NCBI RefSeq assembly: GCF_000226295.1
Contig: NC_016025.1
Span: 372,001 to 436,000 of the forward strand
Source: Chloracidobacterium thermophilum B
GTDB lineage: Bacteria; Acidobacteriota; Blastocatellia; Chloracidobacteriales; Chloracidobacteriaceae
Reading direction: 5' to 3'
Length of the DNA: 64,000 nucleotides
Part shown: one piece after another, positions 1 through 64,000 of the stretch
Layout of the letters: every line of letters begins with the position of its first letter
Numbering within the stretch: the first letter of the stretch is position 1
Position numbers and translations under genes: made by a program
The notes under the pieces: model-generated
The model's input: the letters and a program-made list of their open reading frames with translations, nothing else
What the model was told of the DNA's origin: nothing
Database searches by the model: none

Positions 1-1
1 G

Positions 2-105
2 GATGATCTGGCCAATCTGGCGGCCAATGACCCGCATTTCCGCCGCAAGATGCTTTCCATCCTGTCACGCCTGAAGACGGAGACGCCGTCCCATGTCGGA
101 AAGTA
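2..105 (+). CDS. C-terminal tail of an upstream gene (partial), possibly sctT/fliR-like
   Basis: An open frame enters from the window edge and stops at TAG 103-105, overlapping the sctU start (ATG 93) by 13 bp. Only 34 residues are visible, a charged soluble tail containing DPHFRRKMLSILSRLK. The overlap implies translational coupling with sctU. In most type III export operons the gene before sctU/flhB is sctT/fliR, so that is the likeliest identity, but nothing in this tail proves it. Confidence 0.45.
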
Positions 106-1172
106 GCGGAGAAAAGACCGAACAACCGACTCAAAAAAAGCTCGACGATGCGCGCAAAAAAGGACAGGTGGCCAAAAGCCAGGACTTGGTTTCAGCGGCG
201 CTGCTTGTCGGGTCCATGGGCATTGTTTTTCTTCTCACCGGCAACTTCATCGGCGGGCAGATTGTCGGACTCACCCAAAAAAGCATTCAGCAGGCCGCAA
301 CCTTCAGGGGCGAGCTGGATATGGCCACGGCTGGTGATGTTCTGCTCGAAGGGCTGACTACCCTGGCCCTGACCTTGGCGCCGCTTTTTCTGGTGGTGTT
401 CATTCTGGCAGCACTGGTTGGCTACATCCAGGTTGGAGCGCTGTTTTCAACCGAAGCACTCAAGCCGGACATGAACCGGCTCAATCCCTTCACGGCCTTC
501 CAGCAAAAGTTTTTCAAGTCACGCACCTACATCGAGTTTGCCAAGACCATCCTCAAGCTCGTCATTGCCACGGGAATCGCCAGCTACACCATTCTTGGTT
601 CGCGGCACATGCTTCCGTCGCTGGCCCGGGTCTCCCCGGCGGAAACCAGCCAGTTCATCCTGGCGCAGATCGTTGAACTGGGTCTGGCCGTGGCCATCTG
701 TTTCGTGGCGTTGGGGGCGCTGGATTTCTTCCTTCAGAAGTTCCTCCACATCCAGGACCTGAAAATGACCAAGCAGGAAGTGAAGGAAGAGTGGAAGGAA
801 CAGGAAGGCGACCCGCACATCAAAGCCGAACGCCGGGCGCTGCACATGGAGTTGCTCAACGAAGCCAGCGCCCAGGCCGTCCGTGAGTCGGATGTCGTGT
901 TGGTCAACCCGACGCACGTGGCTGTAGCCCTGCGCTATGACCGCAAAACGATGCAGGCGCCGCAGATTACGGCCAAGGGTGCGGACCTGATTGCCGCCCA
1001 GATTCGCAAGGTGGCCCAGGAAGCCGGCGTACCTATCAAACGGGATGTAGCCTTGGCACGCGCCCTCTACGAACTTGAAGTCAACAGCGAAATCCCTGAA
1101 AACCTCTACGAAGCCATCGCCATTGTCCTGCGCTGGGCTTACACCGTCGCGGAAACCCATCCCCGGTCGTAG
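93..1172 (+). CDS. sctU: Type III secretion export apparatus switch protein SctU/FlhB family
   Basis: 359 aa. Members sit in the inner membrane at the base of the type III export gate and switch substrate class after autocleavage. The N-terminus carries the family signature GEKTEQPTQKKLDDARKKGQ, followed by four hydrophobic segments (roughly residues 30-50, 85-110, 150-170, 185-210), a charged linker, and the cytoplasmic domain with the autocleavage motif NPTH at residues 272-275. Length is normal for SctU/FlhB. The N-terminal wording favours the non-flagellar SctU branch, but FlhB cannot be excluded. It overlaps the end of an upstream gene. An SctO/FliJ-like gene lies 5.5 kb downstream on the other strand, so export genes are dispersed here. 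Confidence 0.88.
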   Translation: MSESSGEKTEQPTQKKLDDARKKGQVAKSQDLVSAALLVGSMGIVFLLTGNFIGGQIVGLTQKSIQQAATFRGELDMATAGDVLLEGLTTLALTLAPLFLVVFILAALVGYIQVGALFSTEALKPDMNRLNPFTAFQQKFFKSRTYIEFAKTILKLVIATGIASYTILGSRHMLPSLARVSPAETSQFILAQIVELGLAVAICFVALGALDFFLQKFLHIQDLKMTKQEVKEEWKEQEGDPHIKAERRALHMELLNEASAQAVRESDVVLVNPTHVAVALRYDRKTMQAPQITAKGADLIAAQIRKVAQEAGVPIKRDVALARALYELEVNSEIPENLYEAIAIVLRWAYTVAETHPRS

Positions 1173-1211
1173 AAAGTGCTTCAAAGGCTGTGGTCGTAGA
1201 AAGTGCTTCAA
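1165..1211 (+). repeat. Two 20-bp direct repeats at the sctU stop codon
   Basis: The 20-mer GGTCGTAGAAAGTGCTTCAA occurs at 1165-1184 and again at 1192-1211 (27-bp period). The first copy contains the sctU stop codon. The second looks like a short tandem duplication that left the coding sequence intact. Confidence 0.8.
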
Positions 1212-1494
1212 GGGTTATTCCTGACAACTTATCTTTTTCATTATCAGATGCAGGTAACTAACAGCGGAGGTCTTCTGCACGCCTGGTGGCCCCCACAACC
1301 GGCAACCCCCACCAGCCCACGAACAGCCACACCCTACAGGCGCGTTCCAGCCATACCGACAAAAGCCCTTTTCTCAGCCAGCCGGCTCGCTTACCATCCA
1401 CCCCCAAACGGCCAAATTCACAGCATCCGGGCGGCGTCCAGCACGCCCCCCAACGACTTACCCACGACTTTCCCCATCCCGGAGGCACACATCC
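1173..1494. other. Intergenic region between sctU and the next gene
   Basis: 322 bp. Apart from the 20-bp duplication at its start I see no convincing gene, RNA or terminator. A good Shine-Dalgarno (GGAGG, about 1483) precedes the next ATG at 1495. Confidence 0.5.
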
Positions 1495-2145
1495 ATGCCA
1501 GAAGTCGGCGGCGTCAATCAGCGGCAGCCCCTGCCTTCGACCAACTCAGCCGGCGGAAGCCACGAACGGGTCGGCGGTACACGGTTCAACCCCGTCCAGG
1601 GCACTATCGGTCAGCCGGGCGAAATCGGCCAGCCACGCGGACTCCCGGCCCCGGAAGTACCAGGACAGAAACACATTCTCCCCGATGCCCTGCTGGGACG
1701 TGACCCCTCGCAGGTGCTGGCCGCCGAACAGCTCCGGGCCACCGGCGGCGCTTCGGCCACGGAAGAACTGCTCGGTCTCAACCAGCAGCCAACCATGCCG
1801 GGGACGATTCTCCCCCCGCTCGGCAACGACGTGGCACTACGGCACCTCACCCCGACCATGCGCCGCGAGCTGCTGCGCAAACTCCTTGACCGCCAGCAAC
1901 GCAATGCACGCCGTCTGCTGGCCGTCCTGCCGCGTGACGAGGAAGAACCCGACCCGGAACGCCGTCGGCGCCGCGCGCTGCCGGAAGACATCCCTGCGCC
2001 GGAAGCCTTGGCCCTACCGGAGCCGCAGCGTCAACGGGCAGCCCAGGAACTGCACCAGTCACTGCGGCTGCTGGAACTCATTGACCGCCTGATGGCCATG
2101 CAGGACGAAACCCTCGCCCAGATGAGCGCCAGCACCCAACGCTGA
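1495..2145 (+). CDS. Hypothetical Pro/Gly-rich protein with charged helical C-terminus, downstream of sctU
   Basis: 216 aa, family not recognised. The first 90 residues are rich in Gly, Pro, Gln and Asn and look disordered; residues ~105-216 are strongly helical and charged with an Arg/Glu-rich stretch (PERRRRRALPEDIPAP). No signal peptide or membrane segment. The ATG is preceded by GGAGG at 9-13 bp, which supports this frame over a longer overlapping one (1286-2092) lacking such a site. Its place after sctU and its disordered-then-helical layout would suit a secreted substrate, chaperone or regulator of the export system, but that is inference from position only. Confidence 0.6.
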   Translation: MPEVGGVNQRQPLPSTNSAGGSHERVGGTRFNPVQGTIGQPGEIGQPRGLPAPEVPGQKHILPDALLGRDPSQVLAAEQLRATGGASATEELLGLNQQPTMPGTILPPLGNDVALRHLTPTMRRELLRKLLDRQQRNARRLLAVLPRDEEEPDPERRRRRALPEDIPAPEALALPEPQRQRAAQELHQSLRLLELIDRLMAMQDETLAQMSASTQR

Positions 2146-2186
2146 AACAGCCCGGGTGAACCCGGTTGAAAAAGCCCAGCGGCACT

Positions 2187-3536
2187 TCAGTCTTCGGGAG
2201 GCGTGTCCGCCAATGGTTCCGGGGCCGGAGTGGTTGTTGCCAGCGCTGCCAGAACCACAAAGTAGGCGGCATTGGAGGGAATCTGCCAGTTGAAGTCAAA
2301 ACAGGCGTGCACCAGCCCGGCAACGCATCCACTGACCGTGCCCAGGTGAACGTATGTCCATTCGGTTGCCCGGCGCTCCCCTGACCGGCGGCGGAACCCC
2401 TGGCGCACCCGCCGGAAAAACCACCCCAGCCAGACCATGCCCAGCGCAAAACCGACGAGACCGGTTTCGGCCAGCAGTTGCAGGTAGTCGTTGTGCGCCT
2501 GCTCGACGCGATTCACCCCGTTGGACGTATCCACGCGGGTGTAGGCAATCTGGAAGGTTCCCAGCCCGCTTCCGGTCAGCGGACGCTCGCGCACAAGCGT
2601 CAGGGTGTTTTTCCAGATGACATTGCGTGCCACCTGGTCGGCCGTGGCCGGCAACTCACCGGGGGCTTGCAGGCGGCTGACAAGGGGATCAATGCCCATC
2701 CACCAGACGCCGACGAGAACCCCCAGCGGAATCAACGACAGACTGCCCAGAGCCGCCCGTCGCCAGCGCCGTTGCACCCGCGCGGCGAGCGCCACCGCGG
2801 TTAGTGTCCCGGCGGCCCCGGCAATCCAACCGCCGCGTGAAGCGCATAGCGCCAGGGACAACAGCATGACCACTGCTGCCACCACGTAGAGCCACCGCAC
2901 ATCGTCTTCAGTCCCACGCCGCCGCTGGGCCGCCAGGGCCACGGCCATAGGGGCCAGCAGTTCGATCATCCCGGCGTAGTGGTTGCGGTTGACAAAGGTG
3001 CCGAAGGGCATTCCCAGCAGCTTCCGCAATGCGGCGTAGCTTCCCTGTCCGATGAAGTGCTGCATGATGGCATAGAGCGCAAAGAGACCACCCCAGGCGA
3101 CAAAGACGTAGGCAAACAGCACCGCCTGCTTTTCAGAAGCAAAGAAGTTGGCGCTGACGACGAACAGACAGACCATAGCCAGCAGATGAACCGTCGCCTG
3201 GCGGGTGTAGAAATCATCCACCGTCTGCACTCCGGGCACCGGCAGCCGTTGCACCAGAGCCAGTCCAATGACGCCCAAACCAATCACGGCCCCGGCCGTG
3301 AGGTTGACTTCCCGCTGTCCAAGCCAGGTCTGGATGCCCAGCACCAGCGTCAGCCCAAAAGCGCCGGCGTGCAGGATGAGGCGCGCCCAGCCCTCAACCG
3401 AACCAAACGGCATCGGCAGCCACACCAACCACAACAGGAAGCCGACAAAAAGCGCCGCGTTGAACCGGGAGGCGGGATACGGCTCGTCCGGGGAATCCAA
3501 CCGTTGGCGGAAATGGTGCGGTGCGGAAGATGGCAT
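2187..3536 (-). CDS. O-antigen ligase/polymerase-like membrane protein (Wzy_C family)
   Basis: 449 aa polytopic inner-membrane protein with about ten hydrophobic segments and the large periplasmic loop near residues 290-350 typical of the WaaL/Wzy family. Loop motifs include a conserved NVIWKNTLTLVRERPLTGSG stretch (usual form: W..a...i...pl.G.G) and VEQAHNDYLQLLAETGL, the HN(D/S)YLQ..E.G motif of O-antigen ligases. ATG at 3536 overlaps the stop of the upstream TPR gene (TGATG), so the two are translationally coupled. It probably polymerises or ligates an undecaprenyl-linked glycan. Substrate cannot be told. Confidence 0.82.
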   Translation of the reverse strand: MPSSAPHHFRQRLDSPDEPYPASRFNAALFVGFLLWLVWLPMPFGSVEGWARLILHAGAFGLTLVLGIQTWLGQREVNLTAGAVIGLGVIGLALVQRLPVPGVQTVDDFYTRQATVHLLAMVCLFVVSANFFASEKQAVLFAYVFVAWGGLFALYAIMQHFIGQGSYAALRKLLGMPFGTFVNRNHYAGMIELLAPMAVALAAQRRRGTEDDVRWLYVVAAVVMLLSLALCASRGGWIAGAAGTLTAVALAARVQRRWRRAALGSLSLIPLGVLVGVWWMGIDPLVSRLQAPGELPATADQVARNVIWKNTLTLVRERPLTGSGLGTFQIAYTRVDTSNGVNRVEQAHNDYLQLLAETGLVGFALGMVWLGWFFRRVRQGFRRRSGERRATEWTYVHLGTVSGCVAGLVHACFDFNWQIPSNAAYFVVLAALATTTPAPEPLADTPPED

Positions 3537-4813
3537 CAGCGCGCTTTGGAAATCACTTCGAGGGCAAAACCACCAAACCAGACCGTTCCCGAAATGGGAC
3601 AGGTCCCCGGCGTCAGACACTCCGACGGGCGCAGGATGACCAACTCAACAGCGCCAACTTCCGGCGGAACGGCAAATTCACACACCACGCGCTGCCATGG
3701 CTGGTTCTCACGCCAGGGCGGAAGGGAACGCACACGCCACTTCGGATTCCCCACCCCCTGCAATTCCACGACCGGCGGCGCAGCCGCCACCAGGTCACGG
3801 CTGCGCACGAAGTAGGTCAGCCGATACGCGCCCGGCGGCAGCGCCAGAAGCTGACGGGCGTGGTAAAAGGCCGGGCCCGGCGAGTCATAGGCAATTTGCA
3901 GGGCATTGCCCCCAACCGGGACATCGGCGGCCCGGTCGAGCGCCAGCCGCGCACCGGCTTCATTCTGCTGAAAGCGCCACTCAAAAATGGGCACCCTGGC
4001 CGCCGGTTCACGAAAACCGCCGTCGTAGATAGCCGTCCGCACGAGGCCGGCCGGTTGCCGTTCGGGCAGGGCAGCCCATACCTGCCAGGCGGCTTCATAG
4101 GCGCGGGCTGCGAGCAAATCCTGAATGAAGGCGGTACTGTATTTCCGCTCCGGGTCGGGCTGCTGCCCCAGTACCGCCTGCCAGCGTTGGACGGCCGCCG
4201 CCACGCGCTGCTGCTGCACGAGCAGCCGCAGGTACTGGTACTCCACGCCCGGCAGGCCCGGCGGCAGCAATGATTCGACATACGACTGGTTGCCGTTGGA
4301 AATTCGCCATCCCAGATCGAGCATCAGGATGGCCTGGGTTGGGTTTGAACGCAGTGCACCCCGCGCATAGGGGGCAGCTTCCTCCAGCTTCCCGACCCGA
4401 ATCAGGGCATTGGCCAGTCGCCACTGCGTGATGAAATGGTTGGGGGCCAGGGACTGGGCCTGCCGCAGGGTGTGCTCGGCTTCGGCCACCTGCCCGCTGA
4501 TAGCCAGCGTATCCCCCAACCAGCCCCACAGGCGCACGTCGTTGGGTGCCAGCGTCAAAGCATAGCGAAGGTGGCGTTCTGATTCCTGATAGTCGAGGTG
4601 CTGTGGGTCCAGCAGGCAGGACAGCCCCAAGGCGCCCCAGAGGCGTGGGTTCAGGGGAGCGCGCGTCGCCGCCTGAAGCAGGTCTTCATAGGACGCTGGC
4701 GGGCGACGTTGCTGCCAAACATCATCGGCGGCTTCGTTTTGCCAGGACAGCCAGAACCCGAAGCCGCCGATGAGCGTCAGAGACAAACCAAGAATGAGGC
4801 GCCGCGGCTTCAT
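3536..4813 (-). CDS. TPR-repeat membrane-anchored protein, partner of the Wzy-like protein
   Basis: 425 aa from ATG 4813 (an upstream in-frame ATG at 4840 is possible; neither has a clear Shine-Dalgarno). An N-terminal hydrophobic anchor (RRLILGLSLTLIGGFGFWLS) is followed by at least three TPR-like helical repeats (residues ~45-160, with AEHTLRQAQSLAPN and LEEAAPYARGALRSNP). The C-terminal ~130 residues are beta-rich with Trp and look like a carbohydrate-binding-type jelly roll. Coupled by a 1-bp overlap to the downstream Wzy-like gene. In surface-glycan and exosortase loci a TPR protein commonly accompanies the polymerase. Exact role unknown. Confidence 0.72.
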   Translation of the reverse strand: MKPRRLILGLSLTLIGGFGFWLSWQNEAADDVWQQRRPPASYEDLLQAATRAPLNPRLWGALGLSCLLDPQHLDYQESERHLRYALTLAPNDVRLWGWLGDTLAISGQVAEAEHTLRQAQSLAPNHFITQWRLANALIRVGKLEEAAPYARGALRSNPTQAILMLDLGWRISNGNQSYVESLLPPGLPGVEYQYLRLLVQQQRVAAAVQRWQAVLGQQPDPERKYSTAFIQDLLAARAYEAAWQVWAALPERQPAGLVRTAIYDGGFREPAARVPIFEWRFQQNEAGARLALDRAADVPVGGNALQIAYDSPGPAFYHARQLLALPPGAYRLTYFVRSRDLVAAAPPVVELQGVGNPKWRVRSLPPWRENQPWQRVVCEFAVPPEVGAVELVILRPSECLTPGTCPISGTVWFGGFALEVISKAR

Positions 4814-4853
4814 GCTGTCAGCGCCAGGCCGCCGAAGCATTCAGGCACAGGCA

Positions 4854-5570
4854 TCAGGGACGCACGGGACTTACCGGCGCGTCATCCTGACCGGTCGTGA
4901 TGATCGGAATGATGCCGCCAATGACCCCGGCCGCCACAACTGTCGCCAACACACCCGGATTGGCACCAATCACCGGAGCAACTGGTGGAATCACCGGCAG
5001 CGCTGGCGAGGCCGAAACGGCGCAGTCAAATACAGCGCACCGGAAATCATCCATGCCGGTTGAGTCAAAACGAATGTAGGCATTTTCCGGGTAATCCCGG
5101 GCCTGCGCTTCACCAATCGTCTCGATTGTTGGCGCTGAGGCTTCCGGTCCGCCGAACATCGCCACATTGCCTTTGATGACATCAATGTGGGTGCACCGGG
5201 TTGAAAAAACCTGGACTAATGAGCCGCTGCTTTTGATGCAACGGAGAATCCCAGCGACCAGTTCGATCCGTACCCGGTCGGCCAGGAAGTTGACAACGAT
5301 TTCACTGTTGTCACCCATGTAGAACTGCCCGACATTGGCAATGCTCAGGATGGCGTAGCCGGTCTTGCCAGTGGTGATGCGGCTGCCGCTGGCGACAGCC
5401 ATACTGCCGGCCGCCGGGTTGCCATTGATTTTGACGTCACCGCGCGGCATCAGTTGCGCCGCCTGCGCGCCCTGTGCGCTGACACGATGACCAGAGAGCG
5501 GGAACCACGCCGCCGTTGCCAACGCAACAGCCAGCGCAAAAGCACATGCGAGTTTCAGATGGCGCGTCAT
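4854..5570 (-). CDS. Secreted FecR-like domain protein with hydrophobic C-terminal segment
   Basis: 238 aa. A clear signal peptide ends near SAQG (residue ~33). Residues ~45-150 read as a FecR-type beta-domain: a segment resembling 'sgs.i.TgktgyA.l.i...gqf.mgdnSei.v', then EL..G.l....s.g. . The C-terminal 60 residues are Pro/Val/Gly-rich with a hydrophobic stretch (GVLATVVAAGVIGGIIPII) and could anchor it. FecR-like domains of this sort occur in periplasmic or surface proteins of glycan-secretion loci. Lies 40 bp before the TPR gene on the same strand, so probably one operon with the TPR and Wzy-like genes. Confidence 0.7.
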   Translation of the reverse strand: MTRHLKLACAFALAVALATAAWFPLSGHRVSAQGAQAAQLMPRGDVKINGNPAAGSMAVASGSRITTGKTGYAILSIANVGQFYMGDNSEIVVNFLADRVRIELVAGILRCIKSSGSLVQVFSTRCTHIDVIKGNVAMFGGPEASAPTIETIGEAQARDYPENAYIRFDSTGMDDFRCAVFDCAVSASPALPVIPPVAPVIGANPGVLATVVAAGVIGGIIPIITTGQDDAPVSPVRP

Positions 5571-5630
5571 CGGATGGGTTCTCCAAAAAAAGAGTTGAAA
5601 GACCTGTAAAAAAAAACAATGCGATCAAAC

Positions 5631-5647
5631 GGCCGGAGCTTCCGGCC
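5631..5647 (-). terminator. Possible terminator after the VWA gene
   Basis: A 7-bp perfect stem GGCCGGA/TCCGGCC with a 3-nt loop abuts the stop codon of the VWA gene (minus strand). A run of nine T lies about 14 nt further on, which is farther than ideal for an intrinsic terminator. Confidence 0.35.
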
Positions 5648-6505
5648 TCACCGCGCCGACAGTGTAAACGGTATTTCAGGATTTGTGGACTCCCAGGTTG
5701 CCCGATAAAGCACACCAGGCATACTGAGACGGCGCTTGAAATACGCGCCAAAGGCTTTCCAGTCGTCATAGTTGACCACTTCACCGCCGGTTTGCCGGGC
5801 GACGAAGCGGAGCGTTACGTTCGGGATGTCCATGCGCCGCGACCCACTGCCGGTCACCAGAACGGCATTTTCTTCGTCCACCCGGGCGCTGAAGCTGCGG
5901 TAGGCCCAGTTGACATACGACACCACCATGTTTTCCTTGATGATGCGTGGAAGGTCAATGCGCTCGGCAAAACTGTCATTGCCATCGGTGACGACAATGC
6001 AGTGCGTCATCTTGTTACCAATAATCTCCTGTAACGCCGTCAGCACGCCATAAATGTTGGTCATCGACTTCATCGTATCGTCTTTGGCGCCACCGCCGGA
6101 CCACAACTGCTGCTCCCTGGCCAACGCACTGTCAAGGGTGGCCCGGGAGGTCGTGAAGTCCTGCAACATCGTTTTCTGCATACTGAAGCGGGCAATGGCC
6201 GTAGGAACAGCCATCTGGGCCGGCAGTGCCTTGCGCAGTTCTTCCACGATCCGCGGGTAAATCGGCACCATGCTGCCCGAACCATCCAGAATGATGACCA
6301 CCTGCTCAACAGGCTTAATCTGGGTCACGGTCGCCGGCACGCGCATCCCGCCTTCGAGGACGCTGTAGTTGGCGCCGGCCCGGTCGCCGAGAATGCGTTC
6401 CTCGCGCTTCATGGTGGGCATCTGTGCCCAGACGACATCGCTGGCCAGCCATCCGGTCAGCAACACCGTACCCAATCCCAACCCAAATCGAATCTGGCGT
6501 ATCAT
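5648..6505 (-). CDS. Secreted von Willebrand factor A (VWA) domain protein
   Basis: 285 aa from ATG 6505, preceded by GGAG at a good distance (longer frames from 6601 lack this). Signal peptide to about residue 28 (WLASDVVWAQ). The VWA fold starts with QVVIILDGSGSM; DGSGS at residues 74-78 is an intact MIDAS motif, and VVTDGNDSF supplies the later Asp. Length and architecture resemble the secreted VWA proteins that are numerous in Acidobacteriota. It likely binds a protein ligand through a divalent metal in the periplasm or outside. First gene of the minus-strand run VWA - FecR-like - TPR - Wzy-like. Confidence 0.8.
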   Translation of the reverse strand: MIRQIRFGLGLGTVLLTGWLASDVVWAQMPTMKREERILGDRAGANYSVLEGGMRVPATVTQIKPVEQVVIILDGSGSMVPIYPRIVEELRKALPAQMAVPTAIARFSMQKTMLQDFTTSRATLDSALAREQQLWSGGGAKDDTMKSMTNIYGVLTALQEIIGNKMTHCIVVTDGNDSFAERIDLPRIIKENMVVSYVNWAYRSFSARVDEENAVLVTGSGSRRMDIPNVTLRFVARQTGGEVVNYDDWKAFGAYFKRRLSMPGVLYRATWESTNPEIPFTLSAR

Positions 6506-6670
6506 GATTAGCTTCTCCCTATCTGAAATCTTGAGGCAGGTCAACCGGCGACAACTGATATGCTTGGTTGATGTTGGACAAAAGTGTATGGTGTACGACA
6601 AATTTGTTGCTTGGTAACACTACCGGCAAGGCATCGTCAAGCTCCGGGTAAACCATACCATTCCGGCGGC

Positions 6671-7156
6671 TTAGTCCCGCCGGCCATGACGCGCCGTGCC
6701 AAACTCGTCATTGGCCTTGTTTTCGCGGCGTTCAGCCTCCAGCTTGCGGGACTGCTGCCAGCTTTCCTTGTGCTTTTCAATGGCCTGCACCTCTTTGGAA
6801 GCCTCGATAAGACCCTGCAGGGCAGCTTCAACGGCGGCTTCGGCCTGCTGTATGACGGCGCGCTGCTGCTCGACGGCGGCGCGCAAACGCCGTTCTTCTT
6901 CTTTCAGGTCAGCCAGAAAGGTACGGTGCGCCAGCAGGACATGCGCCGCTGAGCCGGCCCGCAAAGCCGCAACCAGCTTCGCATCAGCCTCGGCCTGCCG
7001 CTGCCGGCAGGCATCCACAGCCGCCAGCCGCCGTGCCAGCTCGGCTTCGGCCTCCGCCAGCGCCTGGCGGGCCGTTGCCAGACGCTGCGCTGCCTCTTTC
7101 TTGACCTGCTCGCGTACTTCCAGAACGGGCTGAAGGCGGTAACGGGGCTTTTTCAT
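6671..7156 (-). CDS. FliJ/SctO-like coiled-coil type III secretion stalk protein
   Basis: 161 aa, almost wholly alpha-helical and rich in Ala, Glu, Arg and Gln. The N-terminus KKPRYRLQPVLEVREQVKKE matches the FliJ pattern (F.L..vL..R....d.a...la), and the middle (HVLLAHRTFLADLKEEERRL) fits the second helix of the antiparallel coiled coil. FliJ/SctO is the central stalk of the export ATPase. With sctU nearby this supports a flagellar or type III secretion system in the genome, although the ATPase gene is not in the window. The phaC-like gene ends 128 bp upstream. Confidence 0.7.
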   Translation of the reverse strand: MKKPRYRLQPVLEVREQVKKEAAQRLATARQALAEAEAELARRLAAVDACRQRQAEADAKLVAALRAGSAAHVLLAHRTFLADLKEEERRLRAAVEQQRAVIQQAEAAVEAALQGLIEASKEVQAIEKHKESWQQSRKLEAERRENKANDEFGTARHGRRD

Positions 7157-7174
7157 AGGGCTTCTGGCAGGTAA

Positions 7175-7192
7175 AACCGGACACGTCCGGTT
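7175..7192 (-). terminator. Short perfect dyad between phaC-like gene and fliJ-like gene
   Basis: 8-bp arms AACCGGAC/GTCCGGTT separated by 2 bp. On the minus strand the stem is followed by four T counting the arm end, so it could act as a weak terminator for the PHA genes or as an operator before the FliJ-like gene, whose start is about 20 bp away. Confidence 0.4.
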
Positions 7193-7284
7193 GGTTCAGG
7201 GTTCTACTGCCAAGCAAACGCTTCCCGGAGGGGGCTGTCAAGCCCGGCGGTCTCGCCAGACACACAGCCACGAGTCCAAGGCTG

Positions 7285-8472
7285 TCACACGTGCGCGTGG
7301 GAAGCCAGCCACCGGTCAATGGTCGGCCACACGGTCGTCAGCGCTCCGCGCCCAACAGCTAACGCCAGGTGGCCCAGCCGTACCCTGCATTCCCGGTAGC
7401 GGGCCGGTGAAAGCTGTTCTCCCAACGCGGCGGCGCTGGCCGGATTCACAATCTGATCCAGAAGACCGATGATGTTGAGCACCGGACAGTCCAGTTGCGC
7501 CAGGGCCGCGCGCTGCCCCTGGATGGTCAACGTGCCTTCCCACAGGGCGTTGGCGCGGTAGTAGGTCGTGACAAAATCAGCATAGAACTGTCCCGGCAGG
7601 GGAACGGCATCCGCCAGCCAGACTTCCGTCGCCAGATGTGTATCCCGCTCGGCTGTATCCAGCCACATCAGCCAGGGCTTGGTGGTGTAGGTTATGGGCT
7701 TGATGCCGCGAAAGGAAGCACTGACCAGCCAGCCTGGCAGGTTGCCAAAAACGGCCACCACGCACTGCGGGTCGAAAGCCGGGTCGGCCAGCCACGTCCG
7801 CAACGGCGTGTCACGGACGAAATCCGCCGGCGTCCCCAGCAGGATGAGACTTCGCACCGGCGCCGGATGGAGCGCCGTGTAGGTCGTTGCCAACACGCCC
7901 CCCATGGAGTATCCCAGCAGATGCACCTGGGCAGCACCGGTTTGAGACAGGACCGCCTCAACCGCGCGTCCGATGACGCCCTCCAGCACATCTTCCAGAC
8001 GCCACCGGGATTCGTCCCTGCCGGGCGTTCCCCAGTCAAGAACAAACACCTGGTGTCCCTGCCCCGCCAGAAACGCCACGAGACTCCGCCCGGCGTAGAG
8101 GTCAAAGATGTAGTGCCGGTTGATGAGCGAGTTGACAATCAGCACCGGTAGCGCCGAAGTCCGGCGGCCGTTCTGAACCGGCGCATAGTGGCGCAACTGC
8201 GTCGGCCCAACGAGCGGCGTCACCAGGCAGGGCGTTGTGGCCACCGGCGGTGCCACGGACCGCACAGCCGCCAACTGCATCTGGCAGCGCGTTTCCTGGG
8301 CGATGGCAAAGGGATGCCACGGCTGGGCCGCACCGGTCCAGGACATCCAATCCAGCCACCGGTTCACGTGCCAGCCCGACCAACCAACCCACGGCTGGCG
8401 TTCGGTCTGGCGCAGCCACCAGCCGTCGAGCCGCCACTGCCACTGTTCGAGAAATTCACTCAAAGGCAACAA
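7285..8472 (-). CDS. PHA synthase-like alpha/beta hydrolase (PhaC family) with Ser nucleophile
   Basis: 395 aa, the length of class III PhaC. The fold is clear: PVLIVNSLINRHYIFDL near residue 109, VFVLDWGTPG near 142, nucleophile elbow GYSMGG (Ser189), Asp339 in IIGLLDQIVNP and His368 in RLGHLALAVG. PHA synthases use Cys in a G-x-C-x-G elbow; here the residue is Ser, as in lipases and depolymerases, so activity as a polymerase is uncertain. It lies 2 bp after a PhaE/phasin-like gene, the arrangement of class III synthases. Role: PHA synthesis or turnover at granules. Confidence 0.78.
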   Translation of the reverse strand: MLPLSEFLEQWQWRLDGWWLRQTERQPWVGWSGWHVNRWLDWMSWTGAAQPWHPFAIAQETRCQMQLAAVRSVAPPVATTPCLVTPLVGPTQLRHYAPVQNGRRTSALPVLIVNSLINRHYIFDLYAGRSLVAFLAGQGHQVFVLDWGTPGRDESRWRLEDVLEGVIGRAVEAVLSQTGAAQVHLLGYSMGGVLATTYTALHPAPVRSLILLGTPADFVRDTPLRTWLADPAFDPQCVVAVFGNLPGWLVSASFRGIKPITYTTKPWLMWLDTAERDTHLATEVWLADAVPLPGQFYADFVTTYYRANALWEGTLTIQGQRAALAQLDCPVLNIIGLLDQIVNPASAAALGEQLSPARYRECRVRLGHLALAVGRGALTTVWPTIDRWLASHAHV

Positions 8473-8474
8473 GG

Positions 8475-8960
8475 TCAGGAAGTTTCCACCGCATCGGAAG
8501 CCGCCGCCTCCGGTGCCGCCTCTGGAGCAGATTTCGGGGACGCCGCCCGTGCTGTCCGGCGGCGGGTGGTGGTCGTCCGGCGGGCTGTGGGCTTGCGCGC
8601 CGCCGCCGGTCTGGTCACTTTGGCCGCCGGTTCGCTCCGCACCAGGTGCGCGGTCAGCTCGTCGAGCTGCTCCTGAACGCTGTCCAGCTTGCGGTCAAGC
8701 GCGGCGATCTCTTCCCGCGTCGGCACGTTCATCAGCCGCAGCCCAAATCCAACCACCATGCGGCTGCGCTCAACCAGCGTCAGGACGCCCTGAAGGTAAA
8801 GCGACACCGGGCGCAAAAACCAGGGATGCCGCAACAGCCTGTCCCACTGCGCAGAGGAAGTTCGTGTCACCGTTTCATATAACACCTGCGGAAACGGCTT
8901 GGCGGACGGGTTCGGCTTGGTGCCCCGGTTGGATTTTGCTTCGGCTTGCGCCCTGGCCAT
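8475..8960 (-). CDS. PhaE/phasin-like PHA synthase-associated protein
   Basis: 161 aa. The centre (residues ~35-80) is hydrophobic/amphipathic and contains NVPTREEIAALDRKLDSVQE, close to the PTr.e...L...l..le motif at the C-terminus of PhaE subunits; residues ~105-161 form a low-complexity Ala/Arg/Thr/Lys tail similar to PhaF/histone-like phasins, which can bind DNA or granules. Ends 2 bp before the PhaC-like gene, so certainly co-transcribed. It is about half the length of a standard PhaE, so a phasin-like accessory is an equally good description. Confidence 0.62.
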   Translation of the reverse strand: MARAQAEAKSNRGTKPNPSAKPFPQVLYETVTRTSSAQWDRLLRHPWFLRPVSLYLQGVLTLVERSRMVVGFGLRLMNVPTREEIAALDRKLDSVQEQLDELTAHLVRSEPAAKVTRPAAARKPTARRTTTTRRRTARAASPKSAPEAAPEAAASDAVETS

Positions 8961-9032
8961 CGTTTCGTTTGTCCTGTCGTCGGGTGATAATCTTCCTTTC
9001 CGGCAAAAGCCGGCTGTCCTGCGAAGCGGGCA

Positions 9033-9063
9033 ACCCGTCAGTGCCCGACAGGCGCTGACGGGT
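9033..9063 (-). other. Strong hairpin downstream of the phasin-like gene
   Basis: 9-bp arms ACCCGTCAG/CTGACGGGT with a 13-nt loop lie between the phasin-like gene (stop at 9119) and the PhaE-like gene (start 8960). There is no T-run, so factor-independent termination is doubtful; it may be an mRNA-stabilising or attenuating structure. Confidence 0.4.
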
Positions 9064-9118
9064 CAGGAAAGAGCCGGCGCCGAACACGCCGCTCCCGCCG
9101 GTGAACGTTTTGGCGAGT

Positions 9119-9487
9119 TTACTTGACAGACTGGCTGACCGGAAAGGCCATCAACTCCATCTGCTTCCGCAGCCCTTCACTGACCAGCACATTCCACTGT
9201 TCAAGGGTGGCACGGGTGGCGTCCATCCCCGCCATCGCAATTTCACGGGCCGCCTCACCGGCGGCTATGGTCGCCCGCTCCATCCCGGTCAAAGCCACCG
9301 TGGCTGACTTCATCGCTTCCTCCTGCACCGACAATCCAGCCCGCAACGAGGCAAATGTCAACGCCCGGGAAGCTTTCGCCATGTCCAGCATGGCCTCGGT
9401 TGAAGACTGCATAGCCAGCGTCAGTGGGTCAGCCAGGGCAGGTTGGCGGTCAGAGGTCTCGGTCGCTTTTGGCTTCGGTTGTGTCAT
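9119..9487 (-). CDS. Phasin-like small helical protein
   Basis: 122 aa from ATG 9487 (AGGAG about 12 nt upstream; a TTG at 9499 would sit right on that site). The whole protein is amphipathic helix rich in Ala, Met, Thr and Glu, with segments such as MLDMAKASRALTFASLRA and a C-terminal ATLEQWNVLVSEGLRKQMEL. This pattern fits Phasin_2-type granule proteins, and its position upstream of the PhaE/PhaC-like pair supports coating of PHA granules. Confidence 0.6.
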   Translation of the reverse strand: MTQPKPKATETSDRQPALADPLTLAMQSSTEAMLDMAKASRALTFASLRAGLSVQEEAMKSATVALTGMERATIAAGEAAREIAMAGMDATRATLEQWNVLVSEGLRKQMELMAFPVSQSVK

Positions 9488-9757
9488 GGCAACAATCAAC
9501 TCCTGTTCATCAGAAATACAGCCCCGTAGGCTGCTCCCAGACTAGCCCCCGATAACGCATTGTGTCAAGATTTTTTTTTCGCATCTGCACAAAAAAATCT
9601 GCAAACCTTGAAAAGTCTTCATTTAAGCTTGTTGTTTGTGCGGAAAAAGGCGTTGACGCGGCATCTTCCGGCGCAGTGTGTGTCTGAACAGTCACAGACG
9701 TACCCGGCCGGGCAAAGTTGTACACGTCCAGTTGCCAGAAAGGAGGGCGACGCCGGC

Positions 9758-12289
9758 GTGGCGAACAAACTTTGGTTCGCAAACAAACTTTGGTTCGTTG
9801 GTGTGCTTCTGTGGACAATCAGCGCCACCCTGTTCTTTGGGACAGCGACCGGAACGGCGGCACAACAGCAGACGAGTGTCGTGGCATTCGTCATCACGGA
9901 CAGCACAACGCGGAAACCCCTGGCGGGGGCCACCATCACGCTGACGCCAAAATCCGGCTCGCCAACCGCGCCCGTGCTGACCAAAGTCACCGATGCCAAC
10001 GGCAAGGCCGTGTTTACCGAGGCCCCTGGCGGAGACTACCGGCTCACCGTCACGGCCACCGGCTACACGCTTCTCACTGACGAAAACTACACCGTCGCAC
10101 CGGGCGCTTTCCTCGAACAGCCCATTGAACTCAGCCCTGCCACTGGCGACATCGTCGAAGTACGCGGCGACGAGGAAGCTCCACTCATTGCCCGGGGGGC
10201 CACGGCAACCACCAGCCTGACGCCGGCCGAGATTCGCATCCTGCCCGCCCGCGGACGCGACATCCTGACGGCCTTTCCCCCGGTGCCGAACGTCATCCGC
10301 TCCAACGACGGCCGCACGAGCATCAAAGGCGCGCGTGAAGACCAGGCGGCCATTCTGGTCAACGGCAGCCTCAGCAACGACCCGGCCACCGGACGGTTCC
10401 AGGTCGAAATCCCGCTGGAAGCCCTCCAACGGGCGGAAATCTTCACCAATCCCTACCTGCCGGAATATGGCAAGTTCACCAGCGGCGTCAAACGACTGGA
10501 AACCAAGCCCGGCGGCCAGCAGTGGAAGTACAGCCTCTATGACTTTTTCCCGTCCGTCCGCGCGCGCTACGGCAAAATCTTCGGTCTGGCCAACGTCTCC
10601 CCCCGCGCCACCATCACGGGTCCACTCATCCGCGACCGGGTGTTTCTGGCCCAGGCGCTCGAAGGCATTGTGGACAAAGCCATCGTGCGCGGACTGGCCA
10701 GCCCGGACAACGAAATCCGCAAGTATGCCGCGCGGAGTTTCAGCCAGTTCGATGTCATTCTGTCGCCCCGCCAGAGCCTGACCGCGACGGTCAATCTGGC
10801 CTGGCAGCGGCTGCGCAATGTTGATCTGGATTTTTTCAACCCCGTGCCGGCTTCGGCGAATCGGCGCACCCGCGATGTCACCCTGGCCGGCATCCACCGC
10901 TTCGCCACCGCGGCCGGCTCGTTCAGTGAGACGCGCTTCAGCTACAAGCGCATTGGCGCCGGCGTCTTCGGCAAGGGGGACGCGCCCTTTGCCATCACGC
11001 CCTTTGGGCGCACCGGCAACTTTTTCAGTCAGACGGAACGCACGACGGAACGCTACCAGCTCCAGTTCTCCACGGCACTGGCGTCTTTCGAGGCCGGGGG
11101 CTGGCACCAGATCAAGTTCGGCGTGGACGGCAGCGCCGCCCGCAACCGGGGCTGGGTGCTCAACCGTCCGGTTGAAATCCGGCGCGCCGACGGAACGCTG
11201 GCCGAACGCATCGTGTACGCCAATCCCGGCAACCTGGCGGCCAGCAACGTCGAAGTCGCCGGCTACGCCCAGGATCAGTGGCTCATCCGCCCCAACCTGC
11301 AACTCGATTACGGGCTCCGGCTGGAATGGCAACAGGCAGCGGCCCAGCTCAACGTGGCGCCACGCATTGCCCTTTCCTATGCGCCCGGCAAAGAGCAAAA
11401 CACCATTCTGCGCGCCGGATTCGGGCTGTTCTATGACAAAATCCTGCTCAACGCGCTGGCGTTCCGCCAGATGCCACGTCCGGTCAGCACCGGCTTTGCG
11501 CCGGATGGCACAACACCCGGCCCGGCGCGCCCGTTGACGCTCGCCCTGGCACGCCCGGACGGTCGGTATGACGTGCCCTACAACCGCTCCTTCCGGTTTG
11601 AACTGGCGCGCAAACTCCATCCGCGCGCGCTGCTCAAGCTGGCCTATCTCGACAGCCGTACGTTCCGGGATTTCTATGTGGAGCCGTCAGCCGATGCCAT
11701 CCAGATGTTCAACACCGGACGCGCCAGCTACCGCGCCTTTGAAGTCACGGCCGATGTCAAGCTCACGCCACGTCACACGTTTGTTGTTTCCTACGTACGC
11801 AGCCGGGCCCGCGCCGAACTCAACGACTTCATTTCGTACTTCGGCGACACGCCAAACCCGGTGCTGCGTCCGAACCAGTTTGGCAATGCACCGATTGACG
11901 CGCCCAACCGGTTTTTTGCGCGCGGCGTCTTTGCCCTGCCGGGCGACCTGACGCTGGCGCCCATCTTCGAGTGGCGGGACGGCTTTCCCTACAGCGTCGT
12001 GGACGAAGCCCAGAACTTCATCGGCCGCCGCAATGCCGACACAACCCGCTACCCACGGTTTATGGCCGTTGATCTGGCCGTGACAAAGAAGATTCGCCTG
12101 CCGCAGTGGGTGCGCCGGGGCGCATTCGGGCGGAAAATTGACACCGAAGCCGTCAACGTCACGGTCAACATCTTCAACCTGACCAATCACTTCAACCCGC
12201 GCAACGTGTTTGCCAACACGGGCGCGCCCCAGTTTGGGACGTTCTTTGGCGTGTATCGGCGGTTCTTCAACATTGAAATGAACCTGTAG
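9758..12289 (+). CDS. TonB-dependent receptor with N-terminal carboxypeptidase-regulatory-like domain (Oar type)
   Basis: 843 aa from GTG 9758, chosen because GGAGG lies 10 nt upstream and a signal peptide follows (cleavage near TAAQQ). Residues ~40-115 form a CarboxypepD_reg-like beta-sandwich (SVVAFVITDSTTRKPLAGAT). Next comes a plug-like region (RGRDILTAFPPVPNVI; GAREDQAAILVNG; NPYLPEYGKF) and a 22-strand-type barrel ending in an aromatic/hydrophobic strand, FFNIEMNL. This is the Oar-like outer-membrane transporter family expanded in Acidobacteriota. The N-terminus holds a duplicated six-residue unit (ANKLWF twice). Substrate unknown. Confidence 0.85.
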   Translation: MANKLWFANKLWFVGVLLWTISATLFFGTATGTAAQQQTSVVAFVITDSTTRKPLAGATITLTPKSGSPTAPVLTKVTDANGKAVFTEAPGGDYRLTVTATGYTLLTDENYTVAPGAFLEQPIELSPATGDIVEVRGDEEAPLIARGATATTSLTPAEIRILPARGRDILTAFPPVPNVIRSNDGRTSIKGAREDQAAILVNGSLSNDPATGRFQVEIPLEALQRAEIFTNPYLPEYGKFTSGVKRLETKPGGQQWKYSLYDFFPSVRARYGKIFGLANVSPRATITGPLIRDRVFLAQALEGIVDKAIVRGLASPDNEIRKYAARSFSQFDVILSPRQSLTATVNLAWQRLRNVDLDFFNPVPASANRRTRDVTLAGIHRFATAAGSFSETRFSYKRIGAGVFGKGDAPFAITPFGRTGNFFSQTERTTERYQLQFSTALASFEAGGWHQIKFGVDGSAARNRGWVLNRPVEIRRADGTLAERIVYANPGNLAASNVEVAGYAQDQWLIRPNLQLDYGLRLEWQQAAAQLNVAPRIALSYAPGKEQNTILRAGFGLFYDKILLNALAFRQMPRPVSTGFAPDGTTPGPARPLTLALARPDGRYDVPYNRSFRFELARKLHPRALLKLAYLDSRTFRDFYVEPSADAIQMFNTGRASYRAFEVTADVKLTPRHTFVVSYVRSRARAELNDFISYFGDTPNPVLRPNQFGNAPIDAPNRFFARGVFALPGDLTLAPIFEWRDGFPYSVVDEAQNFIGRRNADTTRYPRFMAVDLAVTKKIRLPQWVRRGAFGRKIDTEAVNVTVNIFNLTNHFNPRNVFANTGAPQFGTFFGVYRRFFNIEMNL
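9761..9796 (+). repeat. 18-bp tandem repeat inside the receptor signal peptide
   Basis: Two consecutive 18-mers, GCGAACAAACTTTGGTTC (9761-9778) and a copy differing at one base (9779-9796), encode ANKLWF twice at the start of the signal peptide. It is in frame and lengthens the n-region. Confidence 0.85.
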
Positions 12290-12396
12290 TTTCCTGTGGC
12301 GTTTCACCGGGATACTTTGCGTTTATCATCCCGGCGGCAGACGAAACGGCGGCGTTGTACCGTCTGCACGCCCAACCGGCCATGAGGCCAACCGAC

Positions 12397-13620
12397 ATGA
12401 CTACCACCATCGCACACAGGCTCGGCATGGGGATGTTCTCCGTTGCCGTGCTGTTCGGCGTCGCCGGCAATCTGGCCTGCCAGCGTGATCTGGCCCGGGC
12501 GGCCCGGGGCGACGCGAGTCCGACACCTGAAGTCCGGCGCGTCAAAACGACGCCAGTAACCAGAACACAGGTCGAACATGTTGTCACGGCGCTGGGCACG
12601 CTGGCCCCCCTGGAGCAGGCCACCCTGCGCGTCAAGGTTCCCGGACGGCTCCAGTCCATTCCCGTTGATCTGGGAACCACCGTCCGACCGGGGCAGCTTG
12701 TGGCCCAGATCGAACCCGACGATTACCGTCTCCGCGTCCAGCAGGCGGCGGCGGCGCTCGCCCAGGCCCGCGCCCGGTTGGGGCTGCCGGCCGAGGGCAG
12801 CAGTGACCGGGTTGACCCGGAGCAGACCGGCCTGGTCCGCCAGGCCAGGGCCGTTCTCGAACAGGCGCAGGTGGAGCGCGACCGCTTCCACGCGCTGCTC
12901 GATCAGGGCATCATCTCGCGGTCACAGTTCGACGCCGCCGATGCGGCCTACAAGGTCGCGCTCAGCCGCTACCAGGACGCGCTGGAGGAAATCAACAACC
13001 GGCTGGGCATCCTGGCCCAGCGGCGGTCGGAACTGGCCATCGCCCAGCAGCAGTTGGATGACACCGCCGTGCTGGCCCCCTTTGGCGGGGTCGTGCAGGA
13101 ACGCCTTGGCAACATCGGGGAGTTTCTGGCCGCCGGCTCGCCCGTGGCCACCATTCTCAAACTCAATCCCCTGCGGCTGCGGGTCGAAATTCCTGAACGT
13201 GAAGCCTATCAGATCAAACCCAACCAGAAGGTGCGCGTCACCGTCGAAGGCAGTGACAAAGCCTACACCGGCATCGTCAAACGGTTGAGTCCGGCGCTGC
13301 TGGAGCAGAACCGGATTCTCATCATCGAAGCGGAAGTCAGCCACGACGGGTCCCTCAAGCCGGGGTCCTTTGCCCGGGCCGAGATCGTCACCAACGACCG
13401 CGAAACGGCCGTGACCGTTTCTCCGCGCGCCATCGTGACCTTTGCCGGGATTGACAAGGTACTGACCATCCGGGACGGCAAGGCGCTGGAACGACCGGTC
13501 ACGCTCGGACGCCGGACGGCGGAATGGGTCGAAATCGTGAAGGGCGTGCAGGTCGGCGATGAGGTCATCCTCGATCCGGGCAACCTGCAAACCGGACACC
13601 CGGTCGTTATCGCGGACTGA
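12397..13620 (+). CDS. RND efflux periplasmic adaptor (membrane fusion protein)
   Basis: 407 aa from ATG 12397 (in-frame ATGs at 12355 and 12382 also exist). An N-terminal hydrophobic segment ends near NLACQRD and may be a signal or a non-canonical lipobox. The barrel-sandwich/biotinyl-lipoyl half-motifs are APLEQATLRVKVPGRLQSIP and DTAVLAPFGGVVQERLGNIG, with a helical hairpin between (residues ~95-190), then beta-barrel and membrane-proximal domains. The inner-membrane pump follows 46 bp downstream. Together they export small hydrophobic compounds or metals; the outer-membrane channel is not adjacent. Confidence 0.9.
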   Translation: MTTTIAHRLGMGMFSVAVLFGVAGNLACQRDLARAARGDASPTPEVRRVKTTPVTRTQVEHVVTALGTLAPLEQATLRVKVPGRLQSIPVDLGTTVRPGQLVAQIEPDDYRLRVQQAAAALAQARARLGLPAEGSSDRVDPEQTGLVRQARAVLEQAQVERDRFHALLDQGIISRSQFDAADAAYKVALSRYQDALEEINNRLGILAQRRSELAIAQQQLDDTAVLAPFGGVVQERLGNIGEFLAAGSPVATILKLNPLRLRVEIPEREAYQIKPNQKVRVTVEGSDKAYTGIVKRLSPALLEQNRILIIEAEVSHDGSLKPGSFARAEIVTNDRETAVTVSPRAIVTFAGIDKVLTIRDGKALERPVTLGRRTAEWVEIVKGVQVGDEVILDPGNLQTGHPVVIAD

Positions 13621-13666
13621 ACTGGCGCCCCGGCTTCCCGGAACAGGCGCTTCTGGACGAAACATC

Positions 13667-16600
13667 ATGCAGAAACTTGCCGAAATCTGTATTCGCCGCC
13701 CGGTTTTTGCGGCCATGCTCATCCTGTCGCTGGTCGTTGTCGGGCTGGCCGGCTACTTCCGGCTCGGTGTGGACCGCTTTCCTTCGGTTGACCTGCCGAC
13801 CGTCACTATCCGCACGGCGCTGCCTGGCGCTTCGCCGGAAGAAGTCGAAACCGAGATTTCACAGAGGATTGAAGAGGCCGTCAACACGGTGGACGGTATT
13901 GACCAGCTCCGGTCGGTTTCCGGCCCCGGTATCTCACTGGTGCTGGTGACGTTCAAGCTCAACCGGGACATCGAAACCGCGACGCAGGATGTGCGGGACC
14001 GGATCAATGCCGTTCTGCGCGACCTGCCCGTGGATGCCCTGCCGCCCGTGGTGCAGAAGTTCGACAACGACAGCACACCGGTGCTCTCCATTGCCCTGTC
14101 GGCTGACCGTCCGCTTCGGGAACTGACCGAACTGGCGGACAAAATCGTGAAAATCCGCCTCGAACGCGCCGGGGGCGTCGGGGAGGTCCGCATCATTGGT
14201 GGTCTCAACCGCGCCATCAACGTCTGGGTTGAACCGGAACGTCTCGCCGCCTACCGGATTCCCATCACCCAGGTGCGCCAGGCCATCCAGCGCCAGAACG
14301 CGGACATTCCCGGCGGCAATGTGGATGCCGGCAAACGCGAAATGACGCTCCGCACGCTGGGGCGCTACACCGACCCGCGCGACTTCGAGAACCTGACCGT
14401 GGCCCTGCTCAACGGCCGGCCCATCTACGTTCACGACATCGGCTACGTCGAAGACGGAACGAAGGAACCGCGGTCACTGGCGCGGCTGAATGGCACGCCG
14501 ACCGTCACGCTCGACATCCGGCGACAGTCCGGCGCCAACACGGTCGAGGTCATCAACAACGTCAAGCAGGAACTGGAGCGTGTGGCGGGGCAGCTTCCGG
14601 GGGATGTCCGGCTGGAAATCATCCGCGATCAGTCACGGTATATCGAAGCGGCGCTGCACGAGATTCAGACCCACCTGGTGCTGGGCAGTCTGCTGGCCTG
14701 TCTGGCCGTGCTGCTCTTTATGCGTTCGTGGCGCTCGACCATCATCGCCGGCGTCGCCATTCCGGCTTCGGTGATTTCAACCTACGGCATGATGTGGGCG
14801 CTGGGCTTTACCCTCAACGGCGTCACAATGCTGGCGCTGGTGCTCATGGTCGGGGTCGTCATTGACGATGCCATCGTGGTACTGGAAAACATCTTTCGCT
14901 TCATCGAGGAAAAGGGACTGCCGCCAATGGCTGCGGCCCGGGAAGCGACGGCCGAGATTGGACTGGCCGTGCTGGCCACCACGCTTTCACTGGTCGTCAT
15001 CTTCCTGCCGGTGTCGTTTATGTCCTCGATTTCGGGCCGCTTCCTGTATCAGTTCGGCCTGACGGCGGCCGTTGCCATTCTCGTTTCGCTGCTGGTGTCC
15101 TTCACCCTGACGCCGATGATGAGTTCACGGCTGCTCCGGGCGGCGGACGCGGCGGCCCAGCACGGCTCGGCGCACCGGCCGGCGGCCTCCCGACGCGGTT
15201 TCTACGGCCTTATCGAGCGCGCCTACCTGGCGCTGCTGCGGCTCTCCCTGCGGCATCGCATGGCAGTTTCCCTGCTGGCCCTGCTCGTCATGGCTTCCGG
15301 GGTGCCGCTGTACCAGGCTGTCCGGCAGGAATACACGCCGTCGAATGTGGATGAGTCGGAGTTTGAAATGAACGTGAACGGCCCGGAAGGCACGAGTCTG
15401 GCGGCCATGGATGAGACCATGCGCGCCATCGAACAGGACGTGCGGACGACGCCGGGCGTGGCACTGGTGCTGGCCACGGCTGGCGGCTCGTTTCTGGGCG
15501 GGGTGAACCAAGGCAACCTGTACGTCCGCATGGTGCCACATGACGTGCGGACCTTTTCCCTGACGCGCCTGTGGCGGGAAACCTGGCGGGGACGCCCGCT
15601 CGATGCCTTCAAAGGCAACTTCACGCAGCGCGAGCTGATGCAGACCCTGCGCGCCAAAATGCGCAAGTACGCCCCCTTTCGCGTCAGCCTGCGCAATGCC
15701 ACCTCATTCAATATCGGCGGCGGAAACTTTGAGATTGATTTCGTCCTGCGTGGCCCCGATCTGGTGGCGCTGGCGCGCTATGGCGAACAGCTCCGGGAAA
15801 AAGCCATACAGTTGGGAGGCATCGTGGATACCGACACGACGCTGAAGCTGGACAAGCCGGAACTGCGCGTGGTGATTGACCGCCAGCGGGCGGCTGACCT
15901 GGGCGTGGAGACAGCCGACATTGCCACGAGTCTGCGGCTCATGGTCGGGGGCGATGACCGGGTTTCCCGCTACCGGGATGTGGCGCTCAACGAGGATTAC
16001 GACGTGCAAATCCGGCTGGTCAACGGCCAGCGCAACGACCGGGAAGCCATCCTGCGCCTGTACGTGCCCTCATCGCGGGGCGGACTTGTTCCCCTGAGCA
16101 ACCTGGTCACGATTACGGAGGAAACCAGCCCGTCACGCATTGACCGTCTGGACCGGCAGCGGCAGGTATCGCTGCGGGGCGGCGTCGGCCCGGGCTATGC
16201 CCTTGCCGACCGGCTGGAGGCACTCAAGAAAGCCGTTGCAGAGATGAACTTGCCCACAGCTTACACCTATGCGGTTTCAGGGCGTGGGCGCGAACTCGAA
16301 CGCACCTTCACCGAGTTCATCTTTGCCTTTCTGCTCTCGGTGGTGTTTATGTACATGATTCTGGCTTCCCAGTTTGAGAGCCTCATCCATCCGGTCACGA
16401 TTCTGTTGAGTCTGCCGCTGTCGGCGCCCTTTGCCCTGCTCTCCCTGTGGCTGACCAACGACACGCTCAACCTGTATTCGGCGCTGGGGATTCTGGTGTT
16501 GTTTGGCGTCGTCAAGAAAAACTCCATCCTGCAGATTGACCAGATGAATGTGCTTCGGGCGCAGGGGTTGGAACGTCAGACGGCGATTGTGCAGGCGAAT

Positions 16601-16924
16601 CAGAACCGGCTGCGTCCCATCCTGATGACGACCCTGGCGTTGGTGGCCGGGATGCTTCCGCTGGCCATCGGCACGGGGCCGGGGGCGGAAGAACGGCGCT
16701 CGATTGCCTTGGTGGTCATTGGCGGACAGAGTCTCTCCCTGCTGCTGACGCTGCTGGTCACGCCGGTGGCCTATTCCATCTTTGACGACCTCGCCGCCAC
16801 CCGTTTCTGGCACGGCCTTGCCGGCCGGTGGAAAGCCCTGGGGCGGGTCTGGCGCGACCGGTCGCCCGCCAGAGACAAGGCCGACCCCACGGAACAACCG
16901 GCCAAAACCACCGGTGAAACCTGA
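13667..16924 (+). CDS. RND efflux pump inner-membrane subunit (AcrB/HAE-1 family)
   Basis: 1085 aa from ATG 13667 (the frame is open further upstream but overlaps the adaptor gene). Standard RND design: TM1 near residue 10, periplasmic porter domain with GVDRFPSVDLPTVTI, TM2-6 including VGVVIDDAIVVLENIFRFIE whose paired Asp residues form the proton relay, a second porter domain, and TM8-12 with the GVVKKNSILQID motif (usually vGlv.kNailiv). The family exports drugs, dyes and lipophiles by proton antiport. Immediately follows its adaptor gene. Confidence 0.93.
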   Translation: MQKLAEICIRRPVFAAMLILSLVVVGLAGYFRLGVDRFPSVDLPTVTIRTALPGASPEEVETEISQRIEEAVNTVDGIDQLRSVSGPGISLVLVTFKLNRDIETATQDVRDRINAVLRDLPVDALPPVVQKFDNDSTPVLSIALSADRPLRELTELADKIVKIRLERAGGVGEVRIIGGLNRAINVWVEPERLAAYRIPITQVRQAIQRQNADIPGGNVDAGKREMTLRTLGRYTDPRDFENLTVALLNGRPIYVHDIGYVEDGTKEPRSLARLNGTPTVTLDIRRQSGANTVEVINNVKQELERVAGQLPGDVRLEIIRDQSRYIEAALHEIQTHLVLGSLLACLAVLLFMRSWRSTIIAGVAIPASVISTYGMMWALGFTLNGVTMLALVLMVGVVIDDAIVVLENIFRFIEEKGLPPMAAAREATAEIGLAVLATTLSLVVIFLPVSFMSSISGRFLYQFGLTAAVAILVSLLVSFTLTPMMSSRLLRAADAAAQHGSAHRPAASRRGFYGLIERAYLALLRLSLRHRMAVSLLALLVMASGVPLYQAVRQEYTPSNVDESEFEMNVNGPEGTSLAAMDETMRAIEQDVRTTPGVALVLATAGGSFLGGVNQGNLYVRMVPHDVRTFSLTRLWRETWRGRPLDAFKGNFTQRELMQTLRAKMRKYAPFRVSLRNATSFNIGGGNFEIDFVLRGPDLVALARYGEQLREKAIQLGGIVDTDTTLKLDKPELRVVIDRQRAADLGVETADIATSLRLMVGGDDRVSRYRDVALNEDYDVQIRLVNGQRNDREAILRLYVPSSRGGLVPLSNLVTITEETSPSRIDRLDRQRQVSLRGGVGPGYALADRLEALKKAVAEMNLPTAYTYAVSGRGRELERTFTEFIFAFLLSVVFMYMILASQFESLIHPVTILLSLPLSAPFALLSLWLTNDTLNLYSALGILVLFGVVKKNSILQIDQMNVLRAQGLERQTAIVQANQNRLRPILMTTLALVAGMLPLAIGTGPGAEERRSIALVVIGGQSLSLLLTLLVTPVAYSIFDDLAATRFWHGLAGRWKALGRVWRDRSPARDKADPTEQPAKTTGET

Positions 16925-17092
16925 GCCGGTTTTCTGTCGTTTGCGACAACCCCCTGGACGCTTCAGCCCGAAAGGCAACGTGGGATGTTTTTTGCCCACG
17001 CCCTTTCAATTTTGGGCTTGACCCCGAACGGTCGGCATCTTATCCAGACGATCAACCACACTCATATTCACAATTCCCGGAGAGCATACCCT

Positions 17093-17707
17093 GTGCCTGT
17101 CAAATCACTGCTTGGTCTGTTGTTGTTTTTCAGTCTGAGCATCACCACCCCGGCTTGGGCGCAAACGACACGGAACCCGGAACACGCGGCGGCTTCTGAC
17201 CAAAACATTGAATACCGCCTCCTGGCCACGTCAAAAACCTCGACGATGGAACGGGAGATGAATGAAGCGGCCCGGGAGGGTTTTCGTTTCGAGGGCGTCA
17301 TGGGCGGGGAGACTGCCTTTGGCGGCAACGAATGCGTCGTCATCATGTCGCGTACGGCCCCGCTGGGAACCGAATTCGAGTACAAACTGCTGGCCACCAA
17401 CCGGACTTCAACCATGCAGAAGGAACTCCAGCAGGCCGGACGACGCGGATTTTACGTTCGTGGCAAAACCATCTTTGAGACGGCGTTCGGCGGCCGGGAA
17501 GTGGTGGTCATTCTGGAGCGTTCCTCCACCGCCGACGCGCCGCTGGAATACAAACTGCTGGCGACCAGCCGAACCTCGACCATGCAGAAGGAACTCGCGG
17601 AAGCCGGGCGTGAAGGATTCCGGTTTGCGGCAATGGCCGTGGCCGAGACAGCCTTCGGCGGGCGTGAAGTCGTCGTTATTCTCTACCGCCAAGGGTCTCG
17701 GCGGTGA
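17093..17707 (+). CDS. Secreted protein of three tandem ~50-residue repeats
   Basis: 204 aa from GTG 17093 (GGAG about 11 nt upstream). A signal peptide ([20 protein letters not shown]) is followed by three near-identical units that begin EY(R/K)LLAT, continue with TSTM..E(M/L)..AGREGF and end AFGG.E.VVI(L/M). The units start near residues 42, 95 and 148. The alternating short strands and helices suggest a repeated ferredoxin-like or DUF4177-like module. I recognise no enzyme motif. It follows the RND pump by 168 bp, so a functional link is possible but unproven. Confidence 0.75.
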
Positions 17708-17957
17708 CGTGCCCCCCCATCTTTCCCTGACCTGTACTTGTCCTGCGAACCATTCTTCAAGGATTGGGGTTGCTGATAAGGGCACTGTGTGGTCGTCCTG
17801 CGCTCACATGCTGCTGGAGCGTGAGACGGCGCTGCGGTAACGGATGCAACGAGCAAGATCAGCGTGATGACAAGCGTTGCTGTGTGTCCGGGAAAATTCG
17901 CGCAATAAGATGACCCGTGCAACCGGCAAACCGGTTTGATAAAGCAAGGACACGCCG
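17708..17957. other. Intergenic stretch between repeat protein and methylase remnant
   Basis: 250 bp; no gene, hairpin terminator or RNA that I can support. It ends at the stop codon of a decayed DNA methylase fragment on the minus strand. Confidence 0.4.
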
Positions 17958-18074
17958 CTATCGCCACAACGCAGGCTGGATGTACTTATTGCACTGCACG
18001 CGCATGTCGTCATTCGTAGAGAGTAGATAATTGGAGATAAACAGCTCGGCTCCCTTCTCGGCTTTTCCCTGCTT
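17958..18074 (-). pseudogene. Probable C-terminal remnant of the DNA adenine methylase
   Basis: Reading the minus strand directly from the right end of the TnpB element gives a 38-codon frame containing GAELFISNYLLS and ending in a stop. ELFISNY-type wording is typical of the C-terminus of D12-class adenine methylases. This frame is not in register with the N-terminal piece across the element, and the catalytic DPPY region is absent from both pieces, so sequence has been lost, not merely interrupted. Confidence 0.5.
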
Positions 18075-19443
18075 TTGACATACTCCCCTGCCTAAAGGCA
18101 GGGGATTCTTGTTCCTGGTTCTGCGAGCGCACTTACTTCATCAGGTTGCCCCTCTAAAGCAGCGGTGCATCTCTCCCCAAGCGTTCCCTCTGTCGAGGCA
18201 GTTCCCTTTTGCCCAAAGGTACTGTTTTGCCACTCCATTCCCAAGATGCTTAGTCCCTTCTTGAGGATGTTCAAAGCCGCATTCTGGTCTCTGTCTGATT
18301 CAAATCCACATTGAGGACAACTATGGGTTCTGGTGGATAGGGTTTTTACTACCATAATGCCACAGTTACTACAGTCCTGTGTGGTGTACTGCGGCGGTAC
18401 GCTGACGACTGCCTTGTCCCACACCTTGCCGTAGTAGTCCAGCCACGCAGTGAATTGAGACCAGCCAGCATCATGAATGGATTTGGCAAGATGATGATTT
18501 TTGACCAGGTTCTTCACCTGCAAGTCTTCATACGCCACGACATCGTGAGATGCCACCACGCACCGTGCCTGCTTAATTGCCCAGTCTTTACGCTGGCGTT
18601 GGACTTTCAGATGCACTTTGCCTAGTCGCTTTCTTTGCTTGTGGTAGTTCTTAGATTGGGATTTTGCCCTCTTCTTGAACTTCCGACTTAATCTGCGCTG
18701 GTGTTGCTTTAACCTCCTTTCACTACGCCTCAAAAACTTAGGATACTGTACAGGGTTGCCGTTCTGGTCGGTGTAGAAAGCCTTCAAGCCCAAGTCAATG
18801 CCAATCACATTGCCTGTGTATGCTCCCCGCTCTTTGCGCTCCACATCCAAGCAGAACTGGGCATAGTATCCATCTGCCCTGCGTATCACCCGCACCCGAT
18901 TGATTTTGGATTCAAGAATCAACCGTCTTGCTTCACCATTGCAGTACAGAGCAAACGAGCCAGCATTGAAGCCATCAGTGAAGGTGATAGACATTCCATC
19001 TCCTGACAGCTTCCAGCCAGATACCTTGTATTCCACAGAACGGCAATGCTTCTTGAACTTGGGATACCCTTTCTTGACCGCCTTGTTTCTGCAGTTGGTA
19101 TGGAACCGGGAAATGGAAGCCCAAGCTCGCTCTGCACTTGCCTGCCTTGCCGCTGAGTTTAACTTCCTGGCAAAGTCAAACTCTTTGGCCAGGTCTTTGC
19201 AGTGGGCATAGAGAACAGCTTTGTTTACACTCTTGTTGTCCATCCAGTACCGCACACATTTGTTTCTGACAAACTGTGCGGTACGGATGGCTTCATCCAG
19301 AGCCTGATACTGCTCTGCTGTCCCGTTGAGTAGCTTGGCTTCCATGACTCTCATACTGCTATTTTATCACAGGTTTGGCTTGATAAAACAGCGTGCGCCT
19401 TATATCCCTGCCCTAAAGTGCAGAGCTTTACGGCGTTTTTTCG
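18075..19443 (-). mobile_element. IS608-like (IS200/IS605 family) TnpB-only element, copy 1
   Basis: Exactly 1369 bp. On the element's own strand it lies directly 3' of host TTAC and ends in TCAA, the cleavage sites known for IS608. The left end carries an imperfect hairpin (CCCTGC...GCAGAG here, one mismatch versus the other copies) and the right end an 8-bp hairpin CCCCTGCC/GGCAGGGG. It carries tnpB only, with no tnpA, so mobility needs a Y1 transposase in trans. The right end plus 3' part of tnpB is where an omega RNA would be made. Confidence 0.92.
18092..19354 (-). CDS. tnpB: TnpB RNA-guided nuclease, copy 1
   Basis: 420 aa, full length for TnpB. N-terminal helix-turn-helix/wedge region, then the RuvC-like nuclease: Asp187 in IGIDLGLKAFYTD, Glu276 in VAYEDLQVKNLV, and Asp354/356 in ESDRDQNAALNIL. 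The zinc ribbon Cys pairs C328/C331 and C346/C349 are intact, although the residues after the first pair read CGIMVV instead of CGHRVV in the other copies. Related proteins cut DNA next to a target-adjacent motif using an omega RNA guide. An 8-bp inverted repeat TTTTATCA/TGATAAAA lies just before the start codon in each copy. Confidence 0.93.
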   Translation of the reverse strand: MRVMEAKLLNGTAEQYQALDEAIRTAQFVRNKCVRYWMDNKSVNKAVLYAHCKDLAKEFDFARKLNSAARQASAERAWASISRFHTNCRNKAVKKGYPKFKKHCRSVEYKVSGWKLSGDGMSITFTDGFNAGSFALYCNGEARRLILESKINRVRVIRRADGYYAQFCLDVERKERGAYTGNVIGIDLGLKAFYTDQNGNPVQYPKFLRRSERRLKQHQRRLSRKFKKRAKSQSKNYHKQRKRLGKVHLKVQRQRKDWAIKQARCVVASHDVVAYEDLQVKNLVKNHHLAKSIHDAGWSQFTAWLDYYGKVWDKAVVSVPPQYTTQDCSNCGIMVVKTLSTRTHSCPQCGFESDRDQNAALNILKKGLSILGMEWQNSTFGQKGTASTEGTLGERCTAALEGQPDEVSALAEPGTRIPCL

Positions 19444-19976
19444 GTAAATACCGTGCTGTCGCCGTCTTTCAACAACTCCTTATAGTCCATATTCGTAATC
19501 CTGATGCCTTCCAGGATTTTTCCGAGCCAAGCAACCCTTTCTATTGAAGACTTGGTAAATCTTCCAACGAATGCTCCTTCCGAATAACCTCCCGCTTCTG
19601 CCACCCCGGAAAACGTAATCCGGTTAAGAACAAAAAACCTTACTACCCGCTCAAAGTCATTTATTTTCGACGTGTCCATACTAAGCAAATCATGAAACAA
19701 TTCTCTACCGTCTGCTCTCTCCAGCTTTAACCTCATAATCTCATCCGCCAATTTCACAGAGTCTTCCTGAGCGCACTTCCAGAAACAGAATAGTTCAGTA
19801 TTGAGATCATTGATCCACATGCTGACTTCGGGATGTTTTTGTCTCAAATAAACAAAGAAAGATCCTCCGCCAACAAATGGTTCGCGATATTCATCAAATG
19901 TCTCTGGAACAAGAGTGAGCAGGCGCTGTACCGCGCGTGACTTTCCGCCGGGATAGCGTAACGGACTTTTGATCAT
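19444..19976 (-). pseudogene. DNA adenine methylase (D12 class), N-terminal fragment truncated by TnpB element
   Basis: About 177 host residues from ATG 19976, which overlaps the stop of the upstream transporter gene (ATGA). SAM-binding motifs are present: SPLRYPGGKSRAVQRLL at the start and EPFVGGGSFF at about residue 36, with NDLNTELF beyond. The frame enters the TnpB element and stops after four foreign codons. The catalytic DPPY motif expected soon after VF(T) is missing, so the protein should be inactive. Base composition is lower in GC than the neighbours, suggesting recent transfer, perhaps from a phage or restriction locus. Confidence 0.85.
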
Positions 19977-21625
19977 TGCTCTGACCGGTTGCAAGTTATG
20001 TTTAGCTGAGTTCCTTTATTGTTTGGGACTGGTGATCTCAGCATCCCCAAAAGCGGGCAGCCGCCGGTTGAAGCAGACGCATTCTTCCGATAAGCTGCCC
20101 AGAAATCAGCCGCAACTTCACGTGGCGTGCGTTTTTCACCATCCACGGCGTAGTTCATCCGCTGCATCGTTGTCGTCGAAATGGCCCCCGCCAACGACGA
20201 CACCACTTCGGCAAGCGCTGGCACTTCGGACCATGCCGCCTGACGTACGACATAGACGGCCTGGTAGGGCGGAAAATAGTGCCGGTCATCTTCCAGTGCG
20301 ACCAGATCAAGCGCCGCGATGAGGCCATCCGTTGCATTGCCGGCAATGATGTCCAGCTCGCCGGCCGCCAGCGCCCGGTAGGTCAGCGCGAGGTCCATTT
20401 CCCGCGGCGACTGAAAATCAAAGCCATACGTTGCACAAAACCCCGCGTACCCATCAGCGCGCGACATAAAATCCTGCCCAAAGCCGGCCCGCCACCGCAG
20501 CGGCGCCCGCGCCGCATCAGAAATGGTCCGCAGACCGTACTCCACGGCCGTCTGGCGACGGACGAGAATGGCAAAGTCATTGCGAAAGCCCAGTGGCGGC
20601 CCGACCACCAACCCAAAACGCGCGGCATACGTCTGCCGGACTTCCGTATAGACGCGCTGTGGATCGGTCAGCGGACGTTGCCCCAGAATGGCCGTCCAGG
20701 CCGTGCCGGTGTATTCGGGATAGACATCCACCGCCCCTGCCAGCAGGGACGTATGCGCCAGGTTGCCACCCAGCTCATACCGGCGCTCCACAGCCACCCC
20801 CCGCGCCTCCAGCGCCTGCGCCAGCACTTCCGCCAGAATGACCGACTCGGTGAAGTCCTTTGAGCCGACGACCACCGGCCGTCCCACCGGCGTCACCGGC
20901 CCGGCGCCTACCCGGTAACTCCACAGCACCGGTAGCAACAGCACGACCAGTCCAGCCGCCGCCGCCAGACGGCGGACCCGTACCAGACGTGGAGCCGCCC
21001 GCGGTGCATGGCGCTCGAAAGCCGCAAAGATGACATCCACCAGCAGCGCCAGCAGCGCCGCCAGGGCCCCGCCGACCACCAGCAGGCGGTTGTCGTTTTG
21101 CCGCAGCCCGCGAAAAATGAGCGTCCCCAACCCACCAGCTCCAATGGCCGCCGCAATCGTGGCCGTGCCGACCGACAGCACGACGGACACCCGTACCCCG
21201 GCCAGAATGACGTTCGTCGCCAGCGGCAACTCCACGTAGCGCAGCCGCTGCCACGGCGTCAGCCCAAGGGCTGCAGCCGCCTCCCGTACGCTTGGTTCAA
21301 TTCCCAGAATCCCCGTGGCCGTGTTGCGTACGATGGGCAGCAGCGCGTACAGCGTCAGGGCCACAATCGCCGTGCGCGCACCGATACCGCCCAGCCACGG
21401 CAACGGCAGCAGCAGCCCAAACAGGGCCAGGCTCGGCACCGTCTGCACGGCATTGACCACGGCAAACACCACCCCCCGCACACGCGGCAGATAGGCCGCC
21501 GCAATCCCCAGCGGCAGCCCGACGGCCAGCGCCAGCACCGTCGCCACCAGAACGAGCAGCACGTGCTCCCGCCAGGCGGCCAACCAGATGGCCCGCTCTT
21601 CCAGAATGAACTGTAGCCACGTCAT
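19973..21625 (-). CDS. ABC transporter permease fused to substrate-binding protein (OpuB/OpuC/EgtU type)
   Basis: 550 aa from ATG 21625 (a TTG at 21640 is an alternative). Residues 1-~210 form a ProW-like permease with five to six TM helices and the EAA loop (AAALGLTPWQRLRYVELPLA). After another hydrophobic segment, residues ~250-510 form an OpuAC-type binding protein (VVVGSKDFTESVILAEVLAQ; VDVYPEYTGTAW; the final RMNYAVDGEKRTPREVAADF). Such fusions import glycine betaine, choline or, in the EgtU branch, ergothioneine. The C-terminal ~30 residues beyond FWAAYRKN look like read-through into non-homologous sequence reaching the methylase gene. The ATPase gene lies upstream. Confidence 0.85.
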   Translation of the reverse strand: MTWLQFILEERAIWLAAWREHVLLVLVATVLALAVGLPLGIAAAYLPRVRGVVFAVVNAVQTVPSLALFGLLLPLPWLGGIGARTAIVALTLYALLPIVRNTATGILGIEPSVREAAAALGLTPWQRLRYVELPLATNVILAGVRVSVVLSVGTATIAAAIGAGGLGTLIFRGLRQNDNRLLVVGGALAALLALLVDVIFAAFERHAPRAAPRLVRVRRLAAAAGLVVLLLPVLWSYRVGAGPVTPVGRPVVVGSKDFTESVILAEVLAQALEARGVAVERRYELGGNLAHTSLLAGAVDVYPEYTGTAWTAILGQRPLTDPQRVYTEVRQTYAARFGLVVGPPLGFRNDFAILVRRQTAVEYGLRTISDAARAPLRWRAGFGQDFMSRADGYAGFCATYGFDFQSPREMDLALTYRALAAGELDIIAGNATDGLIAALDLVALEDDRHYFPPYQAVYVVRQAAWSEVPALAEVVSSLAGAISTTTMQRMNYAVDGEKRTPREVAADFWAAYRKNASASTGGCPLLGMLRSPVPNNKGTQLNITCNRSEQ

Positions 21626-21651
21626 GCGTGTGATGGACAACCCACCCGGCT

Positions 21652-22413
21652 TCAGAAGCGCGCCGCCTGTACGTATTCGCGCACCGCCGGGCAGTCCAGC
21701 TTCAGAAAGGTCTCTGGCGGCGCATCCGCCACCAGCCGCCCGCCGACCAGCAGCCCGATGCGCGTCCCCACCCGCAGCGCCTCCCGTAGATCGTGGGTGA
21801 CGAACAACGCCGTTTTTCCCAGCCGGGCGACCAGTTCCGCAAACTCCTGTTGCAGCCGGGAACGCACAACCGGATCGAGCGCCCCAAACGGCTCATCCAG
21901 CAGCAGAAGGTCAGGATCGAGCGCCAGCGCCCGCGCCAGCCCCACCCGCTGCCGCTCGCCGCCCGACAGTTCGGACGGAAACCGGCCGGCATACGTCCCG
22001 GCCGGCAAACCGACGCTGTCCAGCAGTTCCACCACCCGCGCCCGTCGCCGCTCCGGCGTCCAACCGGACAACTCCAGCAGCAGCCCGACATTGCGCTCCA
22101 CCGTCAGGTGCGGAAACAGCCCCGCATCCTGCATGACATACCCCATCCGACGGCGCAGTTGGATGACCTCCCACGCCGTTACCGCCTGCCCGGCCACCCG
22201 CACCTCGCCGGAGGTTGGCTCAAGCAGGCGGTTGACGAGCTTGAGCAGCGAGGTCTTTCCGCTCCCCGAAGCGCCGAGCAGCATGAACACCTCCCCCGAC
22301 GCCACCGCCAGATCAATGCCGTCAAGCACCGGCACCCCGGCCCGTACCAGACCGACCCCACGCAACTCGACGACAGGAGCGGCCACCGGCTTCGGAACAG
22401 ATACGTTGCTCAT
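21652..22413 (-). CDS. ABC transporter ATP-binding protein (OpuCA/ProV-like)
   Basis: 253 aa from ATG 22413, which has GGGAGAGG six nt upstream; longer starts overlap trpB. Walker A GASGSGKTS, signature LSGGERQRVGLARAL, Walker B LLLLDEPFGALD, and switch His in VTHD. No C-terminal CBS pair, unlike classical ProV/OpuCA, so osmotic gating is not indicated. It energises the permease/binding-protein fusion encoded 26 bp downstream. Confidence 0.9.
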   Translation of the reverse strand: MSNVSVPKPVAAPVVELRGVGLVRAGVPVLDGIDLAVASGEVFMLLGASGSGKTSLLKLVNRLLEPTSGEVRVAGQAVTAWEVIQLRRRMGYVMQDAGLFPHLTVERNVGLLLELSGWTPERRRARVVELLDSVGLPAGTYAGRFPSELSGGERQRVGLARALALDPDLLLLDEPFGALDPVVRSRLQQEFAELVARLGKTALFVTHDLREALRVGTRIGLLVGGRLVADAPPETFLKLDCPAVREYVQAARF

Positions 22414-22471
22414 CGCCTCTCCCATGTCCCTTCCGGGAGCGTTGAGATTGGCCCGTACACCCCCGCGCCCG

Positions 22472-23653
22472 TCAGGCGCTTCCCCCGGCGGCATACTGCA
22501 TCACGGTTTGCAGGTCCTTGTCGCCGCGCCCGCAGAGGTTGAGCAGGATGGTTGTCCCCGGCGGATAGTGACGCGCCTGACGCCGTACCCAGGCAACGGC
22601 ATGGGCCGGCTCCAGCGCCGGAATGATCCCTTCACACCGTGACAGATGGTGAAAGGCGGCGATGGCTTCGTCGTCGGTGGCCACGTCGTACTGCACCCGC
22701 CCGATACTTTTCAGATAGGCATGCTCGGGCCCGACGGAAGGATAGTCCAGCCCGGCCGAGATACTGTGGGTTTCATAAATCTGGCCGTCTCCGTCCTGAA
22801 GCACGTAACTGCGCATGCCGTGCAGCGTGCCGGGTGTCCCCCGGGCCAGAACGGCCCCGTGGGCATCCGTATCCAGCCCCCGCCCCCCCGGCTCGACCCC
22901 CACGAGTTGCACCTCCGCATCCTCCAGAAAGGCCGTGAACATCCCGATGGCATTCGAGCCGCCACCGACACAGGCCACGACGACATCCGGCAGACGGCCG
23001 GTTTGTTCCAGCATCTGCGCCCGGGCCTCATCGCCAATGACCCGCTGGAAGTACTTGACCATGGTTGGAAAGGGATGCGGCCCGGCGGCCGTTCCCAGCA
23101 CGTAATGCGTGGTGCGGACGTTGGTCATCCAGTCCCGCAGGGCATCGTTGATGGCGTCCTTGAGCGTACGCCCGCCGGTACGGACGGCATGAACCGTCGC
23201 CCCCAGCACCTGCATGCGAAAGACGTTCGGCTGCTGCCGGGCCATATCCACTTCGCCCATATAGACTTCGGTACGCAGCCCCAGCAGCGCCCCGGCCATG
23301 GCCGTGGCCACACCATGCTGCCCGGCGCCGGTCTCGGCAATCAGGCGCGTTTTGCCCATCTGCTTCGCCAGCAGTGCCTGGCCAAGGGCGTTGTTGGTCT
23401 TGTGCGCACCGCCGTGCAGCAGGTCTTCGCGTTTGAAGTACAGCCCGATACCCAGTTCACGGGAAAGATTCCGGGCGTAAAACAGCGGTGTCGGGCGCCC
23501 CAGAAAACCGGTTGCAAGGTCCCGGAACGTCTCTTGAAAAACATTATCAGACTGCGCGGCCAGAAAAGCGGCTTCCAGTTCTTCCAGCGCCGGCATAAGG
23601 GTTTCCGGCGCATAGACGCCACCAAACGGTCCAAAATAGCCGAAAGATTGCAT
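22472..23653 (-). CDS. trpB: Tryptophan synthase beta chain
   Basis: 393 aa, normal length for TrpB1. Converts indole plus serine to tryptophan with PLP. The PLP lysine is K85 in [12 protein letters not shown]; the glycine-rich phosphate loop is [12 protein letters not shown], and [14 protein letters not shown] matches the family N-terminus. trpA is not adjacent; trpD lies about 15 kb away on the same strand, so trp genes are scattered. The ABC ATPase gene starts just after it on the same strand. Confidence 0.95.
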
Positions 23654-23801
23654 GACAGGTTCGGGACTGCCCTGAGAACACCCGACATATCAATCCCGCA
23701 ACACGGCTCTGGCGGTCAGGGCAGGCTGTGTTTCAAAGTTTTCACATCGTTCACGCAGCCGGCCGGCAAAGCAATGCCTTTTTCCGCTCCGGCCGGAAAT
23801 G

Positions 23802-23839
23802 AAAAAACCGGACAGACTTCAGACGAAGCCTGCCCGGTT
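23802..23839 (-). terminator. Intrinsic terminator of the korAB operon
   Basis: On the minus strand a long stem AACCGG-GCAG-CTTC / GAAG-CTG-CCGGTT with small mismatches and a short GTCT loop is followed by six T. It begins 18 bp after the korB stop codon. Confidence 0.85.
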
Positions 23840-23856
23840 GGGATAAAACGGCCGGA

Positions 23857-24900
23857 TTATTCGACCACCCAGGTGTCGCCGCTGTGAAGCAGCCGCTCCA
23901 GATTGCCTTTCCCCCGCGCCATGGCCATCTCGATTTGTTGCTGAGTCAGTTCCTCGAACGTGGGTCTGGATACGCTTCGGAACACACCCATCGGCACGGG
24001 AAATTCCGGGTAATTCATCTGAGTGAGCAGGTAGGCCAGCGTCGGGTCTTCCGCGTTTTCGTCATGGACGAGCAAATCGTCCACCGTCACGCCATGTTCC
24101 CCAATGGTGACGACTTCGGGCCGGATGCCGTTGAGCCGGATGCCCTTGTTGCGGTCCTTGCCAAAAATCATCGGCTTGCCATGCTCCAGGTAGAGCATGT
24201 TGTCCGCCCGCACTTCCTTGTCGCTGATGGGCTTGTAGGCCCCATCGTTGAAGATGTTGCAGTTCTGGTAAATCTCCACAAAGGACACGCCCCTGTGCCG
24301 CGCTGCCCGCTCAATGGTGGCCGCCAGGTGCTTGGTATCCACGTCTATCGAACGGGCGACAAATGTAGCCTCGGAAGCAATGGCAACACAGAGCGGATTG
24401 ATGGGCCGCTCGATATTTCCCATGGGACTGGACTTGGTTTTTTTACCAAACTCTGACGTAGGCGAGTACTGACCTTTCGTCAATCCATAAATGCGGTTGT
24501 TGAACAACAGAATGTTGACATCCAGGTTGCGCCGCATGACATGGATGAAGTGGTTGCCGCCGATGGAGAGACCGTCGCCATCCCCCGTGATGACCCACAC
24601 CGAAAGGTCCGGGTTCGCCAGCTTGATACCAGTGGCCACCGTGGGCGCGCGCCCATGAATGGTGTGGAAACCGTAGGTGTTCATGTAGTACGGAAACCGG
24701 CTCGAACAGCCGATACCTGAGACAAACACCAGGTTTTCGCGGGGAATGTTGAGCTTGGGAAGAACCGACTGCACCTGAAAGAGAATCGAGTAGTCGCCAC
24801 AGCCCGGACACCAGCGGACTTCCTGATCGGAGATAAAGTCCGTACGTTGCAAGTTGAGTGGCGTCTCCGATGCGCCAGCGATCTTGAGCGGTTCGGTCAT
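23857..24900 (-). CDS. korB: 2-oxoglutarate:ferredoxin oxidoreductase, beta subunit
   Basis: 347 aa from ATG 24900. Binds thiamine pyrophosphate and works with KorA to decarboxylate a 2-oxoacid to acyl-CoA while reducing ferredoxin, or the reverse. Evidence: WCPGCGDYSILF (cluster/TPP region) near residue 30, CSSRFPYYMNTYGFHTIHGR near 65, and the TPP motif GDGDGLSIGGNHFIH...NN. The C-terminal domain has EIYQNCNIFNDG. Follows korA on the same strand by 62 bp. Supports anaerobic or reductive carbon metabolism. Confidence 0.9.
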   Translation of the reverse strand: MTEPLKIAGASETPLNLQRTDFISDQEVRWCPGCGDYSILFQVQSVLPKLNIPRENLVFVSGIGCSSRFPYYMNTYGFHTIHGRAPTVATGIKLANPDLSVWVITGDGDGLSIGGNHFIHVMRRNLDVNILLFNNRIYGLTKGQYSPTSEFGKKTKSSPMGNIERPINPLCVAIASEATFVARSIDVDTKHLAATIERAARHRGVSFVEIYQNCNIFNDGAYKPISDKEVRADNMLYLEHGKPMIFGKDRNKGIRLNGIRPEVVTIGEHGVTVDDLLVHDENAEDPTLAYLLTQMNYPEFPVPMGVFRSVSRPTFEELTQQQIEMAMARGKGNLERLLHSGDTWVVE

Positions 24901-24962
24901 AGTGGTCTGCCCCTGCACAGGCGATGCCGGAGGATGCACCGCCGGTAAAGTCACGACTCACG

Positions 24963-26816
<1,854 letters not shown>

Positions 26817-26831
26817 CGGAATCTACTCCGC

Positions 26832-26857
26832 CTTGAGCGTAAATCTTGAGCGTAAAT
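26832..26857. repeat. 13-bp tandem repeat upstream of korA
   Basis: CTTGAGCGTAAAT occurs twice head to tail (26832-26844, 26845-26857), 16 bp from the korA start on the minus strand. It may be a duplicated binding site or simple slippage. Confidence 0.6.
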
Positions 26858-26909
26858 GATGAGACCAGGACGGGCCGCTGGCGCTGCCCCGGCACAAGCG
26901 GCCACAGCC

Positions 26910-27377
26910 CTAACCGCCTTCAACGGTCAGGCTCTTCTGGTCGAGTTTGGGTGGAAGGTTGACCACATCGCGGGGAAAGTGCTCGACGATAAAGCTGATG
27001 ATGTGGCGGGTCGAGATCACTCCCAGAATCCTACCTTCAGCGTCGAGCACCGGCAGATGCCGGTAGTTCCCGGCGTCCATCAGACGCATCGCTTCGACGA
27101 TGGTGGCATCTTCCCGGATGGTCGTCGGATTGGGCGTCATGAAGTCTTTGACTGGTGCTGTGTACTCAACGCCCAGTCCTATCACCTTGAGCAGGTAATC
27201 ACGTTCGGTCACGATGCCAAGCAGGGAGCCGTTTTCACAGACGAAAGCATAACCCGCCCGTTCGGCCATCATGGCCGTGATGGTTTCCGCCAACGACGTA
27301 TCCGGGGCGACAATGACCGGGCGCGAAGGCTCCAGATGCCGCACTTTCCAGTCCTGAATGATGTGTTCGAGAGACAT
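26910..27377 (-). CDS. Two-CBS-domain protein
   Basis: 155 aa from ATG 27377. Two CBS motifs: residues ~5-70 (VIVAPDTSLAETITAMMAERA; GIVTERDYL) and ~80-150 (PTTIREDATIVEAMRLMDAG; ILGVISTRHIISF). CBS pairs bind adenine nucleotides and sense energy state. It ends 93 bp before korA on the same strand and may be its first operon gene and regulator. Confidence 0.85.
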   Translation of the reverse strand: MSLEHIIQDWKVRHLEPSRPVIVAPDTSLAETITAMMAERAGYAFVCENGSLLGIVTERDYLLKVIGLGVEYTAPVKDFMTPNPTTIREDATIVEAMRLMDAGNYRHLPVLDAEGRILGVISTRHIISFIVEHFPRDVVNLPPKLDQKSLTVEGG

Positions 27378-27518
27378 ACTGACAACCTGCGGCGCCATGC
27401 ACGGCCTGCGCCGTGCTCCAAAAGTGGGATGTCACAAGCCGTGGGCAACAACCGCCTTCTGGCCACTGTTGCCTTGGATGCTATGTGAGAAACCTTACTT
27501 TTGGCAATGCCACCGTTG

Positions 27519-27543
27519 AAAAAACCGGCCCGAACGGCCGGCT
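27519..27543 (-). terminator. Intrinsic terminator after the two-TM protein gene
   Basis: Minus-strand stem CCGGCC/GGCCGG with a 5-nt loop followed by six T, about 90 bp downstream of the stop at 27633. Confidence 0.7.
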
Positions 27544-27632
27544 CAGAATGCGGCTTCCACCCGGCACAGCCGCAACGTCCTCGTCACGCGGGGTCCAGCC
27601 TGGCGCCTGGACTGGTGACAACGTGGAATTTC

Positions 27633-28172
27633 TCAGGCCTGGGCCGGCAGACGCGGCTCAGCCGCCAGAGCAGACTCTGTAGCCAACCCGGTCACATCCC
27701 CCAGCAACGTCGCGTTGAGGTGCGCCGCCAACGAGTCGGCCTCATCTGCATCGAGACCCTTCAGAAGCGGGATGTCCACCTCCCCCTGGCGGATGCCCAC
27801 CACCCCCCACGCGCCAAAGAACCGTGCTGTGGACAGGTCATAGTCGGTGCCGAACACCGTCAGCCGGTCTCCCGACCGCTCCAGCACAAGTTCAGGCAAC
27901 CCGGCAATGGCACCCATCGCCTGCCGGAAAAACAGCCACGTGGTGTACAACCCGGCACTGCCGGCGATGAGACACAGCACACCCAGCAGGGAAACCTGTT
28001 GCGCCAGCCCTGCAGCCGCGGCCATGGTCGTCACAAATGACACGACCGCAAAACCAACTGCCAGCAGCGACTTCAGTACGTCGGACAGCTCGCCATTGCG
28101 GGTCAGCCACAGCTTCCGGTCCGTAAAGACAATGCTCCGCCCGTTTGACAGCAGGTATGATTCACGTTTCAT
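27633..28172 (-). CDS. Hypothetical membrane protein with two TM segments
   Basis: 179 aa, preceded by GGAGG. The cytoplasmic start KRESYLLSNGRSIVFTDRKLWL looks like a small beta domain, then two TM helices (~35-57, ~62-82), then a soluble C-terminal beta/alpha region. Family not recognised. It has its own terminator and appears monocistronic. Confidence 0.65.
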   Translation of the reverse strand: MKRESYLLSNGRSIVFTDRKLWLTRNGELSDVLKSLLAVGFAVVSFVTTMAAAAGLAQQVSLLGVLCLIAGSAGLYTTWLFFRQAMGAIAGLPELVLERSGDRLTVFGTDYDLSTARFFGAWGVVGIRQGEVDIPLLKGLDADEADSLAAHLNATLLGDVTGLATESALAAEPRLPAQA

Positions 28173-28308
28173 ACTGATCCTCCGCTTCCCTTCCCGACCT
28201 TTGCCCTTCGGGTCACAGGTGAGTTGTGCCGCCCACCCCGCACAAAGTCAACGACTTTTGACGACAGCCTGCCGTCTGCGCCACACCGGTTCAGCGCCTG
28301 ACCCGGCG

Positions 28309-29454
28309 CTAGCGCAGGGTCAGTGCCAGGTATTCAATATACGCCCGCGGCCCCGGCGTCACCCCGCGCGGACGGCGCAGGTTCTGAAGACAACCATCAA
28401 AGGCGCGCACGACAACGGCGGCTTCCATTTCACGCTCGACGTTCTCCCGGTGAATCTGCCGGCACAGCGCCAGTCCCTCGTCAATTGCCTGCAGGATGAA
28501 AGCCACGGAAGCGGAAGGATGCTCCAGCGGCGGGTCTTCTCCGGCTGCGGCAGCCGTTTGGGCCATCAGCAGCGCCTGTTCAACATCGGCATCAGTGATG
28601 AAGGGATTGGGCACGGCCGCATCGGCAATGTGCCGCTCGATGGAAAACACCGTTCCACGGACAAGGTCCTGGGTCAGCGCCAGCCCGACGGCATCCTCGA
28701 TGCCTTCAAGCGGAATGGCGCGCACCGGCGTGTCCCACCCTTCGGGCCGCCAGGTCAGACGCTCTGACTCCAACATGGCCGTCCGGTAGCGGACGTGCTG
28801 CGGCAGCGCGTAGCGCGGATGGCGCGCGCCAAGCTGCTTGCGCTGGGCGCGGTCCGAAATGTAGTAGGCATCCACTCCACCCAGGGCATTTTTTTTGATC
28901 TGCTCAGCATAGACACCGGGCAGGGGATCATCGGACACCGGACAGAAAAAGACGCCCGGCGGCAGTGACACTTCCGGGAGTTCACCCAGCCGCGCCAGAA
29001 AGTCGGCAAAGTTGTCCGGGGGTGCTTTGCCAATGTAGTCATTGATGCGCTGCCCGTAAGCAATCACCCGCGCCGCCTGAAGCCGGTCGGCCGGCAACCA
29101 GGGGAAGGGGGCTTCGCGCATGCGCCGGTCGAGTTCTTCCACCGGCAGACGCTCAAAAAACACCTTGATGATGCCGTCCCGGAGTTCGTCAATGCACAGC
29201 AGGGCAACGTCCTGAAGCCCGGACGCTGCCGGTTGTTCGTCAGCACAGGACTCCCCGGCCTGGTTGCCGTCATCCCCGGTGTGATTGGCTTCAACCGGCG
29301 TGGCATGGAGCAAAAAACGCAGCCCCAGATAACGTCCCCAGGCCATACGGGGGCCCACCGGGGAAGTGCCTGTGCCACCAGTCGTCACCTGGCGTCCACC
29401 ACTGCTTTGGCGCTGCTGCGCCCGCAGTTTTTGAGCTTTGGTTTTCTTGGGCAT
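28309..29454 (-). CDS. Hypothetical soluble protein of unknown family
   Basis: 381 aa from ATG 29454; the Lys/Gln-rich start KKTKAQKLRAQQRQ favours this over the longer frame. Soluble, no signal or membrane segment. Conserved-looking blocks include APFPWLPADRLQAARVIAYG, FFCPVSDDPLPGVYAEQIKK and GPRAYIEYLALTLR, and the Glu/Asp-rich middle is helical. I do not recognise a domain or a catalytic motif. Confidence 0.6.
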   Translation of the reverse strand: MPKKTKAQKLRAQQRQSSGGRQVTTGGTGTSPVGPRMAWGRYLGLRFLLHATPVEANHTGDDGNQAGESCADEQPAASGLQDVALLCIDELRDGIIKVFFERLPVEELDRRMREAPFPWLPADRLQAARVIAYGQRINDYIGKAPPDNFADFLARLGELPEVSLPPGVFFCPVSDDPLPGVYAEQIKKNALGGVDAYYISDRAQRKQLGARHPRYALPQHVRYRTAMLESERLTWRPEGWDTPVRAIPLEGIEDAVGLALTQDLVRGTVFSIERHIADAAVPNPFITDADVEQALLMAQTAAAAGEDPPLEHPSASVAFILQAIDEGLALCRQIHRENVEREMEAAVVVRAFDGCLQNLRRPRGVTPGPRAYIEYLALTLR

Positions 29455-29555
29455 ACAGTCAGACCCCAACCGAAGCCCGGCCGGGACATGGCACTCCACC
29501 CCTGCCACCCGGCAAGGTGTGTACCGTGTCACCAACGGGATTCGGGACAGTAATT

Positions 29556-30005
29556 TCAGACCACGGGCGGCGGGGACGGACGGTTGAGCACGGCGACAGT
29601 CAGGCGACTGACACACACCAGCCGCCCTTCCTCATCCCGGATTCGGATGTCCCAGACATGGGTACTCGACCCAATGTGCAGGGCCGTTACCGTCCCATAG
29701 ACAAAGCCTTCCCGCACGGCACGGAGGTGATTGGCATTGATTTCCAGCCCAACCACCATCCGCTCCGGGGACACCAGATGCGAGGCGACACTGCCCATCG
29801 TCTCGGCCAGCGCCACAGAGGCACCCCCGTGCAGCAGGCCGTAGGGCTGCTTCGTCCGCTCATCCACGGGCATGCGCGCCCGCAGGTAGGTTGGTGTGGC
29901 TTCCACAAATTCAATTCCCAAGTGCGCTGCCAATCCAAACCGCGCCGAACTCAGCGCAGCAGGTGAGGCGTCCGGCGGGAACACGGCCAGTTGTGATTCA
30001 CTCAT
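29556..30005 (-). CDS. PaaI-type hotdog thioesterase
   Basis: 149 aa hotdog fold. The central helix motif LLHGGASVALAETMGSVA matches the hGG..... aE..gs.A pattern of PaaI/YdiI acyl-CoA thioesterases, with Glu as the catalytic residue. Likely hydrolyses an aromatic or hydroxybenzoyl/naphthoyl-CoA. YdiI-type members act in menaquinone synthesis, which would be one plausible job, but no neighbouring gene confirms it. Confidence 0.85.
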   Translation of the reverse strand: MSESQLAVFPPDASPAALSSARFGLAAHLGIEFVEATPTYLRARMPVDERTKQPYGLLHGGASVALAETMGSVASHLVSPERMVVGLEINANHLRAVREGFVYGTVTALHIGSSTHVWDIRIRDEEGRLVCVSRLTVAVLNRPSPPPVV

Positions 30006-30124
30006 AGGCGGTGACTGTCGTTTCAGGGAAAATGGCAGGTCACAGAGCCGGCGCCCACCCGTGCCAGACAGATTCAGCCGCTACAGCGCGTGGCGACCGG
30101 CCCGGACCTGCACCTTAGCAAGGT

Positions 30125-31294
30125 TCAGCGGTTGCGCCCATACTGTTCATGACTCGATACCCAGTCGTGCGAACTGATGGCCGAGGCTAGCGAAAGCTCA
30201 CCGGCCAGGACGACCGCCGCCACAATTTCGGCGAGTTTGTTGACCTTACCCGGCCCATCACAGCCCAGCAACTTCAGGCACTCCCGCTGGGTTGGCAGCC
30301 CCGTTCCCCCGCCGTAAGTGGCGACAATGAGCGACGGAATCGTGATGGAGAGATAAAGAGCATCATCCGGCGTACGCTCGCAGTAGAGAATGCCCGCCGA
30401 GGACTCGGCCACATTGGCAACATCCTGCCCGGTGGCGATGAACATCGCCGTCACGCCGTTGGCCGAATGCGCGCCGTTGTTGTTGACGCCCGACAGGAAT
30501 CCGCCGATGGACTGAACCTGAAAATGGTAGTGGAGAGCTTCGGGAGAAGTGCGCATCACCTGCCGGAGCAGATCGCCGGGGATGGTCGCTTCCGCCGTGA
30601 CGCGCTTGCCGCGCGTCATGATGCTGTTGATCTGCGAAGCTTTCTTGTCCGTAGCAAAGTTGGATTCCAGAAACCACCGCACGACTTTGCTGTTGTTCTG
30701 CACAATCCACTGACAGGCAACGTACGTTGCCCGCCCGACCATGTTCTGCCCGGCGGCATCCCCGGTCGAGTAGTTGAAGCGCGTGTAGAGAAACTTGTTC
30801 GCCTGGTAAAACTCGATATTGAGCAGCTTCCCGACGCGGGTCGTGGATTCGGCGGCCGCCTTGACCTGACTGAAATGTTCCCGCAGCCAGTCGGCAAAAT
30901 CACGGGCATCGCGGGCATTCTGGAAAATGAAGACCGGTGCGCGCTGCATCTGGTCGGCTGTCACCGTACAGAGGACGCCCCCCGCCATGGTCAGGGCCTT
31001 CATGCCCCGGTTGTAGCTTGCCACGAGCGTCCCTTCGGACGTAGCCAGTGGGATCAAAAACTCCCCCTGGGCATGCTCCCCGTGGATGAGAATCGGCCCG
31101 GCCAGACCAATCGGCACCTGCGCCACACCGATGAAACTTTCGATGTTGCCACGGCAAACATGCGGGTCGAACGAATAGCGGTTGACATGCTGGAACGGCT
31201 CACCCAGGTACTGCTCGGCCAGTTCCTGCCGTTGCCGAATGATTTCATCGGCATAGTCATCTTCTTTACTGTACGGAACGCGCACAGAAGCCAT
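30125..31294 (-). CDS. Hydroxymethylglutaryl-CoA reductase, class I-like
   Basis: 389 aa. Makes mevalonate from HMG-CoA for isoprenoids. Catalytic markers are present: Glu87 in ATSEGTLVAS, the Asp of GDAAGQNM (179), the Lys of TDKKASQIN, the Asp of ATGQDVANV, and a C-terminal His in SSHDWVSSH. FIGVAQVPIGLAGP matches the substrate-binding N-terminus. TDKKxxxIN and the general spacing favour class I, which is the type found in eukaryotes, archaea and few bacteria. A sigma70-like promoter and AAGGAG site precede it. Confidence 0.92.
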   Translation of the reverse strand: MASVRVPYSKEDDYADEIIRQRQELAEQYLGEPFQHVNRYSFDPHVCRGNIESFIGVAQVPIGLAGPILIHGEHAQGEFLIPLATSEGTLVASYNRGMKALTMAGGVLCTVTADQMQRAPVFIFQNARDARDFADWLREHFSQVKAAAESTTRVGKLLNIEFYQANKFLYTRFNYSTGDAAGQNMVGRATYVACQWIVQNNSKVVRWFLESNFATDKKASQINSIMTRGKRVTAEATIPGDLLRQVMRTSPEALHYHFQVQSIGGFLSGVNNNGAHSANGVTAMFIATGQDVANVAESSAGILYCERTPDDALYLSITIPSLIVATYGGGTGLPTQRECLKLLGCDGPGKVNKLAEIVAAVVLAGELSLASAISSHDWVSSHEQYGRNR

Positions 31295-31630
31295 AGTCTG
31301 GATTCTCCTTCGGAAAGAATTTCGATGTGTGGGAGCGCATACGTGATTAGCGCGCGTTATACCTTACCGCCTCGGTGCGTCAACCCTGAAGTACGCACGG
31401 ACGGCCGTCAGCAGTCACCACTTTCCCACGTTCGTCCCCGTTTGACAAACCCAAGCAGGCTTGTCAGCATCACTGCTTCGGCTGGATTACCGGTTTCGTT
31501 CAACCCACGAGTTTGACCCCAGAGACGAGAAAAACGCAACGTGTCTGATCGCCGGAACCAGCCCGTGCCTGCCCGTTCGGGCTGCCATCCCAAACACTTA
31601 CCGAACCACTTCAAGGAGAGCCTACTTGCC
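31295..31630. other. Divergent intergenic region between HMG-CoA reductase and TPR-like gene
   Basis: 336 bp. Holds the reductase promoter (minus strand, below). On the plus strand a TTGACA at 31442 could be a -35 box for the rightward gene but has no good -10. Nothing else recognised. Confidence 0.4.
31356..31383 (-). promoter_or_regulatory. Sigma70-like promoter for HMG-CoA reductase
   Basis: Minus strand TTGACG (31383-31378), 16-bp spacer, TATAAC (31361-31356), about 60 bp before the ATG. Confidence 0.5.
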
Positions 31631-32617
31631 ATGAAGACCGTTTCGATTGCCGTCCTCAGCCTCGCACTTGCCGCCGGGGCAACAAGTACCACCACCCTGG
31701 CTTACACCGCTGCCGGGGTGTCTGCCCAGGACAATGCTGCCAAGCAGCGCAAGGAATATGACGACTACAAGAAAATTGAGGCGGAGCCGGACCCGGTCAA
31801 GAAACTTGAACTGGCGCGCGCCTTCTTTGAGTCCGACCCGACTCCAACGTATGTCAAGTACGTTCAGGGACAAGTCAATGCCGCCCGCTATGCCCTGTTT
31901 ACCCGCTACAAAGAGGCCGGCGACATGGCCAATGCCGTCAAAATTGCCGATGAATACGTGGCTTCCGTCCCCGAAACCGATCTGTTCTTTGCCTTTCAGT
32001 TGACGACGTTGGCTGAAACCAAGGCCCTCAAACAGGGCGTGAAGCCGGAGGCCGCCGGGGCGTGGGCGGAAGCCGCCAAATATGCCACCAAAGCCCGCAA
32101 ACTCATCGTTGAGGACAACCGGAGCGAAGCGTTGCTCTACGACTCCAAGACGACAACCTGGGACAAGGTCAAGCCGGGGTTTGTGGCCTATCTCCACCGG
32201 ATTGAAGCCTTTGCCCACTTCACTGCCAAGCAATATGACCAAGCGGAAAAATCCCTGCTGGCGGTCATCGAAGCCAAGTGCGACGCCTATCCCGATGTCT
32301 ATTTCCTGCTCGGCCAAATCCACAACGCGCGGTATGACGACAAAGCCAACGCCTTCAACAAGCTCTCGGCCGAAGTACAAAGCGGTGAACAAGGACAGAA
32401 GCTTCTGCAGGAAGCCAAGGAAGAATCCAAAAAGGCAGCCGAGTTTTTCGCCCGTGGCATTCTCGTGGCCGAAGCTTCCCCGAACAAAGACACCTACAAG
32501 GCTATCGTCGCCAACGCCCGCAAGGAAATGGAAGAGGCTTACGAGATTTGGAACGACGGCAAAAAGGACGGAATGGAGGAGTTCATGGCTGGCTTCAAAT
32601 CCGCCTGCCAGCCGTGA
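31631..32617 (+). CDS. Secreted/periplasmic helical (TPR-like) protein
   Basis: 328 aa from ATG 31631 (AGGAGA upstream). Signal peptide MKTVSIAVLSLALAAGA followed by mature helical repeats with TPR-like spacing, e.g. EAGDMANAVKIADEYVASVP and KQYDQAEKSLLAVIEAKCDA. Lys/Ala/Glu-rich. Probably a periplasmic scaffold; no specific partner can be named. Confidence 0.7.
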   Translation: MKTVSIAVLSLALAAGATSTTTLAYTAAGVSAQDNAAKQRKEYDDYKKIEAEPDPVKKLELARAFFESDPTPTYVKYVQGQVNAARYALFTRYKEAGDMANAVKIADEYVASVPETDLFFAFQLTTLAETKALKQGVKPEAAGAWAEAAKYATKARKLIVEDNRSEALLYDSKTTTWDKVKPGFVAYLHRIEAFAHFTAKQYDQAEKSLLAVIEAKCDAYPDVYFLLGQIHNARYDDKANAFNKLSAEVQSGEQGQKLLQEAKEESKKAAEFFARGILVAEASPNKDTYKAIVANARKEMEEAYEIWNDGKKDGMEEFMAGFKSACQP

Positions 32618-32698
32618 AAGGCTTTGGCCTGGACGCACCAGCAGGCCCCGTTCAGCGACGGGCGCTTCTGAGTGCCACCCTGAACCCGTATCCGCCGC

Positions 32699-33427
32699 AT
32701 GCCAAAACGTGGCAACCAGACTTTTGAACACCTCATGGCCCAGCTTGAAACCCGGCTGGGCCACCGGTTTGCCCGCCGCGAATGGCTTGCCGAGGCACTG
32801 ACCCACCGCTCCTACGCCTTGGAGCACCCACCCACGCCCCACAACGAGCGCCTCGAATTCCTTGGCGATGCCGTGCTCGGTTTCATCATCTGTGCCTGGC
32901 TTGTCGAGCAGTTCCCCACCGCCAGCGAAGGTGATCTGGCCAGGGCCAAGGGGCACCTCGTGGCTTCCGCCCAACTGGCCCAGGCGGCGGAGCGCATTGG
33001 GTTGGGTGAAGCCCTGCGCCTCGGCCGCAACGAGGAACAACAGGGCGGACGCCACAAGACGACGCTCCTGGAAAACGCCTTCGAGGCCGTTGTGGCCGCC
33101 CTGTACCTCGATGGCGGCATCGCCGTCGCCACCGATGCCGTACGGCGCATTTTCGCCGATGAGGTTGCCGCGCTCGACTTTGCCCACATTGCCGCACTCG
33201 ACGCCAAAACGGCACTTCAGGATTGGCTCCGTCTGCACCGCCGACCGCTCCCCTGCTACGAAACCATTGCCGTCGAAGGTCAATCCCACCAACCGACGTT
33301 TCACGTCGTCGTCACGATTGAGGGCCACTGTCTGGGCGAAGGGCGCGGGCCAAGTCGCAAGGCCGCCGAGCAGGCAGCCGCGGCTATGGCGCTTCAGCAG
33401 TTGAAAGCCGAGGTTGAAACGTCATGA
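32699..33427 (+). CDS. rnc: Ribonuclease III
   Basis: 242 aa. Cuts double-stranded RNA in rRNA and mRNA maturation. The signature NERLEFLGDAVL is at residues 49-60, the second acidic cluster is LLENAFEAVVAALYLD, and the C-terminal dsRNA-binding domain ends GPSRKAAEQAAAAMALQQL. ATG is close after the previous gene. Its stop overlaps the next start (ATGA). Confidence 0.95.
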   Translation: MPKRGNQTFEHLMAQLETRLGHRFARREWLAEALTHRSYALEHPPTPHNERLEFLGDAVLGFIICAWLVEQFPTASEGDLARAKGHLVASAQLAQAAERIGLGEALRLGRNEEQQGGRHKTTLLENAFEAVVAALYLDGGIAVATDAVRRIFADEVAALDFAHIAALDAKTALQDWLRLHRRPLPCYETIAVEGQSHQPTFHVVVTIEGHCLGEGRGPSRKAAEQAAAAMALQQLKAEVETS

Positions 33428-34791
33428 CCACGGCCAGGGAAAACGCCCCCGCTTCATCCCTGCGGCGCCGATGGCCACTTCTGCTCGGGACCGCGGCCGC
33501 AGCCGCGGCTGTTCTCCTGCTACTCCTTTTCGTTGCACCGCACCTTATCCCGTCTGGCTGGCTCATTCCCCAACTGGAGCAACTTCTGAGCCGGGCGCTC
33601 GGCACACCGGTTCAGGTAGCCAGCGCCAGGGCCACCTCGTTTCTGCCGCTGACGATTGTCGTTGAAAACGTCACTCTGGGTCAGAACCGCCCGGAGGCCC
33701 GGCTGACAGGAACCATCCGGCAGGGTGAGTTTGGTATTGGCTGGCTCAACCTGTTCCGTCGCCGCCCGACCTTTACCCACCTGCACCTGGTCGAAGCGGA
33801 CTTGCAGCTTTCAACCGGTACGGCTGCCGGGCCGTCCGGCCAGTGGCGGCTGTTGCCCGTACCATCCGCACCCCATCTGCCCGCAAGCCTGTCCGCACCG
33901 TCACGCCGGGCTTTTCATCACCCGGAACTGATGCTGCGCCCTGCCGCCGATACTCCAACTGACACCAATGCAGAACCGTTCAGCATTGAGCAGTTGGCCG
34001 TTCAGAACAGCCGCCTGTCCTGGCCCGACACGCCCTTCCGGTTCGAGCGCCTGAACACCGAAGGACGTGTGCAGGGACGTGACGTGACCCTGCGCCAGAC
34101 CACGGCCAACTGGCTCAACGGGACACTCGAAGCCAGTGCCGTACGCCTGACCTTTGCCCCGGAACACCTTGGCTTTGCCATCACCGGCCGCCTGACCAAC
34201 ATTGCAACTGAAAAGCTGGCTTCCCCCCCGGAAACAGCGGCTGTGACCGGTCAGGGGACATTCCGGCTCGACATCGCAGGACAGTACCGCTACGAGACAC
34301 GAAACTTCGAGGGACTGTCCGGCTCCGGCGATGGCGATCTGCGTGAAGGGTGCTTCCCCCGCCTCCGGCCGGGAGCCATTGGACGGACACTCGCCCCCCC
34401 TGCGCTGCCCATGCGTCTGGGCGATTTCGACCTGGGCCCCCTGCAGGAACGCCTGCTGGGAACGGAATCCGGGCTGCCCTCAACCAGCGAAGGGCTGTCC
34501 TTCCGGGAACTCGTCTTCCGCTTTGCCTTGGAAGGCACAACCGTCAGGCTTGACGGACTCACCTGCACCATCGCCGAAAACCGCCAGATTTTTGGCCAAG
34601 GTGTGATTTCCCTGGCCGAGCGCCCGGCGCAGATTAACTTCGACCTGCGCTTCCCGCTGAACTTCGTTACGGGACGCAGCGCCAGCCGGCTCCCCTTCTT
34701 TGGAACATTGAGTGAGCGGCAGATGATTCCGGTCCGTGTCACCGGTACGTTCGAGCGGCCGGTCGTCGAAATCATCAGCCTTTCGCTGTAA
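33424..34791 (+). CDS. AsmA-like membrane-anchored protein
   Basis: 455 aa. One N-terminal TM helix after a basic start (RRRWPLLLGTAAAAAAVLLL), then a beta-rich periplasmic body with the AsmA-type opening (LEQLLSRALGTPVQVASARA; TIVVENVTLGQNR). AsmA-like proteins influence lipid transport to the outer membrane. Overlaps rnc by 4 bp. Confidence 0.65.
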   Translation: MTTARENAPASSLRRRWPLLLGTAAAAAAVLLLLLFVAPHLIPSGWLIPQLEQLLSRALGTPVQVASARATSFLPLTIVVENVTLGQNRPEARLTGTIRQGEFGIGWLNLFRRRPTFTHLHLVEADLQLSTGTAAGPSGQWRLLPVPSAPHLPASLSAPSRRAFHHPELMLRPAADTPTDTNAEPFSIEQLAVQNSRLSWPDTPFRFERLNTEGRVQGRDVTLRQTTANWLNGTLEASAVRLTFAPEHLGFAITGRLTNIATEKLASPPETAAVTGQGTFRLDIAGQYRYETRNFEGLSGSGDGDLREGCFPRLRPGAIGRTLAPPALPMRLGDFDLGPLQERLLGTESGLPSTSEGLSFRELVFRFALEGTTVRLDGLTCTIAENRQIFGQGVISLAERPAQINFDLRFPLNFVTGRSASRLPFFGTLSERQMIPVRVTGTFERPVVEIISLSL

Positions 34792-34800
34792 CCTCAGCTT

Positions 34801-35421
34801 ATGAGCCATCTCAACCTGCCGCCCGAGGCCTTCCGACGTTGGGATGAAACGCCGGATGCCCGGTTCTACAGCCTGCCGCGCTTCGTCACCCACATTGACG
34901 CCGGAGCCATCGCTGCTGTCACGCAGCTTTACCGTGAGTATTTTCCTCCCGGCGGCGACATCCTCGATGTCTGTTCAAGCTGGGTCAGCCACCTGCCGGA
35001 AGATGTGACCTACCGGCAGGTCACTGGCATTGGGATGAATGCCGCCGAGCTGGCGGCCAATCCCCGGCTGACGGACTGGGTCGTTCACGATCTGAATACC
35101 AAGCCGGTTCTGCCTCTCGCCGATGCCAGTTTCGATGCCGCCGGTCTGTGCGTTTCCATTGACTATCTCACCGATCCGGTAGCCGTACTGCGCGACATCG
35201 GGCGGGTCCTGCGTCCGGGCGGGCCGCTGGTCGTCACCTTTTCCAACCGCTGTTTTCCCACCAAGGCGATTGCCATCTGGCTGATGCTCGACGATGCCGG
35301 GCGCTGTCGGCTGGTCGAGAATTTCTTTCGGGCGGCTGGCGTCTGGGACGACATTCACACCCTTGACCGTAGCCCCGGCACTGGTGATCCCCTCTATGCT
35401 GTCATCGGGAGGCGGCGATGA
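34801..35421 (+). CDS. SAM-dependent methyltransferase, class I
   Basis: 206 aa. A shortened Rossmann fold: motif I GGDILDVCSSWVSHLP (unusual, no GxGxG), motif II/III LPLADASFDAAGLCVSIDYL, then RVLRPGGPLVVTFSNRCFPTKA. This matches small uncharacterised methyltransferases. Substrate unknown. Coupled by ATGA to the epimerase gene, so possibly part of sugar or lipid modification. Confidence 0.75.
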   Translation: MSHLNLPPEAFRRWDETPDARFYSLPRFVTHIDAGAIAAVTQLYREYFPPGGDILDVCSSWVSHLPEDVTYRQVTGIGMNAAELAANPRLTDWVVHDLNTKPVLPLADASFDAAGLCVSIDYLTDPVAVLRDIGRVLRPGGPLVVTFSNRCFPTKAIAIWLMLDDAGRCRLVENFFRAAGVWDDIHTLDRSPGTGDPLYAVIGRRR

Positions 35422-36359
35422 GCATCCGCTGTCTCGTCACCGGCGGCGCCGGCTTCATCGGCAGCCATCTGGTCGAACGGCTCGTCCGGGACGGCCATCG
35501 CGTCCGGGTCGTGGACAACCTCATCACCGGCTTTCGGCACAATCTGGCGGCTGTCGCGGCCGAGGTTGAGTTCATCGAAGGCGCGCTGGAAGACCCGGCA
35601 ACGGCGCAGCAGGCTGTAGCCGGCGTGGAAGTCATTTTCCACGAGGCAGCGCTGCCCAGTGTGCCCCGCTCCGTCCAGGACCCGTTCACCTCCCAACGCT
35701 GCGGCGAAGTCGCCACCCTGACGCTGCTCGCTGCCGCAGCCCGGGCCGGCAGCGTCAGGCGCGTCATTTACGCCTCTTCATCGAGCATCTACGGCGACAC
35801 ACCAACTCTTCCCAAGGTGGAGACCATGCCGCCACGGCCGCTGAGTCCCTACGCGGCAACCAAGCTGGCCGGAGAAGGCTACATGTCCGCCTACGCAGCC
35901 TTGAGCGGCATGGATACGCTGTGCCTGCGGTACTTCAACGTCTTTGGGCCGCGCCAGGACCCAAACAATCAGTACGCCGGCGTCATTGCCAGGTTTGTCC
36001 AGGTGATGGCACGCGGCGAGCGGCCGACCATCTACGGCGACGGAACGGCCACCCGGGACTTCACCCCCGTTGCCAACGTCGTACAGGCCAACCTGCTGGC
36101 TATGAACGCTCCGGGGCGCTTCCAGGGCGAAGTGTTCAACATCGCCTGCGGACGGCAGATTTCCCTTCAGAGGCTTGTGCAGCAGCTCAATGCGCTGTTT
36201 GGGACCGACCTCAACCCTGTCCACGCTGCACCGCGGCCCGGCGACATCGCCCACTCCTGCGCCGACATCGCCAAAGCGGGGCGCCTGCTGGGTTATGCGC
36301 CCCAGGTGGATTTTGAAACCGGGCTGCGCGAACTGGTTCACCAGACACCCCGCCTTTAG
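35418..36359 (+). CDS. NAD-dependent sugar-nucleotide epimerase/dehydratase
   Basis: 313 aa extended SDR. Nucleotide-binding GGAGFIGSHLVE at residues 9-20, catalytic YAATK (Tyr near 152) with upstream Ser of ASSSSIYG, and the FNVFGPRQDPNNQYAGVI block of the GalE/WbpP group. Interconverts UDP-sugars, probably UDP-GlcNAc/GalNAc or Glc/Gal, for surface glycan synthesis. Confidence 0.9.
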   Translation: MSIRCLVTGGAGFIGSHLVERLVRDGHRVRVVDNLITGFRHNLAAVAAEVEFIEGALEDPATAQQAVAGVEVIFHEAALPSVPRSVQDPFTSQRCGEVATLTLLAAAARAGSVRRVIYASSSSIYGDTPTLPKVETMPPRPLSPYAATKLAGEGYMSAYAALSGMDTLCLRYFNVFGPRQDPNNQYAGVIARFVQVMARGERPTIYGDGTATRDFTPVANVVQANLLAMNAPGRFQGEVFNIACGRQISLQRLVQQLNALFGTDLNPVHAAPRPGDIAHSCADIAKAGRLLGYAPQVDFETGLRELVHQTPRL

Positions 36360-36466
36360 CTGCCCGGTTCGCGGCCAGCCACAGACGGCGCGACCTCTTG
36401 CCTGACTGCGTATAAAATCGTATTTTTCCTGAACACAAAACACACCCGTACTCTGGATGCACGCTC

Positions 36467-36844
36467 ATGAAAGTTGCCTACGTCTTTGCCACCAACATGG
36501 CCAGCACCTTCAAACTGGCGACGATGATCCTGCCGCAGCTCGAAGACGGAGAACACGGCGCACAGGTCGTCGGAATGATGTTTTTTGATGACAACTTGTT
36601 CTGCCTCCGGCAGGGTGACCCCGTGGGTGAGCGGCTGGCGCGCCTCGCCAAGGAACAGGGCATCCTGCTGATGGTGTGTGACCAGTGCGCGGTGCGCCGC
36701 AACCTGGCTGAAGGCAACTTCGAGCAGTGCGGCAAGGGACAGGTCAAAGCCAAGGGGCTGGTTGAAGGCGTCGTAGCCGGGTGTTTTCCGCAGCTCTATG
36801 CGGCTTTGGCCGGAAATCCACCCGACTACGTCATCACGCTGTAA
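36467..36844 (+). CDS. DsrE-family protein
   Basis: 125 aa DsrE/F-like alpha/beta fold: KVAYVFATNMASTFKLATMI at the start, GMMFFDDNLFCLRQGD, then the cysteine-bearing LLMVCDQCAVRR and later Cys in NFEQCGKG. Such proteins move sulfur or persulfide between carriers. Monocistronic and convergent with the diiron gene. Confidence 0.72.
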   Translation: MKVAYVFATNMASTFKLATMILPQLEDGEHGAQVVGMMFFDDNLFCLRQGDPVGERLARLAKEQGILLMVCDQCAVRRNLAEGNFEQCGKGQVKAKGLVEGVVAGCFPQLYAALAGNPPDYVITL

Positions 36845-36899
36845 GCCCGGCCCCCACCCCATCAACGGCCGATGTGGCTGAGACTGTGGTGTGGAAGGT

Positions 36900-38072
36900 T
36901 CACACGGTGTCTTCCAGAAGGTCGGCGGCCGTGAGTTCCGTCGCCGGACGTTCGTGCTCAAAGGCCAGCAGTCCCAGTTGTGCGTAGTGCGGACGAATGC
37001 GGTCGCTGAGCAGCCCAATCCGTTTGAGATTGGGAATGATGCGGCGAAACATCGTCCGCCGGAACATGGCCATCATGTCCGAGTGGAGCACCAGCCGGTT
37101 CCACTGCGCACGGCGCAGGCGATGGGCAAAGTGCTCATCGTAGATTTCGTGCAGAAGGAACCGGTTGCGCAGCAGCACGGCCATTTCAAACGCCCAGTCT
37201 TCACGGTCCCGGCGCTCACGTTCACTGACCTCCCGAAGGTAGAACTCGCCCAGCGCGAGTACGCCGAAGTGGACGTGGCGGGCTTCATCCGTGATGACCA
37301 TTTTGAGCAGGTCGCGCAGCAGCGGCTCGCCCGACAACTGGCGCAACGTGGTGAAAGCCCCCAGGGCCAGCCCCTCGATCATGATTTGCATCCCCAGGAA
37401 TTTCACGTCCCAGCGCGAATCCGTCATCAGGGCATCAATGACGACGTAGAGGTTGTCGTTGATGTCATAGAGCTTTTCCAGCTTCGTCGTCAGATAGGTG
37501 TGAAACGCCTCGACATGACGGCTTTCATCCATCACCTGCGTGCCGCCATAGAGCTTGGCATCGAGCCATGGCACGGCCGTTGTGGTCAGCGCCGCCGCGT
37601 AGAGCGCCCCCTGTTCGCCGTGCAGAAACTGACTGAGCAGCCAGCTTGTCAGCGCGTGGAGCTGCACCCGGCGCTCGTGTTCGGTCAGCTTTGACCAGAG
37701 CGGAAGCCAGTAGGCTGGGTGAAACTTCTCCGGCAGCAGCACAGTGTCGGGATGAAACGGATCGACAAGACGCTGCCAGTCCAAATCGGTGGTGGCATTC
37801 CACTGGGCGGTTTTGGCGGCTTCGGTCAGACGACGAATTTCGGGCTGATTGCGTTCGTAACGCCAGTCGAAGTTGGCCGGATACCCCACCGGCAACGCCG
37901 TGGTGTCTTCCCGTTTGCCGCGTTTTTGAATCAGACCACGGTAGGCCGGGCCGAGCAGCCCCGCCAGTACCCGAACATTGCCATTGGCCGTAGCCTGGTA
38001 CAGTAAAGCGCCCTGTTGCATGAGCGCATCCAGCTCAGACAGGACAGCCTCGCGCGTAGGCAGACGCAACAT
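36900..38072 (-). CDS. Ferritin-like diiron protein (AurF/long-chain oxygenase type)
   Basis: 390 aa from ATG 38072 (GGGAGG 10 nt upstream; the longer frame lacks one). Four-helix diiron ligands appear as GEQGALYAAAL, VMDESRHVEAFHTY, MIEGLALGAF and TDEARHVHFGVLAL, i.e. two E/D-x-x-R-H pairs plus two single Glu. This suits an oxygen-activating oxidase or N-oxygenase. Cofactor is certain by motif; substrate is not. Confidence 0.75.
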   Translation of the reverse strand: MLRLPTREAVLSELDALMQQGALLYQATANGNVRVLAGLLGPAYRGLIQKRGKREDTTALPVGYPANFDWRYERNQPEIRRLTEAAKTAQWNATTDLDWQRLVDPFHPDTVLLPEKFHPAYWLPLWSKLTEHERRVQLHALTSWLLSQFLHGEQGALYAAALTTTAVPWLDAKLYGGTQVMDESRHVEAFHTYLTTKLEKLYDINDNLYVVIDALMTDSRWDVKFLGMQIMIEGLALGAFTTLRQLSGEPLLRDLLKMVITDEARHVHFGVLALGEFYLREVSERERRDREDWAFEMAVLLRNRFLLHEIYDEHFAHRLRRAQWNRLVLHSDMMAMFRRTMFRRIIPNLKRIGLLSDRIRPHYAQLGLLAFEHERPATELTAADLLEDTV

Positions 38073-38163
38073 AAGCGACGTGCCTCCCTTGTGACGGACG
38101 GTCGTGACGGGGGCCATCACAGGCGTGAAGGTTACGGCCCCACGCCCACAAGAGCAAACGCTT

Positions 38164-39129
38164 TCACCTGTGCACGTGTGCCAAAAAGGTTTCCACCTGG
38201 CGCTGAACCTCTCCGCTGGCGAGAAGTTCGGCCGCGCAGGCGGCACCGTCAGCCAGCGTTTCCGTCCGTCCGGCGGCCACAAACCCAAGGCCGGCATTGA
38301 GCCGTACGCTGTGGTAATCGGCCGAAACGGTATCCCGTCCCGTCACGATGTCCTGGAACTGCCGCAGATTGGCCTCTGGTGTGTAGGGCTGAGCTTCTAC
38401 ATCGCACGGCAGGTCGAGCGGTGTCCAGGAGCGTTTGTCAATCCGCCGGGGCGTCACTTCATACAGGACGGAGGTTCCGACCGGCGTCAGTTCGTCCCGG
38501 TTTTCGTGGCCGCGCACCACGACCGCCCGGTGTGTTCGTGGGTCGGTCGCTAGCCACTGGGCAATGAACGCCTGCATGCGTGGGTGCGACACCCCCATGA
38601 CGCGCCGGCCGGGATGCAGAGGATGCAGCAGCGGGCCGATGTAGTTGAAAAGGGTCGGACGCCCGAACCGCCGCCGCGCCGCCGCCACAGCCTTGAGCGC
38701 CGGGTAACACTGAGGTGCGTAGAGAAACGCCAGGTTGGTGGCATCGAGCAGGCGCGGGAGCCGCTCCGGCGGATACTCGACCGGGACGCCGAGCTGTTCG
38801 AGCAGGTCAAAGCTCCCGCTCGTACTGGTGGCAGCGCGGTTGCCGAACTTGACCACGCGCACGCCCCCGGCTGCCAGAACGAAAGCCACCGTGGTTGAGA
38901 CATTGAAGTGCGGCCGACCGCTGCCGCCCGTGCCGCAGCAGTCAAAGACCGGCTCAGCCAGCTCCGGCAGGGGGCAGGCCGTGGCGCGGACGGCTGCAAT
39001 GAGCGTGGTGAATTGCTCAAACGTTGCGGTGTCGGGCGTCAACGATGCCAGCAGCGCATCGGTTTCCGCTTCACTCAGGCGACCAGCAAGCAGCGCGGCC
39101 AGATGGTTGGCCAGGGTCTCATCCATCAT
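38164..39129 (-). CDS. trpD: Anthranilate phosphoribosyltransferase
   Basis: 321 aa from ATG 39129 (second ATG at 39126). Transfers phosphoribose to anthranilate in tryptophan synthesis. PRPP motif DCCGTGGSGRPHFNVST at about residue 80, KFGNRAATSTSGSFDLLEQL near 110, and NYIGPLLHPLHPGRRVMGV near 170. Slightly short at the N-terminus for the family but all motifs are present. Other trp genes are not adjacent. Confidence 0.93.
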   Translation of the reverse strand: MMDETLANHLAALLAGRLSEAETDALLASLTPDTATFEQFTTLIAAVRATACPLPELAEPVFDCCGTGGSGRPHFNVSTTVAFVLAAGGVRVVKFGNRAATSTSGSFDLLEQLGVPVEYPPERLPRLLDATNLAFLYAPQCYPALKAVAAARRRFGRPTLFNYIGPLLHPLHPGRRVMGVSHPRMQAFIAQWLATDPRTHRAVVVRGHENRDELTPVGTSVLYEVTPRRIDKRSWTPLDLPCDVEAQPYTPEANLRQFQDIVTGRDTVSADYHSVRLNAGLGFVAAGRTETLADGAACAAELLASGEVQRQVETFLAHVHR

Positions 39130-39234
39130 CTTCTTCTGTTGACTCCAGCCTGCCCGGCGGTCCGGCATCGGGCTGGCAACTGGAGACAGGCAAACTACGA
39201 AGCATCTGACACAAAACAATTTTTTTCGGCTGCT

Positions 39235-39265
39235 CGGTGGTCACACGTTATTCGTGCGATCACCG
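39235..39265. promoter_or_regulatory. Candidate operator: 13-bp imperfect dyad upstream of the WYL regulator
   Basis: Arms CGGTGGTCACACG (39235-39247) and CGTGCGATCACCG (39253-39265) match as inverted repeats at 11 of 13 positions across a 5-bp TTATT spacer. It sits 48 bp before the regulator ATG in the gap with the divergent trpD. Its size fits a homodimeric HTH-WYL protein. Confidence 0.6.
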
Positions 39266-39312
39266 CTCATATACTACCCGCTGTAACACTGACCACTGTG
39301 CCACTGACCGCT

Positions 39313-40299
39313 ATGAACTCCACGCAGCGCACACACCTTCGCCAACTCGAACGTCTGACTTGGATTCACCGTGAAATCCAGGCGGGCCGGTTTCCGAACA
39401 CCAGGCGCATTGCCGAGCATTTCGGGGTTTCGCGCAAGACAGCCCAGGAAACCATAGATTTTATGCGCGACCGCTTCCAGTTGCCACTGGAGTACTGCGC
39501 GCAGCAGCGGGGATTTCACTACACCGAGCCGGTTCACTCGCTCCCGTGGATGACGCTGACCGAAGGTGAAATTGCAGCCATCCTGATGGCTGAGCGGCTG
39601 GCCCAGGCCTACGGCGGACAGGCCGCCGCTGGCATCACCGAAGCGCTCACCAAGGTCATACAGACGCTGACCGAAACGGTCTCCGTGGACCTGAACCATC
39701 TGATGGCCCTCCAGTCGGTCGAAGCACTTCCTACCAGCCCCATTGATCAAGCGCACTTCGCACTGTTTGCCAAGGCTATTGCCCACCGTCACCCGGTACG
39801 GATGGTCTATTTCACCCAGTCTTCGGGTGAGACCAAAACGCGCACGGTCAATCCCCTGCGCCTGCACAGCGCCAAAGCTGAGTGGTATGTCATCGCCTTC
39901 GATCACCTGCGTCAAAAAGTGCTCGACTTTCACCTGGGACGTGTCCGTGCGGCCGAACTGCTCGATGACACCTTCGAGCCGCCGACCGGCTTTGACATCG
40001 AAACCTATCTGAACCGTGGCTTCGGTATGATTCGTGGGGAAGATCAAACCTACGAAGTCATCGTGGAGTTTGACGCCTATCAGGCGCGCTGGATTCGCCA
40101 GCAGAGCAAGGTTCACAAAACGGCGCACTACACCGACCTGCCCGATGGCGGCTTGCGGGTGACGATGCAGGTCGGGGCGCTGGAAGGCGTCCGGCAGTGG
40201 GTTTTGCAGTATGGCGCACGGGTGCGCGTCATTGCCCCGGAGCAGCTTCGCACCATGCTGCGTACGGAAGCCGAAGCTCTTTTGAAACTGTATGCCTGA
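39313..40299 (+). CDS. HTH-WYL domain transcriptional regulator of the cas operon
   Basis: 328 aa from ATG 39313. N-terminal winged HTH (FPNTRRIAEHFGVSRKTAQE, residues ~25-45), then a WYL domain whose core reads NPLRLHSAKAEWYVIAFDH, and a C-terminal WCX-like region. WYL proteins next to cas genes usually repress or activate them in response to a nucleic-acid ligand. It precedes cas6 by 71 bp on the same strand and has a strong dyad upstream, so autoregulation and control of the cas operon are likely. Confidence 0.85.
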   Translation: MNSTQRTHLRQLERLTWIHREIQAGRFPNTRRIAEHFGVSRKTAQETIDFMRDRFQLPLEYCAQQRGFHYTEPVHSLPWMTLTEGEIAAILMAERLAQAYGGQAAAGITEALTKVIQTLTETVSVDLNHLMALQSVEALPTSPIDQAHFALFAKAIAHRHPVRMVYFTQSSGETKTRTVNPLRLHSAKAEWYVIAFDHLRQKVLDFHLGRVRAAELLDDTFEPPTGFDIETYLNRGFGMIRGEDQTYEVIVEFDAYQARWIRQQSKVHKTAHYTDLPDGGLRVTMQVGALEGVRQWVLQYGARVRVIAPEQLRTMLRTEAEALLKLYA

Positions 40300-40370
40300 G
40301 TTCAGGTCAGACAGGTTTTCTGTCCCGGCCTGGAGGTGATGCCTCTGAACCATTGTCCAAGGAGTACGTC

Positions 40371-40970
40371 ATGACCGACAGCCCCATCGTTGAAATGCGT
40401 TTTTACCTGTCCGGCGAACGCCTGCCGGTGGATCACGGCTACCTGCTCTATGCCGCCCTGTCCCATCTTCTGCCGTGGCTTCACGATGATACCGCCGTCC
40501 GGCTGGCACCCATCCGGGGACTCTATGCCAGCGGCAACAACCTGCTGCTCCAGAACTGGAGTCGGCTGGTGATACGTACCCCGGCTGACCGACTCGCCGG
40601 TTTTCTGGCGCTGGCCGGACGTACGCTCGACGTAGGCGGCTGCCGTCTGCGCCTCGGTGTGCCCAGCATCCACACACTCCGGCCGGCATCCACGCTCTAT
40701 GCCCATCTGGTGACGACCAGAAATGGGCAGGATGAAGCCCGCTTTGATGTCGAAATTGCTCGGCAGCTTGCGGTACTCGGCATCAACGGACAGGTTGCAC
40801 GTGGCGCCCGCCGTACGTTCACGGTTCACGGACGGCATCTCGTCGGCTATGCCCTGTCCATTTCGGGTCTTGACCCGGAGGCTTCGGTGACGTTGCAGGC
40901 GGCCGGCCTCGGCGGTCGCCGCAAGATGGGCTGTGGCTTTTTTGTTCCGCGAAAGGAGGGACAGCCGTGA
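40371..40970 (+). CDS. cas6: CRISPR endoribonuclease Cas6, MYXAN subtype (Cmx6)
   Basis: 199 aa from ATG 40371 with AAGGAG 8 nt upstream. RAMP-fold protein that cuts the pre-crRNA within each repeat. Sequence starts VEMRFYLSGERLPVDHGYLL, as in MYXAN-type Cas6, and ends with the Gly-rich loop GLGGRRKMGCGFF. His and Arg residues around 19 and 45 are candidates for catalysis. Its TGA overlaps the GTG start of cas3 (GTGA). Confidence 0.88.
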   Translation: MTDSPIVEMRFYLSGERLPVDHGYLLYAALSHLLPWLHDDTAVRLAPIRGLYASGNNLLLQNWSRLVIRTPADRLAGFLALAGRTLDVGGCRLRLGVPSIHTLRPASTLYAHLVTTRNGQDEARFDVEIARQLAVLGINGQVARGARRTFTVHGRHLVGYALSISGLDPEASVTLQAAGLGGRRKMGCGFFVPRKEGQP

Positions 40971-43450
40971 GCACCGCACTTCCCAAGTACCTACTGGCAA
41001 AGTCGTACCCACAAACGAAGTTTCCGCAGCAACCGCCGGACTACGCCCTGCTCCTTCAGCACAACCGCGACGTGGCGCAAGCCTGCACGGCGCTGGTGGA
41101 AGTCATTGGCCGACTTGTCCTGGAGCGCGCCGGACTTACCGAAACCGACATTGAAGCCTTCAAAAAGGCCATGGCTGCCGTGGGTTGGTTTGAAGACCTT
41201 GGCAAAGCCAACAGCCATTTTCAGGCAATGGTGACGAAAGCGCCGCAACTCATCCAGCTCCTGCGCCACGAGACCCTTTCCGGTCTGCTGCTCTGGCAAA
41301 ACAAAGCACTGCGCGAATGTCTCGAACCGGCTCTGGGTGAGTGGTTCATACCTGCCCTCTGGGCCGCCATGGGCCATCACCGCAAGTTTGATTGCGACAC
41401 CCAGGCTTCCGAAGCGCCAGCGTTGACAGTCTGGCTGAACCATCCCGACTTCCGGCAGATGCTCGTTGAGCTTGGCGAACGTCTGGAGCTGAAGACGGCT
41501 CCGCCAGCGTTTTCTGAGCCGCTCATCGTTGCCCCCGACAACCGGAACCGGGACAACCGCAACCCAAATGCGGTTTCAGCACGGCGCGCCCTGCAGGACT
41601 TGAAAGAAGATTTTGACGACCTCCGGGAGCAGCTTGCCCCGGAATGGTCAAAGCGCTTGGCCGTGATGAAGGCGCTTGGTATTGCGGCGGACGTTGCCGC
41701 CAGCGCCATTGCCGCCCGGGGACAAAGCGCCGCCAGTTACTCGCTGGATACCTTTGTCCGTGAAACCCTCGGACATGTCGGACTCGATGCGGCGGATTTT
41801 GATCGGCTCATCGGTGAATGGGCGTGGAAGGCCACCGGGCAGCCGCGCCCTTCCGACGCACCCCAACTTCCGCCCGGCTTTGCTTTTCGTCCCTTTCAGT
41901 GCGAGGTGGCCGCTTCGGAACGTTTTGTCACACTGGCCTGCGCCGGCTGTGGTTCCGGCAAGAGTCTGGCGGCCTACCTGTGGGCGCAGGCGTGGCAACG
42001 GCGCACCGGGCAAACCAACTTCCGGCTCTTTTTCTGCCTGCCGACCACTGGGACGACGACCGAGCACTTCAAGGACTACGCCCTCGAAGCGGGACTTTCG
42101 GCCGCGCTGACCCACTCACGTTCGACCGTTGACCTGAAAGCTCTGGCGGAAACGGCCGACCAGGAATCCGATGTGGACGCCAGCAACGCCGAGCGTGCCG
42201 CCCAGCGCGCCCTCGACGACCTGCGGGACAAAATCGAGGCGTTGTCCCTGTGGGACACCCCGCTGGTCGTCACCACGGCCGACACCGTGCTTGGACTGAT
42301 GGCCAACGCCCGCCGGCCACTCTATGCCTTTCCGGCCATAGCTCTGAGCGCCATTGTCTTCGATGAAATCCATGCCTTCGACGACCGGCTGTTTGGGCAT
42401 CTGCTGGCATTCCTGCAGTTCTTTCCGAAGCAGCCAGTGTTGTTGATGACGGCTTCCCTGCCCCAGCACCGGCTGGCGGCGCTGCAAAAGGTTCGCCCGG
42501 ATTTGCGGGTCATTGCCGGCCCGCCTGCATACGAACAGCTTCCCCGCTATAAACTCCGTTATCCCAGCAGTCCAGAAGAAGTCTGGCAGGCCGTTGCGGA
42601 CTGTATCGCGCAGGGCGGCAAGGTGCTCTGGGTGCGGAACCGCGTCGAATGGGCCAATGAAACCTATGCGGCCTGCCGGGAACGTTTTCCAAAGGTTGAA
42701 GTGAACGTCTATCACTCCCGGTTTCGCTACAGGGACCGGAGCAAGCTGCACCACTATGTCATCGGGAAGTTCAAAGGGAGGGATGCGCAGATTCTGGTCA
42801 CAACCCAGGTGGCTGAAATGTCCCTTGACCTGTCGGCTGATCTGCTCATCACCGACATTGCCTCCGTCCCGGCGCTCATCCAGCGCATGGGGCGGGCCAA
42901 TCGCCGGTCAACGCCGGAGTGTCCCCAGCCACCCAAGCCTGTCCTCGTCTGCCCCCTTCCGCCAAAGGCAGACGAAAGGGATAACCCGGCACTGCCTTAT
43001 GACGCGGAAGATATTACCGCTGCTGAACTTTGGATCGAGCGCCTTCTTTCCCTTGAAAAACCGCTCAGTCAACGCGACCTGGCTGACGCCTTTGGAAGCC
43101 TCTCACCGGGAAAAGACTTCGATGTTGAGCAGGCCTGGAAAGCGGCGTGTTTTGTTTCGGGGGGGTGGGAAACCCGTCCCGGCATGACGCGCGGCGAAGG
43201 CTACACGGTCAACGTCATCCTCGAAGCTGACTGGAAAGCGTACGGCCAGTCGGAGCCAGGCCGCGACTGGCTCATCGAGCACGAGGTTGCCATCCCGTTT
43301 CGGCCCGAAGTTCTGCGGTGGGGAACGGTGGGAAGCCGTCGCCTCGCGCCGGCCGAACGGGTGGCGTACGACTTCAACCCAGAGACAAAGAAAGGAACCG
43401 GAGCAAGATGGGTCAGCGCACAACCGGCTACCAACTGCCAAATCCTCTAG
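40967..43450 (+). CDS. cas3: CRISPR-associated helicase-nuclease Cas3
   Basis: 827 aa, GTG start overlapping cas6. Degrades DNA after Cascade binds target. The N-terminal HD-like domain shows H32, then W-F-E-D-L-G-K-A (E76-D77) where the family has H-D, and a later GHHRKF pair near 145. SF2 helicase motifs: Walker A CGSGKS near 330, DEIH at 466-469, motif III MTASLP, motif VI QRMGRANRR. The E for H change in the HD motif is unusual and could alter metal binding. The cas8 start lies inside its last 43 bp. Confidence 0.93.
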   Translation: MSTALPKYLLAKSYPQTKFPQQPPDYALLLQHNRDVAQACTALVEVIGRLVLERAGLTETDIEAFKKAMAAVGWFEDLGKANSHFQAMVTKAPQLIQLLRHETLSGLLLWQNKALRECLEPALGEWFIPALWAAMGHHRKFDCDTQASEAPALTVWLNHPDFRQMLVELGERLELKTAPPAFSEPLIVAPDNRNRDNRNPNAVSARRALQDLKEDFDDLREQLAPEWSKRLAVMKALGIAADVAASAIAARGQSAASYSLDTFVRETLGHVGLDAADFDRLIGEWAWKATGQPRPSDAPQLPPGFAFRPFQCEVAASERFVTLACAGCGSGKSLAAYLWAQAWQRRTGQTNFRLFFCLPTTGTTTEHFKDYALEAGLSAALTHSRSTVDLKALAETADQESDVDASNAERAAQRALDDLRDKIEALSLWDTPLVVTTADTVLGLMANARRPLYAFPAIALSAIVFDEIHAFDDRLFGHLLAFLQFFPKQPVLLMTASLPQHRLAALQKVRPDLRVIAGPPAYEQLPRYKLRYPSSPEEVWQAVADCIAQGGKVLWVRNRVEWANETYAACRERFPKVEVNVYHSRFRYRDRSKLHHYVIGKFKGRDAQILVTTQVAEMSLDLSADLLITDIASVPALIQRMGRANRRSTPECPQPPKPVLVCPLPPKADERDNPALPYDAEDITAAELWIERLLSLEKPLSQRDLADAFGSLSPGKDFDVEQAWKAACFVSGGWETRPGMTRGEGYTVNVILEADWKAYGQSEPGRDWLIEHEVAIPFRPEVLRWGTVGSRRLAPAERVAYDFNPETKKGTGARWVSAQPATNCQIL

Positions 43451-44979
43451 TCTATGAACTCGGAAACCCGAACTTCACGGTCTATCACCGGGCGGCACTG
43501 GGCGGTCTGGCCGCGACCATAGAAGCCTGGAAGAAGAATCCCCGCCTGAAGCCGGAAGGGATCGCGGCCGAAGTTGATGCGGGCAAAGTCGAAATCCGGT
43601 GGGACAAAAAGTTGTCCGACCGGCAGTTCATTCGCCGCCTGCTGGAAGCTTCATTCCGGCTGACACCGGACAAGCTCATTGACCTGCCCGGACATGGCAT
43701 CGAGACCGACCGGGATGGCCTGCGGCTGGCCATCCATACGGGACTGTGCGGGACTTTCCTGCAACACAACAAGATGCGCCCAGGTGAAAAAACACCCCGG
43801 ACACTGAAGGTGCAAGTGGAAGGTGAAGAACAGGAGTATCTGCTTACCTACAAGGCAGTTAACTCCTATGCCCACCAGAAAGCTCAGGGAACACGTCTTT
43901 TGGGCGGCGACGATCAAGCCCCGTTGCCACCTGTGGCCTTGATTCCCCAGTCGGTTGTGCCGGGGGCGATGACGGGCGCCAGTGAGCTTGAAGGTCCCCC
44001 CGAAGAAGTGCTGCTTCTGCTTTACCTGATGGTCGGTTCAGCAGTCTTTCTGCTGCGCTCGTACCGCCACGAAAGCAGGGCGCAGTATTGTCTTGTCATT
44101 CCCGATGTCAAAAACCTGAAAAGTTTCGCCCGCAACCTGCGCCAGATAGCGGCCCGGGGTGCCAACTTTCTGACGAATGGTTATCCCGGCCGCATCGCCG
44201 GAGGCACCGAGGAAGCAGCGCTGCGCTTCCTTCTTGCCCTTGAAGCCGGCAATCTCACGGAGGAATTCGGGCGCAGTGTGTCCGGCTGCCTGGCCGTGGC
44301 GATGGGCAAAGCGCCCTGGGACAGGAAACAAAACTATCGCACCCTTGTCGTGCGGTTGGGCGCCGAGTACCCCGAACTCGAGGTCTTCCGCGCAGCGCTT
44401 CAGCATTTCGGTAAGGGGCGGCTGTTGACCTCGGCCAGGGGCGAAGCCTTTCCTGCTTCGCCCAACCCGCTGCCGGAACTCATTGCCGCCAACCTTGCCG
44501 CAGAACGGCACTGGTGCGCTGACTTCATCCAGCGTTGCCAGGAAAAAAAGGATTTTGAACAACTCACTTTCCAAAAAGGAGGACTGGCCGCCATGACCAA
44601 GGCCATCAAAGACGAGGACGACCAGGCCATCATCGCCATCTTTCACGAAGCCTGGCGGATGACCATGGGCGCCCTCAGCGAACGCGCGCAACGGGAAGGC
44701 AGTGACTTCACCGCCCTTGTCGAGCGCGAGCGCGAACGTACCCGCAACGCCATCCTGCGGGCCAAGACCGCTGAAGCCCTGGCCGGATGGTTTCTCCGCT
44801 TCTGCGCCGATGCCACCAAAGGTGCGGCGCTGGCTGGCATGAAGCGCAACGCAGCGCGCGTGCGCGAATTCATCTTCAACCCCCGCAACTTCGAGCGATT
44901 CCAAAACCTGCTTCTATTTGCCCTCGTCAGCTATATGGGCAGGGAAGACAACCTTAGTGAAGGAGGCATTGACGCATGA
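43408..44979 (+). CDS. cas8: Cascade large subunit Cas8a1/Cmx8 (DevT-like), MYXAN subtype
   Basis: 523 aa from ATG 43408 (AGGA about 12 nt upstream; a longer open frame inside cas3 is ignored). The start NPLVYELGNPNFTVYHRAAL GGLAAT matches the Cmx8/Csx13 N-terminus. Cas8 recognises the PAM and holds the R-loop. The middle is alpha-beta; the C-terminal ~200 residues are helical, the position of a fused small-subunit domain; no separate cas11 is present. Overlaps cas7 by ATGA. Confidence 0.85.
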   Translation: MGQRTTGYQLPNPLVYELGNPNFTVYHRAALGGLAATIEAWKKNPRLKPEGIAAEVDAGKVEIRWDKKLSDRQFIRRLLEASFRLTPDKLIDLPGHGIETDRDGLRLAIHTGLCGTFLQHNKMRPGEKTPRTLKVQVEGEEQEYLLTYKAVNSYAHQKAQGTRLLGGDDQAPLPPVALIPQSVVPGAMTGASELEGPPEEVLLLLYLMVGSAVFLLRSYRHESRAQYCLVIPDVKNLKSFARNLRQIAARGANFLTNGYPGRIAGGTEEAALRFLLALEAGNLTEEFGRSVSGCLAVAMGKAPWDRKQNYRTLVVRLGAEYPELEVFRAALQHFGKGRLLTSARGEAFPASPNPLPELIAANLAAERHWCADFIQRCQEKKDFEQLTFQKGGLAAMTKAIKDEDDQAIIAIFHEAWRMTMGALSERAQREGSDFTALVERERERTRNAILRAKTAEALAGWFLRFCADATKGAALAGMKRNAARVREFIFNPRNFERFQNLLLFALVSYMGREDNLSEGGIDA

Positions 44980-45929
44980 CGACCCACTACCTCTACGCCA
45001 CGATCCTCACCGGCGAGGCCGTTGCCGCCAACAATCGCGGCGACAATCTCGGCAACACGACAACCCTTCAAAAGGTGTTTCATCAGGATGACGTACACAC
45101 CAGCATTTCGGCCGAAGCCATCCGCTTTGCGCTGCGCTATCGCTTTCAGCTCGCCGGGCTTCCCGTCAACCGGCGCTATGACGGCGACAGGCTGATCTAT
45201 GCCGACGAAAAGCGGACGTACTGGGGCAGCCGAACGCCCTTCATTGACGACGATCTGATGGGCTTTATGGATGCTGCCGCCGCCCAGGCTGAACGTGATG
45301 ATGAAGAAGCCGAGCCGGGATCAACAGCAAAGTCTGGCAAGAAGAAAAAAGGGACGGTAACGAAGCGCACCAGCCCACTGGCCGTCGGGCGCGCCGTGTC
45401 GCTGCGCCCATACCGGGGTGAGCTGTCCTTCAACTGCGTCAGTGGGGTGAAGGAAAAGGGCAAGCTGTCGCTCTACAACGCCGAGATGCACACGACGGAG
45501 TACCAGTACAGCATTGCCCTCAACCTCAATGATGTCCTTGACAAGCAGAACATTGGCCACCTCATTGACGCGCTCATCGAACCGCCTCCGGTCGCCGGCA
45601 ATCACGCGCGGTTTTACTACGACTTTTCGCCGGCCTCGATTATCTTCCGCGTCACTTCCGCCCATGCCTCCAGAATCCAGAACTGCTTTGAGCACGATGA
45701 AGAAGGGCGGACGTACACCGTCGCCCGGCTCATCCGGCGCGTCGCAAGCGGGGACATCCCGGCAGAAGAACTCATCATCGGGGGCGAGTTGTCACATACC
45801 GATGAGGGGAAAAAGCTGAAGGAACTGGGTGTGACGGTACTCGATGGTGTCCGCAAAGCGGCGGATGAGGCCCGGCGGCGCATCGCCCGGCGGGACAAAG
45901 CCTTTGCCGTTCTTGCCGAAGGGAGGTGA
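44976..45929 (+). CDS. cas7: Cascade backbone Cas7 (DevR/Cst2 family)
   Basis: 317 aa RAMP protein that polymerises along the crRNA spacer. N-terminal LYATILTGEAVAANNRGDNL matches DevR/MJ0381-type Cas7, with the typical RFALRYRFQLAG and LSFNCVSGV segments. In Myxococcus the homologue DevR also regulates development. Six bp before cas5, so co-translated. Confidence 0.92.
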   Translation: MTTHYLYATILTGEAVAANNRGDNLGNTTTLQKVFHQDDVHTSISAEAIRFALRYRFQLAGLPVNRRYDGDRLIYADEKRTYWGSRTPFIDDDLMGFMDAAAAQAERDDEEAEPGSTAKSGKKKKGTVTKRTSPLAVGRAVSLRPYRGELSFNCVSGVKEKGKLSLYNAEMHTTEYQYSIALNLNDVLDKQNIGHLIDALIEPPPVAGNHARFYYDFSPASIIFRVTSAHASRIQNCFEHDEEGRTYTVARLIRRVASGDIPAEELIIGGELSHTDEGKKLKELGVTVLDGVRKAADEARRRIARRDKAFAVLAEGR

Positions 45930-45935
45930 GCGCCC

Positions 45936-46610
45936 ATGCTCACACTTCACGTTGAAGTGCCCTATGGAAGCTTTCGCAAGTCCTACGCACGGTCGCTGGC
46001 CGAAACCTATCCGTTGCCGCCGCCAGCCACGGTGTACGGCATGCTGCTGTCGCTTGTGGGCGAAGGTTTCCGGCGCCGGCACGTAGGTGTCCGCCTGGCC
46101 TTGGCCTTTAGCGGAACCTACGGCAACGGAAGCCAGCGGCATTCGCCTTTTCCCCGTGTAGCCCAGACGTTGCGCAAGCTGAGCCGTTACAAGTACGGCG
46201 AAGCACCAAAACAGTCTGAACAGGGGAATAGACCGGACTACATTGAAACCCTGTGCGACATCGCGTTTCTGTGCTGGGTGGACTCGGCGCAGGAAACCAA
46301 CCCGGAGCCAAGGCTTGAAATGCGTCTGCGGGAAGCCCTGGAAACACCGGAGAAGATCACCCGCTACGGCGTTCTGAGCCTTGGACTCAGCGATGATGCC
46401 GTCAACGACATCTGTCTTGTCCAAAAGCCAACCGGGGACTGGCACCGGCTGAAGCCAAGCCAGGAAGGATCGCTGGAGTTGCCGGTGTGGGTTGATCACG
46501 TCGGATCGCGTCATACCCGATGGCAACGCTACGAACTGGAGCGTGAGCCTGTCACTCCAACCGAGCCGCCTCTGGAAGCGTACTGGACGGTCATCCGGCC
46601 GCCTGCGTAA
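45936..46610 (+). CDS. cas5: Cascade subunit Cas5 (DevS family)
   Basis: 224 aa. Caps the 5' handle of crRNA. N-terminal ferredoxin-like strand and loop: TLHVEVPYGSFRKSYARSLA followed by LPPPATVYGMLLSLVGE, the Cas5 signature. C-terminal domain is short. GGAGG precedes the ATG. Confidence 0.9.
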   Translation: MLTLHVEVPYGSFRKSYARSLAETYPLPPPATVYGMLLSLVGEGFRRRHVGVRLALAFSGTYGNGSQRHSPFPRVAQTLRKLSRYKYGEAPKQSEQGNRPDYIETLCDIAFLCWVDSAQETNPEPRLEMRLREALETPEKITRYGVLSLGLSDDAVNDICLVQKPTGDWHRLKPSQEGSLELPVWVDHVGSRHTRWQRYELEREPVTPTEPPLEAYWTVIRPPA

Positions 46611-46678
46611 ACGCGGAAGCAAACACATCTGTGATGCCGCAAGGCGCTGAAAACCGGCTTACGACCTGGGAGGACAGT

Positions 46679-48370
46679 ATGGGAACACCGGACGATGTCG
46701 TGCCACTGACGCGCGTCATGGCACTGCATGCACTGGCCTATTGTGAGCGTCTTTTCTACCTGGAAGAAGTCGAGGAGATTCGTCTTGCCAATGATCGTGT
46801 CTATGAAGGCCGCCGTGTCCACCTGCAGGACATCAGTGAAGGGATTGAAACCCTGACCTACGAAATGGAAAGCGAGCGGTGGGGCATTCGCGGCAAGGTG
46901 GATGCCGTGCGCTACCGGGATGGGTCACTCGTTGCCTACGAGCACAAGAAGGGGAAATCCAACCGGCGCGCGGCCTGGCCGTCAGATCGGCTTCAGGTCA
47001 TTGCCTATTGCGCCCTGCTGGAGGAAGCCACCGGGAAGACCATTCTGGAAGGGCGCATCCGGTATCACGCCGACAATGTAACAGTGCGTGTCCCCTTTGA
47101 TGATGCCGCCCGCCAGGAGCTTCGCGCGGCGGTTGCGCGTGCCGCCGAACTCCGTCAGCACATTGAACGTCCGCCGGTCACATCCGACGTGCGTCTGTGC
47201 CGCCACTGTGCCTTGGCGCCGGTCTGTCTGCCGGAAGAGGATCGGCTGGCCGTCATAACAGCCGATGCACCTGAAAGTGAGGCTGAGCCAGCCGATGCCA
47301 AAGTCAGACGCCTGTTTCCTGAACGGGATGAGCGGCGCATCCTGCATATCACCGAACCGGGTACGCGCGTTGAACGTGCTGCCGAAGAGCTGGTTGTTGA
47401 GATTCCCGGACGGGTTCCCGTCAGGTTTCCCGGCAGAGACGTTGGCGCGGTCGTCCTCCACGGAGCGGTACAGATAACGACCCAGGCAATTCACTACTGC
47501 GCCGCCAATGACGTTGCCATCCACTGGTTGACCGGAGGCGGGAATGTCGTCGGCAGTTTTCGTGGCGGGACACCCGGCGTACAGCGGCGGCACCGGCAGT
47601 ATGCGGCCCTGTCTGACCCCGACTTTTGCCTTGCACTGGCTCGCCGTCTGGCAATGGCAAAAGTCGAGAACCAGATTCGTTACATCCTGCGGGCGACACG
47701 CCCGATGCTGACCGAAGCTGGGCGCGATCCAGCATTGGAACAACACCTGACGCAGATGCGCCATGCCTTGGCACAGATTTCCAGAGCGGTGGGACCGGAT
47801 GAGATTCGGGGCTACGAAGGGTCGGCCGGGCAGGCCTACTTTGCAGCTTTTGCATCGCTCATCCGCACTTCCCCTAGTGAACCGGGTAGCCCGGCAGGTT
47901 TTGAGTTTGTGGGACGCAATCGGCGTCCGCCACGCGACCGGGTCAATGCGCTGCTGAGCTTTTTCTACGCACTCGTTTACAAGGATTGCCTGGCAGCCTT
48001 GATCGCCGTCGGGCTGGAACCATCGTTTGGCTTTTTGCACACGCCCCGGAGTGCCGCGCATCCACTCGCGCTCGACCTGATGGAGCTGTTTCGCGTACCG
48101 CTGGCGGATATGCCGGTTGTTGCGTCAATCAACCGCAAACAGTGGGACGCCACGGAAGACTTCGTTGTTACGCCACACAAGGTTTGGCTTTCGCTGGAAG
48201 GAAAGCGCAAAGCCATTGCCTTGTACGAGGAACGGAAGCAGGAAAGCTGGCAGCATCCGGTCTTGCGTTACTCGCTTTCGTACCAGCGCGCGATTGAACT
48301 TGAAGCCCGTCTGCTTGAAAAGGAGTGGACTGGGGCGCCGGGCTTGTTTGCCAGAATGCGGTTGCGCTGA
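46679..48370 (+). CDS. cas4-cas1: Cas4-Cas1 fusion, adaptation nuclease/integrase
   Basis: 563 aa from ATG 46679 (GGGAGG upstream). Residues 1-~190 are Cas4: Cys22, RecB-type D75 and E88-x-K90, and C174/C177/C183 for the iron-sulfur cluster. Residues ~225-563 are Cas1 with E380, H454 and D466 as the metal ligands. Cas4 trims prespacers and sets PAM and orientation; Cas1 integrates them. Fusions of this kind are typical of MYXAN and some I-G loci. Next gene is cas2. Confidence 0.94.
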   Translation: MGTPDDVVPLTRVMALHALAYCERLFYLEEVEEIRLANDRVYEGRRVHLQDISEGIETLTYEMESERWGIRGKVDAVRYRDGSLVAYEHKKGKSNRRAAWPSDRLQVIAYCALLEEATGKTILEGRIRYHADNVTVRVPFDDAARQELRAAVARAAELRQHIERPPVTSDVRLCRHCALAPVCLPEEDRLAVITADAPESEAEPADAKVRRLFPERDERRILHITEPGTRVERAAEELVVEIPGRVPVRFPGRDVGAVVLHGAVQITTQAIHYCAANDVAIHWLTGGGNVVGSFRGGTPGVQRRHRQYAALSDPDFCLALARRLAMAKVENQIRYILRATRPMLTEAGRDPALEQHLTQMRHALAQISRAVGPDEIRGYEGSAGQAYFAAFASLIRTSPSEPGSPAGFEFVGRNRRPPRDRVNALLSFFYALVYKDCLAALIAVGLEPSFGFLHTPRSAAHPLALDLMELFRVPLADMPVVASINRKQWDATEDFVVTPHKVWLSLEGKRKAIALYEERKQESWQHPVLRYSLSYQRAIELEARLLEKEWTGAPGLFARMRLR

Positions 48371-48396
48371 GACCGCCTCAAGAGGGGGGCAGAGTT

Positions 48397-48687
48397 ATGG
48401 GAGAAAGGCGGTGGTATCTCGTCAGCTATGACGTACGCGATCCAAAGCGGTGGCGCAAAGTTTATGAGCGCGTCAAGGGGAATGCGGAAAGGGTACAATT
48501 TTCCGTCTTCCGCATGTATTGCACCAAAACTGACCTTGAGCAGTTGCGTTTTGATTTGGCAAAGCTGATGACGAGTGAAGATGATTTACTGGTCATTCAT
48601 TTGTGTCCCGGCTGCGCAAGGCGTGTGGTTGACACCTCAACCAAAACTTCCTGGGATGAAGAACGCAAGCGGATTGAAATCCTGTAG
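48397..48687 (+). CDS. cas2: Cas2
   Basis: 96 aa from ATG 48397 (AGAGGGGGG upstream). Ferredoxin-like Cas2: WYLVSYDVRDPKRWRKVYER at the start with catalytic-type Asp, VQFSVFRMYCT strand, and DDLLVIHLCPGC. Bridges two Cas1 dimers in spacer integration. Last cas gene; the leader and array follow. Confidence 0.95.
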   Translation: MGERRWYLVSYDVRDPKRWRKVYERVKGNAERVQFSVFRMYCTKTDLEQLRFDLAKLMTSEDDLLVIHLCPGCARRVVDTSTKTSWDEERKRIEIL

Positions 48688-48933
48688 GCGGGCGGATTCA
48701 CGCATGTCGGTGTGGACAGGATGCTTTGCCGGTGAGTGTCTGGTAAGTCCTTTGAAGCGAACGCTTTTCCTGCCTGAATGTGGGGAAGACTTGCTTGAAT
48801 GGGCCAGCGTGCTTTATTTTGCAGGAGTTACGGGCATTACCCGGCAGACGGGAGGCGGCTTGCCGCCTTTCCGGTTCAGGTGCTTGAGCAAGAAGCAGTT
48901 TTATGTGGCCAGTGCTTACCGTTTGGGGGCGCG
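48688..48933 (+). promoter_or_regulatory. CRISPR leader
   Basis: 246 bp between cas2 and repeat 1. It should carry the array promoter and integration signals. It includes a 6-bp perfect inverted repeat GGCGGC-TT-GCCGCC near 48853-48866. Leader identity rests on position next to cas2, and on the repeat decay being at the other end of the array. Confidence 0.8.
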
Positions 48934-51900
48934 GTGCAAAAATCTTTGATGCCGAAAGGCGTTGATCACTGAAAAAGACGAACACTCCGGAGGACGGGAA
49001 GCCTGTGCAAAAATCTTTGATGCCGAAAGGCGTTGATCACAAAGTAAAAGCTTACGTTCCAACCCTGGAGTACACGCGGGTGCAAAAATCTTTGATGCCG
49101 AAAGGCGTTGATCACTGAAAGGTTTTGTGCCGGGGTGTGCCCGTTTTCCGGCGGGTGCAAAAATCTTTGATGCCGAAAGGCGTTGATCACCTTCTGCGCC
49201 GGGATTGAGCACGCCGTCCACATCACTGTGCAAAAATCTTTGATGCCGAAAGGCGTTGATCACCTCCCGCCATTCACTTCCACTTGCACCGATTGCCGCC
49301 AGTGCAAAAATCTTTGATGCCGAAAGGCGTTGATCACGACTGCACAACCGACAACGCAAACTGCTTGAACGGTGCAAAAATCTTTGATGCCGAAAGGCGT
49401 TGATCACCGGCGTCAGGACGACTTCACGCTGGGCGTGCGCGAGTGCAAAAATCTTTGATGCCGAAAGGCGTTGATCACCTCTCAGCGCCCACCATCGTTG
49501 ATTACACCCGCAGTGCAAAAATCTTTGATGCCGAAAGGCGTTGATCACGCGATAATGACGGCGATCAGCGGGAACGGCATCAGATGTGCAAAAATCTTTG
49601 ATGCCGAAAGGCGTTGATCACTCGTAGTGATTGCCGGCCATCTCGTAGACGGCTTTCAGTGCAAAAATCTTTGATGCCGAAAGGCGTTGATCACTGTGGC
49701 TATAGTACACGTGCGCATTGAGCTTGACAGTGCAAAAATCTTTGATGCCGAAAGGCGTTGATCACTCCATTACGTTTATCGCGTGCCGCAATCCCGTCAA
49801 GCCGTGCAAAAATCTTTGATGCCGAAAGGCGTTGATCACAACCACGCTTCGCCGCGCATATCGGTAAGCGTCGGCGCGTGCAAAAATCTTTGATGCCGAA
49901 AGGCGTTGATCACAGCTTGCGGCGTTGCGTTACTCGTACCAGCGGGGGTGCAAAAATCTTTGATGCCGAAAGGCGTTGATCACGCAATCAGCGGGAAAGG
50001 CATCAGATTATCCCCCCCGTGCAAAAATCTTTGATGCCGAAAGGCGTTGATCACCAGGGGTTGCCCTTGTGTTGCACAAACCAGTCGTGTGCAAAAATCT
50101 TTGATGCCGAAAGGCGTTGATCACGCAGGCTTACCGCCGCCCAACTCTGTCAAGTGCTTGAACGTGCAAAAATCTTTGATGCCGAAAGGCGTTGATCACC
50201 CTTGCCGTCTCCCCTTTATTCCTGCCTTGCCAGGGTGCAAAAATCTTTGATGCCGAAAGGCGTTGATCACTTCGGCGCACGCTGAAGGTCTGTCCCCCAG
50301 ACGAGTGCAAAAATCTTTGATGCCGAAAGGCGTTGATCACCGGTTTTTGTGAATTCGACGGTTGGCGGCTGAAAGGTGCAAAAATCTTTGATGCCGAAAG
50401 GCGTTGATCACGCCAAGCCGGCGCAGGGAAAACGTCGCTCATCCCGGTGCAAAAATCTTTGATGCCGAAAGGCGTTGATCACTTAGGAAACCGCACCAAG
50501 ACGCGAACAAGCCCGGCGTGCAAAAATCTTTGATGCCGAAAGGCGTTGATCACACAATGGCGATCAAGGGAAACGGCATTAGATTACCCCTGTGCAAAAA
50601 TCTTTGATGCCGAAAGGCGTTGATCACACCACGTCGCCGGGCCACGTGATACCAAATAAGCAGTGCAAAAATCTTTGATGCCGAAAGGCGTTGATCACTA
50701 CGCGCGGCGTTGCGCGTCATTCAAATGCGACAGAGTGCAAAAATCTTTGATGCCGAAAGGCGTTGATCACACGGCCTTGATTTCGTCTTCGATATTCCGG
50801 CGTCGAGTGCAAAAATCTTTGATGCCGAAAGGCGTTGATCACATACCGCTCCGCCGGAATTGTGGTTGGAGCTGGACGGCAGTGCAAAAATCTTTGATGC
50901 CGAAAGGCGTTGATCACCAGACGAGTGGCAGATACAGCTACCGTCTGCCCTTTGTGCAAAAATCTTTGATGCCGAAAGGCGTTGATCACTCAATCAGGAA
51001 AAACCAGCCACGCACCGTCGCGGCGTGCAAAAATCTTTGATGCCGAAAGGCGTTGATCACTACCAGCCGGACTTGTCACGCTTTTCGCCCGTATTGTGTG
51101 CAAAAATCTTTGATGCCGAAAGGCGTTGATCACGCGCTTGTTACGCCGTATTGGGCAAGGAATCGAGGTGCAAAAATCTTTGATGCCGAAAGGCGTTGAT
51201 CACTTTGGGAAGCGGGTGGTGGGATTACCCGTCATTCTGGTGCAAAAATCTTTGATGCCGAAAGGCGTTGATCACGTTCGCTCTTATTACTTCAGCGGCA
51301 AGTACTACGGTGCAAAAATCTTTGATGCCGAAAGGCGTTGATCACTCCACGATGGGCCGGTAGTCCAGTCGCGCGCACTCTTGGTGCAAAAATCTTTGAT
51401 GCCGAAAGGCGTTGATCACACCATGTACACAAAGTACACACCGGATAACCTAACCCAGTGCAAAAATCTTTGATGCCGAAAGGCGTTGATCACGTGGTAT
51501 TGCCGCCTGCTGCACGACTGGGCATGGGTGCAAAAATCTTTGATGCCGAAAGGCGTTGATCACCCCTTTTTGTGGCGCCTTGAAGCCGATCTTGTTCTTT
51601 GTGCAAAAATCTTTGATGCCGAAAGGCGTTGATCACGCAAATCTGGACGCAACTTTGATTGGCGCTGCGCCGGGTGCAAAAATCTTTGATGCCGAAAGGC
51701 GTTGATCACAAGCGGCACGGGAGAAACCAGGAACTCGCCAGTATGTGCAAAAATCTTTGATGCCGAAAGGCGTTGATCACTGGTGCTCCGCCTGACGCGG
51801 TATCTCACGGCTGTCGTGCAAAAATCTTTGATGCCGAAAGGCGTTGATCACAACGTTTTGTCAAGGGGAAAGTTCCGATTTTTTTGTGCAAAAATCTTTG

Positions 51901-54900
51901 ATGCCGAAAGGCGTTGATCACGCCGGCAATCACTACGACATCTGGGTTGGGTACGTGTGCAAAAATCTTTGATGCCGAAAGGCGTTGATCACGCTGGCTG
52001 GCGTGGGCTGTGCAAGGGGAACTTTTGGTGCAAAAATCTTTGATGCCGAAAGGCGTTGATCACTCCACGATTGGTCGGTAGTTCACTCGCATGCACTCGT
52101 GCAAAAATCTTTGATGCCGAAAGGCGTTGATCACTTGTCGACCGCCGGGAAAGCAGCCGGCGGAGTGTCGGTGCAAAAATCTTTGATGCCGAAAGGCGTT
52201 GATCACGTGGCAGGCGCGGTTTCTGAAGGCCCTACCCGCTATGTGCAAAAATCTTTGATGCCGAAAGGCGTTGATCACGTGTGGGTTTGAGATTCGCAAC
52301 CGGGCCTTCAAAGGTGCAAAAATCTTTGATGCCGAAAGGCGTTGATCACCGCACCTGAGGAAGTGGATAGAACGACTGTCGAAAGAGTGCAAAAATCTTT
52401 GATGCCGAAAGGCGTTGATCACGACTCGTTACTTGACGAGTCCACGCCAGATTAAGGTGCAAAAATCTTTGATGCCGAAAGGCGTTGATCACCGCTGAAC
52501 TACGTTTTGGCTAAGGTCAATCAACTGGGGTGCAAAAATCTTTGATGCCGAAAGGCGTTGATCACAAAAACTCAAGCTCTTGCGCAAGCGCATGGGCGGC
52601 AGTGCAAAAATCTTTGATGCCGAAAGGCGTTGATCACGATTTCGCCTATGCGAAGACGCTTGCGCGGAGATAGTGCAAAAATCTTTGATGCCGAAAGGCG
52701 TTGATCACAAGAAGCCCAAGCGCAGGCGCGGATTATTGACCTGACCAGTGCAAAAATCTTTGATGCCGAAAGGCGTTGATCACGCGGTAATCGTGATTAT
52801 AACGCCTGAAGCGCGGGGGTGCAAAAATCTTTGATGCCGAAAGGCGTTGATCACCGGACAAGTGGCAGATACAGCTACCGTCCGCCTTTGTGCAAAAATC
52901 TTTGATGCCGAAAGGCGTTGATCACACCGCGCCGGTTTTTCCGTTTGAGCCAAACTGGGGTGCAAAAATCTTTGATGCCGAAAGGCGTTGATCACCCCGT
53001 CGCTGGTCAAGGAGCGGGTCAAGGGGCGTCCGTGCAAAAATCTTTGATGCCGAAAGGCGTTGATCACACGGCGTGCACTGGGTACTTTGCTTTCCCGTCG
53101 AAGTGCAAAAATCTTTGATGCCGAAAGGCGTTGATCACACCGGGTCTGACCCATATATTGCATCACGAGTGCGTGCAAAAATCTTTGATGCCGAAAGGCG
53201 TTGATCACTGTTCTCAACCGAAATCACCGTATCCGACGGGTTGGTGCAAAAATCTTTGATGCCGAAAGGCGTTGATCACACGGTTGGCTTCAACATGGCG
53301 TTTCAATCCTGGGTGGTGCAAAAATCTTTGATGCCGAAAGGCGTTGATCACGACGCGGTGATTCGTGAGGCAATCAAAGACAGGATTGTGCAAAAATCTT
53401 TGATGCCGAAAGGCGTTGATCACCACGCTGCCGTTGCTGCTGGCGGGCTGGACAAGCTGGTGCAAAAATCTTTGATGCCGAAAGGCGTTGATCACGGCCG
53501 CTATCTGCACCTGCAGGGGAAGGTGTATTACGCGTGCAAAAATCTTTGATGCCGAAAGGCGTTGATCACCGGTGTGCTATGCAGTGTGGGGCTGGCGTCC
53601 ACGGTGCAAAAATCTTTGATGCCGAAAGGCGTTGATCACTACGGGAGACGGCGCAGAAGCTCCCCTAAAGCGTGTGCAAAAATCTTTGATGCCGAAAGGC
53701 GTTGATCACTCACACGCTTCTACGCGAATTCACAGACCGGGAATGGGTGCAAAAATCTTTGATGCCGAAAGGCGTTGATCACACCGGCGAGAGACCGTTT
53801 CTATCCTGCCTTGGGATAGTGCAAAAATCTTTGATGCCGAAAGGCATTGATCACATTTCAGCCGAGCGACCGCCGCTTGGATTTGTTCACGAGTGCAAAA
53901 ATCTTTGATGCCGAAAGGCGTTGATCACGCCATCGCAGTCAAGAGCACTCGCTCGCTCTCGCAACAGTGCAAAAATCTTTGATGCCGAAAGGCGTTGATC
54001 ACTTATCACAGCGCGCCTCGACCGCAAAGTTGACGCAAAGGTGCAAAAATCTTTGATGCCGAAAGGCGTTGATCACCTGTCACACGTGCTGGGAGTACAC
54101 ACCAGAGGGGGTGCAAAAATCTTTGATGCCGAAAGGCGTTGATCACTGGTTTCTCCTTTCCCGCATAAAACGGCTTCGAGTGGTGCAAAAATCTTTGATG
54201 CCGAAAGGCGTTGATCACCGATTGCGTCAGCGTCACGCACCTTGTCTTTGACAGGTGCAAAAATCTTTGATGCCGAAAGGCGTTGATCACGCGAACTCGT
54301 CTTGGTGCGTGTCGTTATCCGGGAGACAGTGCAAAAATCTTTGATGCCGAAAGGCGTTGATCACTTGACCGGAGACTGCTGCGAACCAACCTTGTTGGCG
54401 GTGCAAAAATCTTTGATGCCGAAAGGCGTTGATCACATCTCTGGGTCGGATACGTCCGACCCAACACAGCCGGTGCAAAAATCTTTGATGCCGAAAGGCG
54501 TTGATCACGCAGTTGCACCGCCGCCGAGAAAACTTGCGGCTTGTGCAAAAATCTTTGATGCCGAAAGGCGTTGATCACCACACCATAGTACTGCTTCCAC
54601 GCAAGAGCGCGTCGGGTGCAAAAATCTTTGATGCCGAAAGGCGTTGATCACAGCAGGCTGTAGTGTTTTCCATCCAGTCTTGCGACTGGTGCAAAAATCT
54701 TTGATGCCGAAAGGCGTTGATCACATCGCCCCTAAGTCTGGCGGCTCCCAAGTGTCCAGTGCAAAAATCTTTGATGCCGAAAGGCGTTGATCACTAGACT
54801 TTTGCGAGTTTCAGCGACATAAGGCGGGTCAGTGCAAAAATCTTTGATGCCGAAAGGCGTTGATCACAATCGCTGCTCGCACGGGTGCTTTTACTGTTTC

Positions 54901-56077
54901 GCGTGCAAAAATCTTTGATGCCGAAAGGCGTTGATCACCTTCAGTTAGAGGCCCTTCAAGACTTGCTCAATCAGGTGCAAAAATCTTTGATGCCGAAAGG
55001 CGTTGATCACGGCCGCATCCTGTACTCGCCGTCAATGCCGGGCCGTGCAAAAATCTTTGATGCCGAAAGGCGTTGATCACGACGGCGGCCAAGATCAGTC
55101 CGAAACACGCCGTCGGGTGCAAAAATCTTTGATGCCGAAAGGCGTTGATCACGCCCATGAGGTTTCGTTTCTTTTTTCGATCTGCGAGTGCAAAAATCTT
55201 TGATGCCGAAAGGCGTTGATCACCTCCCTTTTTTTCTGCTTGTAGAGAAGGCGCCTAGTGCAAAAATCTTTGATGCCGAAAGGCGTTGATCACTCAACGA
55301 AACCCGTAAAACCCTGAACGCCTACGCAGTGCAAAAATCTTTGATGCCGAAAGGCGTTGATCACAGACGGGACTGACTACGGCTTACCCAGCCTGGTTGT
55401 GCAAAAATCTTTGATGCCGAAAGGCGTTGATCACCTTGCCAAACTTCTACCGCTACTTCCAGCGCATAAGGTGCAAAAATCTTTGATGCCGAAAGGCGTT
55501 GATCACGCCAGCCGGTAAGAATCAAGCTGGTCTAGTTCTAACGTGCAAAAATCTTTGATGCCGAAAGGCGTTGATCACTCCGACAAGCCAATTGGCGCGG
55601 TCAAACGCAGGTCAGTGCAAAAATCTTTGATGCCGAAAGGCGTTGATCACGCCGGGCGGGGGCTACGCCCGAAATCTCACACCGGTGCAAAAATCTTTGA
55701 TGCCGAAAGGCGTTGATCACATACCAAGTATAATAGACTTCTGTGCGAAGTTGTAGTGCAAAAATCTTTGATGCCGAAAGGCGTTGATCACTGCTGACGG
55801 TTGTGGACGACAGCGAGGATGATTCGGTGCAAAAATCTTTGATGCCGAAAGGCGTTGATCACCACCCGTCACGCGGGTGCGAGTGCCGGAAGGCACTGGT
55901 GCAAAAATCTTTGATGCCGAAAGGCGTTGATCACTTTGATTCGGTCTCAATCGAGCACGAACGCGCGTTTGTGCAAAAATCTTTGATGCCGAAAGGCGTT
56001 GATCACCGGCCGAAATACCGGCCATATTTCCGCGCTGGCTTGTGCAAAAATCTTTGATGCCGAAAGGCGTTGATCAC
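48934..56077 (+). CRISPR. CRISPR array: 100 repeats of 36 bp, 99 spacers
   Basis: Repeats start at 48934, 49005, 49080 and so on to 56042, counted one by one; 99 match exactly and one (repeat 69, 53819-53854) has G to A at 53846. Each repeat begins GTGCAAAAATC and ends GTTGATCAC, with an internal ATGCC-GAAA-GGCGT hairpin closed by a GNRA tetraloop, the likely Cas6 site. Spacers average about 36 bp (33-39). Array lies 246 bp after cas2 and is read on the plus strand. Open frames across it arise from the repeat and are not genes. Confidence 0.98.
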
Positions 56078-56106
56078 TTAAAACCGGCGAATGGCGAATG
56101 GTAGAT

Positions 56107-56142
56107 GTATGAAACTCTCTGATGCTGAGAAATGTTGATCAC
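56107..56142 (+). repeat. Decayed terminal CRISPR repeat
   Basis: A 36-bp sequence aligned without gaps to the repeat matches at 26 of 36 positions, best in the centre (TGATGC) and the last nine bases (GTTGATCAC). It is 29 bp beyond repeat 100, marking the leader-distal end. Confidence 0.85.
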
Positions 56143-56151
56143 CCACAAGGC

Positions 56152-56197
56152 GTTGTCAGGCAAAAGCAATCTTGAGAGATTGCTTTTGCCTGACAAC
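56152..56197. repeat. 21-bp perfect inverted repeat after the array
   Basis: Left arm 56152-56172 and right arm 56177-56197 are exact reverse complements around a TGAG loop. The arms start and end GTTGTCAGGCA / TGCCTGACAAC. It would form a very stable hairpin from either strand but no T-run follows. It could terminate the long pre-crRNA or be a fossil element end. Confidence 0.9.
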
Positions 56198-56382
56198 ACC
56201 ACATCGCCAAACAAATTGACCGACCAGCAGTTCCCCTCCCCTGTCCCTAACCGGCGAAACCCGGCGGGCCAGGCAATCCACCAGTACCGCAGCGTGCTGG
56301 ACAGGACAAGAACAACCGGTAGATTATTCAATGCCACCATCACACGCCCCGCCACCCCGGCCCTCATCGCACCACCCAACGT
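56198..56382. other. Region between the array hairpin and the signalling gene
   Basis: 185 bp with no gene or clear promoter seen. The next ATG (56383) has no strong Shine-Dalgarno. Confidence 0.35.
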
Positions 56383-57147
56383 ATGCCCCGCTGGCTGTTC
56401 TGCCTCATCATCCTGCTGTGCAACACCCCCGGAGCCTACGCCCTCGACCCAAACAAAGTCCTGACGCAATACGTCCGCCAAGTCTGGCTCGCCAGTGACG
56501 GACTCCCCCTCAACGCCATCTTCACCATCACGCAAACCCGCGACGGCTACATCTGGGTCGGCACCCACGAAGGTCTGGCACGTTTCGACGGCATCCACTT
56601 CACCACCTTCAATCGCCAGAACACTCCCATCCTCAACAACAACCGCATCACCGTACTGTGCGAAGCCCCGTCCGGCGCCCTCTGGATCGGCACCGGAGGT
56701 GACCGCTTCTTCAGCAGCGGCGGCGTCCGTGGCGGCGGACTGTTCCGGTATGACCAGGGACGCTGGCAACGCTTCGGAATGGATGACGGTCTTCCCGATG
56801 ACATCATCAATGCCCTCACCATAGACCCACCCGGGACACTCTGGGCCGGCACCATGAATGGACTGGTGGCGTTCGACGGGCAGCGATTTACCCACTACAC
56901 CGCCGGACTGCCCAGTACCAAAATCGCCGCCCTGCGCTTTGACCGCCAGGGCATACTCTGGATCGGCACGACCAGCGGGCTGGCTCGCTTCCAGCAGGGA
57001 CGGATCGAAACCACAGAACTGACTGACCACAGTATCCAGGCGCTGTACGAAGACCAGGCCGGATGCCTCTGGATTGGCACCCAGACCGGACTGCTCTACC
57101 GCCCCCCATCATCCACCCGCTGCATCCCCACCAAAGTCACCAGCCCG
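56383..57147 (+). pseudogene. Beta-propeller/Y_Y_Y/SpoIIE signalling protein, part 1 (split by TnpB element)
   Basis: 255 codons. Signal peptide (PRWLFCLIILLCNTPGAYA) then the opening of a two-component-type propeller (YVRQVWLASDGLPLN, repeated W(I/V)GT..GLARF blades). The gene is interrupted after codon 255 by a 1369-bp element. Joining this piece to parts 2 and 3 gives a 1081-residue protein once a missing base in part 3 is restored: sensor propeller, Y_Y_Y domain, TM helix, coiled coil and a PP2C/SpoIIE phosphatase. Such proteins read an outside ligand and act on anti-sigma antagonists. Confidence 0.85.
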
Positions 57148-58516
57148 TTGACATACTCCCCTGCCTAAAGGCAGGGGATTCTTGTTCTTGGTTCTGCGAG
57201 CGCACTTACTTCATCAGGTTGCCCCTCTAAAGCAGCGGTGCATCTCTCCCCAAGCGTTCCCTCTTTCGAGGCAGTTCCCTTTTGCCCAAAGGTACTGTTT
57301 TGCCACTCCATTCCCAAGATGCTTAGTCCCTTCTTGAGGATGTTCAAAGCCGCATTCTGGTCTCTGTCTGATTCAAATCCACATTGAGGACAACTATGGG
57401 TTCTGGTGGATAGGGTTTTTACTACCCTATGCCCACAGTTACTACAGTCCTGTGTGGTGTACTGCGGCGGTACGCTGACGACTGCCTTGTCCCACACCTT
57501 GCCGTAGTAGTCCAGCCACGCAGTGAATTGAGACCAGCCAGCATCATGAATGGATTTGGCAAGATGATGATTTTTGACCAGGTTCTTCACCTGCAAGTCT
57601 TCATACGCCACGACATCGTGAGATGCCACCACGCACCGTGCCTGCTTAATTGCCCAGTCTTTACGCTGGCGTTGGACTTTCAGATGCACTTTGCCCAGTC
57701 GCTTTCTTTGCTTGTGGTAGTTCCTGGATTGGGATTTTGCCCCCTTCTTGAACTTCCGACTTAATCTGCGCTGGTGTTGCTTTAACCTTCTTTCACTACG
57801 CCTCAAAAACTTAGGATACTCTACAGGGTTGCCGTTCTGGTCGGTGTAGAAAGCCTTTAAGCCCAAGTCAATGCCAATAACATTGCCTGTGTATGCTCCC
57901 TGCTCTTTGCGCTCCACATCCAGGCAGAACTGAGCATAGTACCCATCTGCCCTGCGTATCACCCGCACCCGATTGATTTTGGAGTTTAGGATATGGTGTC
58001 TTGCCTCACCATTGCAGTACAGAGCAAAAGCACCAGCATTGAAGCCATCAGTGAAGATGATAGACATTCCATCTCCTGACAGCTTCCAGCCAGATACCTT
58101 GTATTCCACAGAACGGCAATGCTTCTTGAACTTGGGATACCCTTTCCTGACCGCCTTGTTTCTGCAGTTGGTATAGAACCGAGAAATGGAAGCCCAGGCT
58201 CGCTCTGCACTTGCCTGCCTTGCCGCTGAGTTTAACTTCCTGGCAAAGTCAAACTCTTTGGCCAGGTCTTGGCAGTAGGCATAGAGAACAGCTTTGTTTA
58301 CGCTCTTGTTGTCCATCCAGTACCGCACACATTTGTTTCTGACAAACTGTGCGGTACGGATGGCTTCATCCAGAGCCTGATACTGCTCTGCTGTCCCGTT
58401 GAGTAGCTTGGCTTCCATGACTCTCATACTGCTATTTTATCACAGGTTTGGCTTGATAAAACAGCGTGCGCCTTATATCCCTGCCCTAAAGTGCAGGGCT
58501 TTACGGCGTTTTTTCG
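57148..58516 (-). mobile_element. IS608-like TnpB-only element, copy 2
   Basis: 1369 bp, minus orientation, inserted in the signalling gene. On its own strand it sits directly 3' of host TTAC (reverse of GTAA 58517-58520) and ends TCAA. Both end hairpins are intact. Host codons CCG and GTA meet in frame if the element is removed. Confidence 0.93.
57165..58427 (-). CDS. tnpB: TnpB RNA-guided nuclease, copy 2
   Basis: 420 aa, nearly identical to copy 1 with scattered differences (for example LYAYCQ for LYAHCK, EQGAYT for ERGAYT). RuvC residues D187, E276, D354/D356 and the four zinc Cys are intact, and the first zinc pair reads CSNCGHRVV. Expected to be active, with its omega RNA guide taken from host sequence beyond the right end (CGGGCTGGTGACTTTGG...). 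Confidence 0.93.
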   Translation of the reverse strand: MRVMEAKLLNGTAEQYQALDEAIRTAQFVRNKCVRYWMDNKSVNKAVLYAYCQDLAKEFDFARKLNSAARQASAERAWASISRFYTNCRNKAVRKGYPKFKKHCRSVEYKVSGWKLSGDGMSIIFTDGFNAGAFALYCNGEARHHILNSKINRVRVIRRADGYYAQFCLDVERKEQGAYTGNVIGIDLGLKAFYTDQNGNPVEYPKFLRRSERRLKQHQRRLSRKFKKGAKSQSRNYHKQRKRLGKVHLKVQRQRKDWAIKQARCVVASHDVVAYEDLQVKNLVKNHHLAKSIHDAGWSQFTAWLDYYGKVWDKAVVSVPPQYTTQDCSNCGHRVVKTLSTRTHSCPQCGFESDRDQNAALNILKKGLSILGMEWQNSTFGQKGTASKEGTLGERCTAALEGQPDEVSALAEPRTRIPCL

Positions 58517-60358
58517 GTAACGGACATCTGCGAAGACCCCGACGGCAACCTCCGGGTAAGCACCTACACCCAGGGACTGATCCGCTGCCGTGGCGAAACC
58601 ATTGACGTGTTCACACCACCCCCCCATCCCGGAACGGACACTGTGACCTTCGGCGTCCACGAAATGTCCCTCTGTCTCCTGACCGGACGCGAAGGCGAAC
58701 TCTGGGTGGGAACGGGACGCGGGTTGTACTGCTTTCACGACGGGGCCGTGACCCCTCTGGGCGAACCCGAAGGACTTTTGGGAACCTATACCTACCCCAT
58801 CCTGCAGGACCGGGCGGGAGTGATCTGGGTCGGCACGAGCGAAGGCGGGCTGTCACGTATCGAACAGGGCAAAGTGACGGCTACCTGGGGCCAGCGTCCG
58901 GGAAAGTCGGGCCGGCCGGGGCTGCCGGGTGACGACGTCCTGGCGCTGTGTGAAGACCATACCGGCGCGCTGTGGCTCGGCTCCTCCACCGGACTGACCC
59001 GCAAGGAAGGCAACCGTTTCACCACCTACCGACCAGCCAACGGACTGAGCGGACTCCCCGTGCGCGTCATCCACGAGGAACCCGACGGCAGCCTGCTGAT
59101 TGGCGCCGGCACGACACTCTGCCGCTTTGCCGGAGGCAAGTTCACCCGGATGGGAACAAACGAAGGCTACCCCGTTCCCGACGCCCAGGTACTGTTCATC
59201 GGACGTGACCGGGATGGCAACCTGTGGATCGGCACCAATCGCGGGCTGGTCTGCCAGCGGCAGGGACGCTTCACCCTTTACGGTGTGGCGGACGGACTGC
59301 CCAACCCCAACGTCAAATACCTCTACCACGACTCACAGGGCATTCTCTGGTTTGGCACGGCCGGCGGACTGGTTCACTTCGCCAACCACCGGTTCACCGC
59401 CATCACGACCCGGCAGGGACTGTTCGACGACAACATTCACGTCATTCTGGTGGACGATCAGGATCGCTTCTGGATGTCCAGCAATCTGGGAATTTTCACC
59501 GTCCCACGGGCTGAACTCACTGCCTGCGCCGAAAAACGGCAACCCCGCGTCACATGTCGCGTGTTTGGCCCGTCCGACGGCATGCGCGACCAGGAAGGCA
59601 ACGGCAGCCGCCAGCCCGCCGGCTGCCGGGCCGCCGATGGAAGCCTGTGGTTTCCCACGACCAACGGGATCGCCATCCTCAACCCAGTCACACTGCCTTA
59701 CAACGCTTCGCCGCCACCCGTGACCATCGAACGGCTGCTGGCCGATGGGCAATCCTTGGAAAACCTGTCTCCGGTGCTGCCCGTGCACACCCAAACCGTT
59801 GAAATCCACTACACGGGTCTCAGTTTTATCCTGCCCAAGCAGGTGACCTTTGCCTATCAGCTCAGCGGTCTCAGTCAGGACTGGCAAGCCGCCGGCTCAC
59901 GGCGGACGGCTTATTTCAGCGGTCTGCCCCCCGGCACGTACACCTTCCGCGTGCGCGCTTTCAACCGCGACGGTGTGGCCAGCGCGAATGTGGCTGAAGT
60001 CAGGTTTTCCATTCCCGCGCCCTGGTACCGTACCCGCCTCGCCTATGCCGGCTACCTCCTGCTGGCGCTCAGTCTCATTGCCGAAGGCGTTCGGTGGCGG
60101 CTCGCGGCGCTGCGCCGGCTGGCCCTCCGCCTCGAACAGACCGTGGCGGCGCGTACGGCTGAAATTTACCAACAACAGGAAGCACTACGCGGCCAGCGCG
60201 ATGAAATCGAACGCAAAAACGCCGAGATGCTTGAGAGCATCCGCTACGCCGAGCGCATCCAACGGGCGCTGCTGCCACGTGCCGGACAACTCACCACAAC
60301 ACTCACCGATGCCTTCGTGGTGTATCTGCCGCGCGATATTGTCTCGGGAGACTTTTAC
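58517..60358 (+). pseudogene. Signalling protein, part 2: propeller, Y_Y_Y, TM and coiled coil
   Basis: 614 codons between the two elements. Starts VTDICEDPDGNLRVS in frame with part 1. Contains further propeller blades (GVIWVGTSEGGLSRIE; GNLWIGTNRGLVCQ), a Y_Y_Y domain (VEIHYTGLSFILPKQVTFAY; PPGTYTFRVRAFNRDG), a TM helix near the end (AGYLLLALSLIAEGV), a coiled coil, and the start of the phosphatase (YAERIQRALLP; IVSGDFY). It ends exactly at host TTAC before copy 3. Confidence 0.88.
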
Positions 60359-61727
60359 CGAAAAAACGCCGTAAAGCCCTGCACTTTAGGGCAGGGATAT
60401 AAGGCGCACGCTGTTTTATCAAGCCAAACCTGTGATAAAATAGCAGTATGAGAGTCATGGAAGCCAAGCTACTCAACGGGACAGTAGAGCAGTATCAGGC
60501 TCTGGATGAAGCCATCCGTACCGCACAGTTTGTCAGAAACAAATGTGTGCGGTACTGGATGGACAACAAGAGCGTCAACAAAGCTGTTCTCTATGCCCAC
60601 TGCAAAGACCTGGCCAAAGAGTTTGACTTTGTCAGGAAGTTAAACTCAGCGGCAAGGCAGGCAAGTGCAGAGCGAGCCTGGGCTTCCATTTCCCGGTTCC
60701 ATACCAACTGCAGAAACAAGGCGGTCAAGAAAGGGTATCCCAAGTTCAAGAAGCATTGCCGTTCTGTGGAATACAAGGTATCTGGCTGGAAGCTGTCAGG
60801 AGATGGAATGTCTATCACCTTCACTGATGGCTTCAATGCTGGTGCTTTTGCTCTGTACTGCAATGGTGAGGCAAGACACCATATCCTAAACTCCAAAATC
60901 AATCGGGTGCGGGTGATACGCAGGGCAGATGGGTACTATGCTCAGTTCTGCCTGGATGTGGAGCGCAAAGAGCGGGGAGAATACACAGGCAATGTGATTG
61001 GCATTGACTTGGGCTTAAAGGCTTTCTACACCGACCAGAACGGCAACCCTGTAGAGTATCCTAAGTTTTTGAGGCGTAGTGAAAGGAAGTTAAAGCAACA
61101 CCAGCGCAGATTAAGTCGGAAGTTCAAGAAGGGGGCAAAATCCCAATCCAAGAACTACCACAAGCAAAGAAAGCGACTGGGCAAAGTGCATCTGAAAGTC
61201 CAACGCCAGCGTAAAGACTGGGCAATTAAGCAGGCACGGTGCGTGGTGGCATCTCACGATGTCGTGGCGTATGAAGACTTGCAGGTGAAGAACCTGGTCA
61301 AAAATCATCATCTTGCCAAATCCATTCATGATGCTGGCTGGTCTCAATTCACTGCGTGGCTGGACTACTACGGCAAGGTGTGGGACAAGGCAGTCGTCAG
61401 CGTACCGCCGCAGTACACCACACAGGACTGTAGTCACTGTGGGCATAGGGTAGTAAAAACCCTATCCACCAGAACCCATAGTTGTCCTCAATGTGGATTT
61501 GAACTAGACAGAGACCAGAATGCGGCTTTGAACATCCTCAAGAAGGGACTAAGCATCTTGGGAATGGAGTGGCAAAACAGTACCTTTGGGCAAAAGGGAA
61601 CTGCCTCGAAAGAGGGAACGCTTGGGGAGAGATGCACCGCTGCTTTAGAGGGGCAACCTGATGAAGTAAGTGCGCTCGCAGAACCAAGAACAAGAATCCC
61701 CTGCCTTTAGGCAGGGGAGTATGTCAA
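60359..61727 (+). mobile_element. IS608-like TnpB-only element, copy 3
   Basis: 1369 bp, plus orientation, inserted in the SpoIIE domain between DFY and WLRN codons. Preceded by TTAC (60355-60358), ends TCAA (61724-61727). The left end hairpin CCCTGC/GCAGGG and right end hairpin CCCCTGCC/GGCAGGGG are complete. Inverted relative to copy 2. Confidence 0.94.
60448..61710 (+). CDS. tnpB: TnpB RNA-guided nuclease, copy 3
   Basis: 420 aa, nearly identical to the other two. Catalytic Asp/Glu/Asp present; differences include CSHCGHRVV and FELDRDQNAA around the zinc ribbon and third RuvC motif, which keep the Cys and Asp residues. An 8-bp inverted repeat (60414-60440) precedes the ATG and may control it. 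Guide from host sequence beyond the right end would begin TGGTTGCGTAACC. Confidence 0.93.
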   Translation: MRVMEAKLLNGTVEQYQALDEAIRTAQFVRNKCVRYWMDNKSVNKAVLYAHCKDLAKEFDFVRKLNSAARQASAERAWASISRFHTNCRNKAVKKGYPKFKKHCRSVEYKVSGWKLSGDGMSITFTDGFNAGAFALYCNGEARHHILNSKINRVRVIRRADGYYAQFCLDVERKERGEYTGNVIGIDLGLKAFYTDQNGNPVEYPKFLRRSERKLKQHQRRLSRKFKKGAKSQSKNYHKQRKRLGKVHLKVQRQRKDWAIKQARCVVASHDVVAYEDLQVKNLVKNHHLAKSIHDAGWSQFTAWLDYYGKVWDKAVVSVPPQYTTQDCSHCGHRVVKTLSTRTHSCPQCGFELDRDQNAALNILKKGLSILGMEWQNSTFGQKGTASKEGTLGERCTAALEGQPDEVSALAEPRTRIPCL

Positions 61728-62365
61728 TGGTTGCGTAACCTCGACGCCGATACGGTGCTTCTGGCCGTCGGCGACTGCACCGGGCACGGCGTACCGGGCG
61801 CGCTGATGTCCATGATCGGCATCACACTGCTCGATCGACTCATTCAGGAAGGTGTGACTGAACCGGCTCTCATTCTGGAACAGCTCCACCTTGGCATTCG
61901 CCGCGCCCTGCAGCAGGACGGTGACACCAAAACCGCCAGGACGGCATGGACATCGGACTGTGCCGCATCGAACGCGCGACTGGCCGGCTCTGCTTTTCCG
62001 GCGCGGCCCTTCGCGCTTACCTCGTGACGCCGGCCGGTGAACTCACCACCATCAAAGGCGATACGAAATCCATCGGCGGACGCCAACGCGAGGCATACCG
62101 GACCTTCACCCACCACGAGGTTGACTACGCTGACGGAACCATGCTGTACCTGCTGACCGATGGTTTCACCGACCAGAAAAACCCCACCGGTGAACGCTAT
62201 GGTTCGCGCCGAACCGGGCAGAAGCTGCAGCAAATAGCCAGCCTGCCAGCCGCCAGGCAGGCCGAAGCCCTCTCACGGGAAATCCATCTCTTTCGCGGCA
62301 CAGAAGCCCAACTCGATGACATTGCCATTGTTGGTGTCCGCCTCAAGGTGAAACATGGCGAGTAG
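61728..62365 (+). pseudogene. Signalling protein, part 3: SpoIIE/PP2C phosphatase domain, frameshifted
   Basis: Starts WLRNLDADTVLLAVGD CTGHGVPGALMSM, in frame with DFY of part 2 (SpoIIE motif GDFYW). At about 61933-61937 one base is missing: the text should read GDTKT-RQDGMDIGLCRIE but the frame shifts by one. The second frame continues to the usual end (YLLTDGFTDQKNP; LDDIAIVGVRLK) and a stop at 62363 inside a 7-bp repeat. Without the missing base the phosphatase is truncated. Confidence 0.85.
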
Positions 62366-62413
62366 CGAGTAGCGAGTAGCGAGTAGCGAGTGGCGAATAG
62401 CGAATGGGGAATG
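62358..62413 (+). repeat. Eight tandem 7-bp repeats (GCGAGTA family), left arm
   Basis: Eight heptamers: GCGAGTA four times, then GCGAGTG, GCGAATA, GCGAATG and GGGAATG. The host gene stop codon falls in the first one. Confidence 0.9.
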
Positions 62414-62514
62414 GAAAATGGAGACTGAGAAATGGAAAGTGAAAAAAGGATAGAAACATACGAACGAACCAGCCAGCTCTCCGTTATCTGCTCGCATCGT
62501 TCCTTTCCCCATCA
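62414..62514. other. Spacer between the two heptamer arrays
   Basis: About 100 bp of AT-richer, low-complexity sequence (GAAATGG-like units); no gene supported. Confidence 0.4.
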
Positions 62515-62633
62515 GCTATTCGCTATTCGCTATTCGCCACCCCCCACTCGCCACTCGCTACTTACCACTCACTACTCGCCACTCGCCACTCGCTACTCTC
62601 CACTCGCTACTCTCCACTCGCCACTCGCCCCCC
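62515..62633 (-). repeat. Heptamer repeats in inverse orientation, right arm
   Basis: About 17 degenerate heptamers (GCTATTC three times, then ACTCGCC, ACTCGCT and relatives) that are the reverse complement of the left-arm family. They reach the stop codon of the next gene. Confidence 0.88.
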
Positions 62634-63839
62634 TCACTCACGCTCCCGGATCGTCACCTGCAACGTTTCCCCTTCTGTCACAACAGCCACCCGCACCCGT
62701 AGCCGGGCGGCACAAGCGGAGACCTGCCCGGCCGGTACAGTCACAACCACCTGTTCACCATCGAGCCGTACGCTCCCACCAAACTCACGCACTACCGTCG
62801 CCACCTGAGTCAGCGCCGCGCGCCGGTTCGCCACCACCAGGCGTAAGGTCAGCGCCGTAACCGGGGCGGCTGCCCCCTGCGCATTGGCCGCCGAACCCGG
62901 TTTTGCCTTGGGGGCTTCCTTCGTTTCATCGCGTGCGCTGTCAGCAGTTCCAGTACCGGACGCTCGCCCGGCCACAGGCGGTGGAGCCCCCGCCTCCAGC
63001 GGCGGGGCCGCGGCCAAGGGACGGGCTTCCCGCCGTTCCGCCGACATCGCTTCTGCCTTGTGCGCCGTTTCATCTCCGGCTGACGGCACGGGCGCAGCGG
63101 GTACCCGCCCGGCCGGTGGCCCTGCCGGGGCGGCCAGTGGCGACGGCGCAGAGGCCACCTCAGCCCGTTGCGAGTCTTCCGCCACCCTGGCCGAACCGGC
63201 TGAGGGCCCCGACCGCTTTGATTTCCCCTCCGGCGACGCCGCTTCCGATGCCGATGCTGCCGGGTCTTTTTTCCGTGGTGCAGCACCAGCCGGTGTGGCT
63301 TCGGCGGGCAGTGCCGGACGGGCGGCATCCTCCGGCCGGGCCGGCGCCAACTCCGGCCGCGCCAGCGGCTCTGAATTTTCAGACACCTTTGACTGTGCCA
63401 GTTCATCCGGCGCCGACGGGCTGAGAACCCACCACCACAAACCGCCCCCAACCAGCAAGAACACACCTGCCGCAGCCCCCAGCGCCCAGACCGGCGAACG
63501 AACATTCCATTGCCAGGGCATCCACCCGGACAGCCACCCGGCAAATCTTCCGGTTGACCGGTCAGGCTTGGCCGCCGGCAACGACGCCGCAGGGCGCCAG
63601 CCGGCACGGGCCAGAATTTCCCCCGCCGACGGCCACCCGCTTGGCTCCGGCACGTCCCAGTGCGTTCCCTCCAACCACTTGCGCGCCGTTCGCAGCTCTT
63701 CCAGCCTTTCCCGCGCCGCCGCGGAACGCGCCAGCAAGTCGGCAACTTCCCGGTGGCGCGCCGGCGGCAGCTTGCCGTCGAGGTAATCCTCGAAGTCGCC
63801 ATACAGCGGATTGTCGAGTTCCTCGGACGCAGATGACAT
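62634..63839 (-). CDS. Anti-sigma-factor-like single-pass membrane protein
   Basis: 401 aa from ATG 63839. Cytoplasmic N-terminus with a short anti-sigma-like helical domain (FEDYLDGKLPPARHREVADLL; the usual zinc HxxxCxxC is absent), one TM helix at about 140-160 (VWALGAAAGVFLLVGGGLWWW), then a long Pro/Ala/Glu low-complexity linker and a C-terminal region (~315-400) with VVREFGGSVRLDGEQVVVTV resembling the periplasmic domain of DUF4349-like proteins. A sigma factor would be expected upstream, outside the window. Confidence 0.72.
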   Translation of the reverse strand: MSSASEELDNPLYGDFEDYLDGKLPPARHREVADLLARSAAARERLEELRTARKWLEGTHWDVPEPSGWPSAGEILARAGWRPAASLPAAKPDRSTGRFAGWLSGWMPWQWNVRSPVWALGAAAGVFLLVGGGLWWWVLSPSAPDELAQSKVSENSEPLARPELAPARPEDAARPALPAEATPAGAAPRKKDPAASASEAASPEGKSKRSGPSAGSARVAEDSQRAEVASAPSPLAAPAGPPAGRVPAAPVPSAGDETAHKAEAMSAERREARPLAAAPPLEAGAPPPVAGRASGTGTADSARDETKEAPKAKPGSAANAQGAAAPVTALTLRLVVANRRAALTQVATVVREFGGSVRLDGEQVVVTVPAGQVSACAARLRVRVAVVTEGETLQVTIRERE

Positions 63840-64000
63840 AGCCAGTCCTTCAGTTGTGGGTACAGTTGGCAAGCTGGTAGTCGCTGCCGACAGAAAAAGG
63901 TTCCGGCTGGCAGGTTATACGGCACTCAAAAATTTCAGTGTGACAACCCAAGCATGTTACAAAGCACGAACAACCGCCGTTCATTCAGCCAGTGGTGAAC
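63840..64000. other. Upstream region of the anti-sigma-like gene at the window end
   Basis: 161 bp, likely promoter region. No RNA or further coding sequence recognised. Confidence 0.35.

Follow-up and report, generated by a model that had tools for sequence, protein, structure and literature searches.

The imperfect dyad at positions 39235–39265 of the window (the 64,000-nt stretch of Chloracidobacterium thermophilum B DNA analysed here) is very probably a binding site of the WYL regulator encoded in the operon behind it, as judged from comparison of orthologous promoters (Table 1). An operator for this regulator had been proposed from the letters of the window. The binding-site part of that proposal is supported, since the dyad is conserved in congeners and has a counterpart before most other orthologues, with the difference that the core CACG-N5-CGTG, and not the whole 31 bp, appears to be the recognised element. 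"Operator" fits only as far as a putative WYL site is meant; a repressing role would be less likely, and both the fold relatives and the promoter layout lean to activation. Taken together, a WYL binding site used by a DriD-like activator is the reading that we favour, with fair but not high confidence.

Table 1. Features around the dyad and in the operon behind it, numbered along the window.
Feature	Position	Strand	Remarks
Divergent trpD (anthranilate phosphoribosyltransferase)	38164..39126	-	named by eye; outside the box family
T7 tract before the box	39220..39226	+	possible UP-like element
Imperfect dyad CGGTGGTCACACG-TTATT-CGTGCGATCACCG	39235..39265	.	one copy in genome
Left arm CGGTGGTCACACG	39235..39247		
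Gap TTATT	39248..39252		
Right arm CGTGCGATCACCG	39253..39265		
Putative WYL-box core CACG-N5-CGTG	39244..39256	+	top match of the family matrix, in register
-10-like TATACT	39270..39275	+	13 nt after the right half-site; predicted promoter
WYL regulator (328 aa)	39313..40299	+	wHTH, helical linker, WYL 148-215, WCX 246-324
cas6 (cmx6, type I-MYXAN)	40371..40970	+	
cas3	40967..43450	+	
cas8a1/cmx1 (csx13)	43390..44979	+	start uncertain
cas7/devR	44976..45929	+	
cas5/devS	45936..46610	+	
cas4-cas1 fusion	46631..48370	+	
cas2	48397..48687	+	

The 13-nt imperfect palindrome of the sequence-only reading is present, with 11 of 13 arm pairs matching across a 5-nt gap, and 47 nt separate it from the ATG at 39313, close to the 48 bp that had been given. 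As a bare palindrome it is ordinary, and palindrome statistics alone are not decisive. Outside the CRISPR array (48.8 kb), dyads of at least 11/13 with a gap of 0–12 nt occur at 31 positions, the present one included, and three of these have a gap of 5. This corresponds to about one per 1.6 kb, and an intergenic stretch as long as the present one is expected to contain ≈0.1. When the 310 nt around the WYL start were dinucleotide-shuffled, the top dyad scored equally high in 4 of 60 shuffles. The site is single-copy at up to 3 mismatches in the genome (two contigs, 3,695,372 bases, of which contig 2 has 1,012,010). A zero chance expectation for the dyad was discarded as biased, since the search pattern had been built from the site itself.

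The search for the dyad before related WYL genes, proposed with the sequence-only reading, supports a binding site: both readable congeners keep a changed version, and 25 of 27 non-congener orthologues carry a counterpart, a box of the type GACA-N5-TGTC that is usually followed by TAnnnT exactly 13 nt on. The first set of orthologues (HMM score above 430 bits; n = 22, including three congeners; the fragment L037 was dropped) contains 19 non-congeners. Within 150 nt upstream of the gene, the exact box is found in 9 of these, and in 14 when one mismatch is allowed; 200 shuffles gave means of 0.025 and 0.99 such promoters and never more than 1 and 5, respectively. A blind count over 256 half-sites and 13 gaps ranked GACA with gap 5 best, and among gaps of 0–15 exact GACA/TGTC sites occur at gap 5 only. 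The distance from TGTC to the start of TAnnnT is exactly 13 nt in 11 of the 14 box promoters; elsewhere in these promoters TAnnnT occurs once at 12 and, additionally, once at 5, and never at 6–11, 14 or 15.

A 36-nt matrix, with the -10 included, was built from the 14 non-congener promoters and applied unchanged. Seven new, held-out WYL orthologues came from a class-wide search of 162 genomes, and the matrix found the box before all seven, at scores reached by at most 1 of 300 shuffles. Their half-sites read GAC on the left in 6 of 7 and GTC on the right in 5 of 7, counts that are weighted by the matrix, just as TAnnnT at 13 nt is partly built into these seven matches because the matrix contains the -10. 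Altogether the box precedes 28 of 30 WYL orthologues (the 22, L050 and the seven held-out) and 23 of the 30 have TAnnnT at the 13-nt distance, although these sequences are related by descent and the counts are not independent. No box was found upstream of the WYL genes of L008 and L015. Sixteen lower-scoring WYL homologues (180–345 bits, L010 excluded; 15 in the matrix test, which left out L058) served as an outgroup, and 3 of the 16 have a near-box with at most one mismatch, one of them exact. The outgroup member L066 has two exact GACA-N5-TGTC sites inside 220 nt and a matrix match of 6.7 bits at -171 that none of 300 shuffles reached. In L051 and L052, which are distant Acidobacteriota WYL homologues, another dyad, GTGCA(C/G)-N5-GTGCAC, was seen by eye shortly before TATACT and might represent a third box variant.

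When TAnnnT is numbered -12 to -7, the box spans -38 to -26 and lies over the -35 position. Among the 25 non-congener promoters, for which the matrix match served as alignment anchor and which include the 14 training promoters, conservation is restricted to the box (mean 0.87 bits over -42 to -22) and the -10 (0.71); the DNA further upstream and the spacer have 0.14 and 0.23, respectively. The T at -33 is conserved on par with the half-sites (1.57 bits) and its mirror position -31 is not (0.23 bits), so the box is directional. A -35 element with at least 4 of 6 consensus matches was found in none of the 28 promoters, as against 12% of random positions, and the mean of 2.25 matches is no better than chance (random 2.42); here and in the residue-46 counts below, 28 of the 30 orthologues are tabulated, the box-less L008 and L015 being left out. 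An A/T run of at least 6 is present at -75 to -45 in 17 of the 25 non-congener promoters, compared with 20% of 359 windows further upstream. From the -10 to the ATG the distance is 5–10 nt in 20 of 28 promoters, suggesting leaderless mRNA in most orthologues; the WYL gene of the window is exceptional with 37 nt. Its leader contains at 39290–39309 the segment TGACCACTGTGCCACTGACC, the start of which is an inverted match, over 12 nt at 83%, to the left box arm. This segment is absent in G005 and mostly absent in G004, and could be inserted DNA or serve as an auxiliary half-site.

The WYL and WCX domains of the regulator were recognised by Pfam, and its structure model, which is of moderate quality (pLDDT 79, pTM 0.48), contains a wHTH with helices 3–23, 30–37 and 41–53 that VIA aligned to wHTH proteins. 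As in DriD and PafBC, a wHTH, a helical linker, WYL and WCX follow each other in one chain, the linker (81–140) being modelled with pLDDT below 60. Both HMM and Foldseek searches among solved structures place PafBC and DriD above BrxR/CapW. The best Foldseek match is DriD 8tp8 (E 2.9e-18), the lowest E-value among solved sequences belongs to PafBC (3.4e-33, summed over two stretches of the fused chain), and the HMM match to BrxR/CapW is limited to ≈75–82 residues of the WYL region. VIA alignment gave Z 18.3 for the DriD C-domain and 17.4 to 14.4 for full-length DriD chains, a range that also includes one BrxR chain (Z 14.7).

Of the 28 orthologues with a box, 24 have Arg at residue 46, which lies within the modelled recognition helix (41–53); the three congeners have Glu and L081 has Ser. 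The left half-site is GAC in 21 of 24 orthologues with Arg46 and in 0 of 4 without it; a right-hand GTC gives identical counts, and both are found together in 19 of 24 versus 0 of 4. This is suggestive of a contact between Arg46 and GAC, with about two independent changes behind the counts. DriD reads guanines with arginines according to the accessible part of its description, and Arg46 may be an equivalent residue. The pair of residue and half-site is ready for a specificity-swap experiment.

In the mechanism that we infer, rather than observe, for binding, dimer, promoter, cas co-transcription, sign of control and ligand, a WYL dimer would contact either half-site (CACG and CGTG, 5 bp apart) with one of its winged-helix domains and straddle the -35 of the promoter from which WYL and the following cas genes are transcribed. 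With TATACT as -10 and no recognisable -35, the bound WYL would help RNA polymerase to hold a weak promoter. It would act as a DriD-like, ligand-switched activator of the WYL gene and the cas operon alike, and by analogy with DriD and PafBC the ligand could be single-stranded DNA.

Activation is favoured because of the DriD-like site layout and because DriD and PafBC are the best structure matches. The known systems are compared here as described in the accessible parts of their publications. DriD, a WYL activator from Caulobacter with the consensus ATACGAC-N7-GTCGTAT, has sites that overlap the -35 and keep a constant spacing to the -10, and its -35s match the consensus in 1–2 of 6 positions (PMC12340889). 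The same arrangement of a dyad over the -35, a fixed -10 distance and a poor -35 was found in the predicted promoters here, together with the same domain layout, and the core spacing GAC-N7-GTC equals that of GAC-ATTNNNT-GTC in the orthologues. Unlike DriD, which serves DNA-damage genes at several promoters, the window protein heads a cas operon and has one genomic site; moreover its half-site is CAC/GTG, and the distance from box to -10 is 13 nt compared with about 12 in DriD promoters (counted by eye). PafBC, a mycobacterial sigma adaptor, is likewise a WYL activator that substitutes for -35 recognition, but it consists of two subunits, needs RNA polymerase to bind its motif and uses PafB to recognise a motif at -26.

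The same box could also work with the opposite sign, a WYL dimer covering the -35 and keeping the WYL promoter and the cas operon repressed until it is released by a ligand that arises upon infection or damage, as for BrxR or CapW. As the site geometry of BrxR is similar, we retain repression as a tentative alternative of rather low probability. BrxR (BREX) and CapW (CBASS) are WYL regulators of defence operons with a palindrome in their own promoter region, as was found here, and both are repressors. Acinetobacter BrxR binds half-sites spaced by 5 nt that cover a predicted -35 (PMC9122589), the palindrome through which CapW represses lies over the -10, and Sll7009 of Synechocystis (type I-D), a CRISPR-linked WYL regulator compared here by description, is a negative regulator whose knock-out raises crRNA. 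A lone site at the regulator's own promoter would suit a repressor as well, and BrxR falls among the DriD chains in the VIA alignment. On the other hand, the protein is nearer to DriD and PafBC by HMM and Foldseek, and steric repression would need neither the exact 13-nt phasing of the -10 nor the lack of a -35 consensus. A tie between WYL proteins and CRISPR has been known since Sll7009; the family box with its fixed promoter phasing provides a defined probe and the testable prediction that damage-type ligands may activate cas expression. In the accessible parts of the literature searched, mostly outside subscription journals, no DNA site was found for any CRISPR-linked WYL protein.

The within-genus comparison covered seven genomes, with readable DNA upstream of WYL in G004 and G005 besides our own; G006 (L010) was excluded because its contig begins 43 nt before the WYL gene and the reading frame is broken in two. 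G004, with a WYL protein 95% identical to that of the window, keeps the dyad with two bases changed, both in the right arm. In G005 (WYL only 70% identical) the 15-nt block TGGTCACACGTTATT is exact although the flanking DNA is much changed, and it is identical across all three aligned congeneric sequences. The right arm of G005 is TCTCCGACCACCG, in which the inner half-site is mostly lost (TCTC) and with it the inner symmetry, and the outer TGGTC/GACCA is kept. The best match of the family matrix in the 200 nt upstream is the dyad core in each of the three congeners, ahead of the second match by ≈9–12 bits. These sites read CACG-TTATT-CGTG (TCTC in G005), followed at 13 nt by TATACT, TACACT or TATGCT, and CACG-N5-CGTG is the positional equivalent of GACA-N5-TGTC in the other orthologues. 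By eye, the box TACG-TTATT-TGTC of L023 bridges the two forms. The matrix scores are low (1.8 bits for the window, -3.4 for G004 and 0.9 for G005) and were reached by 7, 34 and 11 of 300 shuffles, respectively, which amounts to modest evidence.

The region shared with the divergent trpD, another element of the sequence-only reading, is real but incidental, since, in the flanking DNA covered for 80 loci, trpD is present only at the WYL loci of our own genome, G004 and G005 (each of these three entered twice). No WYL homologue was found in G001–G003 at E 0.001, and the 15-nt block was not found with fewer than 4 mismatches in the trpD flanks (3.1–3.3 kb) of G001–G003, G006 or the second G005 copy of trpD, which matches Pfam Glycos_transf_3. 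As the block is missing at trpD loci that have no intact WYL gene, the dyad goes with WYL and not with trpD. This second copy (L074, G005:C2:688974-689304 with flanks) lies ≈22 kb from the first and has no box; by eye, a decayed WYL fragment apparently follows it. A chance origin of the palindrome, or a role with trpD or another regulator, would fit the frequency of equally good dyads, the divergence of trpD from the region and the family matrix, which by itself ranks the dyad only 12th over both strands of the whole window. We nevertheless consider this improbable, given the conservation of the dyad in register with the family boxes and the distribution of trpD and of the 15-nt block. An action of the dyad in RNA, as an attenuator, leader hairpin or terminator, is still less credible and indeed very improbable: it is an inverted repeat close to a gene start, but it lies upstream of the predicted -10, most orthologous promoters leave just 5–10 nt between -10 and ATG, and neither a terminator-like site in 39100–39400 nor an Rfam match in 38900–40500 (up to E = 1) was found.

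No genome-wide regulon was found in our own genome, where the family consensus with up to two mismatches gave 29 matches and the reversed control 27. A slightly wider pattern had 17 exact matches in 16 relatives, of which 12 are at WYL promoters by position. The other five compare with four in the control, and no cas or WYL-profile matches were found near them (flanks of up to 1.5 kb a side). A single local target in our own genome, and likewise in the relatives, is supported by these pattern counts.

The cas genes of the window form a type I-MYXAN set, with the models for cmx6, the Cmx1 N-domain, Cst2/DevR, Cmx5/DevS and MYXAN Cas1 all above their cut-offs; the Csx13 C-domain (44.4 vs. 47.4) and the Cas3 HD-domain model (43.0 vs. 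43.45) are under theirs. Control of these genes by WYL is plausible from the gene order. Cas linkage among orthologues was judged by phmmer, with one Cas3 in addition to the cas proteins of the window as queries, and NCBIfam models were applied to 10 proteins. A cas-like gene lies downstream of WYL in 16 of 19 non-congener orthologues, for L011 weakly, and L020 ends at a contig edge downstream of WYL. No cas gene was found downstream of L008 (checked by phmmer only) or L015 (one downstream frame by NCBIfam, two by phmmer), the same two that have no box. Two held-out orthologues, L085 and L091, have the box and no cas match, and the more distant L055 and L056 show cas linkage and no box. The correspondence between box and detected cas linkage is incomplete.

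On a wider scale, we suggest as a conjecture, with less than even confidence, that several type I cas operons across the Blastocatellia (MYXAN, I-G and those with a PRK09694-like Cas3) might be activated by cis-encoded, single-stranded-DNA-reading DriD-like WYL proteins through a family-wide "CRISPR box" at the -35 of largely leaderless promoters. The genus of the window would then have rewritten the contact on both sides (Arg46 to Glu, GAC to CAC) in a natural specificity switch.

Two congeneric loci differ from that of the window in their gene content. In G006 (L077:35-1053, G006:C23) the gene downstream of the split WYL gene encodes a Cas3 that is much closer to the one of L022 than to the window's own, suggesting decay or an assembly fault of the WYL gene and a cas type different from the window's. 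In G005 (L075:2783-5026, G005:C2) a 748-aa Argonaute-like protein (PAZ_3, E 2.2e-29) is encoded between WYL and cas6 in an operon otherwise the same as that of the window, and one WYL promoter may drive both the pAgo and the cas genes there.
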